The notes under the pieces: model-generated
The model's database searches: none
What the model saw: only the letters and a program-made list of their open reading frames with translations
Told to the model about the DNA's origin: nothing
Program-made: the position numbers and the translations under genes
Origin: an uncultured Lachnospiraceae bacterium
Lineage (GTDB): Bacteria; Bacillota; Clostridia; Lachnospirales; Lachnospiraceae
Length of the DNA: 64,000 nucleotides
NCBI GenBank assembly: GCA_949471785.1
Contig: CASWRE010000004.1
Location: 62,001-126,000 of the forward strand
Reading direction: 5' to 3'
In this document: positions 1 to 64,000 of the stretch, piece after piece
How positions within the stretch are numbered: the stretch's first letter is position 1
Layout: each line of letters starts with the position of its first letter

Positions 1-2
1 AG

Positions 3-800
3 CCCAATAATTTTATCCTGGACGATATCACAAAATGGCGGGATGTGATCAAAGCGCCCGAGTATCCCGAGCGTATAGACTGGGAATATATGGTGAAAAA
101 GGATGAGCAGGTATTCGGTTATGACCCGGCAAAAAATGCCCGTATGTGTGTGATCGGCATCATGCCGTTTCAGAGCCTCATGGAGTTCATGGGCTTTAAT
201 GAGGGGCTGATCGCGATGGCGGAGGAGCCGGAGGAGTGTCTGGCTTTGCTGGATTATATGAGCGATTTCTACATGCCTTTAGTGGAGGCCGCCGTAAATT
301 ACTATCATCCGGATTGTATGTATCTTCTGGACGATACGGCTACGAAATATAATCCCTTTATATCTGTCAGCATGTACCGGGAGATCCTAAAGCCTATTTA
401 TACGAAACTAACCAGGCCGGCGGTGGAGAGGGGGATTCCGATTCAGTTCCACAACTGCGGGCGGTGCGAGGATTTCATTGACGATATGCTGGATTTCGGC
501 GTAAAGATTCTGGAACCCCTGCAGACGGAGAATCATCTGGCGGATATCAAGAAAAAATATGCCGGCAGGCTGATCATGGCGGGCTGCTATGACTGGAATC
601 CGCCGGTGGACTGGCCGAATGTGGACGAGGAAAAAGTGCGTCAGGATGTCCGCGATGTGATTGACGCCTTTGCCCCCGGCGGAGGGTTTATGGCGACGGC
701 AGGCTCCATCGGCCAGGTGGGCGATGAAGTGATGGCAAAAGTCAACATGTGGTGCGCAGATGAATTACATAAATATTGTCAGGATTATTACATCCGCTGA
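3..800 (+). CDS. Uroporphyrinogen decarboxylase (URO-D) family protein / corrinoid methyltransferase-like, 5' truncated by window edge
   Basis: Frame 3 is open from the window start. Translation contains 'GIPIQFHNCGRCEDFIDDMLDFGVKILEPLQTENHLADIKKKYAGRLIMAGCYDW' typical of URO-D family methyltransferase-like proteins. Confidence 0.8.
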   Translation, partial: PNNFILDDITKWRDVIKAPEYPERIDWEYMVKKDEQVFGYDPAKNARMCVIGIMPFQSLMEFMGFNEGLIAMAEEPEECLALLDYMSDFYMPLVEAAVNYYHPDCMYLLDDTATKYNPFISVSMYREILKPIYTKLTRPAVERGIPIQFHNCGRCEDFIDDMLDFGVKILEPLQTENHLADIKKKYAGRLIMAGCYDWNPPVDWPNVDEEKVRQDVRDVIDAFAPGGGFMATAGSIGQVGDEVMAKVNMWCADELHKYCQDYYIR

Positions 801-867
801 GTGAATGTGGGAAGAGGCGGGCCGCGGGTCCGCCCTTTGGCAGACAAGAAGGAAAGTGGGCGTGGAA

Positions 868-1488
868 ATGATGAAAATGATTATTTTGGGCGGCTTTTTG
901 GGGGCCGGCAAGACGTCCCTCATGCTGCAGATGGCACGATATCTGGTGGGGGAAGAGCAGGAGACCGCCGCGAAGGTCGTGATCCTGGAAAACGAGATCG
1001 GCGAAGTGAGCATTGACGACAAAATACTGGCGGGCAGGGGATTCGAGGTGTCTACCATGTTTTCCGGCTGTGTTTGCTGTACGACCGCGGGGGAACTGGT
1101 ATCCAATGTGTACCGGATACAGGAAACATTTCATCCGGAATGGCTCATTTTGGAGGCTACAGGGGTGGCCTATCCCCTTCGGATTAAAGAGAACATAGAA
1201 CGTTCCGTCCGCCTGAAGTCCGGCAGGATTTTCTGCGTGGCGGACGCCGGGCGCTGGTTCAGGCTGCGGAAGGCCATGGAAGCGTTTATGCGGGATCAGC
1301 TCGACCAGGCGGACGTCATTTTTATTAACAAGATGGACGATGTGGATGAAGAAACGTTAAAGCAGGTGGAAGAGTCCGTCCGGGATTTCAATCGTACGGG
1401 AAAATGCATTCCCGTATCGGCGATCCATCCTATAGAGGACGCTGTGTGGAGGCAGGTTTTTGAAGAACCAGGGGAGGGAGACGCATGA
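868..1488 (+). CDS. CobW/HypB/UreG-type P-loop GTPase (COG0523-like G domain, no C-terminal CobW_C domain apparent)
   Basis: MKMIILGGFLGAGKTSLM Walker A; ENEIGEVSIDD; CXCC-type 'GCVCCTTAGEL'; 'INKMDDVDEE' (NKxD). ATG at 868 fits better than the 805 start. Confidence 0.85.
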   Translation: MMKMIILGGFLGAGKTSLMLQMARYLVGEEQETAAKVVILENEIGEVSIDDKILAGRGFEVSTMFSGCVCCTTAGELVSNVYRIQETFHPEWLILEATGVAYPLRIKENIERSVRLKSGRIFCVADAGRWFRLRKAMEAFMRDQLDQADVIFINKMDDVDEETLKQVEESVRDFNRTGKCIPVSAIHPIEDAVWRQVFEEPGEGDA

Positions 1489-2120
1489 GTAAAACAGAGG
1501 CAGAGAAGGCCTGCGGGCAGGAAAACAGCCGCAACCATGAGCATCACGATGAGCATGATCATAAAAATAGCCATGATCATAAGCATGACTGCGGCCACAG
1601 CCATGGTCACGGCCACAGCCATGGTCACGGCCACAGCCACGATCAGGCATGCGGCCATGACCACAACCATAATCGCGACTGCAGCCACGACCACGGCCAC
1701 GATCACGACTGCGGCCATCACCATGACCATGAATGCAACCACCATCATCATGAGCATGAGCACCACCATACGGAGGAGATTCCGTCTGTCAGCGTGTATA
1801 CCCATGATATGGCGGTGGTGGGGTCGGTCCGGTGCAGGATCAGCGGAACCTATGAGGCGGCTCTTGACCGTCTCCAGTCCTGCATGGCGCAGGCGGCCGG
1901 GGCAGTGGAATCGGCGGGCGGCCTGATCGGGCATGTCAAAGCTTACGCGAAGGAAGAGGCCAGAAGCTGTATGCTTTCCATTACGGAGGGAGAAGATATC
2001 CAGAAAAAGGATGTCTGTGGGAACGGCATCTATGCAGAGAGCGCCAGCATCGTATTCGGCGTGACGACAGAGGTACTGGAGAACATACTGAGAGAGGCTT
2101 TTGCAGAATATCTGGTATAA
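1485..2120 (+). CDS. Histidine-rich metal-binding protein (His/Cys-rich N-terminal segment plus about 115-aa C-terminal domain)
   Basis: ATGA overlap with the upstream GTPase; 35 His within about 80 residues (GHSHGHGHSHGHGHSHDQ...); probable metallochaperone partner. Confidence 0.75.
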   Translation: MSKTEAEKACGQENSRNHEHHDEHDHKNSHDHKHDCGHSHGHGHSHGHGHSHDQACGHDHNHNRDCSHDHGHDHDCGHHHDHECNHHHHEHEHHHTEEIPSVSVYTHDMAVVGSVRCRISGTYEAALDRLQSCMAQAAGAVESAGGLIGHVKAYAKEEARSCMLSITEGEDIQKKDVCGNGIYAESASIVFGVTTEVLENILREAFAEYLV

Positions 2121-2148
2121 AGCCGCCGGAAGAAACGGGGGGAAAACG

Positions 2149-2466
2149 ATGGACGGCAACAGAAAGAAAGCGGTTTGGAAAGATACGGTTCCGGAACAGT
2201 TAAAGCCGGTGGGAAATCCGGAGGGCGACCTGAATCTGAAGGAGATGCTGCACAGCAGATCGGTGATTGCCGGTCTGATTGCGGCCTGCCTGGGCATACT
2301 GATTGCCTTTGTCAGCTATAAATTCTGTACGGGCCATTTGCGGATGCTGCTGGCTTTTGCGGCGGCGGCGCTGGCGTTCACAGGCACGGGTCAGATCACG
2401 AAGTACATCAACGACAATACCGTGGCCCATGCGCAGGGACGGAGGGAAACCGGGAAGCGGGACTGA
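2149..2466 (+). CDS. Small membrane protein, unknown function (two predicted TM helices)
   Basis: MDGNRKKAVWKD...SVIAGLIAACLGILIAFVSYKF...LRMLLAFAAAALAFTGTGQI; ATG at 2149 preceded by GGGGGGAAAAC. Confidence 0.6.
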   Translation: MDGNRKKAVWKDTVPEQLKPVGNPEGDLNLKEMLHSRSVIAGLIAACLGILIAFVSYKFCTGHLRMLLAFAAAALAFTGTGQITKYINDNTVAHAQGRRETGKRD

Positions 2467-2481
2467 TCCGGAAACTATACA

Positions 2482-2522
2482 AAACCGGCGAAGCAATAGC
2501 TGTATATTGCTCCGCCGGTTTC
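2482..2522. terminator. Rho-independent-like hairpin, probably bidirectional between convergent genes
   Basis: AAACCGGCGaAGCAATA-gctgta-TATTGCTcCGCCGGTTT inverted repeat. Confidence 0.75.
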
Positions 2523-2548
2523 GGCATTTTCTGAACAGATTCTGGCGT

Positions 2549-2887
2549 TTATTTGTCATTAACGATCTGGTAAACGCCGATTCTGGAGGAATCCATTTCC
2601 GGCATTCCCACAAAAACGGCGCCGTAGCCGTATCCATGATCTTCATCTTTCAGGTCGATCCGCACGATCCGCAAAAATGCGTGGATGACTTCTTCCGTCC
2701 AGATAGTCAGATAGGTTTCGTATACTTCACCGATCTGCAACGCTTCTTTACATTCAAAACCGATGCCCGATTTGGACAAATCGACGATCTCAATGGTTAT
2801 TTCTTTACTGCTGCCGTCGTCAAGCCTCTTGATGACGAGCCTGGAGGGCAGCTCGGTTCTCTTATCCAGTCTTCTTTCTTCCTGCAT
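2549..2887 (-). CDS. PilZ domain protein (candidate c-di-GMP binding)
   Basis: MQEERRLDKRTELPSRLVIKRLDDGSS...IEIVDLSKSGIGFEC resembles the PilZ RxxxR...[D/N]xSxxG signature. Confidence 0.75.
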   Translation of the reverse strand: MQEERRLDKRTELPSRLVIKRLDDGSSKEITIEIVDLSKSGIGFECKEALQIGEVYETYLTIWTEEVIHAFLRIVRIDLKDEDHGYGYGAVFVGMPEMDSSRIGVYQIVNDK

Positions 2888-3178
2888 AGCCTATACCTCT
2901 CTTCCGGTTTTGGATTGTAACTGTTCCGTTCGTTTTCCGTTACTTTTGATGAACCATTTCCATGCGTCAACCCATGCGCACGGTTTATAAAAAATATTAT
3001 AATCCGTTCGGCCATAGAAGTCAAACGGAATGAAAAGCAATCTCTATATCTTCTGGCAGGTTTTTTTCTGTTTGTTCTGCGCTTTTGAAGATGACAAATA
3101 TTTTTAATTAAGATATACTGTTACATATTAAGCATGTATTTCCCGTGGATCAAAATTCCATGGCGGAAAGGAACAGAT

Positions 3179-4204
3179 ATGAGAAAAAAGGCAATGGGAA
3201 TCCTGCTGGCGGTGATGACTCTGCTGCTGATGGTTTTGTTTGTGGCTCTGCGCAGGTTCGGCCAGGGCGTTTATACCCAGTATCAGGAGACATATGAGAC
3301 CTATGACCAGCATTATGTGATGATCACGGACGGCGAGGACAGCGATTTCTGGAATACGGTATATGACAGCGCCCTGGCCGAGGCCAGGCGGGAAGGCGTG
3401 TATATCGAGCGTTTTGGCGAGGGGCTGGCCGTGAATTACAGCCGCAATGAGCTGTTGAAGATGGCGATACAGGCGTCCGTGGACGGGATTATTGTACCGG
3501 GGGATGAGGACGAGGAAACCATAGCGCTGATCAATGAGGCCGTGGAAAAGGGTATCCCGGTAGTCACGGTGCTACGGGACAGTAGCAGCAGCCTTCGGAA
3601 ATGTTTCGTGGGTAACAACAGCTATAATCTCGGGCAGGAATATGGACGGCAGATCCTGGAGATCTTGCCGGAGGACGGAAGGAAAGGCACGGTGATGGTC
3701 CTGGTGAACGAGAGCAAGGCGGACACCAGTCAGAATCTGACGCTGCTTGGCATTCGTGAGACCCTGGAGCAGGAGCTGGGAAAAAATATTCCGGCGGTGG
3801 AGTCCCGGCTGGTGGATAATACAGGAAACTTCAGCGCGGAAGAATCCATCAGGGACATTTTTCTGGACCCACAGGAAATGCCGGATATTCTGCTCTGCCT
3901 CAATGAGGTCTACACCCGCTGCGCTTACCAGGCGGCCGTGGACTATAATGAGGTGGGGACGGTGCAGATCCTGGGCTATTATGATTCGGAAACGATTCTG
4001 AACGCTGTGGCGAAAAATATTGTTTATTCGACGATCACGATGGATGCGGAACAGATGGGGCGTCTCTGTGTCCAGGCCCTGGAGGAATACCGGCAGACCG
4101 GTTATACCAACAGCTATATGGCGGTGGACACCCGGCTGATCGGCATGGAAGAGGCGGAAAAACTGCTGAACGATCGTCAGGGAACCGAAGAATCCGCAGA
4201 ATAA
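3179..4204 (+). CDS. Periplasmic sugar-binding / LacI-like substrate-binding protein (sensor-associated)
   Basis: N-terminal TM/signal; 'HYVMITDGEDSDFWNTVYDSALAEARREGVYIERF...ASVDGIIVPGDEDEETIALINEAVEKGIPVVTV'. ATG 3179 follows GGCGGAAAGG. Confidence 0.8.
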   Translation: MRKKAMGILLAVMTLLLMVLFVALRRFGQGVYTQYQETYETYDQHYVMITDGEDSDFWNTVYDSALAEARREGVYIERFGEGLAVNYSRNELLKMAIQASVDGIIVPGDEDEETIALINEAVEKGIPVVTVLRDSSSSLRKCFVGNNSYNLGQEYGRQILEILPEDGRKGTVMVLVNESKADTSQNLTLLGIRETLEQELGKNIPAVESRLVDNTGNFSAEESIRDIFLDPQEMPDILLCLNEVYTRCAYQAAVDYNEVGTVQILGYYDSETILNAVAKNIVYSTITMDAEQMGRLCVQALEEYRQTGYTNSYMAVDTRLIGMEEAEKLLNDRQGTEESAE

Positions 4205-4242
4205 GAGGAGGCTGGCCTGGCGGGCCGGAGAAGAGGTAGCGT

Positions 4243-5754
4243 ATGCGTGTAAAAAAGCTGATGGCAGAAAAATGGAAGTATTTGACACTGCAGCAGAAGC
4301 TGTCCCTTTTCTTTGTCATGACGGCGATGGCCATCCTGGCGGTCAATCTGTATATGTATGCCGTGCTGAACGCCATGGCGGAGCGGGTGGAGGAGGTTTA
4401 TGTCAGCAATGTCAGCCTCAATGAGCTGGCCCAGGCCCTGGATTATGTCCAGGACAGTATGGAGAGCTACCTGAATACTAAAAGTTCGGAGGCCATGGAG
4501 GCTTACTACCGGAGCGACCAGCAGTACCGGCAGCTCCAGGAAGGGCTCAATGACCGGGCCGCGGATAATGAAATCCTGCTGACGGAAAAAAATATCCGCA
4601 GTCTCTCGGAAACGTATCTGGAGCTGGCGGCTTCGGTCATTCAGGCCAAACGGGGTCGCAATGTGGAAAGATACGGAGCCCTTTATGAGGATGCCCGCCT
4701 GCTTTATGAGGAGATACATACGTTCATTTATAGCCTGAATAATGAACAGTTTAAAGACAATTCCAGAAACTATCAGGCGTTGATGAATTCACTGCGGAAT
4801 ATGGAATTGACCAGCGTGGTCATCCTGCTTCTGGTGCAGCTGGTGAATGTGAGCCTGATTATTGTGAGTACGCGGGCCATCACGAAGCCCCTCCAGCATC
4901 TGGCGGCTGTGGCCGATGAAGTGGCCGGGGGAAATTTTGAGGTGGAGCAGATCCCGGTGCAGAGTATGGATGAGGTGGGGATTGTGACGGGGGCCTTCAA
5001 TCAGATGGTGGGAAATATCCGTGAGTATATTTGCCGGCTGCAGCAGACCATGGAGCGGGAGAACCAGTTAATGGAGCGGGAATTGATGATGCAGAGCCAT
5101 TTGAAGGACGCCCAGCTTAAGTACCTGCAGGCGCAGATTAACCCGCATTTTCTGTTTAATACGCTGAATGCGGGCGCCCAGCTGGCTATGATGGAGGACG
5201 CCCGGCGAACGGGAGAATTTCTGGAAAATATGGCTGCTTTTTTTCGCTATAACGTGCGCAGGAACGACCAGGACGCCACTCTGGCAGAGGAAATCCGTCT
5301 GGTAGACAACTACATATATATTCTGAACGTCCGCTTTTCCGGGGAGATCCTGTTTTCCAGGGAGGTAGACGAAGGCGTGCTAAAGGTGCGGGTGCCCAGC
5401 ATGATTTTACAGCCGCTGGTGGAGAACGCGGTGAATTATGGCATTCGCAATATCGAACGGGAGGGCAGGATTGAACTGTCCGTGTATTGGCAGGACGGAA
5501 ATATTTGCATCAGTGTGTGGGATAACGGCGCGGGTATGGAGCCGGAGAGGATACGGCAGGTGCTGGCCGGAGAGGTAAAGGAAACGGAACCCGGTTCCAG
5601 CTCCAACGGCGTGGGTATGCATAATGTGATGGAGCGTTTGCGGCTGTATTTCCATGGCCGGGCGAAGCTGGAGATCTTTAGTGAGGGAAAAGACAGGGGA
5701 ACGGAAGTATTGATCACGATCCCTGGGGAGGAGGAAAAGGAATGTACCGAATAA
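4243..5754 (+). CDS. Sensor histidine kinase, YesM/LytS-like (HAMP + His_kinase + HATPase)
   Basis: 'LKYLQAQINPHFLFNTLN' H-box; 'LQPLVENAVNYGI' N-box; 'GNGAGM'-like 'WDNGAGMEPERI'; HAMP segment before. Confidence 0.93.
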   Translation: MRVKKLMAEKWKYLTLQQKLSLFFVMTAMAILAVNLYMYAVLNAMAERVEEVYVSNVSLNELAQALDYVQDSMESYLNTKSSEAMEAYYRSDQQYRQLQEGLNDRAADNEILLTEKNIRSLSETYLELAASVIQAKRGRNVERYGALYEDARLLYEEIHTFIYSLNNEQFKDNSRNYQALMNSLRNMELTSVVILLLVQLVNVSLIIVSTRAITKPLQHLAAVADEVAGGNFEVEQIPVQSMDEVGIVTGAFNQMVGNIREYICRLQQTMERENQLMERELMMQSHLKDAQLKYLQAQINPHFLFNTLNAGAQLAMMEDARRTGEFLENMAAFFRYNVRRNDQDATLAEEIRLVDNYIYILNVRFSGEILFSREVDEGVLKVRVPSMILQPLVENAVNYGIRNIEREGRIELSVYWQDGNICISVWDNGAGMEPERIRQVLAGEVKETEPGSSSNGVGMHNVMERLRLYFHGRAKLEIFSEGKDRGTEVLITIPGEEEKECTE

Positions 5755-7343
5755 TACTGGCGGATGACGAGGGGATCGTGCTGGATTCTCTGACCATGAT
5801 CATAAACCGGAGCTTTCCGGATCAATGCCGGATCAAGACGGCCAAAACCGGGCGGGCGGTCATCGAGCTGGCTGAGAGCTTCCGGCCGGATCTCATATTC
5901 ATGGATATCCAGATGCCAGGCATCAACGGTATCGAAGCCATACGGGAGATCAAAAAAAGTAATCCGGCCGTGATGTTCATTGTGCTGACCGCCTATGACA
6001 AGTTTGACTATGCCAGAGAGGCTGTCAATCTGGGGGTGCTGGAGTACATGAACAAGCCGTTCAGCGCCAAGACGATCACTGAGGTGCTGACCCGGGCAAT
6101 GAAGGCCATTGATTCCAAACGCAAGAAACGCAGCGATGACCTGAAGATCAAAGAGAAGATGGAGACGGTAGTGCCCATTATCGAGAACGGCTTTGTGTAT
6201 TCCGTCATGTTCCAGGAGAGTTTCGATGAGGATGTGGAGAATTACAAGCAGCTTTTGGGACTGGACGCGGATTACGGCTGTATGCTGGCGCTGGCTATGG
6301 GTGACGAACAGAAGGAAAACCGGATGGTAAACGCGGTGGGGGCAGGCGTCCGTACACAGATGAGTTATATTCAGGTGCGGGAGCTCTTAAAGGAGACCTG
6401 GGATTGCGTGGTGGGTTCTGTGATTGCCAACCGGATTCCGGTATTTCTTCCCATGGAAAAGAAAAAAATGGATTATGAAAGGCGTATCGGTATGATTGAT
6501 GTCTGCCGGGAACTGGCCCGGCGGCTGAAGCGGCTGACGGATATTTCTTTCCGCATTGGGATCGGCTCGGTGCGGAAGCTGAACGAAAGTATGGAATCCT
6601 ATGAGGAAGCCCTGAAGGCGCTTGCCAATTCCACCGGCAGCGTGGCTCATGTGGATGACCTGCCGATCCAGTGCCGTTACGACGAAGAATATCCCATTGA
6701 TCTGGAAAATGAATTGTTTGAGAGTCTGCAGAGCGGCAGCCGGGAGGAATGCGAGCGTTTGGCAGCCCGCTATTTTGACTGGATGTTGGAGAACTACGAT
6801 GAACAGAATGTCAGTGTGCGGTTAAAGGTGTTGGAGTTTGTGCTGTGGGCGGAGCATGAGGTATATGTGAGCGGCGGCCTGACCTATCATTTTGAGGACA
6901 GGGCCGATTATCTGCCCCGGGTTTATAATGTTCGGAAGAACAGTGAGCTGCGGGAATGGTTTGTGTCGAAATTCAGCGCGGCCTGCAACGCCATGAGCAC
7001 CAAGAAGGAAGAACATGAGAACCGGCTGGTGGCCCGGGCCCAGAGCTATATACGGGAGCATTACAGGCGGGATCTGTCTTTGGATGAGGTGTCCCGTCAG
7101 CTGGATTTGAGCCCCTATTATTTCAGTAAGCTTTTTAAGGAAGAGACCGGCAGTAATTTTGTGGAATATGTGACCAATTTAAGGATTTCCAGGGCCAAGG
7201 AGCTTCTGGCCGGGGACGACTGCAGCATTAAGGAAATCTGTGCCGAGGTGGGCTATAGCGATCCTAATTATTTCAGTCGGATATTCAAGAGGAATGCAGG
7301 CGGCATGACCCCCACGGAATACAGGGAGAGGGAGCGTGGATGA
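5742..7343 (+). CDS. Response regulator with AraC-type output domain (YesN-like)
   Basis: 'MYRIILADDEGIVLDSL...DLIFMDIQMPGINGIEAIREIK' receiver; C-term 'LSLDEVSRQLDLSPYYFSKLFKEETGSNFVEYVTNLRISRAKELL...ICAEVGYSDPNYFSRIFKR' AraC HTH. Confidence 0.94.
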   Translation: MYRIILADDEGIVLDSLTMIINRSFPDQCRIKTAKTGRAVIELAESFRPDLIFMDIQMPGINGIEAIREIKKSNPAVMFIVLTAYDKFDYAREAVNLGVLEYMNKPFSAKTITEVLTRAMKAIDSKRKKRSDDLKIKEKMETVVPIIENGFVYSVMFQESFDEDVENYKQLLGLDADYGCMLALAMGDEQKENRMVNAVGAGVRTQMSYIQVRELLKETWDCVVGSVIANRIPVFLPMEKKKMDYERRIGMIDVCRELARRLKRLTDISFRIGIGSVRKLNESMESYEEALKALANSTGSVAHVDDLPIQCRYDEEYPIDLENELFESLQSGSREECERLAARYFDWMLENYDEQNVSVRLKVLEFVLWAEHEVYVSGGLTYHFEDRADYLPRVYNVRKNSELREWFVSKFSAACNAMSTKKEEHENRLVARAQSYIREHYRRDLSLDEVSRQLDLSPYYFSKLFKEETGSNFVEYVTNLRISRAKELLAGDDCSIKEICAEVGYSDPNYFSRIFKRNAGGMTPTEYRERERG

Positions 7344-8392
7344 GAGAGAAAAAGAGATGGCCTCTGATCATGGGGCTGGTGTTGTGGCTGTTTGTCCTTG
7401 TCGGATGCGCTGCACCGGGGAGGACGGAACCTCCCGAGCAGGAGGAGCAGGATGAGGCAAAGATCCAGATTGGGATTACGTTCGATTCTTTCCTGATTGA
7501 ACGGTGGCAGAGGGACCGGGATGTATTTGTCTCTGCGGCGCAGGAGCTTGGTGCGGAAGTGAACGTGCAGAACGCCAACGGCAGTATGGATGAACAGGTG
7601 AAGCAGATCGACTATTTTATCAGTAAAAAGATGGACGTCATCGTGATTATCTGTGTGGCGGCGGACCCCGCCCACATGGTGGCGGCGGTGGAGAAAGCCC
7701 ACCGGGCGGGGATTCCGGTCATTGCCTATGACCGTCTGATTCCGGAGGCGAATGTGGATCTGTACATTTCCTTTGATAATGAGGAGGTGGGGCGGCTGAT
7801 GGCCCGCCATATGCGGGAACATCTGAAAGATAAGGGAACGCTGCTGCAGGTGTGCGGCCCCCTGGAAGACAACAATGTTTCCCTGGTTATGGGCGGTTTC
7901 GCGGAGATACTCGGCCGGTATACGCTGCGCATTGATCATACAGAGTATGCGGAGGGCTGGCTGTCGGAGACGGGGTTTACCGCCGCCAGCGCCTACCTGG
8001 CGGATCATGATCCTCCCGACGGCATTATGTGCGGCAATGACAGTATCGCGGGCCAGGCCATCCGCGCTCTTTCCGAGCGTCGTCTGGCCGGAAGTGTCTG
8101 CGTGGTGGGGCAGGACGCCGACCTGGACGCATGCCAGCGGATCGTGGAGGGGACTCAGTGCATGACGGTCTATAAGCCGGTGGAGAAGCTGGCCAGAAGG
8201 GCCGCGGAGCTGGCCGTCGCGATGGCGGATGAGGAGAATATGGTCATCTTTACCGAGGTGAAGAATGACGGCATCTATGATGTGCCCTATGAGAATCTGG
8301 CCCCGGAGGCGGTGACAAAGGAAAATATGGATGAGGTAATCACCGGGAAGTACCATGAGGAGAGCGATATTTACCTGAATGTCCGGCGGTAG
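7340..8392 (+). CDS. Xylose-type sugar-binding lipoprotein (sensor-associated paralogue)
   Basis: Lipobox 'LFVLVGCAAPG'; 'FISKKMDVIVIICVAADPAHMVAAVEKAHRAGIPVIAYDRLIPEANVDLYISFDNEEVGRLMA'. Confidence 0.88.
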   Translation: MREKKRWPLIMGLVLWLFVLVGCAAPGRTEPPEQEEQDEAKIQIGITFDSFLIERWQRDRDVFVSAAQELGAEVNVQNANGSMDEQVKQIDYFISKKMDVIVIICVAADPAHMVAAVEKAHRAGIPVIAYDRLIPEANVDLYISFDNEEVGRLMARHMREHLKDKGTLLQVCGPLEDNNVSLVMGGFAEILGRYTLRIDHTEYAEGWLSETGFTAASAYLADHDPPDGIMCGNDSIAGQAIRALSERRLAGSVCVVGQDADLDACQRIVEGTQCMTVYKPVEKLARRAAELAVAMADEENMVIFTEVKNDGIYDVPYENLAPEAVTKENMDEVITGKYHEESDIYLNVRR

Positions 8393-8442
8393 ACCCGTGG
8401 TTTTGTCGGATGTAAACAACAGAGTACACAGGATTTTTTTGC

Positions 8443-8483
8443 ACAGGATATTTTTGCGGAGAGCAAAAATATCCTGTTTTTTC
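8443..8483 (+). terminator. Rho-independent terminator
   Basis: Perfect 15-bp stem ACAGGATATTTTTGC-GGAGA-GCAAAAATATCCTGT followed by TTTTT. Confidence 0.88.
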
Positions 8484-8587
8484 CTGTCATGGCGTATTTC
8501 TGCTGTGAAAAATGTACAGAAAGAGGCAAGTTTGTCCTGCGAAAAAGATGGTATAGTCTTACTATCAAAAAAGGAGGATTCCAAAAA

Positions 8588-9832
8588 ATGAAAAGAAAAT
8601 TGATTGCAACTTTATTGAGCGCAACAATGGCGGCTTCCCTGCTGGCCGGGTGCGGCGGCGGATCAGGCTCCAGCAGTGAGGCAAAGAGCGAGACGCCTGC
8701 TTCCTCCGCGGCAGAGGCCAGCACACCCGCAGAGGCCAGCACGCCCGCGGAGGCTTCCGGAGCAGAGGAGAGCGCAGCCTCCGACGCCGGTACGGCGGGC
8801 GGCGGCAAGATCGGTATCTCCATGCCGACCCAGTCCCTGGAGCGCTGGAACCGCGACGGTTCGTATCTGGACGAGCAGTTCAAGGCGGCCGGTTATGAGA
8901 CGGTGCTGACCTATTCCGACAATGACAGCGGCAGACAGGTAAACGATATCCAGAACATGCTGGCCGACGGTGTGGACCTGCTGGTGGTGGCGGCTATCGA
9001 CGGCGAGGCTCTTAATACGGCCATGGACGAGGCCGCGCAGGCAAACGTTCCGGTTATCGCCTATGACCGTCTGATTATGAATGACGCCGTTTCCTACTAT
9101 GTATCCTTTGATAATTATACCGTAGGCAAGCTGCAGGGCGAATTTGTTGAGAGCCAGCTGGATCTGAAGAATGCCGGCGACAAGACTTACAATATTGAGT
9201 TTACCGCAGGTGATCCGGCGGATAACAACGCAGGTTACTTCTACAGCGGCGCCGTTGACGTGTTGCAGCCCTACATAGACGCGGGAACCCTCAAGGTTGT
9301 GTCCGGACAGACCGATTTTGATACCGTTGCCACAGCGCAGTGGAATACGGATACCGCCCTTGAGCGCGCTCAGAACGTGCTGTCTTCCTATTATGCAGAC
9401 GGTACACAGCTGGATGTATGGGTTTGCTCCAATGACTCCACGGCTCTCGGTGTAGCCCAGGCCATAACTTCTGATTATGCCGGCGAAAACAGCGTGCTGA
9501 TCACAGGCCAGGACGGTGACGAGGCCAACCTTAAGAATATTGTAGACGGCATCCAGACCATGACCGTATATAAAAACGTGAGCAATGAGTCTATCGTTAC
9601 TCTGGCTCTGGCCCAGGCCATGATGAAAGGCGAGACGATCGACGAGTCCCTGATCCCCTCCTTCGGTATTGAGTGTGCCTTTGATACGGAGTCCTATGAG
9701 ACATCTGAAGGCAACAAATGCCCGTCCTTCCTGCTGGTACCCAGCGTGATCACCAAGGACAATCTGCAGGAGCTGGTTGACACCGGACTGTATACCATGG
9801 GCGACGACGGTTATCTGGCAGCGGCACAGTAA
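8588..9832 (+). CDS. Sugar ABC transporter substrate-binding lipoprotein (xylose / multiple-sugar type)
   Basis: Lipobox 'ASLLAGCGGGS'; 'VPVIAYDRLIMNDAVSYYVSFDNYTVGKLQGEFV'; precedes ATPase and permease. ATG 8588 preceded by AAAGGAGG. Confidence 0.92.
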   Translation: MKRKLIATLLSATMAASLLAGCGGGSGSSSEAKSETPASSAAEASTPAEASTPAEASGAEESAASDAGTAGGGKIGISMPTQSLERWNRDGSYLDEQFKAAGYETVLTYSDNDSGRQVNDIQNMLADGVDLLVVAAIDGEALNTAMDEAAQANVPVIAYDRLIMNDAVSYYVSFDNYTVGKLQGEFVESQLDLKNAGDKTYNIEFTAGDPADNNAGYFYSGAVDVLQPYIDAGTLKVVSGQTDFDTVATAQWNTDTALERAQNVLSSYYADGTQLDVWVCSNDSTALGVAQAITSDYAGENSVLITGQDGDEANLKNIVDGIQTMTVYKNVSNESIVTLALAQAMMKGETIDESLIPSFGIECAFDTESYETSEGNKCPSFLLVPSVITKDNLQELVDTGLYTMGDDGYLAAAQ

Positions 9833-9863
9833 ACCGTATTTTGTAAATAACTGAAAGTCTGAA

Positions 9864-9895
9864 AAAGGGGCGGGGCACCTCTGGCCCGCCCCTTT
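9864..9895 (+). terminator. Hairpin / attenuator between SBP and ATPase genes
   Basis: AAAGGGGCGGG-n10-CCCGCCCCTTT inverted repeat. Confidence 0.65.
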
Positions 9896-10055
9896 CCTTT
9901 GTCCCGGAACCGCATGCGGGGAACAACGATACGCTGCGGCGTGTGGGAAAACCGCCAGTGGCAAGTTCCCCCGGCAGGTATGTATGGGGAAAGCTGCCAG
10001 TGGCAGGTTTTTCTGCCCGGGCAGAGACGGCAGGAGAGAGGAAGGAGGAAGAGCT

Positions 10056-11591
10056 TTGGCAGACATTATTCTGGAGATGAAAGCCATCACCAAAGAGTTC
10101 CCGGGCGTAAAGGCGCTGGACAACGTAAACCTGGTCGTGGAGCGTGGCGAGATCCATGCCCTCATAGGCGAGAATGGCGCGGGCAAATCCACGCTGATGA
10201 ATGTGCTTTCCGGTACCTATCCGGCGGGTAGCTATGACGGAGAGATCTATTATAACGGAGAGCTTTGCCAGTTCAAAACGCTGAAAGACAGCGAGGCAAA
10301 GGGCATCGTGATCATTCACCAGGAGCTGGCGCTGATCCCGCTTTTGACCATTGGTGAGAATATGTTCCTTGGCAACGAGAAGAAGGACCGGTTCGGCAAT
10401 ATCGACTGGGATATGACCTACAACGAGGCGGAGACCCATATGAGGCAGGTGGGGCTGAATGAATCCGCTCAGACGCTGATCAAGGATATCGGGACCGGCA
10501 AGCAGCAGCTGGTGGAAATCGCGAAGGCATTTTCTAAAAATGTCAAGCTGCTGATCCTGGATGAGCCCACATCATCCCTGAACGATGAGGATGCGAAGAT
10601 GCTGCTGGATCTTCTGATGGAATTTAAGAAGAACGGCCTGACATCCATTATCATTACCCATAAACTGAACGAGATCATCTATTGTGCGGACCAGGCTACC
10701 ATCATCCGCGACGGTTCCACCATCGAGACCCTGGTCAAGGGTGTGGATGAGTTCAGCGAGGACCGTATCATTAAAGGCATGGTGGGGCGTTCCATGGACG
10801 ACCGCTATCCGGCCAGGGAGCACCATGTCCGCGAAGAGATCGGGCTGGAGGTGAAAAACTGGACGGTCCATCATCCGCTGTACCATGAGAAGGTGGTGGA
10901 TAAGGACATTTCCTTCCATGTACATAAAGGAGAGGTGATCGGCTTCTCCGGGCTGCAGGGCGCGGGCCGCACGGAGCTTGCCATGTCGATTTTCGGCAGG
11001 AGCTATGGCTCCGGTATCAGCGGGGAACTGTATCTGGACGGCCAGAAGGTGGATCTTAAGTCGCCGGAGCAGGCGATCCGCCATAAGCTGGCTTATGTGA
11101 CGGAGGACAGGAAGACCAACGGGCTGATCCTGGGTGAATCCATCCGTTTTAATACCACTCTGGCCCGCCTCGATAAGATCTGCGCCAACGGCGTCATAGA
11201 TACAACGAAAGAGAAAAATGTGGCGGAGGAGATGAAGGAAGCCATGGGCACCAAGACTCCCTCCGTGGAGCAGAAGGTGGGTAATCTGTCCGGCGGGAAT
11301 CAGCAGAAAGCGCTGCTGGGCAAATGGATGTTTACGGAACCGGATGTGCTGATATTGGATGAGCCGACCCGAGGTATAGACGTGGGCGCCAAGTATGATA
11401 TCTACTGCCTGATCAACCAGATGGTGGAAGAGGGTAAATCCGTGATCATGATTTCCTCCGAGATGCCGGAGCTCATCGGTATGTGCGACCGCATCTATAT
11501 CATGAATGAGGGAGAGTTGCGCGGGGAGCTGGATGCGAAAGAGGCTACGCAGGAGAAGATCATGAGCCATATTATCAGTGCCGACAAGTAG
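10056..11591 (+). CDS. Sugar ABC transporter ATP-binding protein (double-ABC, XylG/MmsA/GguA-like)
   Basis: Two ABC modules: 'GENGAGKSTLMNVLSG...' and 'LSGGNQQKALLGKWMFTEPDVLILDEPTRGIDVGAKYDIY'. TTG start at 10056 after GGAGGAA. Confidence 0.92.
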   Translation: MADIILEMKAITKEFPGVKALDNVNLVVERGEIHALIGENGAGKSTLMNVLSGTYPAGSYDGEIYYNGELCQFKTLKDSEAKGIVIIHQELALIPLLTIGENMFLGNEKKDRFGNIDWDMTYNEAETHMRQVGLNESAQTLIKDIGTGKQQLVEIAKAFSKNVKLLILDEPTSSLNDEDAKMLLDLLMEFKKNGLTSIIITHKLNEIIYCADQATIIRDGSTIETLVKGVDEFSEDRIIKGMVGRSMDDRYPAREHHVREEIGLEVKNWTVHHPLYHEKVVDKDISFHVHKGEVIGFSGLQGAGRTELAMSIFGRSYGSGISGELYLDGQKVDLKSPEQAIRHKLAYVTEDRKTNGLILGESIRFNTTLARLDKICANGVIDTTKEKNVAEEMKEAMGTKTPSVEQKVGNLSGGNQQKALLGKWMFTEPDVLILDEPTRGIDVGAKYDIYCLINQMVEEGKSVIMISSEMPELIGMCDRIYIMNEGELRGELDAKEATQEKIMSHIISADK

Positions 11592-11610
11592 GTGAAAGGA
11601 GCGTTACAAC

Positions 11611-12810
11611 ATGCCAGCGAATAATGAGAAAAACAATCTGGGGGGAACCCAGTTCAACTTAGGGGCGTTTTTAACCAAAAACAGTATGACGATCGCCCTT
11701 GTCGTCGTATTTATACTGTTCTATTTTCTGACGAATGGCCGTCTGCTATATGCGCAGAATATGTCCAACCTGCTTTTGCAGAACGGATATGTGTTAGTCA
11801 TGGCCTGCGGTATGCTGCTCTGTATCCTGACCGGCGGTAACATCGATCTGTCCGTGGGTTCCGTGATCTGTATGGTGGGCGGCGTGGCGGCCGTCATGAT
11901 TACCAACAATGGGATGAATATTTTCCTGACCATCCTGGTCTGTCTGCTTCTCGGCCTGGCAGCCGGTATCTGGCAGGGGTACTGGATCGGCTATGTCCGT
12001 ATCCCGCCGTTTATCACCACTCTGGGCGGCATGTTTATTTTCCGGGGTATCGGCCGTCTGGTGCTGGACAGCAAGACCGTGTCCGTCCAGGACGCCACGT
12101 TTTTGAATATTTTTACGGCATACATCAAAATTCCGGGCCTCGACAGCGACGGGCGGATTCTGTCCCCGCTGGTGGTAGGGATCGTGGCAGTCGTCATCAT
12201 ACTCTACAGTACTTTTTCCTCCCGGGCCAATAAAGCGAAAAAGGGATACCGCCAGAACAGCGCCCTCTCCGATTATGGCCGTTCCGTGGTGATCTCCGCG
12301 GTGCTTCTGGTGTATTGCTACATGCTGAGCCAGTACAAAGGAATTTCCGTTATGCTGGTATGGGTGGTGGTGATCTGCCTAATTTACAATTTCATCACTT
12401 CCAGGACTGCCTTTGGCCGTTATTTCTATGCGGTGGGCGGTAATGAGAAAGCGACGCAGCTCTCCGGTATCAATACCAACAAGGTTTACTTTATCGCTTA
12501 CGCCAATATGGGCTTTCTGGCCGGTTTGTGCGGCCTGCTCTGCCTGGCCCGTGTGGGTTCCGTAAATGGTTCCACCGGTACTTCCTTTGAGATGGACGCC
12601 ATCGGCTCCTGTTTCATCGGTGGCGCCTCTGCCTACGGCGGCAGCGGTACGGTTCCGGGCGTTATCATCGGCGCCCTTCTGCTGGGCGTGATCAATATGG
12701 GCATGTCCATCATGGGTATCGGCGATTCCTGGCAGTATATTGTCAAGGGCGGCGTGCTTCTGGTGGCCGTTATCTTCGATGTGGTTTCCAGCAGGAAGAG
12801 TGGGAAGTAA
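11611..12810 (+). CDS. Sugar ABC transporter permease (XylH/MmsB/GguB-like)
   Basis: Multi-TM; 'GGNIDLSVGSVICMVGG...', 'GGNEKATQLSGINTNKVYFIAYANMGFLAGLCG'. Confidence 0.92.
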   Translation: MPANNEKNNLGGTQFNLGAFLTKNSMTIALVVVFILFYFLTNGRLLYAQNMSNLLLQNGYVLVMACGMLLCILTGGNIDLSVGSVICMVGGVAAVMITNNGMNIFLTILVCLLLGLAAGIWQGYWIGYVRIPPFITTLGGMFIFRGIGRLVLDSKTVSVQDATFLNIFTAYIKIPGLDSDGRILSPLVVGIVAVVIILYSTFSSRANKAKKGYRQNSALSDYGRSVVISAVLLVYCYMLSQYKGISVMLVWVVVICLIYNFITSRTAFGRYFYAVGGNEKATQLSGINTNKVYFIAYANMGFLAGLCGLLCLARVGSVNGSTGTSFEMDAIGSCFIGGASAYGGSGTVPGVIIGALLLGVINMGMSIMGIGDSWQYIVKGGVLLVAVIFDVVSSRKSGK

Positions 12811-12870
12811 GATCCTCTGTGGGGGTGCGTTCGTTTTCTGAACTTGCGGAAGGCGTCACGGACAATGTTT

Positions 12871-12925
12871 TTTACTTAAGCCAGGACGCTGCCACATGTG
12901 TCAGCTGTATGGCGATTTAAGTAAA
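12871..12925. repeat. Inverted-repeat hairpin (TTTACTTAA...TTAAGTAAA) enclosing a near-palindrome GCTGCCACATGTGTCAGC
   Basis: Read directly from the sequence. Confidence 0.6.
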
Positions 12926-12991
12926 TGACATCGTTTTACGGAAGCGGTTTCTACGGAGACCGCCTGTAAAAATATGAAATGGGATAAGCAA

Positions 12992-13125
12992 AGTTACTGT
13001 TCACATCCGAGCCACGCACTTGCTGCGTGGCTACGGGAGAACATGATTCAGGAGGCAGTTTGGGCTTCGCGAAGCGAATTTCATGCCCAAACTGCTGGTT
13101 ACTGGTCACGGAGTGAACAGTAACT
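12992..13125. repeat. Nested inverted-repeat element (MITE/REP-like or structured RNA): AGTTACTGTTCAC...GTGAACAGTAACT with two internal hairpins
   Basis: Terminal 13-bp perfect inverted repeats; internal GCCACGCA-CTTGC-TGCGTGGC and GCAGTTTGGGC...GCCCAAACTGC. Confidence 0.75.
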
Positions 13126-13129
13126 AAGT

Positions 13130-13162
13130 AAAAGGCCATGATCCGATGGATCATGGCCTTTT
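13130..13162. terminator. Strong hairpin with A/T tails (bidirectional-looking terminator)
   Basis: AAAAGGCCATGATCC-gat-GGATCATGGCCTTTT. Confidence 0.8.
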
Positions 13163-13326
13163 GGGCGGCGCTTTTTGCCTTTCTGCACGGTGTATTCTCC
13201 GGAAGAAAAATAAAATTGTAAAAAAGAGCGAACCGCGGGCAAAGTTGTTACAATATACAGGTGAAGAGCAAAAAACAAAAAGTAAAGGCTCTTACTCGTG
13301 TGCACGAAAAGGAAGAACTGGAAACC

Positions 13327-13875
13327 ATGACGATTCAGGAACTTGAGCGGCTGATCGCACTTTACGGGAGAGATATTTTTTCTTTCTGCGTCCATCTGAC
13401 AGGCAGCATGCAGGAGGCGGAGGAGCTGTATCAGGATGCTTTCTTAATGGCTGTCGAGCGGATGGCGGATATCCGGGAAGACGGGAATCAAAAAAGTTAT
13501 ATTCTGTCCGTAGCATTAAACCTCTGGAAAAACAGACGGCGGAAATTCGCCTGGCGGCAGAGGATCGCGCCGGGACAGGGATTGTCCGGCGGAGAAGGCT
13601 GTCCGGAAACGGAGACGGCGGAAGACGCCCTGTCCGGGCTGTTAAAGGAGGAGGGCCGCCGAACCGTCCGGGAGGCGGTAGGGCGGCTGCCGGACAGGTA
13701 TCGGATTCCCGTATTGCTGTACTATATGGAAGAACTGTCCGTGGCGGATATCGCCAGGATCATGCGAATTCCGGAGGGTACGGTAAAGAGCAGGCTTGGC
13801 GCGGCAAGGAAGCTGCTGAAAAAAGAACTGGAGGGCTATTTCTATGAAGAAAGAACTGGAGCAGGAGTTGTATGA
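13327..13875 (+). CDS. RNA polymerase sigma factor, ECF / sigma-70 family
   Basis: 'GSMQEAEELYQDAFLMAVERM' region 2; 'LPDRYRIPVLLYYMEELSVADIARIMRIPEGTVKSRLGAARKLLKKEL' region 4. Confidence 0.9.
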   Translation: MTIQELERLIALYGRDIFSFCVHLTGSMQEAEELYQDAFLMAVERMADIREDGNQKSYILSVALNLWKNRRRKFAWRQRIAPGQGLSGGEGCPETETAEDALSGLLKEEGRRTVREAVGRLPDRYRIPVLLYYMEELSVADIARIMRIPEGTVKSRLGAARKLLKKELEGYFYEERTGAGVV

Positions 13876-15067
13876 CGCTTTACGGCCCTGTGAGAAACCC
13901 ACCCCGGAATTGAATCGTCGGATTCTTCATATGTATTCTGAGGAGGTACACAGTATGAAACGTAATACATTTGGCAAGACAGCAGCAGTGGCCGCCATGG
14001 CCTGTGTGATCGCGGCGGGAAGCATCACCGCCTATGCGGCGTACCGTTATCTGACGCCGTCGCAAATCGTGGAGGAACTGGATGAAGACGGCGGCGCTTT
14101 GCAGAAGGCTTTTGACAGCGCTGACGCGATTCAGGTCAATGAGACGCAGTCCGCAAACGGTTATGATATCACTCTGCTGGGCCTTGTCTCCGGCAAAGAT
14201 TTGATGAATACATTTGCCGCCGATACGGTCGGGCAGGAGCTGGACGGCGACAGTACTTTCGGCGGCGTTTCCGTACAGGGCGATCAGACCATGTCCGAAC
14301 TGGACAGAAGCATGACCTACGCGGCCATCGCCATCGCCCACACAGACGGGTCCGCCATGACGCAGGACGAGAGTAAGTGCATATCGCCGTTTATCGGCGG
14401 AACAGACTGGATGCAGGTCAACAACGCTACGCTGGACGCAGGCCTTCGGTGGTTTGATAAGGACGGCGTGATCTATGAGCTGCTGGAGTGCCACAATCTG
14501 GAAATTTTCGCGGACAGGGGCGTGCAGATCGGCGTGGTAGATTCCTTCGGCGATGAGAGCCGGGCGTTTGCCATGGATGAGAAGACCGGTGTATACAGTA
14601 AAAAAGAGGGCTATGACGGTACAAACGCTTTATTTTCGGTTCCGTTTGATCCTGCAAAAGCGGATAAAAAAGCAGCAGACGCGCTGCTGGCCGAAATTGT
14701 TCGTGAGCTCGAATCAGATGAGAAGGATGTGGAAGACGATACGGCGGCAGCCCATGACATCACCGAGGAATATACGAATCTTGCGCTTCATGCAGAAGAT
14801 GCTGCAGCTTTCCTGAAAGAGCATGCCGTTTATGTGGAGGGAACCAGACAGACCCTCACGCCGGATAAAGAAGGTTCTGTGACTTACGGGACGGATGAAG
14901 GAGCGGGCGGAAGCGGTACGATCCTTATCGACGGATTAAAGACGGGGCAGCCGGCAATCCTGGGCGCTTCCAGTGACGGTACGATGGAGGGTACGGAGCT
15001 GAATGTATTTACCTTGAATGAGGACGGCACGGTTACTTATGAGGTTTACAGGCCGGCGGGCGAATAA
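13844..15067 (+). CDS. Anti-sigma-factor-like / DUF4179-type membrane-anchored protein
   Basis: Overlaps sigma gene by 32 nt; 'MKRNTFGKTAAVAAMACVIAAGSITAYAAYRYLTP' single TM after a short cytoplasmic N-terminus. Confidence 0.7.
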   Translation: MKKELEQELYDALRPCEKPTPELNRRILHMYSEEVHSMKRNTFGKTAAVAAMACVIAAGSITAYAAYRYLTPSQIVEELDEDGGALQKAFDSADAIQVNETQSANGYDITLLGLVSGKDLMNTFAADTVGQELDGDSTFGGVSVQGDQTMSELDRSMTYAAIAIAHTDGSAMTQDESKCISPFIGGTDWMQVNNATLDAGLRWFDKDGVIYELLECHNLEIFADRGVQIGVVDSFGDESRAFAMDEKTGVYSKKEGYDGTNALFSVPFDPAKADKKAADALLAEIVRELESDEKDVEDDTAAAHDITEEYTNLALHAEDAAAFLKEHAVYVEGTRQTLTPDKEGSVTYGTDEGAGGSGTILIDGLKTGQPAILGASSDGTMEGTELNVFTLNEDGTVTYEVYRPAGE

Positions 15068-15085
15068 ACGGGTATATAGAGGCAT

Positions 15086-15120
15086 ACAACGGGGAGGTGT
15101 GAATGACACCTCCCCGTTGT
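15086..15120. terminator. Hairpin terminator
   Basis: Perfect 15-bp stem ACAACGGGGAGGTGT-GAATG-ACACCTCCCCGTTGT. Confidence 0.82.
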
Positions 15121-15172
15121 ATGAGACGGCCTGTAAAGACGGCTTTTTTCCTATCATTTCATCGAGCACTGC

Positions 15173-17074
15173 TTATGAGGTTTCGCGTTCGGTTTCCGAT
15201 GTACCGGCAGGAGAGGCTGTATCGTCCGCCGGCGCATCTGTCCCGGATGGTGCGGAACGGTTTCCGTCCGCTGCCTTTGCCCCGCCGGAGGTTTTCTTCG
15301 TGCAGGTAACAATTTCTTTTCCGGTATAGGTGATGGCCGCGGTATCTCCGGCCTGTAATAGCAGCATTTCTTCATGTTCCGAAGCCTTCGCCCGGTAGAG
15401 CCCGTCGGTTTCGTCAATCAGATAGATCCAGGTGTTGCCGTCGATGGTGATATAGCGGATATCCCGTATCCGTATCACTGCCTCGTCGGTGGCCGTGAGG
15501 GGCTCACTCGAAGCCTGTTCGCCGTCGGCAGACGGGTCTGTCTCTTCTGCGGCATTTCCCAGCCCCAGCAGACTGCGGTAACGGCTCATGCACTCTGCCT
15601 GAGTGGCGGCCGTGGTGACCAGATTATACTGTTCCACATTGACGGCGGCGTAAAGTTTGACCAGGCCGCTGGCGTCTTTGAGAACCATGATATAAGTGGG
15701 GTTGCCGTCCACATTAATCAGGGACGGAAAACTGGCCTGGTAGCCTTTTTCCTGTACTTCGCCTTCGGCTGCGGCCATGGCCGATTTTTCGTCGGCGCCT
15801 GCAATCTCATAATAATGGGTTTCTCCGGTGCGCTCATTGGCCAGCAGGAAACCGATGTTGGAACTGTCGCCGTTGACGGAGGTGATACCAGTGTAGATCC
15901 AGATATCGCTGTCTTTGGCCACGAAACCATAGTCGGAGGTCGGCGCCACATCGTCCGATTCTTCGTCGTCGTCAGAGTAATATGTCGTGACCTGTTTACA
16001 GCCCTTTTTGCCGAATACGCTGTTGACAAAGCCGTTTTGCAGGGTTCCGTACCAATTGTACTGTTTGCAGATTAAGTCGCCGTCGTAAACCACGTCCACC
16101 CATACCGGGACGTCCGCCAGATCATAGCGGGTCAGATCGCCGGTCACCGGGTCAAGGATGATCGCTCCTTTGACGGTTGTCCCGCCGAAGAGGGAGATCG
16201 TCTTGTCATAAATCGAGGCCACATAGTAGGGATGGCCTTCCTCGTCAATCTCAAAATGCAGGTTGCCAAACATGAGCGTCGGATAATGCATACGGATATG
16301 GCGGGCGGCATCCTGGCCGAAATACGCCGAGGGCACATAAATCATGCCGGAGGCGCACTCCTGATAGGAAGCGGACATGGACACCGGATCGACGGTCACA
16401 TACCCGGGCACGCCCTCGCCCTTATTGTTGTTCCATTTGAAGAATCCGGCGTAATCCAGAGCGGCTACTTTTTTCGGCGAGCCGTTAAAGTCGATCTGGG
16501 TATAATAATCGGACACATTGTACTGGCTGACCACACTGGACAGTGAGCCGATCTCCCGGTCGCCCAGCATCTGGGCCGACATGGTATCCATCAAAGCGAT
16601 GGAGTCCGTACCCAGAGTTTCGGCCAGATCCTCCTCAAATACGGCGTCTTCTACCTTCAGCAGCGAGGCATAAGCGCCGGCGTGGAAGGCGGAAAATCCG
16701 CTTATGGCCGCCAGAACCGTAAAAGCGAGCAGGATCAGGGGGATGAAATACAGCACAGAGCGTTTTTCCGCCAGTTCCCGCCAGGAAGATCTTCCGTTGG
16801 CCATCTCATTTTCATATCCCTGACATCCCAGGGCGAAGGTGAGATGGTCCAGCAGAGCAAAGGTCAGGGTAGCCGCAAAAGCGGTGATCCAGAGCGTCGG
16901 CGCATGGAAATTCAGCGGCGTCAGCAGAAAATAGAAACTGATAAATAAAATCACGGCAGCTGCGACGGCGCCCGTAAGGGCGGACTGCAGCCTCAGTTTT
17001 GCCAGGGTGGGAGGGGTACTTCTGTGTTTTGATTTTTTGCTTTTGTGATACTTGTGGATTTTGTCTTGTTTCAT
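15173..17074 (-). CDS. Large membrane-anchored protein of unknown function (N-terminal TM segments, long extracytoplasmic region with PepSY-like segments)
   Basis: MKQDKIHKYHKSKKSKHRSTPPTLAKLRLQSALTGAVAAAVILFISFYFLL... then soluble segment incl. 'HFEIDEEGHPYYVASIYDKTISLFGGTTVKGAIILDPVTGDLTRY'. The 17173 start lies inside the leader RNA, so 17074 is preferred. Confidence 0.7.
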   Translation of the reverse strand: MKQDKIHKYHKSKKSKHRSTPPTLAKLRLQSALTGAVAAAVILFISFYFLLTPLNFHAPTLWITAFAATLTFALLDHLTFALGCQGYENEMANGRSSWRELAEKRSVLYFIPLILLAFTVLAAISGFSAFHAGAYASLLKVEDAVFEEDLAETLGTDSIALMDTMSAQMLGDREIGSLSSVVSQYNVSDYYTQIDFNGSPKKVAALDYAGFFKWNNNKGEGVPGYVTVDPVSMSASYQECASGMIYVPSAYFGQDAARHIRMHYPTLMFGNLHFEIDEEGHPYYVASIYDKTISLFGGTTVKGAIILDPVTGDLTRYDLADVPVWVDVVYDGDLICKQYNWYGTLQNGFVNSVFGKKGCKQVTTYYSDDDEESDDVAPTSDYGFVAKDSDIWIYTGITSVNGDSSNIGFLLANERTGETHYYEIAGADEKSAMAAAEGEVQEKGYQASFPSLINVDGNPTYIMVLKDASGLVKLYAAVNVEQYNLVTTAATQAECMSRYRSLLGLGNAAEETDPSADGEQASSEPLTATDEAVIRIRDIRYITIDGNTWIYLIDETDGLYRAKASEHEEMLLLQAGDTAAITYTGKEIVTCTKKTSGGAKAADGNRSAPSGTDAPADDTASPAGTSETERETS

Positions 17075-17138
17075 GATGTTTTCCTTTCTGCCAGGCGCGG
17101 TTTTGAGGGAGTCCCCGGAGAATATATCCGGCAAGGAT

Positions 17139-17179
17139 AAAAAAAGACTTTTGCCGAACCTGACGTTTGACAAAAGTCT
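17139..17179 (-). terminator. Intrinsic terminator overlapping riboswitch P1 (expression platform)
   Basis: Minus strand: AGACTTTTG-tcaaacgtcaggttcgg-CAAAAGTCT followed by TTTTTT; left arm overlaps the P1 3' strand. Confidence 0.85.
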
Positions 17180-17258
17180 TGCGATTTAATTCTCTCCGAG
17201 TACCGTGGTACTGTCCTGACGGATTTGAAACGCTCATGGCGTTGCTACTCCCTTTTGT
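17170..17258 (-). ncRNA. yybP-ykoY (manganese) riboswitch aptamer
   Basis: Minus strand ACAAAAGGGAGTAGC-AACGCcatgaGCGTT-TCAAAT-CCGTCAGGACAGTACCACGGTACTCGG-AGAGAATTAAATC-GCAAGACTTTTGT: P1 ACAAAAG/CTTTTGT, the conserved GGGAGUAGC loop, P2 AACGC/GCGTT, and the conserved GCAAGAC 3' motif. Confidence 0.82.
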
Positions 17259-17350
17259 TGAGTACTATTCTAGACCTCTTTCAGGGAATTGTCAATGGGT
17301 GAACGGAGAATTTTTATTCTGCCTGGCGCTCCCGGAGCGTTCGGGAGAGA

Positions 17351-20002
17351 TTAATCATCCGTTTCGATGGCGGCGGTTTCGATGATGAATTTCACACTGC
17401 CGGAACCGTCGGGGTTCGCGCCGTCGAAAGCGGTGTAGGCTTTATCGGCGTCGGTGACTGCTTTGAGGCGGTCGAGAACATCCTGCAGATCCACGTTGAT
17501 CAGGGTGGCCAGTTCCTGAATGCCTTCCTCATCAAATTCTTTCATGCCGTCGGCCAGTTCGGTGGAACCGTCAAGAAGCTTTCCAGAGCCTTCCTTCAGA
17601 TCGTTTCCGCCGTCGGCCAGTTTGGCGGTGCCGTCCTTGAGGGCGTCTGCGCCGTCTGCCAGCTGTCCGATGCCTTTACCCAGGGTGTCTGCGCCGGATT
17701 TTAGTGTATTGCCTCCAGCCAGGAGAGTTTTGGAACCGTCTGCCAGCTGTTTGACGCCCTTTGTCAGCGCGTCATTGTTGGCTGTCAGGGTGTCCGCGCC
17801 GGATTTCAGCTGCGCCGTCCCTTCCCTGAGAGAAGCTGCGCCGTCTGCCAGCTGTCCGATGCCGCCGCTTAAGGCTTCGGCGCCTTTGGACAGGGCGCTG
17901 AGGCCGGCGTTCAGGTCGGCTGCACCGTTGACCATGGCGTTTGCTCCCGCGTTTAAAGCGTCATTGGTCGCACAGAGCGCATCGCTTCCCGCCTTTAATT
18001 TCCCTACGGCTTTCAGGAGCTCTGCGAGCATGGCGTTCATATTGGCGGCGGGCGCCGTATCTTTCTGTAAAGCGGCCAGGCCGGTCTTTAGTTTATTTGC
18101 GCCGTCCGCGGTCTGCCCGGCGCTGTCAGCCAGCGCGGCGGCGTCTTTTTTGGCGGAATCTATGGCGTTTCCGTCAATACCGCTCTGGATTTTCTCCAGT
18201 TTTGCCTTGACATCGGTCAATTGACCGGAAGGATTGGCGCTTTTGGTTTCGCCGGAAACATCCACGGAGGCTTTCGTCTGTGTATCTACGTTTATATCAT
18301 GCAGTTTGCTCATGACAAGGGCGGCGGTTTCCTCATCCACATTGGCGGCGTCTAAAGCGGCGCGGACATTTTTTTCCTGCTGTTCATTGGCGGCGCTGTT
18401 GACGGCTTTGTTTTCTTTCTGCACGGCTTCCTTTGCCTGTGCGCTTGCCTCTTTATTGATGGCCTTTGTGCTGGCGGAAGAGGCGCTGTCGAGAACGGAG
18501 ATGGCTTCGTTTAACGTATCTTTGGCGCTGCCTATGCTTTTGTCCAGGCTGCCGGCCTGGGTCTTTAAAGTAGTGGCGGCCGATTCCGCGGATGCCGCCC
18601 TGCTCTTTAAAGCATTCGTTTCTTCGGCCAGTGTATCGGCTTCGTCTGTCAGTGTGTTTATGGTTTCGGGAAGCTGCCCGGCTGTCGGAATGATCGCCAT
18701 CAGTTTGGCGTTTAATTCAGAGATTCCTTCCTGAAGCTGCTTTGCCCCGTCGGTGTAGTCTTTTACGCCGCTCTGCAGGGAAGAAGCTCCGGCTGCCAGC
18801 TTTTTGCCGCCGTCGGACAGGTCCCCAATGCCCCTGGCCAGATCGTTTTTCTTGTCGTTTAAGGTATCAATGCCTGTCTTCAGGGTGTCCGCGCCGGTGT
18901 TTACCTTGTCAATGCCGTCAGCCAGGGTTTTTGTGCCGTCTGTATAGCTCTTGACGCCGGATTGGAGGTCGCCGGCGCCTTTTTTCAGGGTTTTCATTCC
19001 CTTTACGAGCTGATCGACTCCGTCCAGGAGATCTCCCTTTTTGTTGTCCATGGTATGGATGCCGTCTTTCAGCTTTCCGGCGCCATCGTCGGCGCTGTTC
19101 AGTCCGTCCCGGAATGTGGTGACAGAAGAGTCCAGGGTCTCCAGGCCTTCCCGCAGTTCATCACTGCCATCCACCAGCTTGGTGGACGCGTCGGTCAGCT
19201 CGTCGATGCTTTCCTTGAGATCATCCATACTGTCGATATCATCCAGCCCCAGGTCATTCAGCGTGCCCGTGGTGGCCACGGTGGCGGTCAGGGCCAGGGA
19301 GAAATTCTCCACATCGGCGGTGATTTCCACGTAATCGGGAATCTCTTTATCTTTCAGGTCGTCGATATCATCCAGCTGCAGACTGTCGGCCAGCCCCGGA
19401 AAACCGATGCCCATGACAATATCGTTTTTGCCGTCGGAGACGACCTTGCCGTTTACGACTTCTACGTTGGAGAATTTATCTCCCGGCAGGATCATGCCCG
19501 TGGCCATCATGAAGGGGGTGGAGATGATCTCTTCGGTATCGCCCACCTTGACCTTCTGTCCGGAATGATTCTGGTAGTCGATGCGGATCTTTACCTTTCC
19601 GCTCTTTCCTGCCAGAGCGTCAGGCTGGATCTGCCGGCCGTCCAGGTAGTAGGTGATTTTTACGGAAACCGGCAGGGAGGCGTTTGTTTCGCCCTGGTAG
19701 TAGATATCATTCCCCCCGGCGGCCCAGGTGATGGAGCCGTCGCTGTTTTCGGAAAAGCTCTCGTCGCCCTTCACGTTCTCGATATTTTGCAGATCACTGT
19801 TGTCGGTCAGCGAGGAATTTTTGGAAGTGTTTTTCAGCCAGTTGCTGACGATGACCTTCTGGGTGGAGCCGTTCTCGTCGGCGGTCACATAGACGGTCTG
19901 CTCTTTTTCCGCGGCGGCGGCCAGCACCGTAGTGGCCGGAAGGGATACGGAAAGGGTAAGGGCCATAGCGGCCATCATGGCCTGCACATATTTTCTTTTC
20001 AT
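17351..20002 (-). CDS. Secreted LxxG heptad-repeat protein (YhgE/Pip-associated 'X-X-X-Leu-X-X-Gly' repeats)
   Basis: Signal peptide 'MKRKYVQAMMAAMALTLSVSLPATTVLAAAA'; many repeats such as 'LKSGADTLGKGIGQLADGADALKDGTAKLADGGNDLKEGSGKLLDGSTELADG'. Confidence 0.85.
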   Translation of the reverse strand: MKRKYVQAMMAAMALTLSVSLPATTVLAAAAEKEQTVYVTADENGSTQKVIVSNWLKNTSKNSSLTDNSDLQNIENVKGDESFSENSDGSITWAAGGNDIYYQGETNASLPVSVKITYYLDGRQIQPDALAGKSGKVKIRIDYQNHSGQKVKVGDTEEIISTPFMMATGMILPGDKFSNVEVVNGKVVSDGKNDIVMGIGFPGLADSLQLDDIDDLKDKEIPDYVEITADVENFSLALTATVATTGTLNDLGLDDIDSMDDLKESIDELTDASTKLVDGSDELREGLETLDSSVTTFRDGLNSADDGAGKLKDGIHTMDNKKGDLLDGVDQLVKGMKTLKKGAGDLQSGVKSYTDGTKTLADGIDKVNTGADTLKTGIDTLNDKKNDLARGIGDLSDGGKKLAAGASSLQSGVKDYTDGAKQLQEGISELNAKLMAIIPTAGQLPETINTLTDEADTLAEETNALKSRAASAESAATTLKTQAGSLDKSIGSAKDTLNEAISVLDSASSASTKAINKEASAQAKEAVQKENKAVNSAANEQQEKNVRAALDAANVDEETAALVMSKLHDINVDTQTKASVDVSGETKSANPSGQLTDVKAKLEKIQSGIDGNAIDSAKKDAAALADSAGQTADGANKLKTGLAALQKDTAPAANMNAMLAELLKAVGKLKAGSDALCATNDALNAGANAMVNGAADLNAGLSALSKGAEALSGGIGQLADGAASLREGTAQLKSGADTLTANNDALTKGVKQLADGSKTLLAGGNTLKSGADTLGKGIGQLADGADALKDGTAKLADGGNDLKEGSGKLLDGSTELADGMKEFDEEGIQELATLINVDLQDVLDRLKAVTDADKAYTAFDGANPDGSGSVKFIIETAAIETDD

Positions 20003-20004
20003 GA

Positions 20005-22086
20005 TTACTTTCCTCCTGCTTTATGAATTTTAAAATTTTTACTGGTTTTACAAATGATGCCGTCAAACAGCCAGTACATGGCCGGAAGGAACAGCAGTAC
20101 CGCGCACATACTGATCAGGGCGCCCCTGGCCATCAGTAAACACAGGGAGCTGATCATGTCGATCTGGGAGTACATGGCTACGCCGAAGGTCGCCGCGAAA
20201 AATCCGCAGGCGGAGATGATGACGGAGCGCATGCTGGTCCGGTGGGCCGTCAGTATGGAATCCCGCTTGCTGTTTCCGGCTCCCCGCTCTTTTTCGTAAC
20301 GGCTGGTCATCAGTATGGCGTAATCTACGGTGGAACCGAGCTGGATCGTGCCGATGACGATGGAGGCGATAAAGGGCAACACCCCGCCCGTCAGATAAGG
20401 GATACCCATGTTGATGAAAATAGCCCCCTCGATGACCAGCACCAGCACCACCGGCAGGGATATGGAGCCAAACACAATCAGGATAATGACGAATACGGCC
20501 AGGATCGATACGGCGCTGACCACGCTGAAATCGTGATCGGTGATCTCTATCAGGTCTTTGGTACAGGGCGCCTCCCCTACCAGCATACCATTGGGATCAT
20601 GGGATTTCAAGATAGAGTTAAGATCGGCTAACTGTTCGTTTACCTCGTTGGAGGCCACGGCATATTCATTCATGATCAGCATCAGCTCGTAGTTATCGCT
20701 CTCCAGAACGTCTCGCACATCCTCAGGGATCATACTCTGGGGAAAGGTGGGGCCGATGATGCTTTCCAGTCCCAGTACCTGTTTGACGCCGTTTACCTGT
20801 TCCATTTCGTCGATCATCTTGTATTTCTGTTTTTCATCCATATTCCGGTCCAGCAGGATCATATGGGCAGCGCCCATCTCGTAATCTTCCTGGAGCAGCG
20901 TGTTGGCCTGAATGCTGGGAAGTTCCTTCGGCAGGGTAGAGTCCAGATTGTAATACACATTCGTATGGGCCTGGAAATAGGCGAAGGGTATGAACAACAG
21001 GACGAAAAGTATGGCAAACAATGTGTGATGGTCAACGATAAATTCGGATACCTTTGGGAGTTCAGGGATCAGCGCCCGGTGTTTTGTCTTTGCCAGGGCT
21101 TTATCGAAGATCAGGATCATGGAGGGCAGTATGGTGACGCAGCAGATCACACCGAACACGACGCCTTTCATCATGACCACACCCAGGTCGAGGCCCAGGG
21201 TAAAGCTCATGAAGCAGAGGGCGAAGAAACCGGCAATCGTGGTGATGGAGCTGCCCACCACGGATTTGATGGTGGCGGCTATGGCCTGGGCCATGGCTTC
21301 TCTGTGGTCGTCCGGCCACAGCTCTAGCTGCTCCTGATAGCTGTGCCAGAGGAAGATGGAGTAGTCCATCGTGACGCCCAATTGCAGCACCGCGCACAGG
21401 GCCTGGGTGATGTAAGAGATCTCTCCGGTGATGATATTGGTTCCCAGATTGTAGATGATGGCAATACCGATACCGCCCAGAAATAAAAACGGGATCAGCC
21501 AGGATTCCATGGAGACCATCAGCACCACGGTCAAAAGCAGCACCGCGATCACCACGTAGATGACGACCTCTTCCTCGGCCAGATTTTTCGTGTCCGTGAC
21601 CACCGCCGACATACCGCTTAAGAAACACTGCTTTCCGGCCAGGTTCCGGATATTGCCGATGGCCTCCATGGTTTCATCTGCCGAGGTGGTGGTCTCGAAA
21701 ATGATAAACATCATCGTGGAATCATCGGAATTGAACGCGTTCCGTATTTTCTCCGGCAGGATATCCATGGGGATACGCAAATCGGCAAAGCTGTCGTACC
21801 AGACGACCTTGGAGACGTATTGTACATTCTCGATCTGTTCTTTCAGTTTGGAGACGTCCTTATTGTCCATGCCCTGACAGATAAACATGGAATAAGCTCC
21901 GGTACCGAACTCCTCCACCAGTATATCCTGACCCTTCATTGTCTCAATCTCTCCGGGCAGATAGTATAAAATGTCGTAGTTTACCCGCGTGTTTATGTAC
22001 CCGAAAGCTGCCGGAAACAAAAGCAGCAGGCAGATGATGAAAATCGGGATACGCAGTTTTACAATTTTTCTTCCCAGATTTTCCAT
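20005..22086 (-). CDS. MMPL/RND-superfamily transporter
   Basis: Two-fold repeated TM architecture; 'LGVTMDYSIFLWHSYQEQL' and 'LGSTVDYAILMTSRYEKER' motifs. Confidence 0.92.
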   Translation of the reverse strand: MENLGRKIVKLRIPIFIICLLLLFPAAFGYINTRVNYDILYYLPGEIETMKGQDILVEEFGTGAYSMFICQGMDNKDVSKLKEQIENVQYVSKVVWYDSFADLRIPMDILPEKIRNAFNSDDSTMMFIIFETTTSADETMEAIGNIRNLAGKQCFLSGMSAVVTDTKNLAEEEVVIYVVIAVLLLTVVLMVSMESWLIPFLFLGGIGIAIIYNLGTNIITGEISYITQALCAVLQLGVTMDYSIFLWHSYQEQLELWPDDHREAMAQAIAATIKSVVGSSITTIAGFFALCFMSFTLGLDLGVVMMKGVVFGVICCVTILPSMILIFDKALAKTKHRALIPELPKVSEFIVDHHTLFAILFVLLFIPFAYFQAHTNVYYNLDSTLPKELPSIQANTLLQEDYEMGAAHMILLDRNMDEKQKYKMIDEMEQVNGVKQVLGLESIIGPTFPQSMIPEDVRDVLESDNYELMLIMNEYAVASNEVNEQLADLNSILKSHDPNGMLVGEAPCTKDLIEITDHDFSVVSAVSILAVFVIILIVFGSISLPVVLVLVIEGAIFINMGIPYLTGGVLPFIASIVIGTIQLGSTVDYAILMTSRYEKERGAGNSKRDSILTAHRTSMRSVIISACGFFAATFGVAMYSQIDMISSLCLLMARGALISMCAVLLFLPAMYWLFDGIICKTSKNFKIHKAGGK

Positions 22087-22160
22087 ATCGCATTCCCCTT
22101 TCCTTACATGAAATTTTTTGCAACTGTTTTGTGTCTTTAGCAGTTACATTTTTTTGCAAA

Positions 22161-22173
22161 TGACCAATGGTCA
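22161..22173. promoter_or_regulatory. Palindromic operator candidate TGACCA-A-TGGTCA near the MMPL-operon start site
   Basis: Perfect 6-bp half-sites, just downstream of the minus-strand -10. Confidence 0.65.
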
Positions 22174-22179
22174 GTTATT

Positions 22180-22208
22180 GTTATACTACAGAAGGGGGAT
22201 TGCGTCAA
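22180..22208 (-). promoter_or_regulatory. Promoter for MMPL/LxxG operon: TTGACG-N17-TATAAC
   Basis: -35 = complement of 22203-22208, -10 = complement of 22180-22185, 17-bp spacer. Confidence 0.72.
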
Positions 22209-22222
22209 TAAACAATATATAA

Positions 22223-22243
22223 AAAATGACTAAAAGTCATTTT
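22223..22243. promoter_or_regulatory. Palindromic operator candidate AAAATGACT-AAA-AGTCATTTT
   Basis: Perfect 9-bp inverted repeat immediately upstream of the minus-strand -35. Confidence 0.65.
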
Positions 22244-22323
22244 ATGAATTCAAGCATATTATTGAAGGGATAGTTAAGATGTTTGGGAAATCTGCCGTTT
22301 TTGCGAAAAGGACAGTGTTTTAT

Positions 22324-22353
22324 TTGACTTTTATAAAAAAACGTCCTTATAAT
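22324..22353 (+). promoter_or_regulatory. Promoter for tetR-family gene: TTGACT-N18-TATAAT
   Basis: Consensus-like hexamers read directly. Confidence 0.7.
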
Positions 22354-22415
22354 AGACAGCATACAAAACGACTATATGAAAATGAATGTTCACACGCAGA
22401 AGGAGCGTGAGAGAA

Positions 22416-23021
22416 ATGGGAAAAGTTGAGCACAATAAACGGCAGAAGAGGGATTCCCTGCTGGATTCCGCTTTCTCTCTTTTTATTAACAACGGCTTTA
22501 CCAATACATCCATCTCAGATATTGTCAAGCGGGCAGGCGTGGCCAAAGGGACCTTTTATCTGTATTTCAGAGACAAATATGATATTCGCAATCATCTGAT
22601 TACGGGGAAAGCCAACCAGGTATTTCAGGCCGCTTATGCGGAGATGACGGCCCGGGGCGAGGCGACGGATTTTGAGGATCAGGTGCTGTTTATGGCGGAT
22701 CACATTCTGAATCAGTTGGCGGCCAATCACAGTCTGGTCATGCTGCTGTCCAAACATCTGAGCTGGGGATCTTTTAAAAATTTTCTGGCGGTTCCCCCCG
22801 GGGGGAATACGCCGGCGATCTACACCACCTTTGAATCCATGTTATCAAAAGCCGGGCACAGGTACCGCAATCCGGAGCTTATGATGTATCTGATTCTGGA
22901 GCTTCTAAGCGGCACCAGTTTTAATGCGATCCTCTATAAACAGCCCGTGCCCCTGGAGGAATTAAAGCCTCACCTATATGAGACGGTGAAAAGCATTCTG
23001 AAGAATTATCGGGAAGATTAG
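22416..23021 (+). CDS. TetR/AcrR family transcriptional regulator
   Basis: 'KRDSLLDSAFSLFINNGFTNTSISDIVKRAGVAKGTFYLYFRDKYDIRNHLI' TetR_N; divergent from MMPL operon. Confidence 0.93.
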   Translation: MGKVEHNKRQKRDSLLDSAFSLFINNGFTNTSISDIVKRAGVAKGTFYLYFRDKYDIRNHLITGKANQVFQAAYAEMTARGEATDFEDQVLFMADHILNQLAANHSLVMLLSKHLSWGSFKNFLAVPPGGNTPAIYTTFESMLSKAGHRYRNPELMMYLILELLSGTSFNAILYKQPVPLEELKPHLYETVKSILKNYRED

Positions 23022-23208
23022 GGAGCGGATCGTGTACGTGCAGTATGTATGCAGCAAGAGCCAACAGACTGCACAAAAATAGAGAAAATATTCGTTGGGT
23101 TTTGTTGAACCGTTTGTTGTACAATGACGCTGAATCGGGTAAAATAGATGCGGCTTTGTGTAGCCAGCAGGATAAACCGGCATGGCCGGGCGACAAGAGG
23201 GACTAGCG

Positions 23209-24600
23209 ATGTTTGAACGAGCAAAGAAGAAGAAGGTGAAGGGACTCCATATCATCATTGTCGGCTGCGGCAAGGTGGGCGTCACGCTGGTGGAGCGGCT
23301 GGTGCAGGAGGATCATGATATCACCGTGGTGGATAAAGACGGAGATAAGGTGGAAAGCCTGATCAATCGCCATGATATATATGGTATTACGGGAAACGGC
23401 GCCAGCTTCAATACACTGATGGAAGCAGGGATTGAGGAGGCGGACATTCTGATCGCCGTGACGGGCTCTGACGAGCTGAACCTGCTGTGCTGTGTGGTGG
23501 CCAAGCAGGCCGGACAGTGCGATGTCATCGCCCGGGTGCGGACGCCGGACTACAGTGAGGAAGCGGCTTACTTAAAAGCGAAACTTGAGCTGGCCATGAT
23601 CATCAATCCCGAGCTGGAAGCAGCCAGGGAGATCGCCCGTATTCTTTATCTGCCCACGTCCATCGGCGTCAGCTCTTTTGCCCGGGGCCAGGCGGAAATG
23701 GTACGCATTAAGGTACCGAAGGGAAATATGCTCCACGGAAAAAAGATTGTGGAGTTAGGCCAGGAGCTGTCCGGAGCGGTGCTGATCTGCGCCGTGGAGC
23801 GGGGCAGCGACGTATTTATCCCCGACGGTTCTTTTGAGCTGATGGAGGGAGACGTGGTGACGTTTGTGTCCCCGGCCCGGGACGCCAAGTCGTTTTTGAG
23901 GAAAATCGGATTTCAGACTCACCAGGTCAAGGATGTCATGATCATAGGCGGCGGCCGGTCGGCCTATTATCTGACCAAACAGCTTCTGCGGGTAGGAATC
24001 GCGGTGAAAATCATCGAGCAGGATAAAGCGCGCAGCGAGGAACTCTGTGCCCTGCTGCCCAAGGCGGTGGTGATCAACGGAGACGGCACGGATGCGGACG
24101 TGCTTAAAGAGGCGGGGATTGAGGAGGTGGAATCCTTTGTGGCTCTGACCGGTATCGATGAGGAAAATATTCTGCTGACCCTCCATGCCAGCGATGTGTC
24201 GGAAGCAAAAGTGGTCACTAAGATTAATCGGACGATGTTTAATAAGGTGGTCCGCCATCTGGATCTGGGCAGCGTGGTGTATCCGAAATATATCACCACC
24301 GAGGCGCTGATCGCTTTTGTCCGTGCAAAAAATGCGTCAAAGAACAGCAATATTGAGACGATGGTTCATCTGTTTGACAATCGGGTGGAGGCTATTGAGT
24401 TTGTCGTGGGCGAGGGTACCGGGGTGACGGACATTCCTCTGAGCCGTCTGCGTCTCAAGAGCCATTTGCTGGTAGCCTGCATCAACCGGGCGGGGCGGGT
24501 GCTGATCCCCGGCGGAAATGATGAGATTAAGGTCGGAGATTCGGTGATCATTGTCACTACGCATACGGGTTTTGACGATGTGCAGGATATCCTGAGATAG
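23209..24600 (+). CDS. trkA: Trk potassium uptake regulatory protein TrkA (two RCK_N/TrkA_C units)
   Basis: 'HIIIVGCGKVGVTLVERLVQEDHDITVVDKD' and 'DVMIIGGGRSAYYLTKQLLRVGIAVKIIEQD'. Confidence 0.93.
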   Translation: MFERAKKKKVKGLHIIIVGCGKVGVTLVERLVQEDHDITVVDKDGDKVESLINRHDIYGITGNGASFNTLMEAGIEEADILIAVTGSDELNLLCCVVAKQAGQCDVIARVRTPDYSEEAAYLKAKLELAMIINPELEAAREIARILYLPTSIGVSSFARGQAEMVRIKVPKGNMLHGKKIVELGQELSGAVLICAVERGSDVFIPDGSFELMEGDVVTFVSPARDAKSFLRKIGFQTHQVKDVMIIGGGRSAYYLTKQLLRVGIAVKIIEQDKARSEELCALLPKAVVINGDGTDADVLKEAGIEEVESFVALTGIDEENILLTLHASDVSEAKVVTKINRTMFNKVVRHLDLGSVVYPKYITTEALIAFVRAKNASKNSNIETMVHLFDNRVEAIEFVVGEGTGVTDIPLSRLRLKSHLLVACINRAGRVLIPGGNDEIKVGDSVIIVTTHTGFDDVQDILR

Positions 24601-24614
24601 GCGGTGACGGCGAT

Positions 24615-26084
24615 ATGAACAGAAGAATGGTGGTCTTTATCCTGGGTTGGATATTGAAACTGGAGGCTCTCTTTTTGCTGCTTCCGTTATTGGTGGGGCT
24701 TTTGTATCGGGAATTTACCGGGTGTCTGTGCTTTCTGATTACGATCGCCGTCTGCGGGCTGGCCGGTGTGCTGATCGCCAGAAAAAAGCCGGCCAATACG
24801 GTGTTTTATATGAAAGAGGGGTGTGCCGCCACGGCTCTGGGGTGGATTCTGCTCAGTATCACGGGGGCGCTTCCTTTTTATCTGAGCAGGGAGATCCCCT
24901 CCTATACGGACGCATTGTTTGAGACGATCTCCGGCTTTACCACGACGGGCGCCAGTGTGCTGCCCGAGGTGGAAAGTTTGTCCTATTGTATGCTGTTCTG
25001 GCGGAGCTTTACCCATTGGCTGGGCGGCATGGGCGTGCTGGTGTTTCTGCTGGCAGTGATCAAGATGACCGGGGGATCTCACATGAACCTGATGCGGGCG
25101 GAGAGTCCGGGGCCGTCCGTGGGCAAGCTGGTACCGAAGGTGAAGCATACGGCGGCAATCCTTTATCAGATCTATCTGTTTCTGACCGTGGTGCAGATCG
25201 TGCTGCTGCTTTTGGGCGGCATGCCTGTATTTGATGCGGTGACTACGGCTTTCGGTACGGCGGGTACGGGGGGCTTTGGCATTAAGAATGACAGTATGGC
25301 CGGGTATTCCCCTTACATTCAATGGGTAACGACGATTTTTATGCTTTTGTTTGGCGTGAATTTCAATATGTATTTTCTTCTTCTGCTTAAAAAATGGAAG
25401 ACAGCTTTTCGCATGGAGGAAGTGCGGGGATACTTTCTGGTGGTTCTGGCCGCCACAGGTATCATATTGGTCAACACTTATGACGCGGCCGTGGGATTTT
25501 TCGGAAGTCTGCGTCATGTGGCGTTTCAGGTGGCGTCTATCATCACGACCACGGGTTTTTCCACGGTGGATTTTGATCTGTGGCCGGAGGCGTCCCGGAC
25601 GGTTCTGGTGATGCTGATGTTTATCGGCGCTTGCGCGGGCAGCACGGGCGGCGGCATTAAGGTATCCCGCTTTATTGTGCTTATTAAATCGGTGCGGAGA
25701 GAACTCAGCTCCTATATCTACCCGAAGAGCGTGAAGAGGATCAACGTGGACGGGCGGCCGGTGGAGCATGAGGTGATCCGCGGTATCAATGTATATTTTA
25801 TCACGTTTATCCTGATATTTTCCTTTTCGGTGCTGTGCCTGAGTTTCGAGGGGAAGGGGATGGTGACCAGCTTTACGGCGGTGGCGGCGACCATCAATAA
25901 TATCGGCCCCGGCCTGGAACTGGTGGGGCCCGCGCAGAATTTTGGGGGGTTCACACCGTTGTCTAAGTATGTGCTGATGTTTGATATGCTGGCCGGAAGG
26001 CTGGAGCTTTTCCCGCTGCTTTTGCTGTTCTATCCGCCCTGTCTGAAAGGGCTTTTAGGGATTGGACGCAGGGGAAAGAAGTAA
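24615..26084 (+). CDS. trkH: Trk potassium uptake protein TrkH
   Basis: 'ETISGFTTTGASVLPEVESL...FWRSFTHWLGGMGVLVF', 'TTTGFSTVDFDLWPEASRTVLVMLMFIGACAGSTGGGIKVSR'. Confidence 0.94.
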   Translation: MNRRMVVFILGWILKLEALFLLLPLLVGLLYREFTGCLCFLITIAVCGLAGVLIARKKPANTVFYMKEGCAATALGWILLSITGALPFYLSREIPSYTDALFETISGFTTTGASVLPEVESLSYCMLFWRSFTHWLGGMGVLVFLLAVIKMTGGSHMNLMRAESPGPSVGKLVPKVKHTAAILYQIYLFLTVVQIVLLLLGGMPVFDAVTTAFGTAGTGGFGIKNDSMAGYSPYIQWVTTIFMLLFGVNFNMYFLLLLKKWKTAFRMEEVRGYFLVVLAATGIILVNTYDAAVGFFGSLRHVAFQVASIITTTGFSTVDFDLWPEASRTVLVMLMFIGACAGSTGGGIKVSRFIVLIKSVRRELSSYIYPKSVKRINVDGRPVEHEVIRGINVYFITFILIFSFSVLCLSFEGKGMVTSFTAVAATINNIGPGLELVGPAQNFGGFTPLSKYVLMFDMLAGRLELFPLLLLFYPPCLKGLLGIGRRGKK

Positions 26085-26167
26085 CGGTATTTTATTTAGT
26101 ACAAGATTGTATCCCCCTATGGGGCTTGCGGGCTCCGGCGATACTATGTTAAAGTTTTGACAGAAAG

Positions 26168-26191
26168 CTACAGTGTATGCTGTAGTTTTTT
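26168..26191 (+). terminator. Small hairpin plus T-run (CTACAG-tgtatg-CTGTAG-TTTTTT)
   Basis: Read directly; a TTGACA box lies just upstream (26157-26162). Confidence 0.5.
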
Positions 26192-26240
26192 CTTATGCTT
26201 TTTGTACCTGACAGGAATAGTATGGCGGGAGGTAAGACTG

Positions 26241-27953
26241 ATGAGAAGAACAATAATGGCAATGATCTGCGCTGCTTCTCTGGCGGCGGGACTGTTGACG
26301 GGATGCGGACAGAGCGGCGGCGCCGGGGAAGGAAGCGGGAAAACAGACAGTCCGGCGACGGAGGCGGGCGGTTCTTCAGAAGCGGGAACCGGCAGTGAGG
26401 CCGGCAGCGTGGCGGAGGATAGCAGTGTCTCGAAAGCGGCGGCAGGCGACGCCCGGGAGGACGTGGTGGTGACTATGCCTGTTACGTCCGAGCCGGAATC
26501 CGGTTTTGACCCGGCTTATGGATGGGGCGCGGGAGAGCATGTTCACGAGCCGCTGATCCAGAGCACTCTGGTGGTAACAAACAAGGAGCTGCAGATTGAG
26601 AAGGATCTGGCTACGGAATATAGCGTGAGCGATGACGGGATGACGTGGACGGTAAAGATCCGGGACGATGCCAGATTCACCGACGGCGAACCCGTGACGG
26701 CGGCGGACGTGGCTTTTACCTATAATAATTGCAAGGAGAAAAGCTCCGTCAATGACTTTACCATGTTGGAGAGCGCGGCGGCGGTGGACGACACCACCGT
26801 GGAATTTAAGATGACTAAGCCGTATGCGATCTGGCCCTATACGATGGCCATTGTGGGTATTGTGCCGGAGCATGCCTATGACGAGAATTACGGGCAGCAT
26901 CCCATCGGTTCGGGTCGCTATATCATGAAGCAGTGGGATAAGGGACAGCAAGTCATTTTCGAAGCGAACCCGAATTATTACGGTGAAGCGCCCGGGATCA
27001 AAAAGGTGACGGTTCTGTTTATGGAAGAAGACGCGGCCCTGGCGGCGGCCCTGGCTGGGCAGGTGGATGTGGCGCACACGGCGGCTTCCTACAGCGACCA
27101 GGCCATTGACGGTTATAGCCTGTATCGGGTGGATACGGTGGATAACAGAGGTTTCAATCTTCCCTGTTTCATGCCGGAGGAAAAAGACGGCATTACGTAT
27201 GGCAATGCGTTTACCTCTGACGTGAAGGTGAGGCGCGCTATTAATATCGGTATAGACCGCCAGGAAATGATTGATCATGTATTGAACGGCTACGGTACCG
27301 CCGCTTACAGCGTGTGTGATAAGCTGCCCTGGTATAATTCGGCGGCGGAAGTGGCTTATGATCCGGAGGGGGCGAAAAGGCTGCTGGATGAAGCCGGCTG
27401 GACGGAAGGCGCCGACGGTATCAGAGAGAAGGACGGCCAAAAAGCGGCGTTTACCCTCATGTTTTCCAGCAGTGATTCGGTGCGGCAGGCCCTGGCGGAG
27501 GATACGGCTAACCAGTTAAAAGAGCTGGGGATCGAAGTAACCACAGAGGGCGTGGGCTGGGATGTGGCCTACGACAGAGCTCAAGCCGAACCTCTGGTAT
27601 GGGGATGGGGCGCTCACAGTCCCATGGAACTGTATAATATTTATCACACGTTGCCGGACAGCGGTATCGGGCAGGCGGGATATTCTCCCTATGCCAATGA
27701 GGCTGTGGACCGTTACATGGATCAGGCCCTGGAGAGCGGTTCTCTGGAAGAGTCCTATGAATTGTGGCAAAAAGCCCAGTGGGACGGAACTACGGGCATT
27801 ACCCAGGAGGGGGATATTCCCTGGATTTGGCTGTGTAATGTGGATCATTTGTATTTTGTGCGGGATGGTCTTAAAGTTGCCGATCAGAAAATTCATCCCC
27901 ACGGTCACGGCTGGTCTATTGTAAACAATGTAGATCAGTGGGGATGGGAATAA
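26241..27953 (+). CDS. Peptide/nickel-type ABC transporter substrate-binding lipoprotein (SBP_bac_5)
   Basis: Lipobox 'AAGLLTGCGQSG'; 'LATEYSVSDDGMTWTVKIRDDARFTDGEPVTAADVAFTYN'. Confidence 0.9.
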   Translation: MRRTIMAMICAASLAAGLLTGCGQSGGAGEGSGKTDSPATEAGGSSEAGTGSEAGSVAEDSSVSKAAAGDAREDVVVTMPVTSEPESGFDPAYGWGAGEHVHEPLIQSTLVVTNKELQIEKDLATEYSVSDDGMTWTVKIRDDARFTDGEPVTAADVAFTYNNCKEKSSVNDFTMLESAAAVDDTTVEFKMTKPYAIWPYTMAIVGIVPEHAYDENYGQHPIGSGRYIMKQWDKGQQVIFEANPNYYGEAPGIKKVTVLFMEEDAALAAALAGQVDVAHTAASYSDQAIDGYSLYRVDTVDNRGFNLPCFMPEEKDGITYGNAFTSDVKVRRAINIGIDRQEMIDHVLNGYGTAAYSVCDKLPWYNSAAEVAYDPEGAKRLLDEAGWTEGADGIREKDGQKAAFTLMFSSSDSVRQALAEDTANQLKELGIEVTTEGVGWDVAYDRAQAEPLVWGWGAHSPMELYNIYHTLPDSGIGQAGYSPYANEAVDRYMDQALESGSLEESYELWQKAQWDGTTGITQEGDIPWIWLCNVDHLYFVRDGLKVADQKIHPHGHGWSIVNNVDQWGWE

Positions 27954-28038
27954 AAAAACGAAGAACAGTGAGGGAACCGCAGCCGTTCCGGTTATCTGAA
28001 GGGCTGCGGAGCCTTTTGTGCAGGACGGGAGATCAATC

Positions 28039-29034
28039 ATGAATCGACAAAGGGTGATTTTCTTTGGGAAAAATATCATACGGGCGCTGCTTTTGGTCGT
28101 CTGCGTAAGCATGATTACATTTGCCCTGATGAAAGCCTCACCGGTGGACCCCTTGCAGGCCAATGTGGGTCAGGCAGCGCTGGGGAGCATGAGTCAGGAA
28201 CAGAAGGAGAAATTGCAGGCGTACTGGGGGGTGGACACGCCGCCCGTGGAACAATATCTGTCCTGGGCGAAGGATTTCATCCGGGGAGATATGGGGGTAT
28301 CGCTGTTATATCGGCAGCCGGTAGCCTCTGTTATCGCCGTGAAGCTGGCAAATTCCCTGTTTCTTATGGCCCTGGCCTGGGTGATTTCCGGTATACTGGG
28401 ATTCGCCCTGGGGGTGATCTCCGGTATGAACCGGGGCAAACCGGCGGATCACGTGATACGGGGCTATTGCCTGGTGATTTCCAGTACGCCTGTATTTTGG
28501 CTGGCGCTGCTTTTGCTCATGATTTTCGGTGTGTGGCTCCATATCTTTCCCATCGGCCTCAGCGTGCCCATCGGTGTGGAGGCAAGCGGCGTCACCCTCG
28601 CTGACCGGCTCTATCATGCTTTTCTTCCGGCGCTGACCTTAAGCATTACCGGTGTGTCCAATATCGCCCTTCATACCAGGGAAAAAATGATTGATATTAT
28701 GGAGAGCGACTACATGCTTTTTGCCCGGATGCGGGGAGAGAAAGGATGGCGTTTATTCAGATACTACGGCTTTCGGAACGTGCTATTCCCGGCTGTCACC
28801 CTGCAGTTTGCTTCCATCAGTGAAATATTCGGCGGTTCTGTTCTGGTAGAGCAGGTATTTTCCTATCCGGGACTGGGGCAGGCGGCGGTATCGGCGGGGC
28901 TGGGCAGTGACATGCCTCTTTTGATGGCTGTCACCATCGTCAGCGCCCTCTTTGTCTTTGGGGGGAACTTGACGGCAAATCTGCTCTACGGGGTGATTGA
29001 TCCCCGAGTGCGGCAGGGAGGGAAGGCAAAGTGA
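28039..29034 (+). CDS. Peptide/nickel-type ABC transporter permease (NikB/DppB-like)
   Basis: 'MITFALMKASPVDPLQANVG...LQAYWGVDTPPVEQYLSWAKDFIRGDMGVSLLYRQPV'. Confidence 0.9.
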   Translation: MNRQRVIFFGKNIIRALLLVVCVSMITFALMKASPVDPLQANVGQAALGSMSQEQKEKLQAYWGVDTPPVEQYLSWAKDFIRGDMGVSLLYRQPVASVIAVKLANSLFLMALAWVISGILGFALGVISGMNRGKPADHVIRGYCLVISSTPVFWLALLLLMIFGVWLHIFPIGLSVPIGVEASGVTLADRLYHAFLPALTLSITGVSNIALHTREKMIDIMESDYMLFARMRGEKGWRLFRYYGFRNVLFPAVTLQFASISEIFGGSVLVEQVFSYPGLGQAAVSAGLGSDMPLLMAVTIVSALFVFGGNLTANLLYGVIDPRVRQGGKAK

Positions 29035-29855
29035 GAAAATTAAACCGGAGACAGCGGCTGCTTTTGGGGCTGGCATTTTCCGCGGCATTTCTGATCATTG
29101 TGTGCGTCTGGGGAATTCTCGGCGCGGAGGCTGCGCGGGCCACTGATTTTTCCAGAAAAAATATTCCTCCCTGCCTGCAGTATCCTTTTGGGACGGATTG
29201 GCTGGGACGGGACATGCTGGCGCGCACGGTGAAGGGGCTTTCTATGAGTATCCTGATCGGTATTACGGCGGCGGCTGTGAGCGCCGTGATTGCTTTGCTT
29301 CTCGGTATAGCTTCTGCCACCATGGGCAGGGCTGTGGACAGCGTGGTATCTTTTGTCATTGACTTGATTATGGGCGTACCCCATATCCTTTTGCTGATCC
29401 TGATTTCCGTGGCTTTAGGCAAAGGGCTGAAAGGAGTGATCATCGGGGTGGCCGTCACCCACTGGCCTTCCCTGGCCAGGCTGATCCGCGCCGAGGTATT
29501 GCAGCTTAAAGAAATGCCTTACATTAAGATCGCCGTGAAGCTGGGAAAGAGCAGATGGCATATTGCCGTGAAACATATGCTGCCCCACCTGCTGCCCCAG
29601 TTTATTGTGGGACTGGTACTCTTGTTCCCCCATGCGATTCTCCATGAATCCAGCATCACTTTTCTGGGATTCGGCCTCTCTACGGAACAGCCCGCCATCG
29701 GAATTGTGCTCTCTGAAGCAATGAAGTATCTGGCGACGGGAAAGTGGTGGCTGGCATTGTTTCCGGGGCTTTTTCTGGTCATTACGGTGGCGCTGTTCTA
29801 TATCCTGGGACAGAGCCTGCGGAAGCTGCTGGACCCGGGGAGCGTGCATCAGTAA
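29031..29855 (+). CDS. Peptide/nickel-type ABC transporter permease (NikC/DppC-like)
   Basis: 'PPCLQYPFGTDWLGRDMLARTVKGLSMSILIGITAAAVSAVIALLLGIASATMG'; 4-nt overlap. Confidence 0.9.
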   Translation: MRKLNRRQRLLLGLAFSAAFLIIVCVWGILGAEAARATDFSRKNIPPCLQYPFGTDWLGRDMLARTVKGLSMSILIGITAAAVSAVIALLLGIASATMGRAVDSVVSFVIDLIMGVPHILLLILISVALGKGLKGVIIGVAVTHWPSLARLIRAEVLQLKEMPYIKIAVKLGKSRWHIAVKHMLPHLLPQFIVGLVLLFPHAILHESSITFLGFGLSTEQPAIGIVLSEAMKYLATGKWWLALFPGLFLVITVALFYILGQSLRKLLDPGSVHQ

Positions 29856-29904
29856 GAGGCGTGTGTGCGGCGGTACAGGGAACGACGATAGCAGGAGATA
29901 ACAG

Positions 29905-30906
29905 ATGGACGAAAAAAGGGTAAAATGCGGAGCCGGCAGCGAGGACAGAATGGACAGTCCGGCGGTTAATAAGCTGTCGGGAGAAAAGGAGCCGGTATTA
30001 AAGATCGAGCATATGAGTATTTCTTTCACACAGTATGACCGGGGTATGCGTCAGGTCAGCCTGCCGGTGATCCGGGATCTGGACGTGGAAGTACATGCGG
30101 GGGAGATGGTGGCGGTGGTGGGTTCCAGCGGCTCAGGCAAAAGCCTTTTAGCCCATGGCGTGATGGGGGTACTCCCTTATAATGCAGCCATGGACGGCCG
30201 CATAACCTATTGCGGAGAGGAACTGACCCGGGAGCGGATCGAGAAACTGCGGGGCAGGGAAATTGTTTTGGTACCCCAAAGCATTGCCTTTCTGAATCCG
30301 TTGATGAAAATAGGCCCTCAAATATGCAAGGGAGATAAAAGAGCGTCTGCCAGGGAGAAGCTCAGGAGCATTTTTAAACGCTATGAACTGGACGAGAGGG
30401 TAGGGAACCTGTATCCTTTTGAACTGTCCGGCGGCATGAACCGGCGGGTGCTGATTTCCACGGCTCTGATGGAAGAGCCGAAACTGGTGATTGCCGACGA
30501 GCCTACACCCGGCCTGGATCTTGCGGTGGCCAAACGGGCTATGGCACATTTCCGCGAGCTGGCAGACATGGGCGCAGGAGTGCTGGTAATCACCCATGAT
30601 CTGGAACTGGCGCTGGAAGTGGCGGACAGAATTGCCGTATTCTATGCCGGCGCCACCGTAGAGGAGGCTCCGGTGCAGGATTTTCAGGATGAAGATTCTC
30701 TGCGGCATCCCTACACAAAAGCTTTGTGGAGAGCCATGCCTCAGCATGGGTTCCATTATATAGAAGGGGCTCAGCCTTATGTGAAAGATCTCCCCGCCGG
30801 ATGCAGTTTTGCTCCCCGCTGCCCCCAATGCGGGCCGGAGTGCGCCAGAGAGATTGCGTATCGGGCGGTGAGAGGCGGAAAAGTGCGGTGCGTCCGGGGA
30901 AAATAA
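29905..30906 (+). CDS. Peptide/nickel-type ABC transporter ATP-binding protein (NikD/DppD-like)
   Basis: 'VVGSSGSGKSLLAHGVMGVLPYN...LSGGMNRRVLISTALMEEPKLVIADEPTPGLD'. Confidence 0.9.
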   Translation: MDEKRVKCGAGSEDRMDSPAVNKLSGEKEPVLKIEHMSISFTQYDRGMRQVSLPVIRDLDVEVHAGEMVAVVGSSGSGKSLLAHGVMGVLPYNAAMDGRITYCGEELTRERIEKLRGREIVLVPQSIAFLNPLMKIGPQICKGDKRASAREKLRSIFKRYELDERVGNLYPFELSGGMNRRVLISTALMEEPKLVIADEPTPGLDLAVAKRAMAHFRELADMGAGVLVITHDLELALEVADRIAVFYAGATVEEAPVQDFQDEDSLRHPYTKALWRAMPQHGFHYIEGAQPYVKDLPAGCSFAPRCPQCGPECAREIAYRAVRGGKVRCVRGK

Positions 30907-31018
30907 AAGAGAATGAGTCAGGTATAGAAGGCTTCGAAAAGTAAAAGAGAATGAATCCGGTATAGAAGTTTTCGAAAAGTAAAAGAGAGTGAGTCCGGTA
31001 TAGAAGGCTTCTCAAAAG
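30904..31018 (+). repeat. Three tandem copies of an approximately 38-bp repeat (TAAAAGAGAATGARTCCGGTATAGAAGGCTTCGAAAAG)
   Basis: Copies at 30904-30941, 30942-30979, 30980-31018 with few mismatches. Confidence 0.9.
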
Positions 31019-31123
31019 AGACGGGAAAAACCGCGTCAGGCAGGGAGAAGGGAGTCAGGACCGAAAGACGCCGCATAAGTGCAAAGAAAATGCAGGGCGC
31101 AGGCATAAAAAGGGAGGCGGAGA

Positions 31124-31744
31124 ATGAAGCTGGAAGTAAAAGACATGTCTTATCGATACACAGCGAAAGGCAGGCAGATCCTGAAAAATTTCAACCTGGC
31201 TGTGGATAGCAGCGAGCGGGTGGGGCTTACGGCTCCCAGCGGTTACGGGAAAACAACCCTCTGTCAGCTGCTCTCCGGCTATTTAAAACCGGATCAGGGA
31301 CAGGTCCTTCTGGACGGGCAGCCGCTGTCCTCCTATCAGGGGTACTGTCCGGTGCAGATGGTCTGGCAGCATCCGGAGTTCGCCGTGAATCCCCGGCTGC
31401 CCATGAGGGAAGTCATTCATGAGGGCGACGAAATCGAGGAGTGGGTGATTCAGGGTCTTGGCATAGAGCCGGACTGGCTCAGACGGTTTCCCACAGAACT
31501 GTCCGGCGGAGAACTGCAGCGTTTCTCCCTTGCCAGGGCCTTGGGGAAAAGGACGCGTTTTCTTATTGCCGACGAGATCAGTACTATGCTGGATCTGATT
31601 ACGCAGAGCCAGATCTGGCATTTTCTGCTGGAGGAAGTAGAAAAAAGGCAGATTGGCCTGATTGCCGTGAGTCATAACCCGGAGCTGATTGACCGGGTTT
31701 GCACGAGGAAGATTGACCTGCGCCTCCAGGGCGAAGAGAAGTAA
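31124..31744 (+). CDS. Peptide/nickel-type ABC transporter ATP-binding protein (NikE-like, short)
   Basis: 'GLTAPSGYGKTTLCQLLSGYLKPDQGQVLLDGQPL...LSGGELQRFSLARALGKRTRFLIADEIS'. Confidence 0.88.
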   Translation: MKLEVKDMSYRYTAKGRQILKNFNLAVDSSERVGLTAPSGYGKTTLCQLLSGYLKPDQGQVLLDGQPLSSYQGYCPVQMVWQHPEFAVNPRLPMREVIHEGDEIEEWVIQGLGIEPDWLRRFPTELSGGELQRFSLARALGKRTRFLIADEISTMLDLITQSQIWHFLLEEVEKRQIGLIAVSHNPELIDRVCTRKIDLRLQGEEK

Positions 31745-31792
31745 AGGACATTGTAAGCGGAGAAGGAAAAGAGAATAAATCTACAGGAAAAG

Positions 31793-31840
31793 AGCTGACA
31801 GAAAGTGCGAAAGCGAGCTTCATGCTGTCAGCTTTTTTTT
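31793..31840 (+). terminator. Rho-independent terminator
   Basis: AGCTGACAG...CTGTCAGCT followed by eight Ts. Confidence 0.88.
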
Positions 31841-32013
31841 GTGCTTTTTTGAGTTTTTGGACTGAGGTGTTTGGCGTTGGGGGGATCGGATCACTTTGAT
31901 AAATGCTGCGGGGGGTAGACAGATGTCTGTCCCCTATTTTCAGTGTAGTACTTTTCGCAAAAATACGCTTCCCCGGCCTGCACATTGGGAAAAACAAGCA
32001 TGGAGGAAACAGT

Positions 32014-33021
32014 GTGAATTATATACTCTTCGGCGGTTCCGGCTTTATCGGGACGCACCTGATCCGGCTGTTGAAAGCGGAAGCCGTAAAACCGGGCGAT
32101 CATATTTATGATTTCGATATTGTCATGCCCGGCGAGGAGGGGGTCGTACCCGGAATCGTAAAAAAAATTGAGGGCGTAACATACGCCCGCGTGGATGTCC
32201 GCAGGCCGGTCGAATACGATTTCGAGCCGACAGATCAGGATATCATTTTCAACCTGGCCGCCGTGCATCGTACCCCCGGGCATCCGGATCACGCCTATTT
32301 TGAAACAAATATCCGGGGGGCGGAAAACGTCACCGCCTTCGCGGAAAAATATCATATCCGTAAAATCCTGTTCACCAGTTCCATCGCGCCCTATGGAGCC
32401 GCGGAGGAGCTGAAGACGGAAGATACGCTGCCGACTCCCAATACACCTTACGGCATCAGCAAACTGGTGGCGGAAAAAATGCACGAACAATGGCAGAACA
32501 AAGACCCCGGGAAACGGGAACTGGTCATCCTGCGCCCGGGCGTCGTCTACGGGAAAGGTGAGCACGGGAATATGACCCGCTTGTACTGGGGCATGCGTAA
32601 ACGGTATTTCTTTTATACCGGACGCAGGGACACTATTAAAGCGTGCATTTATGTAAAAGAACTGGTGCGGTTTATCCAGTATTGTATGATCGAGTGCCCG
32701 TATGCGGGCGTCCGTCTATTTAACTGTACTTACGAACCGGCTTATACTATCGAACAGGTATGTGAAGCGATGCAGCGGGGTACCCGTATGCGGAGGTATA
32801 TCCCCCTCATGCCCGGCGGCCTCCTTATGGCGGCGGCCACGGTCCTGGGGCCCCTTGGAGGCAAAAAAGTCGGTATCCACCCGGCCCGTATCAGAAAACT
32901 CATGGTCTCTACAAACATAAGTGGAAGGAAGATGGCGGCCTCCGGCTACCGGTTTCGTTATGCTTTTGAAGAAACCTTTCGGGACTGGTATAAGGACTGC
33001 GGCGGAAAAGGACTGGATTGA
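32014..33021 (+). CDS. NAD-dependent epimerase/dehydratase (extended SDR)
   Basis: 'VNYILFGGSGFIGTHLIRLL' Rossmann GxxGxxG; 'TPYGISKLVAEK' YxxxK. GTG start after GGAGG. Confidence 0.88.
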   Translation: MNYILFGGSGFIGTHLIRLLKAEAVKPGDHIYDFDIVMPGEEGVVPGIVKKIEGVTYARVDVRRPVEYDFEPTDQDIIFNLAAVHRTPGHPDHAYFETNIRGAENVTAFAEKYHIRKILFTSSIAPYGAAEELKTEDTLPTPNTPYGISKLVAEKMHEQWQNKDPGKRELVILRPGVVYGKGEHGNMTRLYWGMRKRYFFYTGRRDTIKACIYVKELVRFIQYCMIECPYAGVRLFNCTYEPAYTIEQVCEAMQRGTRMRRYIPLMPGGLLMAAATVLGPLGGKKVGIHPARIRKLMVSTNISGRKMAASGYRFRYAFEETFRDWYKDCGGKGLD

Positions 33022-33026
33022 CGACC

Positions 33027-34325
33027 ATGGAGGGACTGATGGAGGCAGAGAAAAAACAGCTTGTTCTGTATACCAATTATTTTTATCCGGAAACAGCGTC
33101 TCTGGCCATGCTCTGCAAAGATCTCTGCGATGGGCTGAAAGATGAATTCCGCATTACGGTGATCTGCTCCGTGCCCTGTTACACGGGCGTCGTGGATGAA
33201 AAATATCAGACGCAAAAATATTATTACGAGGACTATGACGGTATCAGTGTAATCCGCGTTCGCGTCCCGGGGTTTGATAAACAAAACAAACTCAGCCGTG
33301 TCAAAAACATCCTGGCCTGTTTCGTCCGTTCTCTCCTGGCGACGGGGAAAGCGCCGAAAGCCGATTATGTGTTGACGGAATCCCAGCCCCCGGTGCTGGG
33401 CGGCCTGCTGGGCGTATTCAGTAAATGGGTAAACCGGCTGCGGGGTAAAAAGGCAAAGATGCTTTACATCATTCAGGATTACAACCCGGAACAGACCATA
33501 GCCGTGGGGTTCAGCAAGAACCGGCTGATCCTGAGCGCCATGTTGCAGGCCGATAAATTCAGCTGTAGCATGGCGGATAAAGTGATCGTGGTGGGCAGCG
33601 ACATGGTTCCGACAATGGAGAAACGCTTTACCCAAAAGAACGGCGCCGTCAGCCGAAGAATGCCCCCTACCGTTTTTATCAATAACTGGATGGACGGGCG
33701 GGATGTGTATCCCCTGCCCCAAGACCACCCGGAAGTAGCTGCGTTCCGGAAAAAATACGACCTGGAAGGGAAATTTGTCATCATGTACTCGGGCAATATT
33801 GGCCTGTTCTACGATCTGGAGAACCTGTTTAAGGTGATCGAAAAGTTCAGGGACAGGGAAGATGTTGTGTTCCCCTTTGTGGGGGAGGGTGCAAAAAAAG
33901 AGGCTCTGATGGCCTATGCCAGGAAACGGGGGATGGAAAACGTGCTTTTCATTCCTTATCAGCCGAAAGAAAAGCTGGCGTACAGCCTGAACGCCGCGGA
34001 CGTGCAGTGGATTGTCAATGCGCAGGGCATAAAAGGCGTTTCCTGCCCTTCCAAGCTTTACGGCATACTGGCTGTAGGTAAGCCTGCCCTGGCGGTTCTG
34101 GAGGAGGGCACAGAGGCCCGCGGGATTATTGAAGGATGCGGGTGTGGCTATGCGGTATCGCCCGGGGATTATAGCGGAACGGAAGAGCTGATCCGACGGT
34201 ACCTTGACCATACGTCCTCCGGGGAGCTGGCAGAGATGGGCGCTCGGGGATATGCGTATATGCAGGAGCATCTGACGAAGGAGATTTCGATAGAAAAATA
34301 CCTCCGGGAGATCAGATCCTGCTAG
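33027..34325 (+). CDS. Glycosyltransferase family 4 (WcaI/WbuB-like); start may be 33039
   Basis: 'LVLYTNYFYPETASLAMLCKDLCDGL...', 'FVIMYSGNIGLFYDLENLFKVIEKFRDREDVVFPFVGEGAKKEALMAYAR'. Confidence 0.87.
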   Translation: MEGLMEAEKKQLVLYTNYFYPETASLAMLCKDLCDGLKDEFRITVICSVPCYTGVVDEKYQTQKYYYEDYDGISVIRVRVPGFDKQNKLSRVKNILACFVRSLLATGKAPKADYVLTESQPPVLGGLLGVFSKWVNRLRGKKAKMLYIIQDYNPEQTIAVGFSKNRLILSAMLQADKFSCSMADKVIVVGSDMVPTMEKRFTQKNGAVSRRMPPTVFINNWMDGRDVYPLPQDHPEVAAFRKKYDLEGKFVIMYSGNIGLFYDLENLFKVIEKFRDREDVVFPFVGEGAKKEALMAYARKRGMENVLFIPYQPKEKLAYSLNAADVQWIVNAQGIKGVSCPSKLYGILAVGKPALAVLEEGTEARGIIEGCGCGYAVSPGDYSGTEELIRRYLDHTSSGELAEMGARGYAYMQEHLTKEISIEKYLREIRSC

Positions 34326-34368
34326 AAAATAGAAAAATCATGGGACGGACCGAAAAGGAGCGCATGGG

Positions 34369-34932
34369 ATGAACAGCAACTGGTTCAAGCTGGCCATGAG
34401 GGCCATGAAGATCCGATACGGGAAAAGACTGCTTCTGCAAGGGGTGCCGGTCATCTTCAACAAGAAGGGTGCGGAGATGAGCATCGGGGAAGGGTGCGTG
34501 ATCAAGAGTGCGTTTCTTTCGAATCTGGTCGGACTGTACTCCCGTACTGTTATCGTCACCCGGACGCCCGAAGCCCGCATACGGATCGGGAACAACGTGG
34601 GGATATCGGGCGCAACGATCTACGCCCGTAAAAGGATTACCATAGGTGACAATGTGTGTATCGGAGGGAATTGCAAGATCCTGGACAACGACTTTCACCC
34701 GCTGGAGTGGGAAGAGAGAAACCGTATGTGCCGGGGAAGCGGCGTGGGGGAGATCCCGTCAAGGGGTATAGCGATCGGCGCGAACTGCTTCCTGGGGTGC
34801 AACAGCATCATCTTAAAGGGGACAGAGCTGGGTGAAGGGTGCGTAGTAGGAGCGGGAGCGGTGGTAAGCGGAAAGTTCGGGGATAACTGCGTGATTGCGG
34901 GAAATCCGGCGAGGGTGATCCGAAAAATCTAA
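34369..34932 (+). CDS. Left-handed beta-helix (hexapeptide) acyltransferase
   Basis: 'RIRIGNNVGISGATIYARKRITIGDNVCIGGNCKILDNDFHPLEWEER...GIAIGANCFLGCNSIILKGTELGEGCVVGAGAVVSGKF'. Confidence 0.9.
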   Translation: MNSNWFKLAMRAMKIRYGKRLLLQGVPVIFNKKGAEMSIGEGCVIKSAFLSNLVGLYSRTVIVTRTPEARIRIGNNVGISGATIYARKRITIGDNVCIGGNCKILDNDFHPLEWEERNRMCRGSGVGEIPSRGIAIGANCFLGCNSIILKGTELGEGCVVGAGAVVSGKFGDNCVIAGNPARVIRKI

Positions 34933-34982
34933 AAAGTACAGTGGAGATATTGCAATAAGGAAATCACACGAGGATTGACAGA

Positions 34983-35900
34983 ATGGAAAAAGATATTACG
35001 ATTATTATCTGCTGCTACAACGGGGCGCAGCGTATTTCCCATGTATTGGACAATATATACGGTCAAAAGGCCGGAAAGCAGTTCATTAAAGAAATCCTGT
35101 TTGTGGATAATCACTCAACAGATAATACAAGAAAAACGATTGACGCTTACAAAAGGCGCGAATTGCCATTTCCATTGAAATATCTTTATGAAGAAACCCC
35201 TGGTCTTAGCAATGCACGCAAAACCGGTGTAGATGCCTGCTGTACTTCATGGATTGCATTTCTCGATGATGATAACTTTGTTGACCCGGATTGGATTATC
35301 CATATTGCTAATTATATCGACAGACACCCACAGGTGGGAGTATTCAATGGCGCTGTAATCCCTTATGTTCCTTTTAAAACAGCTGCGGATGAAGAAATGA
35401 AATTAAAGGCCTCATTAAAAGTCCTGGCCTGTACGCATTACAGCCGTGAAAATCTAAAAAGAAAACCTTTTTCACCATTTAGAAACCCCATAGGTGCAGG
35501 AATGGTCATCAGGACGGAACCGCTGAAAGCCCTCAGTCACGCCGGTTGGCTCAATTCAGCGGGCAGAACGAAAGATGCCCTTACCAGTGGTGAAGACGGT
35601 GAAATGGCCTTTTATGTAAAAAAGCAGGGTTATGATTTTGGGTTTTGCCCTCATGCCGTTCTTTATCATGAAATAAGCAAAAAACGATTGGAAGATCAAT
35701 ATCTTAAAAAAATATGGCATGAAATGGGCAAAGGCGTTGCTATCGTAGCCAAAAAGCGGGATACAGGTATGATAAAAGATATTTGTTATCGCACCATTCT
35801 CATAGGGAGAGTTATTGTGTACACAATAGAAAATAAGTATAAAGGGAAATATTATCTGAATTTTATACGTGGTTATCTCCAGGAAATGAAAAACAAATGA
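34983..35900 (+). CDS. Glycosyltransferase family 2
   Basis: 'ITIIICCYNGAQRISHVLDNIYGQ...ETPGLSNARKTGVDACCTSWIAFLDDDNFVDPDWI'. Confidence 0.9.
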   Translation: MEKDITIIICCYNGAQRISHVLDNIYGQKAGKQFIKEILFVDNHSTDNTRKTIDAYKRRELPFPLKYLYEETPGLSNARKTGVDACCTSWIAFLDDDNFVDPDWIIHIANYIDRHPQVGVFNGAVIPYVPFKTAADEEMKLKASLKVLACTHYSRENLKRKPFSPFRNPIGAGMVIRTEPLKALSHAGWLNSAGRTKDALTSGEDGEMAFYVKKQGYDFGFCPHAVLYHEISKKRLEDQYLKKIWHEMGKGVAIVAKKRDTGMIKDICYRTILIGRVIVYTIENKYKGKYYLNFIRGYLQEMKNK

Positions 35901-35918
35901 TACTTATCAGGAGCCGAT

Positions 35919-36740
35919 ATGAATGCTGAATACGAGTATTTTTTCTCTGTAATTACAGTATGCTATAATGCTGAATCCAGCATTGAGAAAACAATTAAAT
36001 CTGTTTTAAGCCAAAATAATGATGATTATGAATACCTTATCATAGATGGGAAATCAAATGATCAGACGGTTGCTATTGCTCAGAAATATCATGAAAAGTT
36101 TTGCGGAAGAATGAGAATAGTCTCTGAAACAGATCAAGGCATATATGATGCGATGAACAAAGCAATACAGATGTCAAAGGGGCATTATTTAGTATTTATC
36201 AATGCAGATGATGAACTATGTGAAGGGGTTTTAAATAAAATAGAAGCTGAAATAGCAGGTAAAAACGAAGCCTGGCCAGAAATCATTTACGGCGACTGCC
36301 TTTTAATTTATGAAAATGATGACAGAATATCAGGAAAAATAAGAAATGCCGTTCATCCCATCAACAGGAAAACACTTATGAAAGGAATGGGATTAATGCA
36401 TCAAAGTATGTTTACTTCCCGAAAAGTTTTTGCTCATGTGGGGATGTTTAATATTAAATACACGATAGGAGCGGATTGGGACTTTTTAATCCGTGCAGTA
36501 ACAAGTCATGTAAGCCTGTATTATATGCCCATCCCCTTCAGCAAATTTGCAACCGATGGCGTATCATCAAAAGTACACAATCTGCAGCGTCATAAAATAC
36601 GAAAACAAAATAAGCTGTATAGATATATAGATACAGGATTAATCAGAGATATATTCCACATGAAAACTATGATTCAGCTCATTATAGGAAGGAATAATTA
36701 TCAAAAGCTACGTTTTTTTATCAACAAAAAAGGGTATTAA
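35919..36740 (+). CDS. Glycosyltransferase family 2 (WcaA-like)
   Basis: 'FSVITVCYNAESSIEKTIKSVLSQNNDDYEYLIIDGKSNDQTVAIA...ETDQGIYDAMNKAIQMSKGHYLVFINADDEL'. Confidence 0.92.
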   Translation: MNAEYEYFFSVITVCYNAESSIEKTIKSVLSQNNDDYEYLIIDGKSNDQTVAIAQKYHEKFCGRMRIVSETDQGIYDAMNKAIQMSKGHYLVFINADDELCEGVLNKIEAEIAGKNEAWPEIIYGDCLLIYENDDRISGKIRNAVHPINRKTLMKGMGLMHQSMFTSRKVFAHVGMFNIKYTIGADWDFLIRAVTSHVSLYYMPIPFSKFATDGVSSKVHNLQRHKIRKQNKLYRYIDTGLIRDIFHMKTMIQLIIGRNNYQKLRFFINKKGY

Positions 36741-36744
36741 AGAA

Positions 36745-37569
36745 ATGATTGTATTAGTTAACTATGGTAACTCAAAATATGAGAAAGCAAAGAAACTCAA
36801 TACTATTACCGCAAAATATAAGGCAAATTTTGATAAAATTTATTCTTTTTCTCCGGAAGATATCGATACGGAATATGTAAAAAAACATAAAAAAATCTTT
36901 TCTGTCCAACGCGGAAATGGCCTGTGGTTATGGAAGCCTTACTTTACTCTTCGAGTGTTAAACAATTTGCGTGAAGGAGATATTCTGTTTTATTGTGATT
37001 CTGCAGCCTTTTTTATTGGAAACGCGCACAAAATTATAGAGAAAATGAATAAAGAGTTCTGGGTCACTGAACTGCCTCTATTGGAAGAACAATTTACCAG
37101 CGCAATTGCATTCAAAGAAATGAAGTGCGATACAGACAGGTACAAAAAAACAAACCAGATTCAGGCCAGTTTTTTTGCGCTCAGGAAAACAAACCGAACC
37201 GTAAATTTTGTTAAAGAATGGCTTTTCTATTGTGAAAACTATGAAATATTAACCGGAAGCATTCCCAGAAGTGAGGAAGGAGATAAGTTTATTTCGCATA
37301 GGGAGGATCAATCTATTTTTAGTCTATTATGCAAAAAGTATAAAATAGAGCCTTCACTTGATCCGACACAATACGGAAAACTCCCCGAAAAATATTATTA
37401 CTCTACCAAATATATTTTTAATCCGAGCAAATGTGCACGAGAATATAAACCTTTCATTATCCTTCACAGAACACCTGATGCGAATTTCTGCACATGTTTT
37501 AAACAATACCTGTGCGCAACATTGCCCAGATGTCTCTCACTAAAACTGATTATTGGACTCAATAGATAA
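36745..37569 (+). CDS. Glycan-locus protein, GT-A-like, function unknown
   Basis: 'GNGLWLWKPYFTLRVLNNLREGDILFYCDSAAFFIG' resembles capsule-locus transferase-like proteins; position within GT cluster. Confidence 0.55.
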   Translation: MIVLVNYGNSKYEKAKKLNTITAKYKANFDKIYSFSPEDIDTEYVKKHKKIFSVQRGNGLWLWKPYFTLRVLNNLREGDILFYCDSAAFFIGNAHKIIEKMNKEFWVTELPLLEEQFTSAIAFKEMKCDTDRYKKTNQIQASFFALRKTNRTVNFVKEWLFYCENYEILTGSIPRSEEGDKFISHREDQSIFSLLCKKYKIEPSLDPTQYGKLPEKYYYSTKYIFNPSKCAREYKPFIILHRTPDANFCTCFKQYLCATLPRCLSLKLIIGLNR

Positions 37570-37608
37570 AATAGTTCCCTTTATTTTCTGCAGGTATAAA
37601 TTGGAGTT

Positions 37609-38814
37609 ATGATGAGCAAATCAAACATACTACCCATAAATTTTTTGCTGGTATGCACCGTTTTCGCGTACTTTATTATCAATAACGGAGGTACTTTTCG
37701 ATATACCGGAACATTATTTATTGTACTGTCTATAACAATTTTTTTCTATATTTTTTTTACAACCCGAGTGGAGATTCCTTCAAATATTTTTGTTGTGTTC
37801 ATGTTACTTACATGTATTATTGTTGTTACACCGTTGGATTTTGAATACTCACAAACATATACTTTGATTAATATTTATATATTGGCGGTATTATACTTTT
37901 TTTCGGTCTATGTATCACAGTCGGACGGATGTACCAGGGATAGTACGGATATCCTGGACGGAATATTATATATATTGTTGTTTGTTACTTCCGTATTCCA
38001 CATAATCAATTCGCTAAATGCAGATTCCCAATATGTGATATTCCCGGCCATTGGCGATGTAAATTATACGGCGGTCTTCATTTTTATGATTTTTATGATT
38101 GCCAATAAAAAGAAATATATCAGTGGAATTATACTGGCCTTTCTTTATGGGATATATATTTCCACAAGCAGAAGTTTTCTTCTTCTGATGCTGCTGTTTT
38201 ATGGGGTGAAATTGGTAAAATATCTGGGAAGCAAAAATCGTCTGCATATACGGGAACATTTTCCGGTTAACAAAAAAGTATACTTGTTCCTGGGCGTAGT
38301 TGTTTTATTAGGCGCTTCAATTATATTTTCCTATATATGGGTGTATTACGTATCCAATACAGGCTATGTCGATCATAGGGAAGGATTGAACGATGTATCA
38401 AACCGAATGAGATTTGTCTCTCTGGTTCATGCCATAGAGATGATTCGGGAAGATCCCCAACTGTTTTTTTGGGGTTGCGGCAGTGATCTTTTTGATGCGC
38501 TGGGCGTTTACTCAGACGGAACTTTGCCTGTTTATATGGGGGTCAGAGTAGTACAACCGCATAACAGCCTGATTTCGCTTCTTTTAAAGCTGGGGGTTGT
38601 TCCGGCTCTTTTATACTTTTTCCTGTTGTGTGGATTGGTGGCATTGCATTTTAAAAAGGAGAATCTCGAATATATTATTCCGTATGTGATAAATGCAATG
38701 ATTATGCATTCCTTTTTCGAAAGAGGATGGCTCATATTCTGGATATACATTCTAATAATGACGGAAAAACGAAGCGGATGGATGAAAACAAAAAAGAAAA
38801 AACGATTTATATGA
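37609..38814 (+). CDS. O-antigen/capsule polymerase (Wzy-like)
   Basis: Multi-TM; 'SRMRFVSLVHAIEMIREDPQLFFWGCGSDLFDALG...VVQPHNSLISLLLKLGVVPALLYFF' Wzy_C-like loop. Confidence 0.8.
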   Translation: MMSKSNILPINFLLVCTVFAYFIINNGGTFRYTGTLFIVLSITIFFYIFFTTRVEIPSNIFVVFMLLTCIIVVTPLDFEYSQTYTLINIYILAVLYFFSVYVSQSDGCTRDSTDILDGILYILLFVTSVFHIINSLNADSQYVIFPAIGDVNYTAVFIFMIFMIANKKKYISGIILAFLYGIYISTSRSFLLLMLLFYGVKLVKYLGSKNRLHIREHFPVNKKVYLFLGVVVLLGASIIFSYIWVYYVSNTGYVDHREGLNDVSNRMRFVSLVHAIEMIREDPQLFFWGCGSDLFDALGVYSDGTLPVYMGVRVVQPHNSLISLLLKLGVVPALLYFFLLCGLVALHFKKENLEYIIPYVINAMIMHSFFERGWLIFWIYILIMTEKRSGWMKTKKKKRFI

Positions 38815-38838
38815 TTCCGGAGTTTTTATATTATCGTA

Positions 38839-39981
38839 ATGGGAGCAGTGAAAGAGATAATGATGAACAAGAAAACAGAAACGACCTCGCCTAAAAACGG
38901 TAAGATAGAATTTTTAAGATTTCTGTTTTCCATATGTATTGTCCTGCATCATGGCACTTTATCCTGGCCATTGCCGACTGTATTTGGAAAAATCAGCCTT
39001 TTTAAGAATGGCGCTGTTTCGACCGAATTTTTCTTTCTTGTTTCCAGCTTCTTATTGGCTAAAAAAGCAGACAAACGTATTACATCCCATCATGACGAAC
39101 GGGCATATGCAGGAGCAGAAACTTTACATGTTATTTCAAAAAAGTATTTTTATATATTTCCTTATCATATATATGCGTATATTTGCTCGTTTTTCGTAAC
39201 CATGTATGCGAACCATCTAACGATTCGTCGGCTTGTACGTATGTTCATTGACTCGCTGCCCAATCTGTTTTTACTGGATATGACGGGTATTCCATACACA
39301 ATAGTAAATGGATATGAATGGTATATTTCGGCTATGTTTATAGCTATCTTTTTAATATATCCTTTATTACGAATAAATTTCGATTTGACAATCAACGTGA
39401 TCGCGCCTCTTGCTTCCGTTATAATTCTGGGCTGGATTTCCTATTCTTATGGAACAATCGCGTCAGTCGTTGTATGGACAGGTCTTGTCTATAAAGGCGT
39501 ATTAAGAGGCTTATCCGTTATGCTGCTGGGATGCGTAGCATATGCGTTATATCAGAAAATCAACGCTCTCAACTTTACTAAACGGGGTATTTCTCTTCTT
39601 ACATTTCTCGAGTGGGGAATTTATTTTTTGACTGTTTTGTTTATATGTACTAATGAATCGGAGCTCTATTATATTTACTTTGCCATTTTACTGTCCATAG
39701 CTATAGCTATTACATTTTCCGGAAAAACCCAGCTATTTCGCATATCAGAAAGGGTATGTTGGTTTTTAGGAAAACTAAGCCTTCCTCTGTATCTGAATCA
39801 GTGGTATAGCAAAATGATTGTTGAACAGTATATGACGTCATTACCGGAACCCTTGCGCATATGGATTTATCTGATATTAGCATTTATAAATGCCATTATC
39901 TGTATGAGTATTGTGGATTTTTGTAAGAAAAAGTTTACACCAGGATGGTTCTTTGTGGCTGCTGAGGATGGTATAAAATGA
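38839..39981 (+). CDS. Acyltransferase 3 family (OafA/YrhL-like)
   Basis: 'GKIEFLRFLFSICIVLHHGTL' and multi-TM pattern. Confidence 0.85.
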   Translation: MGAVKEIMMNKKTETTSPKNGKIEFLRFLFSICIVLHHGTLSWPLPTVFGKISLFKNGAVSTEFFFLVSSFLLAKKADKRITSHHDERAYAGAETLHVISKKYFYIFPYHIYAYICSFFVTMYANHLTIRRLVRMFIDSLPNLFLLDMTGIPYTIVNGYEWYISAMFIAIFLIYPLLRINFDLTINVIAPLASVIILGWISYSYGTIASVVVWTGLVYKGVLRGLSVMLLGCVAYALYQKINALNFTKRGISLLTFLEWGIYFLTVLFICTNESELYYIYFAILLSIAIAITFSGKTQLFRISERVCWFLGKLSLPLYLNQWYSKMIVEQYMTSLPEPLRIWIYLILAFINAIICMSIVDFCKKKFTPGWFFVAAEDGIK

Positions 39982-41105
39982 ATAAAATTTATATTTGTGA
40001 TACGCCGTTTCAGGTATTAAATGCATACAATTTGCAGTTTCACACCGAAAAAATCAATGAAAATAATATTGTTGATTTATGTATTGTGAATCAGTTTCGA
40101 TCAGCTCCAGAACTTTGTGAAAAATTGAGAAAGACTGGCGCTTTTACACATGTATTCTTAATTAAACGGCCGGCTGAAATAGAAAACAAATTATTGAATT
40201 ATATAGTTTTATTTGCAAAATTTATCTGTCCCAGGCTTTCAGTAAGAAGCGTGTTATCTGCTAAAGACCGTTCCTACAATTTTTCTGATTATCAAATGAT
40301 ATATGATTGCTACTTTACTGATTTTGTCGGGGCTTTGCTGAAAATCAACGGGAAAAACTGTAAATTCTATTTGATTGAGGATGGAACAGGGACCTATTAC
40401 GGAGATATTATCAAAAAATCCGTCGGACGAAAATATTATTTGCTTTCAACTATATTTCATAGAGGAACATATTTGGCCAATCCACAGAAGATCTACGTAA
40501 ACAATCCGTCCATGTGCAGATCAACTATACCTGCCCCTAAAGTGCCGCTGCCGCGCTTGGATGACGCTTTCTTAAAATTAGCGGACGCATTGTTTGACGT
40601 ATCCGAAAACTATACGGCCAATCCTGTGATTTGGCTCATGAACGCTTTGGCCGATTATCCCAATATGCAGGAAGCCGTAGACAGAATGTGCGAAGTTGTT
40701 GATGAATATAAAGAAAAAATTACGGTTCGCCTCCATCCTCGGGAAATTCAGGAGTGGAAACGGGAAGGTTTTCACCTGGATACGGAGTTAGAAATGTGGG
40801 AATTAAAAATTCCGCAGATTGACATAGAAAACACATTAATTATGGGATTATTTTCTACAGGACAATTGACTCCTAAATTTATGTATGACTATGAGCCATG
40901 GATCATGTTCACACATAAAATTTACAGCGATGTTTTTCCCGAAGAGATGAACGGCAGCATAGATATCTTAACAGCAGATTTGAAAGCAAATTACCAAACG
41001 CCGGAAAAAATACTAATTCCTCAAACCGAACAGGAAATGTTGGCAATGATTAAGCGGTTTTATGATAAATCAGCTCTGAAAAAACAAAAAGGAGATGGAT
41101 TATGA
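39978..41105 (+). CDS. Glycosyltransferase family 52 / sialyltransferase-like
   Basis: 'MNKIYICDTPFQVLNAYNLQFHTEKINENNIVDLCIV...FYLIEDGTGTYYGDIIKK'; immediately upstream of NeuA/NeuB homologues. Confidence 0.72.
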   Translation: MNKIYICDTPFQVLNAYNLQFHTEKINENNIVDLCIVNQFRSAPELCEKLRKTGAFTHVFLIKRPAEIENKLLNYIVLFAKFICPRLSVRSVLSAKDRSYNFSDYQMIYDCYFTDFVGALLKINGKNCKFYLIEDGTGTYYGDIIKKSVGRKYYLLSTIFHRGTYLANPQKIYVNNPSMCRSTIPAPKVPLPRLDDAFLKLADALFDVSENYTANPVIWLMNALADYPNMQEAVDRMCEVVDEYKEKITVRLHPREIQEWKREGFHLDTELEMWELKIPQIDIENTLIMGLFSTGQLTPKFMYDYEPWIMFTHKIYSDVFPEEMNGSIDILTADLKANYQTPEKILIPQTEQEMLAMIKRFYDKSALKKQKGDGL

Positions 41106-42700
41106 TAGTAGCGATCATTCCGGCCAGAGCCGGATCAAAAGGTATACCCAATAAAAATATCCGGATTATCGGCGGACATCCTCTGGTGTACTATGCGATA
41201 AAAAACGCTATAGATTCAACATATATAACAGATATCATCGTAACGACAGATTCGCCGGAGGTTCAGATTATTGCCAGGCAAATGGGAGTTAACGTGCATT
41301 GGCGTTCAGAGGAGTTATGTGGGGACGAAGTAACATTAGACGCCGTCATTGCCGATGCTGTTCCCCAAAACCAGGAATGGGAATATGTTATCACTATGCA
41401 GCCTACTTCTCCCACTCTGCAGTCGTCTACTTTAGATCACGCCATACAATATACCATTGAGCATGATCTGGATACTGTAATTTCAGCAATTAATGCGCCT
41501 CATCTTTCCTGGGTGGAAAAGGATGGGAAAAAGATTCCCCATTATAAAGAAAGGCTGAACCGGCAATTCCTTCCGCCATATTATATGGAAACAGGCGCTT
41601 TTATGATTTCCCGGGCGTCCGTTATAACATGCAATACACGAATCGGACAGAAAGTAGATATTTTTGAGGTTCCTGATGATGAATCTCAGGATGTTGATAC
41701 CTTTGAAGATTTAAAAAGCGTGGCGGCCACATTAGAACGCCCGCAGACAGCCATCTATGTAAACGGAAATAACAGCCGTGGCACCGGCCATATTTACCGC
41801 GCCCTTGAGTTGGCAGATGAATTTTATGTCAAACCGGATATTTATTATGATATAAACCAGACTGATCCTGCTGTTTTTGGAAAAACAACGCACCGGATCA
41901 TTCCTGTAAACGGGATAGTTGATCTGTTTCATCAGTGTAGAGAGAAAAAATATACGATTTTTATTAATGATATTTTATCGACTTCTCTTGATTATATGAT
42001 AGGGCTTCGTTCGGTCCTTCCTGACGCCAAAATTGTGAATTTTGAGGATGACGGCGAGGGAATCATCAAGGCAGATCTGGTATTTAATGCGCTTTATAAG
42101 GAAAAAGAATTTCCTCAGGTGTATGCCGGAGAAAAGTATTATATAGCCGGAAAGACGTTTCTATTTTATAAGCCGATTACAATACGGGAACAGGTGAAAC
42201 GTGTGTTTGTTTCTTTTGGCGGAGCAGATCCACAGAATTACTCAGACCGGATTCTGAACATGATTGTCCATCCTGAATTTCAGGAATATGAATTCGTAAT
42301 GGTACTGGGTCGGGCAAAAGAGAATGTTGATGCCTTATTAGAATTTAATAAATATCCGAACATCAGAGTCCTGTATGATGTTCCTGATATGCCGGAAATT
42401 ATGGCAAGCTGCGATATCGGGATTACCTCCAGAGGACGCACGGGCTACGAGTTAGCCATTCTGGGCATTCCCACATTGGCAATGGCCCAAAACACCAGGG
42501 AAGAAAAACATGGATTTGTATGTAACGAAAATGGTTTTACGTATCTTGGTTTAAATCCGCCGGATGAGGTTATCAAAAGTAATTTAAAAATGTATGTATC
42601 TTTAAGTCAGGAGAGCAGAAAACATTTTCAGGAGATGCTTCTTAGCCATAATTTGCGTGATGGGAGAAAAAGAGTTATGAACCTGATTCACGGACTTTGA
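41102..42700 (+). CDS. Bifunctional CMP-nonulosonate cytidylyltransferase (NeuA-like) / PseG-like UDP-sugar hydrolase
   Basis: N-term 'MIVAIIPARAGSKGIPNKNIRIIGGHPLVYYAI'; C-term 'NNSRGTGHIYRALELADEF...VFVSFGGADPQNYSDRIL...MPEIMASCDIGITSRGRTGYELAILGIPTLAMAQN'. Confidence 0.88.
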   Translation: MIVAIIPARAGSKGIPNKNIRIIGGHPLVYYAIKNAIDSTYITDIIVTTDSPEVQIIARQMGVNVHWRSEELCGDEVTLDAVIADAVPQNQEWEYVITMQPTSPTLQSSTLDHAIQYTIEHDLDTVISAINAPHLSWVEKDGKKIPHYKERLNRQFLPPYYMETGAFMISRASVITCNTRIGQKVDIFEVPDDESQDVDTFEDLKSVAATLERPQTAIYVNGNNSRGTGHIYRALELADEFYVKPDIYYDINQTDPAVFGKTTHRIIPVNGIVDLFHQCREKKYTIFINDILSTSLDYMIGLRSVLPDAKIVNFEDDGEGIIKADLVFNALYKEKEFPQVYAGEKYYIAGKTFLFYKPITIREQVKRVFVSFGGADPQNYSDRILNMIVHPEFQEYEFVMVLGRAKENVDALLEFNKYPNIRVLYDVPDMPEIMASCDIGITSRGRTGYELAILGIPTLAMAQNTREEKHGFVCNENGFTYLGLNPPDEVIKSNLKMYVSLSQESRKHFQEMLLSHNLRDGRKRVMNLIHGL

Positions 42701-42745
42701 TCAAAGATCCTATACGAAACACCGGAAAAAAGGAGTATTAAGAAC

Positions 42746-43789
42746 ATGATGAAAAATAAGCCGTATATAATTGCCGAAATGGGCGTGAATTTCTATGACA
42801 CAGCCAAAATTATGCACATTACGCCTTTGGAGGCCGCAAAACTGTATGTTGATCAAGCGGCCGAAGCCGGCATAGATTGTGCGAAATTTCAGTCGTATAA
42901 GGCATCCACTATTGTATCGAAAAACTCTCCTGCATATTGGGATACCGACAAAGAACCTACGAAAACCCAGTATGAGCTATTTTTGAAATATGATAGTTTT
43001 GGCGAGGCAGAATACCGTGAATTGTGCGACTATACACATGCCAAGGGAATGGATTTTACATCTACGCCCTTTGATTATGCATCGGCAGATTATCTGGAAA
43101 ACATGGTGGATTTTTATAAAATTTCATCGTCGGATCTCACAAATATTCCCTTTATTCGACATATTGCTTCTAAAGGGAAAAAGGTAATGATCTCCGTCGG
43201 CGCCGCTTATCTGTCGGAAGTTGACGAAGCAATCAGAGCGCTTCAGCGTTCGGGATGTCCCGAAATTGTCATATTGCATTGCGTCCTTTCCTACCCTACG
43301 GCCCCCCATGATGCTAATCTTAGAATTATCAAGACGCTGAAAGAGATATTTCCCGATATCGGCGTGGGATTCAGCGATCATGTAGCGCCTGATCCGACAA
43401 TGATGACATTGGCTGCCGCCTATTTGCTTGGTGCGGAAGTTATAGAAAAGCATTTTACACTGGACAAAAGCCTGACCGGGAATGATCACTATCATGCGGG
43501 CGATCCGGAAGACTTTAAAAAGGCTATCAACAATTTTTCCTGGATCAGTACCGTATTGGGAAATGCACAGAAAACCGTATTGCCGTGCGAGCGTACACCC
43601 AGAAGGGAGGCAAGGCGGTCTTTAGTCCTTACAAGAGATAAGAAAAAGGGAGAGATCATCAGTGAAAGCGATATCATGCCCAAAAGACCCGGAACCGGTA
43701 TTTCTCCTAAATATACGGATATGGTAATCGGAAGAAAAATGTTACAGGATCAGAAGGAAGATACTGTTTTGACCTGGGATATGATTTGA
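42746..43789 (+). CDS. neuB: Nonulosonate (sialic acid family) synthase, NeuB/SpsE-like with SAF domain
   Basis: 'PYIIAEMGVNF...AKFQSYKAST...GVGFSDHVAPDPTMMTLAAAYLLGAEVIEKHFTLDKSLTGNDHYHAGDPEDFK'; C-term SAF 'RRSLVLTRDKKKGEIISESDIMPKRPGTGISP'. Confidence 0.9.
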   Translation: MMKNKPYIIAEMGVNFYDTAKIMHITPLEAAKLYVDQAAEAGIDCAKFQSYKASTIVSKNSPAYWDTDKEPTKTQYELFLKYDSFGEAEYRELCDYTHAKGMDFTSTPFDYASADYLENMVDFYKISSSDLTNIPFIRHIASKGKKVMISVGAAYLSEVDEAIRALQRSGCPEIVILHCVLSYPTAPHDANLRIIKTLKEIFPDIGVGFSDHVAPDPTMMTLAAAYLLGAEVIEKHFTLDKSLTGNDHYHAGDPEDFKKAINNFSWISTVLGNAQKTVLPCERTPRREARRSLVLTRDKKKGEIISESDIMPKRPGTGISPKYTDMVIGRKMLQDQKEDTVLTWDMI

Positions 43790-43817
43790 TGCTTTGCAGA
43801 GGTATAGAGAGTCAGCG

Positions 43818-45230
43818 ATGAAAGTATTGTCTGTGAAATATAACGGCACAAATGCTCAGACTTTTTTTAATTTCCTGGGTACGATTATCAGAAGCGGCAT
43901 TTTGTTTATTACGATGCCGATTTTCACCCGGCTGTTGGGCGCCGAACAATATGGCCTATTTTCCATATATGCGTCATGGTTAACGATCTTTTCCTGTACG
44001 ATGGGCTTGAACGTCAAAGCCGGACTGGGGACAGGATATTACAAATTCAACGACAGATACTATGAATTCCGATCCAGTACCTTAATAGAGGGAACTGCCA
44101 TCAGCACTGTAATGATTACCGGCGTGTTATTGACAAGTAATATATTCATGAAAGTGCTTGGCTATCCGTTTTTTATCATTCTTTTGCTTTTTCTGGAGTC
44201 CTTTGCACAGTTTGTTATCGAATTTGCCAATTTGTCATGGATATACGAAAAACACGCCGGGCGCAATATGGTTTTGGCTTTGTCAACACTACTATTTACT
44301 TCTGTTCTTTCTATTCTGATCCTGCTGTTTTGGAGAGGTACCAGAGATCATTTATATTTTGGACGTATCATAGGTACGGCTGTTCCGCAAATACTTGTCG
44401 CGGCAATTTTATGGATTGGTATGTTTAAGGAAAAACCGGCCGGATATAACGCCGTATATTGGAAATATAGTTTTTTCTTCGGCCTGCCGATGGTGTTTCA
44501 TCTGTTATCGCAGCAGATTTTAGGACAATCGGATAAAATTATGATGCAGATGTTTAAAACCAATGGAATAGAAATCGGCATATACAGTTTTTTTTATGGA
44601 TTGGTCAGTATTTTAAACACCGTATTAGGCGCATTAAATAACTCCTGGTGTCCTTTTTTGTACGATGATCTAAAAAACAAAGACTATGAACAATTAAATA
44701 AAAAGGTTAAGAATTACGTACAAATATTTACCATTTTATCTCTTGGGTTTTTGATGGTTTCCCGAGAAATAACAAAATTATTTTCAAACGAGGAATATTG
44801 GCCCGGCATGCCTGTAATTCCGATATTGGTCCTGGTAATTTATTTTACGTTTATCTATCAATTTGCGGTAAATTATGAAATTTTTAATGCTAAGCCCAAA
44901 TTTGTGGCTATCGGTACGGTTGTGGCCGCGTTGAGCAATATATTGTTCAATATTCTTCTCATCCCGTCATTCGGCATGTACGGGGCCGCTATAGCTACGT
45001 TGTTAAGTTACATTATTCTGGCCGTTATGCATACAGTTGTGGTCAATACGTGGAAAATAGAAAAATACCCGCTGGTTTATCAACCGGTATGGCTTGGCCT
45101 GGTATTGGTTTTATCGGGATGTGTTCTTTTTTATGTGACAGCAGATTTCCTTCTTATCCGCTGGACAATTGGCATAGGTTTAGGTATTCACCTGGTTGTT
45201 TCTGTCTACAGGCGAAAAACAATATTTTAA
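43818..45230 (+). CDS. Polysaccharide flippase (Wzx / MATE-like)
   Basis: 'FFNFLGTIIRSGILFITMPIFTRLLGAEQYGLFSIYASWLTIFSCTMGLNV', about 12 TM. Confidence 0.88.
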   Translation: MKVLSVKYNGTNAQTFFNFLGTIIRSGILFITMPIFTRLLGAEQYGLFSIYASWLTIFSCTMGLNVKAGLGTGYYKFNDRYYEFRSSTLIEGTAISTVMITGVLLTSNIFMKVLGYPFFIILLLFLESFAQFVIEFANLSWIYEKHAGRNMVLALSTLLFTSVLSILILLFWRGTRDHLYFGRIIGTAVPQILVAAILWIGMFKEKPAGYNAVYWKYSFFFGLPMVFHLLSQQILGQSDKIMMQMFKTNGIEIGIYSFFYGLVSILNTVLGALNNSWCPFLYDDLKNKDYEQLNKKVKNYVQIFTILSLGFLMVSREITKLFSNEEYWPGMPVIPILVLVIYFTFIYQFAVNYEIFNAKPKFVAIGTVVAALSNILFNILLIPSFGMYGAAIATLLSYIILAVMHTVVVNTWKIEKYPLVYQPVWLGLVLVLSGCVLFYVTADFLLIRWTIGIGLGIHLVVSVYRRKTIF

Positions 45231-45283
45231 GAAGTATGCGCTTTTTAAATTAACCGTTTTCGGTATGTTTTATGCTGAATAGC

Positions 45284-45326
45284 GGGCCGTAACGGCCCAT
45301 TTATTTCATAGTGAGCCTGACGGCTC
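45284..45326. repeat. Two adjacent short hairpins (GGGCCGTAACGGCCC and GAGCC-TGAC-GGCTC)
   Basis: Read directly from intergenic DNA after wzx; possible terminator pair. Confidence 0.55.
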
Positions 45327-45433
45327 TTTAAATTTAATGTTGTGCAATTAAATTAATTTTGGAATGGAATAAAGTAATTTGAGATTAAAGTGGAACAAAA
45401 AGTAAGTTCCCCAAAAGTACAGGGAGAAAACTA

Positions 45434-46578
45434 TTGGCGATACGGGAATCAAAAACTTTAGATTATCGTTTTAAAATATTGTATGCAGTTGGTATGATCC
45501 TTGTTTTATGTGATCATACGCAAGGAGGCGGAATCTCCATCATAAATGACTAGTTCCCGTATGCAGGGCTTCATCTGTCTTTATTCGCTTTTGCTTCAGG
45601 ATATTTTTATAAAGATGCGTCGGAAAAAAATATCAAAAAATATATTGGGAAAAAGATCAGAACATTGATTCTGCCATTATATATCTACACCGTCATATAT
45701 GGACTGATTGTTCAAATTTTGAAGCTCGGAGGCTTTGAGATCGGGGGATACATTACGCTTTATAATGTGTTCATAGCTCCGATAACCAATGGCCATCAAT
45801 TCATATACAACATGGGCGGCTGGTTTATTGCTCCGCTGTTTATGGTAGAAGTATTCAACTGTATTCAGCGAAAGATATTAAAGAGTATCCACCCAAATAT
45901 CCCGGAGATCGCATTCTTTAGCATCAGCCTCCTATTGGGCGTTACAGGAAATTATTTTGCCTGTACGGGACATGTAAATGGATGGTGGCTGGTATGGGTA
46001 AGAATGTTTTACTTTGTTCCCTTTTATGGCCTGGGGATTTTCTATAAAAGTACCTGGGAAAAATATGATAGAAAGATTCCGTGTATCTGGTATTTTACCG
46101 CTATTTTTACGGTAAAACTGTTTATAGCATATACTTATGGCAGAATGCCTTCTACACACCGGCCTGGTGCCATAATTTTACAGAAGGGCCTGTCATGCCG
46201 ATTATTGTCGGCTATTTGGGAATTGCTTTTTGGATGCATATAGCAACCATTCTTGAACCGGTCATAGGAAGGAGTAAGTGGATCAATCTGATCGCGAATA
46301 ATACGTATTCCATTATGATGAATCAATTCCTTGGGTTTATGATCGTAAAAACATTTTATGCAATATTGAGTAAATTGAATCCTGGGTTTTCTGATTTTGA
46401 CTGGGTAAGTTACAAGACGAATATATGGTGGTACTACAAACCCAGGAATCTGGAATATACGTTGATTCTATATGTTGCGGCCGGTATTATTTTTCCAATC
46501 ATGTTTCAGGCGATATGTACTCGAATATATGACCGCTTAAAATACAAATTTGCAATTTCTTCTAAACTGCGAAAGTAA
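45434..46578 (+). pseudogene. Acyltransferase 3 family pseudogene (internal TAG and later frameshift)
   Basis: TTG start 45434: LAIRESKTLDYRFKILYAVGMILVLCDHTQGGGISIIND*FPYAGLHLSLFAFASGYFYK...; TAG at 45551-45553; reading continues in another frame from about 46.14 kb (QNAFYTPAWCHNFTEGPVMPIIVGYLG...). Confidence 0.8.
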
Positions 46579-46650
46579 AAGCGCTGTCAAAAGTATGAAG
46601 TGATTTTGAAACTTCATGAGGGAATGACAAGCCGATACGGAGATCTGAAA

Positions 46651-48378
46651 ATGAAGAATATATGGGAATTTTGTAAAGCTAAATATGTGTATCTGATTTG
46701 TTTTATCCATTTTCTGGTTTCATGCATATGGAGTCGATTTTTTTTCATTTCGATCAGGGAGAATACGGGAAGTGAAAACATTGCGTACAAATTTAAAAAT
46801 ACGGGTATAACATTAGAGACGGATACTCTGTCGCGAGCCTTATGTTGGACATATTCTCATATACTGGCAATTTTGATTATAGCAGCGTTTTGGAACTGGA
46901 TCTTTTTTTTGACCAGATCATGGAGAAACTCTGTAGTCAAAAGAAAATATATCGCACTTTTGTTTGTATTTATTGTCACGGGAATAGTACTGATTACGGC
47001 ATTATATCCGTCTACTCTCACAACACCGCCGGATACACGATGGAATTATGTTTACGCAAAGGAATGGCTGCCGATGTACTGGCATGGCTTTTTGACCAAT
47101 GTGGTTCATTGCGCCTGCCTTTTGGTGTTTCCCCATCCGATTGCCATGTCAATCATACCTTTCTTATTCGGCATAAATGTAATTGCCTATTTTACGTATC
47201 ATACCGTTATCAGATATGCAAAAAAGCATAAAATTTTCTGTGGATTACTTTGGGCCGCTATTCTTTTGCTTATGCCGGAAACATTCCAGGTGCTCACATA
47301 CGCCGGAAGGAATTATATGTATGCTATTCTCAGTACAAGTGTATTAGGTGTATTGCTGAAAGATCATCTTGAAAACAGGGATCTCGATAAAAAGAAATTT
47401 ATCCTATTATCTTTTTTAGAAGTATGTCTTGCCACATGGAGAAGTGAAGGAATTATATATTTTATTTTATATCCGTTTATGTTGTATTTTGTGTACTTTT
47501 TCAGAAAAACTGCGCTGGGTAAAACGCAGCTGATAAAGGGAATCGGGTATCTCTGTGTACTGTATTTACTTTTTTCGTTGCCGGGTAAATACGGGAATGA
47601 AAAATATCAGGGCTACGATTATTTCATTATCAATACTCCCGGGGCTCTCTCAGCGGTGCTAAAAAATGACAAAGCAAATGTAACCTATGACGGCGCGGAT
47701 ATAGATTTGGCAAAAATAAATCAAGTGATACCGCTGGATTATATTTATAATTATGGTGATTCTGCAACGATCAACTATAACTGGGATTGTGGAAGGCTGC
47801 ACAGACAGTGTAATGCCGGTATTTCCGGAAGAGATTATGTCATGGCCGCCTATCATCTGCTTTTGCGAAACGGGCATATTTTTTTTAAGTATCAGATTAA
47901 TATGTATTTCTACAGCATCGGGCTACCCTATTTGCCCGTGGGCAGTGCAAAGCAGTGGGAACCGCAGGAAGCGGGAAGCCAAAAACAATCCTGGGTATTG
48001 GAGTATTATACGATTGGCCAATCAGACATTAAGGAAAACTACGGTATAGTTTTCCTTAATCAGAAAATTGACGGCTGGATACGTGAAAAAGTCTCAATGC
48101 TTACCTCCCTCGTATATCGCCTGGGCTGGAGTTGTTCAGGCTTTGTCAAAATAGCCGTAACACTGGCTACAGTAGTACTCAGTGTTATTTTCCTGAAAAA
48201 AAAAGTGTGGATTTATACGTTCTGGGGACTGGCCATAACGGGATTACTGGCTGTGATAATTTCAGCGTCCCCGGGCGGACGCGAGAATTATTATTATTCT
48301 GTTTATTATAACCAGTATTGGTTCCTGCTTTTTGCCGGGATCTGGCTAAAAAAGATGAAAACAGAAGAAAGCGTATAA
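46651..48378 (+). CDS. Polytopic membrane protein, possible membrane glycosyltransferase (GT-C-like)
   Basis: About 10 TM; cytoplasmic/extracytoplasmic loops; context in glycan locus. Confidence 0.6.
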   Translation: MKNIWEFCKAKYVYLICFIHFLVSCIWSRFFFISIRENTGSENIAYKFKNTGITLETDTLSRALCWTYSHILAILIIAAFWNWIFFLTRSWRNSVVKRKYIALLFVFIVTGIVLITALYPSTLTTPPDTRWNYVYAKEWLPMYWHGFLTNVVHCACLLVFPHPIAMSIIPFLFGINVIAYFTYHTVIRYAKKHKIFCGLLWAAILLLMPETFQVLTYAGRNYMYAILSTSVLGVLLKDHLENRDLDKKKFILLSFLEVCLATWRSEGIIYFILYPFMLYFVYFFRKTALGKTQLIKGIGYLCVLYLLFSLPGKYGNEKYQGYDYFIINTPGALSAVLKNDKANVTYDGADIDLAKINQVIPLDYIYNYGDSATINYNWDCGRLHRQCNAGISGRDYVMAAYHLLLRNGHIFFKYQINMYFYSIGLPYLPVGSAKQWEPQEAGSQKQSWVLEYYTIGQSDIKENYGIVFLNQKIDGWIREKVSMLTSLVYRLGWSCSGFVKIAVTLATVVLSVIFLKKKVWIYTFWGLAITGLLAVIISASPGGRENYYYSVYYNQYWFLLFAGIWLKKMKTEESV

Positions 48379-48396
48379 GAATTGGAGAAAACCAGT

Positions 48397-49194
48397 ATGT
48401 CAAAAATTTTACTCTTTATCCCTGTATATAATTGTGAGAAACAGATTCCCCGTGTACTCAGTCAATTATCGGACGAGGTCTGCAGTTATTTGAGCGAGGT
48501 TATCATCATTGATAACCGAAGTACGGATCATAGCGAAACAACGACGCGCCAATACCTGCAGAAAAATCCGCCCGTCGTTAAAACCAGCCTTTTGCGCAAT
48601 GATGACAATTATGGCCTGGGCGGCTCTCATAAAGTAGCCTTTGACTATGCCGTAACCAACCATTTTGATTATATAATTGTATTGCACGGTGATGATCAGG
48701 GAAACATTTGCGACCTTCTCCCTTATATTAGAAAAGAAGAGTATCGACAATATGATTGTTTTTTGGGGGCCCGTTTTATGAAAACATCCAGACTCCAGGG
48801 ATACTCCAGGTTCAGAACAGCGGGAAATTATATCTATAACATTCTGTATTCCCTGGTATGCGGCTATAAAATTTATGATCTTGGTTCCGGTTTAAATATG
48901 TATAATGTCTCTATTTTAGAAAACAGATTTTATATGCGCTTTACGGATAATCTTATTTTTAATTGCTGCATGCTGATGGGGGGGACTTTTTACCGACACA
49001 GAACAAAATTTTTCCCTATTAGCTGGAGAGAGGACGACCAGATCTCCAACGTAAAAATGATGAACCAGGCTGTTACTACTATACGGTTATTAGGAGATTT
49101 TATGATTAACAGAAAAAAATTTGTGCTGGCTGAACACAGGGACAAAATGATTAAAAAGTACACGGCAAAAATAATCTATACAACAGGTGGCTAA
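48397..49194 (+). CDS. Glycosyltransferase family 2 (dolichol-phosphate-mannosyltransferase-like)
   Basis: 'ILLFIPVYNCEKQIPRVLSQLSDEV...VIIIDNRSTDHSETTTRQYLQKNP...YIIVLHGDDQGNICDLLPYI'. Confidence 0.87.
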   Translation: MSKILLFIPVYNCEKQIPRVLSQLSDEVCSYLSEVIIIDNRSTDHSETTTRQYLQKNPPVVKTSLLRNDDNYGLGGSHKVAFDYAVTNHFDYIIVLHGDDQGNICDLLPYIRKEEYRQYDCFLGARFMKTSRLQGYSRFRTAGNYIYNILYSLVCGYKIYDLGSGLNMYNVSILENRFYMRFTDNLIFNCCMLMGGTFYRHRTKFFPISWREDDQISNVKMMNQAVTTIRLLGDFMINRKKFVLAEHRDKMIKKYTAKIIYTTGG

Positions 49195-49196
49195 AA

Positions 49197-49940
49197 ATGA
49201 AGAAGAAAATACATCACGTTATGCCGATGGCCGGCAAAGGCTCACGTTTTTTCCAAAGAGGCTATCACTGCCCTAAGCCGTTAATTACGATCTATGGAAA
49301 TCCCTTTTTTTACTGGGCAACACGTTCTATACAGAAATTCTTTGATCTGGCTTCCCTGGATTTTGTGGTATTGAAAGAACACGTGGAAGAATACGCGATT
49401 GATCAACACATAGGCGACTTTTTTCCCGATGCCAGGGTCCATATGTTGGATCAGGTCACACAAGGCGCTGTCATAAGCTGCCTGGAAGGATTGACAGATA
49501 TTCAAGATGACTGCCCGATTGTGTTTAATGACTGTGACCATCTTTTCATGAGCAGGGCGTTCAATACCTATAGCCGGTTACCATATGATCCGGATGCTGA
49601 CGGGATTTTACTCACTTTTGCTGCGGATCAGCCCAAGTATAGCTTTATTGAAAAGGACGAACAAGGTCGTGTGATAAGGACTGCGGAGAAGCAGGTTATC
49701 AGCGATGAAGCAATCTGCGGCTGTTATTATTTTCGGAATAAAGATATTTTTTGCCGGGCGGCAGAGAAATATTTAATACAATGTGCATACAGTGAGTATT
49801 TTATGAGCGGCGTATACAATGTAATGATTTCCGAAGGACAGCTGGTGAGAAGCATAAAAACCGATTTTCATGTCCCATTCGGTACGCCCGAAGAATACGA
49901 AAAAGCTCAAAACTCAAAAAAATACAGGATATTGATATGA
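49197..49940 (+). CDS. Sugar-phosphate-type nucleotidyltransferase
   Basis: 'HHVMPMAGKGSRFFQRGYHCPKPLITIYGNPFFYWATRSI...CPIVFNDCDHLF'. Confidence 0.83.
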   Translation: MKKKIHHVMPMAGKGSRFFQRGYHCPKPLITIYGNPFFYWATRSIQKFFDLASLDFVVLKEHVEEYAIDQHIGDFFPDARVHMLDQVTQGAVISCLEGLTDIQDDCPIVFNDCDHLFMSRAFNTYSRLPYDPDADGILLTFAADQPKYSFIEKDEQGRVIRTAEKQVISDEAICGCYYFRNKDIFCRAAEKYLIQCAYSEYFMSGVYNVMISEGQLVRSIKTDFHVPFGTPEEYEKAQNSKKYRILI

Positions 49941-51862
49941 CTACTGTGATATTGTTTTCAATGGCCGTTTTTTTAATGGTCATTGGCCATATATTTAGAG
50001 TAAAGCGCTGGGAACTGTTTATTTCCATATATGAGAAGCCCTCAGAAACAAATCTTTTGCATGCGTTAAGTATCGGCCATATCATAAATGCCGTTCTTCC
50101 TGTTCGTCTGGGAGACTTTATTCGCGTGTTCTGGTCCGGACGCAGATTAAAAACCGGCTATTCAGGCGCGTTGGCGTCTGTAGCCGTAGAGCTTTATATG
50201 GATGTGGCGACCGTGGGCGCTATGTTTTTTGGGCTTTCTTTATTGGGAAAAGGAGGAGACAGACTTCGCTATGTTGCCCATATCTATATATTTTTATACC
50301 TAACTATCCTATTGGCAACTCTGATCTCCGTGCTTTTTAGAAAACAGGTAAAAAAAATTGTGCGCGTTGCCGCGTCTGTTTTTAATACCCATATTGAATT
50401 TTTGATATTATATGTCGTATATCTTTTTATTGCATTTATAAAAGATATTTTTCAGTCTATGAATAAACGAAAACTAGTCCTTTTTACATGCATCATGTGG
50501 ATGGGATATATGATTTCCTATATAGTGTTTGCTGAAGTGGCGGGGCGATATGGATATGGTTATACGACTTATGATATTCTTACGGAATTATTTTCTCTTA
50601 CGGGCGTCCGTCATATAGAGGCGGGAATTTTTCCCCTCTGGATGATCTATTTATTGCTTCCGTCAGTTGTTTGCTGGGCCGTATCGATGATTCTTACAGG
50701 GGATAATGATGAACCGGTTCAGTATCGAAATACATTGCCACAGATGAACGCTTCGGACCGGTTGGCCTTTTTAAAAACGTATTATGCAGATGAAAACCGA
50801 GAGCATATCAAATCTTACCTTGCCATTAATCAGGATGTAACGATCGTCGAAGATAATACCGCGGGATCAAATGCATCAACCATATTGGCTATGAAATCGG
50901 ACGGCGCCCTTTTCTTTCGTAAATATGCATTTGACGAAGACGGGGACAAGCTGCAGGCACAGATCGACTGGATAGAGAACCATCAGCAGGATATTCCTCT
51001 TCCCGTCATCGCGGATAAGCGCAGGGAAGGCAACTATGTGATGTATGATATGCACAGCTATATGGATGCCGTCGGATTATTTCGTTATATCCATACGATG
51101 CCCCTGTCAAAAAGCTGGGAGATCATCATACATGCGCTGGATGATATCGAACAGGGATTATATATGAAAGCTCAAAGGAAGGCAGATATTTCCAATATAC
51201 AAACATATATAAACCAGAAAATATATAAAAACCTTCGGTTTATCCGTAATAAAAGCGGAAAGTATATACGCGGTTTGGAACAGTATGAATATATTTATGT
51301 GAACGGTGAAAAGCGATATACTTTACACCGATATCTGGACATGTTCGATCAGGAAAATCTGATTGATGTATTCTCTCAGGATATGTATACAGAAATTCAC
51401 GGTGATTTAACAATCGAAAATATTATATGCCTTTCTGATAATCACGAAATTGACAGGCAAGAATATAAAAATAAAGTATTGCCTCAAAAGTATTATTTTA
51501 TAGATCCCAACAGGGGGAATATACATGATTCCCCTTTTTTAGACTATGGCAAATTGCTCCAGTCTTTGCATGGCGGATATGAGTTTTTAATGAAACTCTC
51601 GGATGTGACTATCCGCCGGGATCAGGTAAACTTTATGATAATATTGTCGGAAAATTATAAAGAAATTTATGAGAAATATAGACAATATCTCTGCGATCAT
51701 TTTACCAGACCGCAGATCAGAAGCATTTATTATCATGAAATTGTACACTGGCTGCGCTTAATACCATATAAAGTGAGAAAAAACGAAAAGCTGGCCGTAA
51801 TATTTTATGCGGAACTATTAAAAATACTGGCGGATGTGCGGGAGATGGATCATGAAAAATAA
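49937..51862 (+). CDS. Fusion: UPF0104/lysylphosphatidylglycerol-synthase-type membrane domain + phosphotransferase (APH/choline-kinase-like) domain
   Basis: N-term 'RVKRWELFISIYEKPSETNLLHALSIGHIINAVLPVRLGDFIRVFWSGRRLKTGYSGALASVAVELYMDV'; C-term 'MYTEIHGDLTIENIICLSDN...YYFIDPNRGNIHDSPFLDYGKLLQSLHGGYE'. Confidence 0.8.
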   Translation: MTTVILFSMAVFLMVIGHIFRVKRWELFISIYEKPSETNLLHALSIGHIINAVLPVRLGDFIRVFWSGRRLKTGYSGALASVAVELYMDVATVGAMFFGLSLLGKGGDRLRYVAHIYIFLYLTILLATLISVLFRKQVKKIVRVAASVFNTHIEFLILYVVYLFIAFIKDIFQSMNKRKLVLFTCIMWMGYMISYIVFAEVAGRYGYGYTTYDILTELFSLTGVRHIEAGIFPLWMIYLLLPSVVCWAVSMILTGDNDEPVQYRNTLPQMNASDRLAFLKTYYADENREHIKSYLAINQDVTIVEDNTAGSNASTILAMKSDGALFFRKYAFDEDGDKLQAQIDWIENHQQDIPLPVIADKRREGNYVMYDMHSYMDAVGLFRYIHTMPLSKSWEIIIHALDDIEQGLYMKAQRKADISNIQTYINQKIYKNLRFIRNKSGKYIRGLEQYEYIYVNGEKRYTLHRYLDMFDQENLIDVFSQDMYTEIHGDLTIENIICLSDNHEIDRQEYKNKVLPQKYYFIDPNRGNIHDSPFLDYGKLLQSLHGGYEFLMKLSDVTIRRDQVNFMIILSENYKEIYEKYRQYLCDHFTRPQIRSIYYHEIVHWLRLIPYKVRKNEKLAVIFYAELLKILADVREMDHEK

Positions 51863-52421
51863 GCTTGCCATTTTTGATCTGGATGGAACTTTATTTGACA
51901 CAACAGAAGTAAATTATCGGGCATACGATAAAGCGCTCCATGAATATGGCTACAATTTAGGATTAGACTATCGCTACTATTGTGATTTTTGTCATGGAAA
52001 CAGCTACAAGGCTTTTTTGCCCCAACTTATCCCCGGGATTACGTTAAAAGAACGGGAAGCAATACATGAATATAAACAGATCATCTATCCGGAATTTTTG
52101 TGTTTCGCATCAAAAAATCAGCAACTGTTTTCACTCATCGAATGCATTCGCACCACATATGTTATTGCCATTGCCACAACGGCATCCAGAAAAAATGTTC
52201 ATGAGATTTTACAGACTTATCAGGTGACGGACTTATTCGATATTATTGTGGCTCAGGAAGATGTAGAAAAATACAAACCAGATCCAGAATGCTTTTTACT
52301 AGTAATGAAAATGGCCCAATTACGTCCCGAACAGGCGTTGATATTTGAAGATTCCGATCAGGGAATCGCTGCGGCCAAGGCTTCCGGAGCCGCCTGTGTA
52401 AGAGTTTTTAATAACTTCTAA
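51852..52421 (+). CDS. HAD-superfamily phosphatase (PGMB/Gph-like)
   Basis: 'KLAIFDLDGTLFDTTEVNYRAY', 'KPDPECFLLVMKMAQLRPEQALIFEDSDQGIAAAKASGA'. Confidence 0.92.
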   Translation: MKNKLAIFDLDGTLFDTTEVNYRAYDKALHEYGYNLGLDYRYYCDFCHGNSYKAFLPQLIPGITLKEREAIHEYKQIIYPEFLCFASKNQQLFSLIECIRTTYVIAIATTASRKNVHEILQTYQVTDLFDIIVAQEDVEKYKPDPECFLLVMKMAQLRPEQALIFEDSDQGIAAAKASGAACVRVFNNF

Positions 52422-52454
52422 TTTGCCCACGGCAACCAGTGGCCGTAAACTTAT

Positions 52455-52638
52455 CTACCGTTTACCCTGATCCGCAGACTCTTTATATACTGTATTATTT
52501 TCCAGCGCATCTATGGTCATCATACAGCCCTTCAAGCACAAAAGATCCAACAGCTCAGTGATGGCTTTGATCTCTTTCGTTTTTCATCCACACATATCTG
52601 CTCCAGAACAAGGGGCAGCTTTACCGGAACAGCGCGCC
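52455..52638 (-). pseudogene. Remnant of ISAs1/H-repeat family transposase
   Basis: Minus-strand translation VPVKLPLVLEQICVDEK-(1-nt frameshift)-KEIKAITELLDLLCLKGCMMTIDALENNTVYKESADQGKR*, matching the '...[29 protein letters not shown]' block of ISAs1 transposases. Confidence 0.78.
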
Positions 52639-54351
52639 TCATTCTTCTTTCATATACTTAAGGCATACATTCATATATTCATCAATCTCCATCTCACAGC
52701 CGCCATGATCCTTTGCCCATTGATAATATTCATAAGCCTTATTATAGTTCTCGAGCATATAGTAAGAGCTCCCGATGTACCAGTATGCATTAGCCTTATC
52801 ACTACTGCCGCCCTCTATTGCCTTTTCCATGTCCTCAATAGTGCGATTGAAATCAGCTTTATCATAATACATTATTCCGCGCGCATAATAAAATTCAGCG
52901 TTATCTTTACAGTATGTAATTGCCCTACCGTAAATGTTTTCTGCTGACGCAGTATCATTTTGCTCTTTATACAGCTCGGCAAGCATTCTGTACGAATACG
53001 CATAGTCTGCCCTGAACTTGAGCGAATCCTCATAAAATTCTATGGCTTCCTGTACTCTCGCCTTATCTTTTTCTATCACATGCGCTTTCCATGCGAGATG
53101 ATATCCCTCATTGTAATAATCTGAATTAGCTTTATCAATTAAGATGGCGCTGTCAAACGCTCCCTCGGCGTTTGTCAGATCATCCCGTTTATAATACGAA
53201 ATTCCAAGCTGTGAGAAGTATTCCGCATTTCCAGGATCATACGACACAGCATTTTGGTAATTCTTTATATCTTCCGTCAGATTTTTGTCATAGCCGTCCT
53301 GGGAAACATGTATTAATCCTGCATAGTAGTAATACTCGGCGAGAATTTTATCTTGTTTCACGTTAACCAATCCAACGTCAGACGCGTCATTCAAAGCCAC
53401 CTTTAGGTCACTTTCCGATTCCTCTTCTAACTTTTCATCAGGATCACCAGCTTCTTCTTTCCTATATTTCTTTATGGCAGAATTTATGTAATCCAGAGCA
53501 TTTTGAATTGCCTCGTCACTGTCTGTATGATCTGTATTGTTTGTACTAATCCCATACCATGCCCTGGCACAGTAGAAATGATAATCCGGTACGGTATCCT
53601 TTAATTCTATGGCTTTTTGCAGGTCGTCTTTCGCTGCGCTGTAATCCGAAACCCTATCGTGATATTTCGCCTTACCTCTCAGATAATAATATTCAGCAAC
53701 CTCATCGTCCTGAGCGATCGCATCATCAAAATTGTTAATGGCTATTTGATAACACTCCTCAGATGTATCATCCGGGAGCGAATATTTATATTCTTCTGTT
53801 CTGTCGGTCTTGATCATGGCAATTTCCAGGTAAAGCCTGCCCCGTTCAGCAAATTGCTCAGCATTCGATCCGCCGCGATCAATCACTTCATCAATCATTG
53901 CAAGCCGTTCTACATAATTATTCTGTGAATAATCACTTAATTTGTATACCATCTTTGCAAGCCACAGGCGAAAAGCTCCATTCTGCGGACTGGAAAAAAA
54001 CACAATACTCAGTAGCATAAATAGTAACAGTATCAGTGCCCCAAAAAACAATCTAACCCCATTAACCAACGGCGCTGCAATTGCATCATATCCCTGTATA
54101 CTTGGAATTTGAATAAACAATGCCCACAATTCTGAAACTAAGAGAATGACAAGGAGGAGCATTCCATATCCGGCATAGGAGATGTCGAAAAAGGCCTTCA
54201 GTTCAGATTTCACCCAGAGAACTCCCCCCATCGTCAGCAAAACACCAAACGATAGATAAAGAAGTGCCGCTATCGCAACAGTAAACACATCGGGCTTAAT
54301 TAAGACATTCTCCTTCATTTTCCAGTGATTTTTCATTCTGTATCTTTTCAT
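52639..54351 (-). CDS. Membrane-anchored TPR repeat protein
   Basis: N-terminal TMs followed by TPRs ('NAEYFSQLGISYYKRDDLTNAEGAFDSAILIDKANSDYYNEGYH...'). Confidence 0.85.
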   Translation of the reverse strand: MKRYRMKNHWKMKENVLIKPDVFTVAIAALLYLSFGVLLTMGGVLWVKSELKAFFDISYAGYGMLLLVILLVSELWALFIQIPSIQGYDAIAAPLVNGVRLFFGALILLLFMLLSIVFFSSPQNGAFRLWLAKMVYKLSDYSQNNYVERLAMIDEVIDRGGSNAEQFAERGRLYLEIAMIKTDRTEEYKYSLPDDTSEECYQIAINNFDDAIAQDDEVAEYYYLRGKAKYHDRVSDYSAAKDDLQKAIELKDTVPDYHFYCARAWYGISTNNTDHTDSDEAIQNALDYINSAIKKYRKEEAGDPDEKLEEESESDLKVALNDASDVGLVNVKQDKILAEYYYYAGLIHVSQDGYDKNLTEDIKNYQNAVSYDPGNAEYFSQLGISYYKRDDLTNAEGAFDSAILIDKANSDYYNEGYHLAWKAHVIEKDKARVQEAIEFYEDSLKFRADYAYSYRMLAELYKEQNDTASAENIYGRAITYCKDNAEFYYARGIMYYDKADFNRTIEDMEKAIEGGSSDKANAYWYIGSSYYMLENYNKAYEYYQWAKDHGGCEMEIDEYMNVCLKYMKEE

Positions 54352-54399
54352 TTATTGTCTTCCTCTGCAAGTTGTTTTCAGATAATCTGCCAGGCTGCC

Positions 54400-54805
54400 T
54401 GACTTAAATCCCGGATCTTTTTTGCCTGCCAGATGGCATTGGCCAGACCCTCCAGGCACAATTTGTGTTCGTTATCGGTAATATCCGACAGCTTGATATC
54501 CTCGCCGTCAATAAACAGAAATTTACTTTTTCAAATCTTTAGATTCATAAAGACCTTGTAATCCGTGGATTCTATATTGACGGCCTCGGATTCGGTATTT
54601 TTATATTCGTTGTTGGATAAAAACACGGCATACGCCGTTTTTCCGTGCCTTTGTCGCCGATCAGGAAATAAGTGTCTTCCCGCATCAGATTGTCCAGTTT
54701 CCGGTCGCGGGCAAATATATTAGAAAACATTTGCTTATACGACCTGCTGTGAAGATAATTGGCGGCGTCGCCATACCCAAAATCCAGCTCGGATATTTTT
54801 TTCAT
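54400..54805 (-). pseudogene. Decayed P-loop ATPase (FunZ-like N-terminus) with frameshift in Walker A
   Basis: MKKISELDFGYGDAANYLHSRSYKQMFSNIFARDRKLDNLMREDTYFLIGDKGT then shift to KTAYAVFLSNNEYKNTESEAVNIESTDYKVFMNLKI*KSKFLFIDGEDIKLSDITDNEHKLCLEGLANAIWQAKKIRDLSQAAWQ. Confidence 0.75.
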
Positions 54806-55133
54806 GTTGTCTTTCCCCTCTTTTCCCAGTGTGTCATTTCTGCCTTACATTTTCCGACATCTTTATATCTTTTATTATAAGAGTCCGCTTCCGATTATAC
54901 AACGTATTTTGCTCAGCTTTTACTGAAAATTTTTTGTGGCAGACAAGCTGGACCGTTTTCCCTTAAAGCCGCTGCCGGACAGCATTTTTGCACTCTTGCG
55001 GTTTTTTCTTACCATCTGCGCAGTACATGCAGGGACTTGTTTGAAGGGATATACTCTTTTTTCAGCGCAAATAGAATATGGTCAGCTTTTGTGAAATTCT
55101 GTTGCCGGCCAGGTATGGCATGTAAAAAATCTG

Positions 55134-55334
55134 ATGGATCTGTTTTCCTACAAAGAAGGTAGATGTGTTTTCACCATAGATGAAGAGGGCTGTCTGACAT
55201 TAAACGGTCATATGGCCGAATTCAGCGTATATGACAGCTGCATTTTACAGCTGGAACCGGAAAGCGGAAACGATGAGAAATATTATGACGGGAAGATAGA
55301 GGACGGAATCGACAGGTGCACGATTGTGCCATGA
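55134..55334 (+). CDS. Small ORF, unknown; possibly a gene remnant
   Basis: 66 aa open frame with acidic composition in an otherwise decayed zone. Confidence 0.3.
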   Translation: MDLFSYKEGRCVFTIDEEGCLTLNGHMAEFSVYDSCILQLEPESGNDEKYYDGKIEDGIDRCTIVP

Positions 55335-55378
55335 TTATGAGCATTCAAGTAGAAGACGGCATGTCCGTATACTGAATA

Positions 55379-55413
55379 GAAGCCCATCTGTATGGCATAA
55401 TCAGATGAGCTTC
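55379..55413. terminator. Hairpin between convergent reading directions
   Basis: GAAGCcCATCTG-tatggcataat-CAGATGaGCTTC. Confidence 0.6.
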
Positions 55414-55449
55414 ATATACTATTTATCCTGCAGTCTATGGTTCATTCAA

Positions 55450-56616
55450 TTAAAATCCCTGGAAATTAAAAGGCGTACCGTTATAATTTTCCTGTAAAAA
55501 AGTCGGATAATACATGAGTATCACAACATCGGGATCGTAAGCTTCTATATACTCAGGTGTGATTGATGAAACATCGGAATCATACACATACTCTATTTCG
55601 TGAAATCCCATAATCAGGTAAGGATTGACTGCTTTTCCGAATGAATCCGTTATCATAAGAATCCTTATATCGTTTTGACAATCCAGGTTAATATAATGTC
55701 CCAGGGCATTTCCTAAAACATAATCATAAGTATACCTTGATGTATACTGTCTGTTTGATAATGGTTCCCTGTTAATAACCAGATCCTGCATGGTTCCCAT
55801 GTCGCCGGAATCATTCTGTATTGTTGTATCAAAAGTGGGTATGATCAAATCAAAATCATCAATTCCGGCATAATATCGTCCTGTTCGCTGACCGTAAGAG
55901 CCTAAATGCCAGTTTTTATATTTAGTAACGGTGTAGTTTTTTATTTCAGATATTCGATTGTCCATATGACATCCGGTCTTACGCACGATATAATCTTCTA
56001 AAATACCGTAGGCATAAAAGCCTGCTTCCGTAGTCCAATGATGATCTGTTTTATACATCATAGTATAGTGATCAATTCCATCATCATGCATGCGCACTCG
56101 GAAGTCGATGGTATCTACAGCTAAAGTGTCCAGCATTGTGATAAATCTGTCAATATTATCATTTCCATAGTCTTCAATTCCCTCTGGCAGCGCCGGATTG
56201 TATTTTCCGGAAGCGTATGGCGTAGAAGCGTAGACTAATTCCGTGCCGCGCTGTCTGCAATATCGATTTAATGTCTCTACCTTTTCTGCACATGTCTGAA
56301 GATACTCATCTGAAGCATATGGAATTGTAGTAAGCAAATACCCGTTGTTTAGTTTAACAACGCCATTCATTTCGTGTTGACCCAAAAGATTTCTCATGGC
56401 CCCGTTCAAATTAACAAATTGAAATTTTTCGAAAAAGGTAGTAGCCACATCTGTCTCAAATTTATTGCCCAAATCTGCCGACCATTCATTATAATCAACT
56501 TCATCATTTACATAAAACTCAATTAAATTTTTAAGGCTAATAGCTCCGACGGCAACTGTCAGCAAAAGAAAGATGATCGCATATGCCATGGAAGTGGTTT
56601 TTCTTATGTTTTTCAT
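55450..56616 (-). CDS. DHHW-family (AlgX/AlgJ-like) protein, probable polysaccharide acetylation factor
   Basis: 'YKTDHHWTTEAGFYAYGILEDYIV' DHHW motif; N-terminal TM; paired with MBOAT gene. Confidence 0.88.
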   Translation of the reverse strand: MKNIRKTTSMAYAIIFLLLTVAVGAISLKNLIEFYVNDEVDYNEWSADLGNKFETDVATTFFEKFQFVNLNGAMRNLLGQHEMNGVVKLNNGYLLTTIPYASDEYLQTCAEKVETLNRYCRQRGTELVYASTPYASGKYNPALPEGIEDYGNDNIDRFITMLDTLAVDTIDFRVRMHDDGIDHYTMMYKTDHHWTTEAGFYAYGILEDYIVRKTGCHMDNRISEIKNYTVTKYKNWHLGSYGQRTGRYYAGIDDFDLIIPTFDTTIQNDSGDMGTMQDLVINREPLSNRQYTSRYTYDYVLGNALGHYINLDCQNDIRILMITDSFGKAVNPYLIMGFHEIEYVYDSDVSSITPEYIEAYDPDVVILMYYPTFLQENYNGTPFNFQGF

Positions 56617-56625
56617 AGCATTCTC

Positions 56626-58050
56626 CTAAAAATTGAAATATATAAAAGGATTATGAGCGCCAAGAATTAAGAACGAAACCGCCCATAAAAATATGAATCC
56701 GTATCCGATGGGAATAGCGGCTGCGATAACCCTGGCAGCTTTATTATCATTTATTTTTTCTTTCAGGATTCCGGCAATGGGCATTGAGAAAAGTATACCG
56801 GCTGCAATAAAGATCCCGTATTCTCTAGTATACCGGATAATATCTGCATCTATTGTCGCACAAATACCATATCTTCCTAACATAGCCAGGCAATAGCATA
56901 TACCCTGTCTGATACCGCTCGAGTTAAATATGACCCACCCAAAATTGACGGATAAAAGAGTAAACGCCTGCCATAATATTTTAATCAGAACATTTTTTCT
57001 TTTTTCTGGTTTGACAAAATATTTTTCAATTGTTAATAGAATAAAATAGCCAAGTCCCCAGGCAATAAATGTATAATTAGCGCCATGCCATATTCCGGTC
57101 AAGGCCCACACCAGGAACATATTCAACAAGTGTCTTGGGATACCGACTCTTGAACCGCCCAGAGGAATATAGACATAATCTCTGAACCACTGGCCCAAAG
57201 ATATATGCCACCTTCTCCAGAATTCCGTTACCGACTTTGATATATACGGGTAATTAAAGTTTTCATCGAAATCAAAACCGAAAATTTTCCCCAACCCTAT
57301 TGCCATATCCGAATATCCGGAAAAATCATAGAAAATTTGCAAGCTATAACAAATAGAACCGATCCAAAGCTGCAGGGGATTACTTGTCACAACATCTTTA
57401 GCAAATATTTCCGCTGATACAACAGATAAATTATTTGCTAAAATCACCTTTTTACCAAACCCCAGCAAAAACCTTCTGGCGCCCTCCGCAAATCCGTCAA
57501 AAGTACAACATCTATCGGTAATCTGCCGCTCTATACTGGAATATCTTACAATCGGGCCGGCAATCAGTTGTGGAAAAAAAGAAATATATAAAGCCAGATA
57601 TAAAGGATTTTTTTGTACATCCACATTTCCCCGGTAGACATCAATTACATAGGAGAGAGCCTGAAATGTAAAAAAAGAGATTCCTATAGGCAAAGCAATA
57701 TTTTTTAGCGGTATATCTGTATGGAAAAATGAATTGACTGTAGATATAGAAAAATCCAAATATTTAAATATAAAAAGTATACCGATATTCGACGCAATAT
57801 CCAAAACTAATATATTTCTTGCAAAAATATTTTTACGTTGATTTTTCTTTTTCGAAATTACTAACGCCAGGAAATAATTTAATAAGATAGATCCCATCAT
57901 CACGAAAACAAACCGAGGTTCTCCATAGGCATAAAAGAACAGGCTTGCAACCAGTAAAATATAATTTCTGTACTCATTTTTGGCCAGAAAATACAGAATC
58001 ATGACCAACGGCAAAAAGAAAAAGCTGAACAATAAGCTTGAAAAAACCAT
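56626..58050 (-). CDS. MBOAT-family O-acyltransferase (AlgI/DltB-like)
   Basis: 'MVFSSLLFSFFFLPLVMILYFLA...GYSDMAIGLGKIFGFDFDENFNYPYISKSVTEFWRRWHISLGQWFRDYVYIPLGGSR...WALTGIWHGANYTFIAWG'. Confidence 0.95.
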   Translation of the reverse strand: MVFSSLLFSFFFLPLVMILYFLAKNEYRNYILLVASLFFYAYGEPRFVFVMMGSILLNYFLALVISKKKNQRKNIFARNILVLDIASNIGILFIFKYLDFSISTVNSFFHTDIPLKNIALPIGISFFTFQALSYVIDVYRGNVDVQKNPLYLALYISFFPQLIAGPIVRYSSIERQITDRCCTFDGFAEGARRFLLGFGKKVILANNLSVVSAEIFAKDVVTSNPLQLWIGSICYSLQIFYDFSGYSDMAIGLGKIFGFDFDENFNYPYISKSVTEFWRRWHISLGQWFRDYVYIPLGGSRVGIPRHLLNMFLVWALTGIWHGANYTFIAWGLGYFILLTIEKYFVKPEKRKNVLIKILWQAFTLLSVNFGWVIFNSSGIRQGICYCLAMLGRYGICATIDADIIRYTREYGIFIAAGILFSMPIAGILKEKINDNKAARVIAAAIPIGYGFIFLWAVSFLILGAHNPFIYFNF

Positions 58051-58180
58051 AATTTCACAAAACACTGCCTTTCTGATTCGCTTACACCTGTTAATATATA
58101 AGGTCACAGGTTAAAAAAATTGATACAATAGCTATTTAATTCTGTAAAAGCACTGACACCCGAGGCGCCTAAGGGCGCCC

Positions 58181-59347
58181 TTATTTTCCTTTGCGTTTTG
58201 CAAAGACCCAAATTCTCTGAATATAAAAATTCATAAAATACAAAATCAGCTCTACCACTACTTTTACTGTAATGACCGGTATTTCCAGAATCTGTTTTAC
58301 CAGACTGATACTGATTCCGGATATGGTACCGGATACAGCCACCAGCAGGACATATTTGAAGAACTGGGCAGCAATATTGCCCTGATACTTGAAGACCACG
58401 TTCCGGTTTATTGTAAAATTTACAAGCGCGCTGCCCAGCCTGGCCATATATGTCGCTGTCAGCAAAGACTGCCCATGGAAATATAAATACGAGAAGATGG
58501 AGTAGTCAACGACTACAGACAGGATTGACGACAGGGAATATTTTAAAATGACAGCATATATTTTCATGGAATCCCTGAGTGGGTTAAAGTGGGAGGCCGC
58601 GTTGTTATTCTCATAAACCGTTTCGATCGGAACCTCCGTAATATCCATTCCCTGCTCTTTTGCTTTCAGCAGCATGTTTGTCTCATATTCGTAACGTTCT
58701 CCCTCAATTTGACAGCATTCTTCCAGAAATCTACAGGGTAATCCCCGCAGCCCCGTCTGCGTATCTGAGACATTGACCCCGCACAACCAACGATAGACCA
58801 ATTTTGATACTTTATTTCCCAGACGGCTGCGAAACGGAATATTCTGACTGTTAAATGTTCGACAACCCAAAACCAGGCTTTCAGGATATTTTTCCAATGC
58901 CCTGCCAATATTTACAATATCCTGGATCTTATGCTGACCATCAGCATCAGCAGTGATTACCCCCCCCCATGAGATTTTTTCTCGGGCTTGGCCTATGCAG
59001 TAATTGAATGCTGTTTTCAGGGTTCGGCCCTTTCCAAGATTGACATAGTGAGACAGCACCATAACGCCTGGTATCATTCCCGCCGCACAGAAAATGCGCT
59101 CATATTCCTCGCCGCTCCCGTCATCTACAACTACGATATCGTTAAAGCCCCCCTGATTCTTTAACCGGCTCAAAAAATCTAAAAAGCCCTCCGACGGTTT
59201 ATATGCCGGGATAACCACTACCGCCGAACGTTCCATGGGGATTGTGCTTTTTTCTTTCATATCCCCGGACGCTTTCATAGGCGTAATCGATTGTCTGATG
59301 TCTTCTATAGGATTTCTCTTTTTCCCCATCTTACTGTCCTCTTGCAC
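58181..59347 (-). CDS. Fusion: glycosyltransferase family 2 + GtrA-like membrane domain
   Basis: 'VVVIPAYKPSEGFLDFLSRLKNQGGFNDIVVVDDGSG' + C-term four-TM GtrA 'LKYSLSSILSVVVDYSIFSYLYFHG...RLGSALVNFTINRNVVFKYQGN'. Confidence 0.9.
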   Translation of the reverse strand: MQEDSKMGKKRNPIEDIRQSITPMKASGDMKEKSTIPMERSAVVVIPAYKPSEGFLDFLSRLKNQGGFNDIVVVDDGSGEEYERIFCAAGMIPGVMVLSHYVNLGKGRTLKTAFNYCIGQAREKISWGGVITADADGQHKIQDIVNIGRALEKYPESLVLGCRTFNSQNIPFRSRLGNKVSKLVYRWLCGVNVSDTQTGLRGLPCRFLEECCQIEGERYEYETNMLLKAKEQGMDITEVPIETVYENNNAASHFNPLRDSMKIYAVILKYSLSSILSVVVDYSIFSYLYFHGQSLLTATYMARLGSALVNFTINRNVVFKYQGNIAAQFFKYVLLVAVSGTISGISISLVKQILEIPVITVKVVVELILYFMNFYIQRIWVFAKRKGK

Positions 59348-59374
59348 TATTACGTCTGGCCGCGCGGAACCGCG

Positions 59375-60322
59375 TCAGCATCTGTCTTTACATAGTGTAC
59401 GCCGAATAAATTCTTCTCGCTCTCCCGCGTCTACGACATCACATTCTATACAGAAAGGATAAGCGTTCCGCCCTGCTGTCATGGCCCTCCTCAGTTCGTT
59501 GAATTTTTCATTGTTCCAAATTTCCAGAAGCGTATTTTTTGTGATATTTCCAAAATCCGTTATTTCTTTACAGTCATTACAGCACATCCCCACCATGCCG
59601 TCAGGGAAAATGAGCAAATCCAAAAAAGGATATATACAGGGCGCGTCAATGGTATTATTCTTAAGCGGTTTATTGGGCGCGCTCCCCGCACGGGTAGCCA
59701 GGATCTCCCTGCTATACCTTCGGTTTATGGTCACATGCATTTGTCTAAAACGGTTTTTATGCCGTTTGACATGCCGGTAAATAGCCCTGTGTACCCCCGA
59801 CAGCACATAAGTGTCGCTGTAGTCATTCAGAATGAGCTCGTCGATAAGTCCTGCCATTTCGTTCATTTTTTCCGGCGTCAACAATGTTCCGTTGCTGATG
59901 ATTGTGATCGGGATATCGGGAAGTTCTTTTTTGGCGTACCGGGCAAAGGTCAGTATCCTCTTGTCCAAAAACGGTTCATTGTTGATGTTTAGGTATATTC
60001 TCCCGTTCCAACACATTTGGCGCAGCTGTCGGATGATATCGTAAAACATTTCCTCCGGCATCTTTTTCAACGGACGGCTCTCGTCTTTCCTGTTTGCCGG
60101 GCAGAATTCACAGGTCCCATTGCACCGATTTAAAGTTTCAATCATGCAATTGGCGAATACAGGAGGCTTTTCCTGCGTAATAAAATATTGGATATAAGAA
60201 TTTATTGACTTGCTGTATTGTCTGGCTGTAAATGAAAGCATTACCTTTGAGGTAAAATCAGAGTGATATTTTCTCAGCGCCCATGTGACGGGGCCGCCGA
60301 AACTTCTTATTTTAACAGGCAT
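59375..60322 (-). CDS. Radical SAM/SPASM protein
   Basis: 'ETLNRCNGTCEFCPANR' (CxxxCxxC), 'NNEPFLDKRI', C-term 'DGMVGMCCNDCKEITDFGNITKNTLLEIWNNEKFNELRRAMTAGRNAYPFCIECD'. Confidence 0.9.
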   Translation of the reverse strand: MPVKIRSFGGPVTWALRKYHSDFTSKVMLSFTARQYSKSINSYIQYFITQEKPPVFANCMIETLNRCNGTCEFCPANRKDESRPLKKMPEEMFYDIIRQLRQMCWNGRIYLNINNEPFLDKRILTFARYAKKELPDIPITIISNGTLLTPEKMNEMAGLIDELILNDYSDTYVLSGVHRAIYRHVKRHKNRFRQMHVTINRRYSREILATRAGSAPNKPLKNNTIDAPCIYPFLDLLIFPDGMVGMCCNDCKEITDFGNITKNTLLEIWNNEKFNELRRAMTAGRNAYPFCIECDVVDAGEREEFIRRTLCKDRC

Positions 60323-60382
60323 TTTTCTCTCTCCTCATCTCGCAAAAATATATAATGAATACGCTTAAAAAAATTCACTTTG

Positions 60383-62296
60383 TTATTCACAAAGTTCAAG
60401 AAGTCCGGATTCCTTATTAATCTTATAAACACAGTTTTCGCCAATATCTTCTGGATTCGTAAATAGGCTGGAGAATGTGGCGTAAAAGTAATCGTCCAGC
60501 ATGTACAGGGCCACGTAGTCGTAATTGTCCAGCAACAGCTGCCGCAGCTGTGCGGCATTTTTATCTGACATATACCAGTCCGTGCTTTCGGCAGACATGA
60601 ACCATCCTTCATCTATATGGTCAATGACTGCAGGCCGTGCTTCAAAGCTTATTCTCCAATAAGCGGCGCCGGAAATCCAATGATGCTCGTCCTGACAGAC
60701 CAGAAAAACATTATCATAGGGTTGGGAAACGTCGCGGATCTTTTTGCTTATTTCTTCATAGGGTTCCCGCTGCACAATACTCTCGCGTACAGTGTCCCGA
60801 AATAGAAGTTTTGCAATATCTTCCAGGGGTGTAATTAATAAAGTAATTCCCAAAATAACTACTAAGACTGTTTTTTTGCAATAAAAGGTAAACACTGTTT
60901 GTAAAATAACTGTTGCAGCCAATAGATACATCCCCAGATACATCGTGTGAACATATCGTGAGTAAGATGCCAGACGCAAAGCCTCTTCTTCCGAAAATTT
61001 GAAAAGATAGGTTATGCCAAGACCTATATAAAAACATAACCAACAAATCAGGGATGCTAAAGCCGCGACAAAAATGGATCTTGCTTTTATCGGGTTATCC
61101 CGCCTGAAAATATTCCATGACCAATAAATCACCAGCAAAAAGATGATTAGTAAGGAAAAATAGCTTATGGAAAGCCCAAGATTTTGAATAATAAAATTGG
61201 TATTTCCTTCTATCGATGTATTGTCAAAAAGGGCTGTTTTAAAATAATTAAAGCAGGATGTACGATAAGAGTCATCTTTTCCGGTTAATAAATTACATAA
61301 ATCTGCAAAACTAAACTTTATAGGCGTTGTCCGCGGCGCTTCTGTGCTTTTTACAAAAATGCTCCATAATAATTCTGAAAGTCCAATGCTTAAAATAAAT
61401 GCACCGATACGCTTTGACAGATTTTTGAGGGATGGCGCCGTCTGTAATACATAATCTGTTATATAGGCAATGCCAACGAATACTGCCATAAGTATTCCGG
61501 ATACCTTCATTAATGTCAGCGAGAAACAGACGGAGAGGACATATAAAAGGCAATAGTTATTCTGTTTATTTGAGATAACCACAACCATGGCCAGTCCGAC
61601 GCCTGCCAATATTCCCAAAATTGGATCTATATACAGCGTGTGATAACAATACTGGAAAAAGAAAACGGGAACCAGAAAAAATACCAGGGCGGCAACAATA
61701 CGATGTTTGAAGGTTTTTGCACCGACTCTTTTTATTAACGGTAATATGAAAGACGCTGCGAATACGGCATAAGCCAGATATAGTCTCCATTCGCTAAAAC
61801 CGCCGCTCCAAAAACAGCGATATATTCTTTGCAAAAACAGTTGAAATAACGCCATTCCGGGAGGGTACGAGCCATAAGGCAGATGTGCCTGGGGTACCGT
61901 TCCCAGACGGCCAGTCTGAATCATGGCTTTCACTACCGTGCCCCAATGAGAAAATTCATCCCATTCATGCATTTTCATCCCATAGAAAATGTAATGAAAT
62001 CCAGCGTATAAAAGCAGGAACAGCCAAAAACCAGGACTGAAGAACGCCTGAATTGTGCTTTTCATTTTTCTTTCTCTGATCAAAATGAAAAGCGATATTC
62101 CCCAGATCATGATGATCACACATGCAGTAATGATGAACCCTGTTTCAAGGAAACCGATTACTCCCATAATAAACTGAATGAGAATAATTCCGGATATGGT
62201 AATCGGAAGCGCATCTTCATATTCTCTGTTCCAGACTACTGCCGCCAGTACGCTCCCTGAGGATATTGCAAGCAAAAATAACAAATTAATCAGCAT
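60383..62296 (-). CDS. Polytopic membrane protein, possible GT-C-type glycosyltransferase
   Basis: Multi-TM with extracytoplasmic segment; 'MKMHEWDEFSHWGTVVKAMIQTGRLGTVPQAHLPYGSYPPGMALFQLF'. Confidence 0.6.
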   Translation of the reverse strand: MLINLLFLLAISSGSVLAAVVWNREYEDALPITISGIILIQFIMGVIGFLETGFIITACVIIMIWGISLFILIRERKMKSTIQAFFSPGFWLFLLLYAGFHYIFYGMKMHEWDEFSHWGTVVKAMIQTGRLGTVPQAHLPYGSYPPGMALFQLFLQRIYRCFWSGGFSEWRLYLAYAVFAASFILPLIKRVGAKTFKHRIVAALVFFLVPVFFFQYCYHTLYIDPILGILAGVGLAMVVVISNKQNNYCLLYVLSVCFSLTLMKVSGILMAVFVGIAYITDYVLQTAPSLKNLSKRIGAFILSIGLSELLWSIFVKSTEAPRTTPIKFSFADLCNLLTGKDDSYRTSCFNYFKTALFDNTSIEGNTNFIIQNLGLSISYFSLLIIFLLVIYWSWNIFRRDNPIKARSIFVAALASLICWLCFYIGLGITYLFKFSEEEALRLASYSRYVHTMYLGMYLLAATVILQTVFTFYCKKTVLVVILGITLLITPLEDIAKLLFRDTVRESIVQREPYEEISKKIRDVSQPYDNVFLVCQDEHHWISGAAYWRISFEARPAVIDHIDEGWFMSAESTDWYMSDKNAAQLRQLLLDNYDYVALYMLDDYFYATFSSLFTNPEDIGENCVYKINKESGLLELCE

Positions 62297-62300
62297 ATCG

Positions 62301-62714
62301 CTATTTTCCTCTAAGTGTATTTTTAATTTCGGATGAGCATATTCCCGGCGTCCTTTTGAGCCGGATTACTGCTTTTCCGTGATTATCACACCACTTTTCT
62401 ACAATGCTAAATCTCCCGCCATGATGATCTTCTCCCAGCGCTAAGATATCAAAGTCAATTTTTTCAAGGGCTTCGATACCTACCGTATCATAAACAATAA
62501 CTTTATCGATAATTTTTATTGCTTCTAAAATCTCTACTCGTTCTGCAGTTGAATAGAGTACTTTTGCATCAGGCTTAAATTTTGCAATGTAATCGCCGTC
62601 CTGTACGGCAACAATAAGATAGTCTGCATATTTTTTACATTGTTTAAACAATCTCAGATGCCCTAAATGAAAATAATCATAAACGCCAAAGGTCAGAATC
62701 TTAGTCATTCTCAT
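62301..62714 (-). CDS. Cytidylyltransferase (TagD / glycerol-3-phosphate cytidylyltransferase-like)
   Basis: 'KILTFGVYDYFHLGHLRLFKQCKKYADYLIVAVQDGDYI' HxGH; 'YSTAERVEILEAI'. Confidence 0.9.
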   Translation of the reverse strand: MRMTKILTFGVYDYFHLGHLRLFKQCKKYADYLIVAVQDGDYIAKFKPDAKVLYSTAERVEILEAIKIIDKVIVYDTVGIEALEKIDFDILALGEDHHGGRFSIVEKWCDNHGKAVIRLKRTPGICSSEIKNTLRGK

Positions 62715-63423
62715 ACTCCTTTTTCAGCGTCTTGAGCGCCATATATAACGGATCAATCACATGTCCGCACGTAACTTCCAAATGGAATTTTTCATAAAGG
62801 ACAGGCAACTCTGTACACCCAAGGATACATGTGTCGTAACGATTTACCAAACGCAGAAAATTTTTTTTGATTTTTTCAGAATAAGTATGCTGCTTTACTG
62901 CTTCAATACACTCCCGTAGTAGCGGATACTCATCTTTCGTGGGCGCAACACATTCTATATCCTCTGCGCATAACGCCTTTTGATATATTTGGGAATCAAT
63001 CGTCCCTTCGGAAGCGAGAAGAAACGCTTTCGCTATTTTTTCCTTTTTCATCTCTTTGACACAATTTTCAATAATATGCAAGACTTTTTCTTCCAGTTCT
63101 GGAACATATTCATAAATCCTTGGCAAAAAAAGATGAGAAGTATTACAGGCCAGAACAATCCTGGTGCAGCCTGCCTCAACCAGAGATTTCATCGAATCAG
63201 CCATTTCGTTGACAAGCTGATCTGTTTTATCATGGTAGATAAACGCTCTCACACGGCTTGGCATTGTGCAACGATTGTCAATAATAATTCTGGGTCTTTC
63301 CCATTCTTTCTCTGCGGGAAAAATTTCTGCATACTGCTGAAATAAGTGAATGGTTGCATAAGTTCCCATGCCTCCGAGAACACCTATTGTAAAATCACTC
63401 ATTTTTGCCACCTGTCCTTTCAT
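62701..63423 (-). CDS. Aspartate/glutamate racemase family protein
   Basis: 'TIGVLGGMGTYATIHLFQQYAEIFPAEKEWERPRIIIDNRCTMPSR...IVLACNTSHLFLPRI...ILGCTELPVL'. Confidence 0.9.
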   Translation of the reverse strand: MKGQVAKMSDFTIGVLGGMGTYATIHLFQQYAEIFPAEKEWERPRIIIDNRCTMPSRVRAFIYHDKTDQLVNEMADSMKSLVEAGCTRIVLACNTSHLFLPRIYEYVPELEEKVLHIIENCVKEMKKEKIAKAFLLASEGTIDSQIYQKALCAEDIECVAPTKDEYPLLRECIEAVKQHTYSEKIKKNFLRLVNRYDTCILGCTELPVLYEKFHLEVTCGHVIDPLYMALKTLKKEYEND

Positions 63424-64000
63424 ACCCGGCTTCCACCCATGCTACGGCTCTGTCATAATCGTCCGGTGTATCTATATCTCTTGTCTGCACATGCAGGACG
63501 TCTATCGGTAATACAGTATTAAGCATTTCATAGGTATGTCCGCTGTGTGGCGTCAAACGTCCGGACTGTATTTTAACAAGTCCCGGCCATTCATATTTCC
63601 CGTTTTTCGAAAAGCGGACAACCTTGCTGTTTTCAACATCAATATGCACTGGTTCGTCAGAATTGCAGTCCGATACGGCTATACATTCACCGTTATAATC
63701 CAGAAACTCTTTGAAATTTTGCGGATGAACGACTAAATCCCCATCCATAGATACCACATATTCCCTTGCGCCCGGCAGCGCCTTACTCAGGCTTGCCGCA
63801 GCGCCTGTATTTTTATAATCATAATTAAAGGCAAACATAATATCGTTTCGATATTTTGTAACAACACTAATCACTCGCTCCGCCTGATATCCTAATACGA
63901 TGCGTATATCATCGTATTGATCCAAAAGTTCCAACTGATGAAGAATCAGAGGTTTCCCGTTGATATTTACTAACGCTTTTGTTGTTCCTATTCCTAATCT
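63395..64000 (-). CDS. Nucleotidyltransferase (LicC-like phosphocholine-cytidylyltransferase family), truncated by window edge
   Basis: Frame open to 64000: 'RLGIGTTKALVNINGKPLILHQLELLDQYDDIRIVLGYQAERVISVVTKYRNDIMFAFNYDYKNTGAAASLSKAL...VVSMDGDLVV'. Confidence 0.82.
   Translation of the reverse strand, partial: RLGIGTTKALVNINGKPLILHQLELLDQYDDIRIVLGYQAERVISVVTKYRNDIMFAFNYDYKNTGAAASLSKALPGAREYVVSMDGDLVVHPQNFKEFLDYNGECIAVSDCNSDEPVHIDVENSKVVRFSKNGKYEWPGLVKIQSGRLTPHSGHTYEMLNTVLPIDVLHVQTRDIDTPDDYDRAVAWVEAGYERTGGKNE

Follow-up and report, generated by a model that had tools for sequence, protein, structure and literature searches.

In a small clade of Lachnospiraceae, a Mn2+ riboswitch of the known yybP-ykoY class precedes the gene of a 633-aa protein that belongs to a large family without a name, which is a new, non-transporter target family for this class. 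The leader found in the window (the whole stretch of 64,000 nucleotides that was analysed) carries a genuine yybP-ykoY Mn2+ aptamer together with a promoter and a mutually exclusive terminator, and the protein encoded downstream shows no exporter homology. The gene and the elements of its leader are located as follows:

15173 to 17074, minus strand: target gene of the 633-aa protein, characterised by translation, family alignment and structure model, without a Pfam or NCBIfam family
17139 to 17180, minus strand: intrinsic terminator read from the sequence, with a 12-bp stem (AAGACUUUUGUC/GGCAAAAGUCUU) and a U-run
17168 to 17258, minus strand: yybP-ykoY-type Mn2+ aptamer (covariance model R1, 60.2 bits, E = 2e-11)
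17217, minus strand: adenosine of the L3 'UCA', equivalent to A41 (L. lactis) and A48 (X. oryzae), which coordinate Mn, and present in all four orthologue leaders
17267 to 17295, minus strand: predicted sigma-70 promoter TTGACA-17-TAGAAT (scan: 11 of 12 consensus positions vs. 0.5 expected in shuffles)

Read by eye, the core of the leader (CAAAAGGGAGUAGC...CCGUCAGGAC...CGG...GCAAGACUUUUG) is that of yybP-ykoY, with the conserved L1 (GGGGAGUAG...GCRAGAC) located inside P1. The aptamer comprises P1, L1 (GGGAGUAGC/GCAAGAC), P2 and P3 with L3 (CCGUCAGGAC), and lacks the P4 hairpin. In particular, L1 was invariant or nearly so across the four orthologue leaders and 27 members from the order, and L3 (17222-17213, minus strand) holds the 'UCA' whose adenosine coordinates Mn in the L. 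lactis and X. oryzae elements (PMC6754395). In contrast to the crystal structures of these two elements, which show a four-way junction with P4, the aptamer of the window forms a three-way junction, as P3 is connected to P1 by GAGAGAAUUAAAUC, which forms no hairpin. P4 also appears to be missing from several R1 members located ahead of transporters, and it was therefore treated as optional in the order. All 21 aptamer pairs form in the four leaders, 4 of them being altered on both sides, and the covariation score was reached by none of 500 shuffles, a result that is supportive but falls short of conclusive, given the few sequences (n = 4) and a structure drawn from the window.

The terminator folds at -16.7 kcal/mol and its stem is kept in four genomes. 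The 3' strand of P1 (17176-17171) falls wholly within its 5' arm, and therefore P1 and the terminator are mutually exclusive; a simple terminator scan, which accepts shorter loops only, missed it. The promoter, found about 10 nt upstream of P1, is predicted to drive the leader, and equivalents were detected in the genomes G514 (TTGACA-17-TAAAAT) and G021 (TTGACA-17-TATGAT). Moreover, the leader runs straight into the 633-aa gene, so cotranscription of riboswitch and gene is supported by the adjacent promoter and the uninterrupted leader. The riboswitch-controlled position assigned to this ORF by the sequence-only reading was thus confirmed, the aptamer and the gene being placed in the same predicted transcript. 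The element shares with yybP-ykoY (RF00080) its L1, the L3 'UCA' with the Mn-sensing adenosine and a P1 that competes with an intrinsic terminator, and the class precedes metal-transport genes in relatives; it differs from the class in lying below the detection of the Rfam model and in having a target that is not a transporter. Since Mn stabilises P1 against the terminator in the known mechanism (PMC6754395), Mn specificity and the ON direction are predicted here by analogy with it, and a riboswitch with ON logic is held with high confidence.

The Rfam scan of the window left the riboswitch uncalled, and RF00080 matched neither the leader alone (E up to 10) nor any part of the whole genome (E ≤ 0.001). 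This model gave the E. coli mntP element 41.6 bits vs. its own cut-off of 45 and exceeded that cut-off in none of 150 Lachnospiraceae genomes, so its threshold is not diagnostic here; with the mntP control below the cut-off and transporter-linked leaders missed, RF00080 was dropped as arbiter. A strict core pattern (GGGAGTAGC-N-GTCARNNC-N-GCRAGACYTTT) was found in 52 of 392 genomes of the order, including that of the window, with zero matches in the reversed control. The covariance model R1 was built from 27 leaders of the order, leaving out window-like sequences. As its members were chosen by the core pattern, its match at 17258-17168 (minus strand) shows likeness beyond the core, short of full independence; the orthologue leaders of G514, G021 and G668 scored 65, 59 and 65 bits, respectively. 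R1 falls short of the E. coli element, and the bridge between R1 and RF00080 is the common L1/L3 core and the gene context, the R1 members preceding MntP, P-type ATPases and exchangers. As a separate observation, RF00080 misses most yybP-ykoY leaders of the order, while the 27-sequence R1 finds one in 161 of 396 Lachnospiraceae genomes (41%). Furthermore, RF02617 (SSRC10, Streptococcus sRNA 10) matched the window leader weakly (17139-17257, 16 bits) and the leaders L088, L089 and L095 with 38, 43 and 30 bits, respectively. Although described as an sRNA and not as a riboswitch, SSRC10 matches these Mn riboswitch leaders and probably represents the same class.

The minus-strand ORF (17074 to 15173) translates into 633 aa plus a stop. 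A ribosome-binding site rated good (GAAAGGAAA) stands just before its ATG, and the start codon is kept in the 90% identical orthologue from another genome of the same genus. Strong membrane segments were indicated by hydropathy at residues 27-58 and 104-133, and the AlphaFold model presents helices at 24-50, 59-87 and 96-128 followed by a beta-rich domain; this model was of medium quality (pLDDT 61, pTM 0.54), as obtained from an alignment of six sequences that included five relatives from viral contigs, and the model from the single sequence was unusable (pLDDT 40). The N terminus ahead of the membrane segments is K-rich, and the large domain formed by the remaining ~500 residues is therefore predicted to lie outside the membrane by the positive-inside rule. 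An N-terminal transmembrane region with a large extracytoplasmic domain, as proposed from the sequence, thus agrees with the three helices of the model, the outer location being predicted.

No family was assigned to the protein by Pfam and NCBIfam at E values up to 1, and no curated family was convincingly matched by 29 homologues, among whose profile matches MntP, TerC, UPF0016, P-type ATPases and CaCA exchangers were absent. Likewise, no match was obtained with a PDB sequence-profile search or with PHROGs and PADLOC, and no convincing one with Foldseek against the PDB, where the top matches (LGI1, amine oxidases and sialidases) were discounted as noise, with TM-scores no higher than about 0.2. 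A single viral-labelled, full-length Foldseek match (E = 6e-28) is probably a member of the protein's own family. The family alignment is strongly conserved, and the 633-aa protein yielded no identifiable domain, active site or metal-binding motif. The earlier statement that this product is not a recognisable Mn exporter therefore stands, and the target is very probably an envelope protein that does not transport.

Stretches resembling PepSY had also been noted, from which a PepSY-type modulator of proteases or other enzymes at the cell surface might be proposed. The model contains helix-plus-strands modules at 252-318 and 429-489, and the C-terminal domain of the PepSY protein YpeB ranked 15th in Foldseek (E = 8e-4, probability 0.87), although with a low TM-score and against a model of medium quality. 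Thus, the protein and the PepSY proteins (PF03413) may share tandem helix-plus-sheet modules outside the membrane, but sequence profiles give no such support, since PF03413 matched none of the 29 family members over its cut-off and hhalign gave about 1% probability between the family and the PepSY profile. The resemblance is weak, the label 'PepSY-like' possibly applies, and a modulator of this type appears quite improbable. An extracytoplasmic buffer or store of Mn2+ was considered on account of the loop DDDEESDDVAPTSD (residues 368-381), the most acidic 14-mer of the protein, which in the family alignment is restricted to the subfamily containing the riboswitch clade. However, the loop also appears in members without the switch, its acidity is variable (e.g. 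GDEESASAYDAV in G668) and the conserved residues of the alignment show no metal-site pattern, all of which makes such a function very improbable.

Homologues were found in 63 of 150 and in 176 of 396 (44%) Lachnospiraceae genomes, on plasmids of Ligilactobacillus, Aerococcus, Vibrio and Chondrinema, and in Lactobacillus phages. The latter include distant homologues in the large Lactobacillus brevis phages 521B (L249, 3485-5188; Herelleviridae) and SAC12B, annotated as 'membrane associated protein' or hypothetical. Among 77 homologue loci examined, the switch was present in four (those of the window, G514, G021 and G668) and absent from the other 73, and Mn control is therefore a property of one small clade. 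G514 belongs to the genus of the window and its orthologue has 90% identity, while G021 and G668 belong to another genus (~60%). The four switched loci group with L003 and L004, which have no switch, in a six-member clade (support 0.73), a pattern that fits one gain with losses as well as more than one gain. As L003, L004 and 71 other homologues do without the switch, the basic job of the protein need not involve Mn. Hence, a family-wide link to Mn was rejected, and the association of switch and gene, although genuine, is young and local. The 'new class of Mn-responsive envelope protein' of the sequence-only reading holds as an envelope protein with a switch in four genomes, and not for the family (73 of 77 loci without it). 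At the G668 locus (L202, roughly 1145-1315), a small hydrophobic ORF with a GTG start, its own ribosome-binding site and two putative transmembrane helices was observed between riboswitch and homologue.

Such a patchy occurrence within the clade, at 4 of 77 loci, would also be expected if the switch had been captured from an exporter leader, placing a housekeeping envelope protein under incidental Mn control of little physiological meaning. Nevertheless, none of the three elements (aptamer, promoter and terminator) is broken in the four genomes despite their divergence, and compensatory changes are seen; selection thus seems to have maintained the control, and an incidental capture is judged unlikely.

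To place this target among those of the class, a total of 59 proteins encoded downstream of riboswitches in Lachnospiraceae were assigned to Pfam classes; the set was non-random, consisting of the best R1 matches and hand-picked loci, with the window protein and L002 added by hand. It comprised 29 P-type ATPases, 9 exchangers, 6 SPFH proteins, 4 ArsB/CitMHS, 3 OadB, 2 AI-2E, 1 NfeD, 1 ABC and 3 members of the 633-aa protein's family. The survey of downstream genes thus returned mostly P-type ATPases and exchangers, and the genes following the order-wide core-pattern matches, read by eye, were P-type ATPases, Na/Ca-type exchangers, MntP, OadB and SPFH. The SPFH targets were confirmed by Pfam. 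With SPFH/NfeD among the riboswitch targets, the window locus is not alone in suggesting Mn control of membrane-quality-control genes; the analogy with the 633-aa protein would be one of common regulation only. SPFH/NfeD genes were observed after Mn riboswitches in several Clostridial genomes, namely flotillin (L055 and L089), NfeD (L201) and SPFH/HflK-like genes (L083, L092, L180, L192 and L196), and a search for yybP-ykoY together with HflK in a collection of papers found none. Other Mn riboswitches were observed before Na+-pumping decarboxylase beta subunits OadB (L062, L063, L095, L190 and L195) and before AI-2E family transporters (L200 and L217).

The genome of the window has a second Mn riboswitch (contig C35), which precedes an exchanger 57% identical to a Pfam Na_Ca_ex member; this Na+/Ca2+-type exchanger is a probable Mn exporter. 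MntP is encoded on contig C3, on which R1 reported no match. TerC was not found in this assembly, which is ~85% complete, and of 150 Lachnospiraceae genomes only 1 gave a TerC match above the family cut-off. In B. subtilis, the TerC proteins MeeF and MeeY metalate exoenzymes, meeY being under a Mn riboswitch, and TerC interacts genetically with ftsH, shows FtsH dependence upon loss and co-purifies with flotillins (PMC10246235). Like these proteins, the 633-aa product is a membrane protein linked to the envelope and predicted to be put under Mn induction by the same riboswitch class; unlike it, the TerC family of membrane proteins has Mn efflux activity, and the sequences are unrelated. By comparison with B. 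subtilis TerC, an envelope role under Mn excess is plausible.

With cation transporters making up the majority of riboswitch targets in the family, it was also considered that the protein may serve such a transporter (an exchanger or a K+ uptake system of the Trk type) as accessory subunit or as regulator, and that Mn control was added in this clade through a coupling of Mn with K+/Na+ handling. A K+ uptake pair is located 6 kb from the target gene in the window, and in 11 of 55 loci the homologue is immediately preceded by such a pair:

23182 to 26084, plus strand: trkA-trkH pair (Pfam TrkA_N/TrkA_C and TrkH)
Loci with trkA-trkH directly upstream: L111, L112, L114, L132, L142, L144, L148, L151, L153, L155 and L163

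However, every trk-adjacent case belongs to one synteny block (EF-G-[trkAH]-homologue-leuS), and in 13 loci of this EF-G/leuS block the homologue directly follows EF-G, without trk. Moreover, no trk was found near the gene at the Mn-switched G021 locus, the G668 locus being covered over 5.5 kb only, and a transporter subunit seems decidedly unlikely. The region from 17351 to 22086 was observed to hold an MMPL/RND transporter beside an 883-aa protein of xxxLxxG heptad repeats (TIGR03057), divergent from a TetR regulator; this cluster is probably a unit separate from the target gene.

In the explanation proposed here, rising cytoplasmic Mn2+ would dock L1 and L3 of the aptamer and stabilise P1, whose 3' strand would then be barred from the terminator, so that the polymerase would read into the gene (ON switch). 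The product would be anchored in the membrane, with a large portion outside the cytoplasm; rather than being an exporter itself, it may act as an envelope helper that, when Mn is in excess, protects the homeostasis of the membrane or of exported proteins (folding, quality control or metalation), complementing the Na+/Ca2+-type exchanger under the other riboswitch copy of the genome. Read loosely, as an ON switch with a non-transporting envelope helper, the whole chain is slightly favoured. The biochemical role of the protein is one that we infer, and its part in homeostasis is put forward tentatively and with considerable doubt. A broader and rather unlikely extension would be that the Mn riboswitches of Lachnospiraceae, nearly all of which have no TerC, run cation exporters together with an envelope-protection arm, formed by SPFH/NfeD in some genomes and by the 633-aa family in others; the 633-aa protein would then represent a novel type of envelope factor, induced by Mn and serving to metalate or protect proteins that are exported.

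The targets of Mn riboswitches are a direct guide to what cells need under Mn excess, and the riboswitch escapes the current Rfam model in a family where 41% of the sampled genomes carry one. The switch described here offers a first clue to the function of a protein family found in 44% of the sampled Lachnospiraceae genomes and in some Lactobacillus phages. Its position before a conserved, non-transporter envelope family, together with that of other copies before SPFH/NfeD genes, hints at a testable contribution of envelope damage or mis-metalation to Mn stress, and suggests that some gut bacteria meet Mn excess with an envelope protein besides metal pumps.
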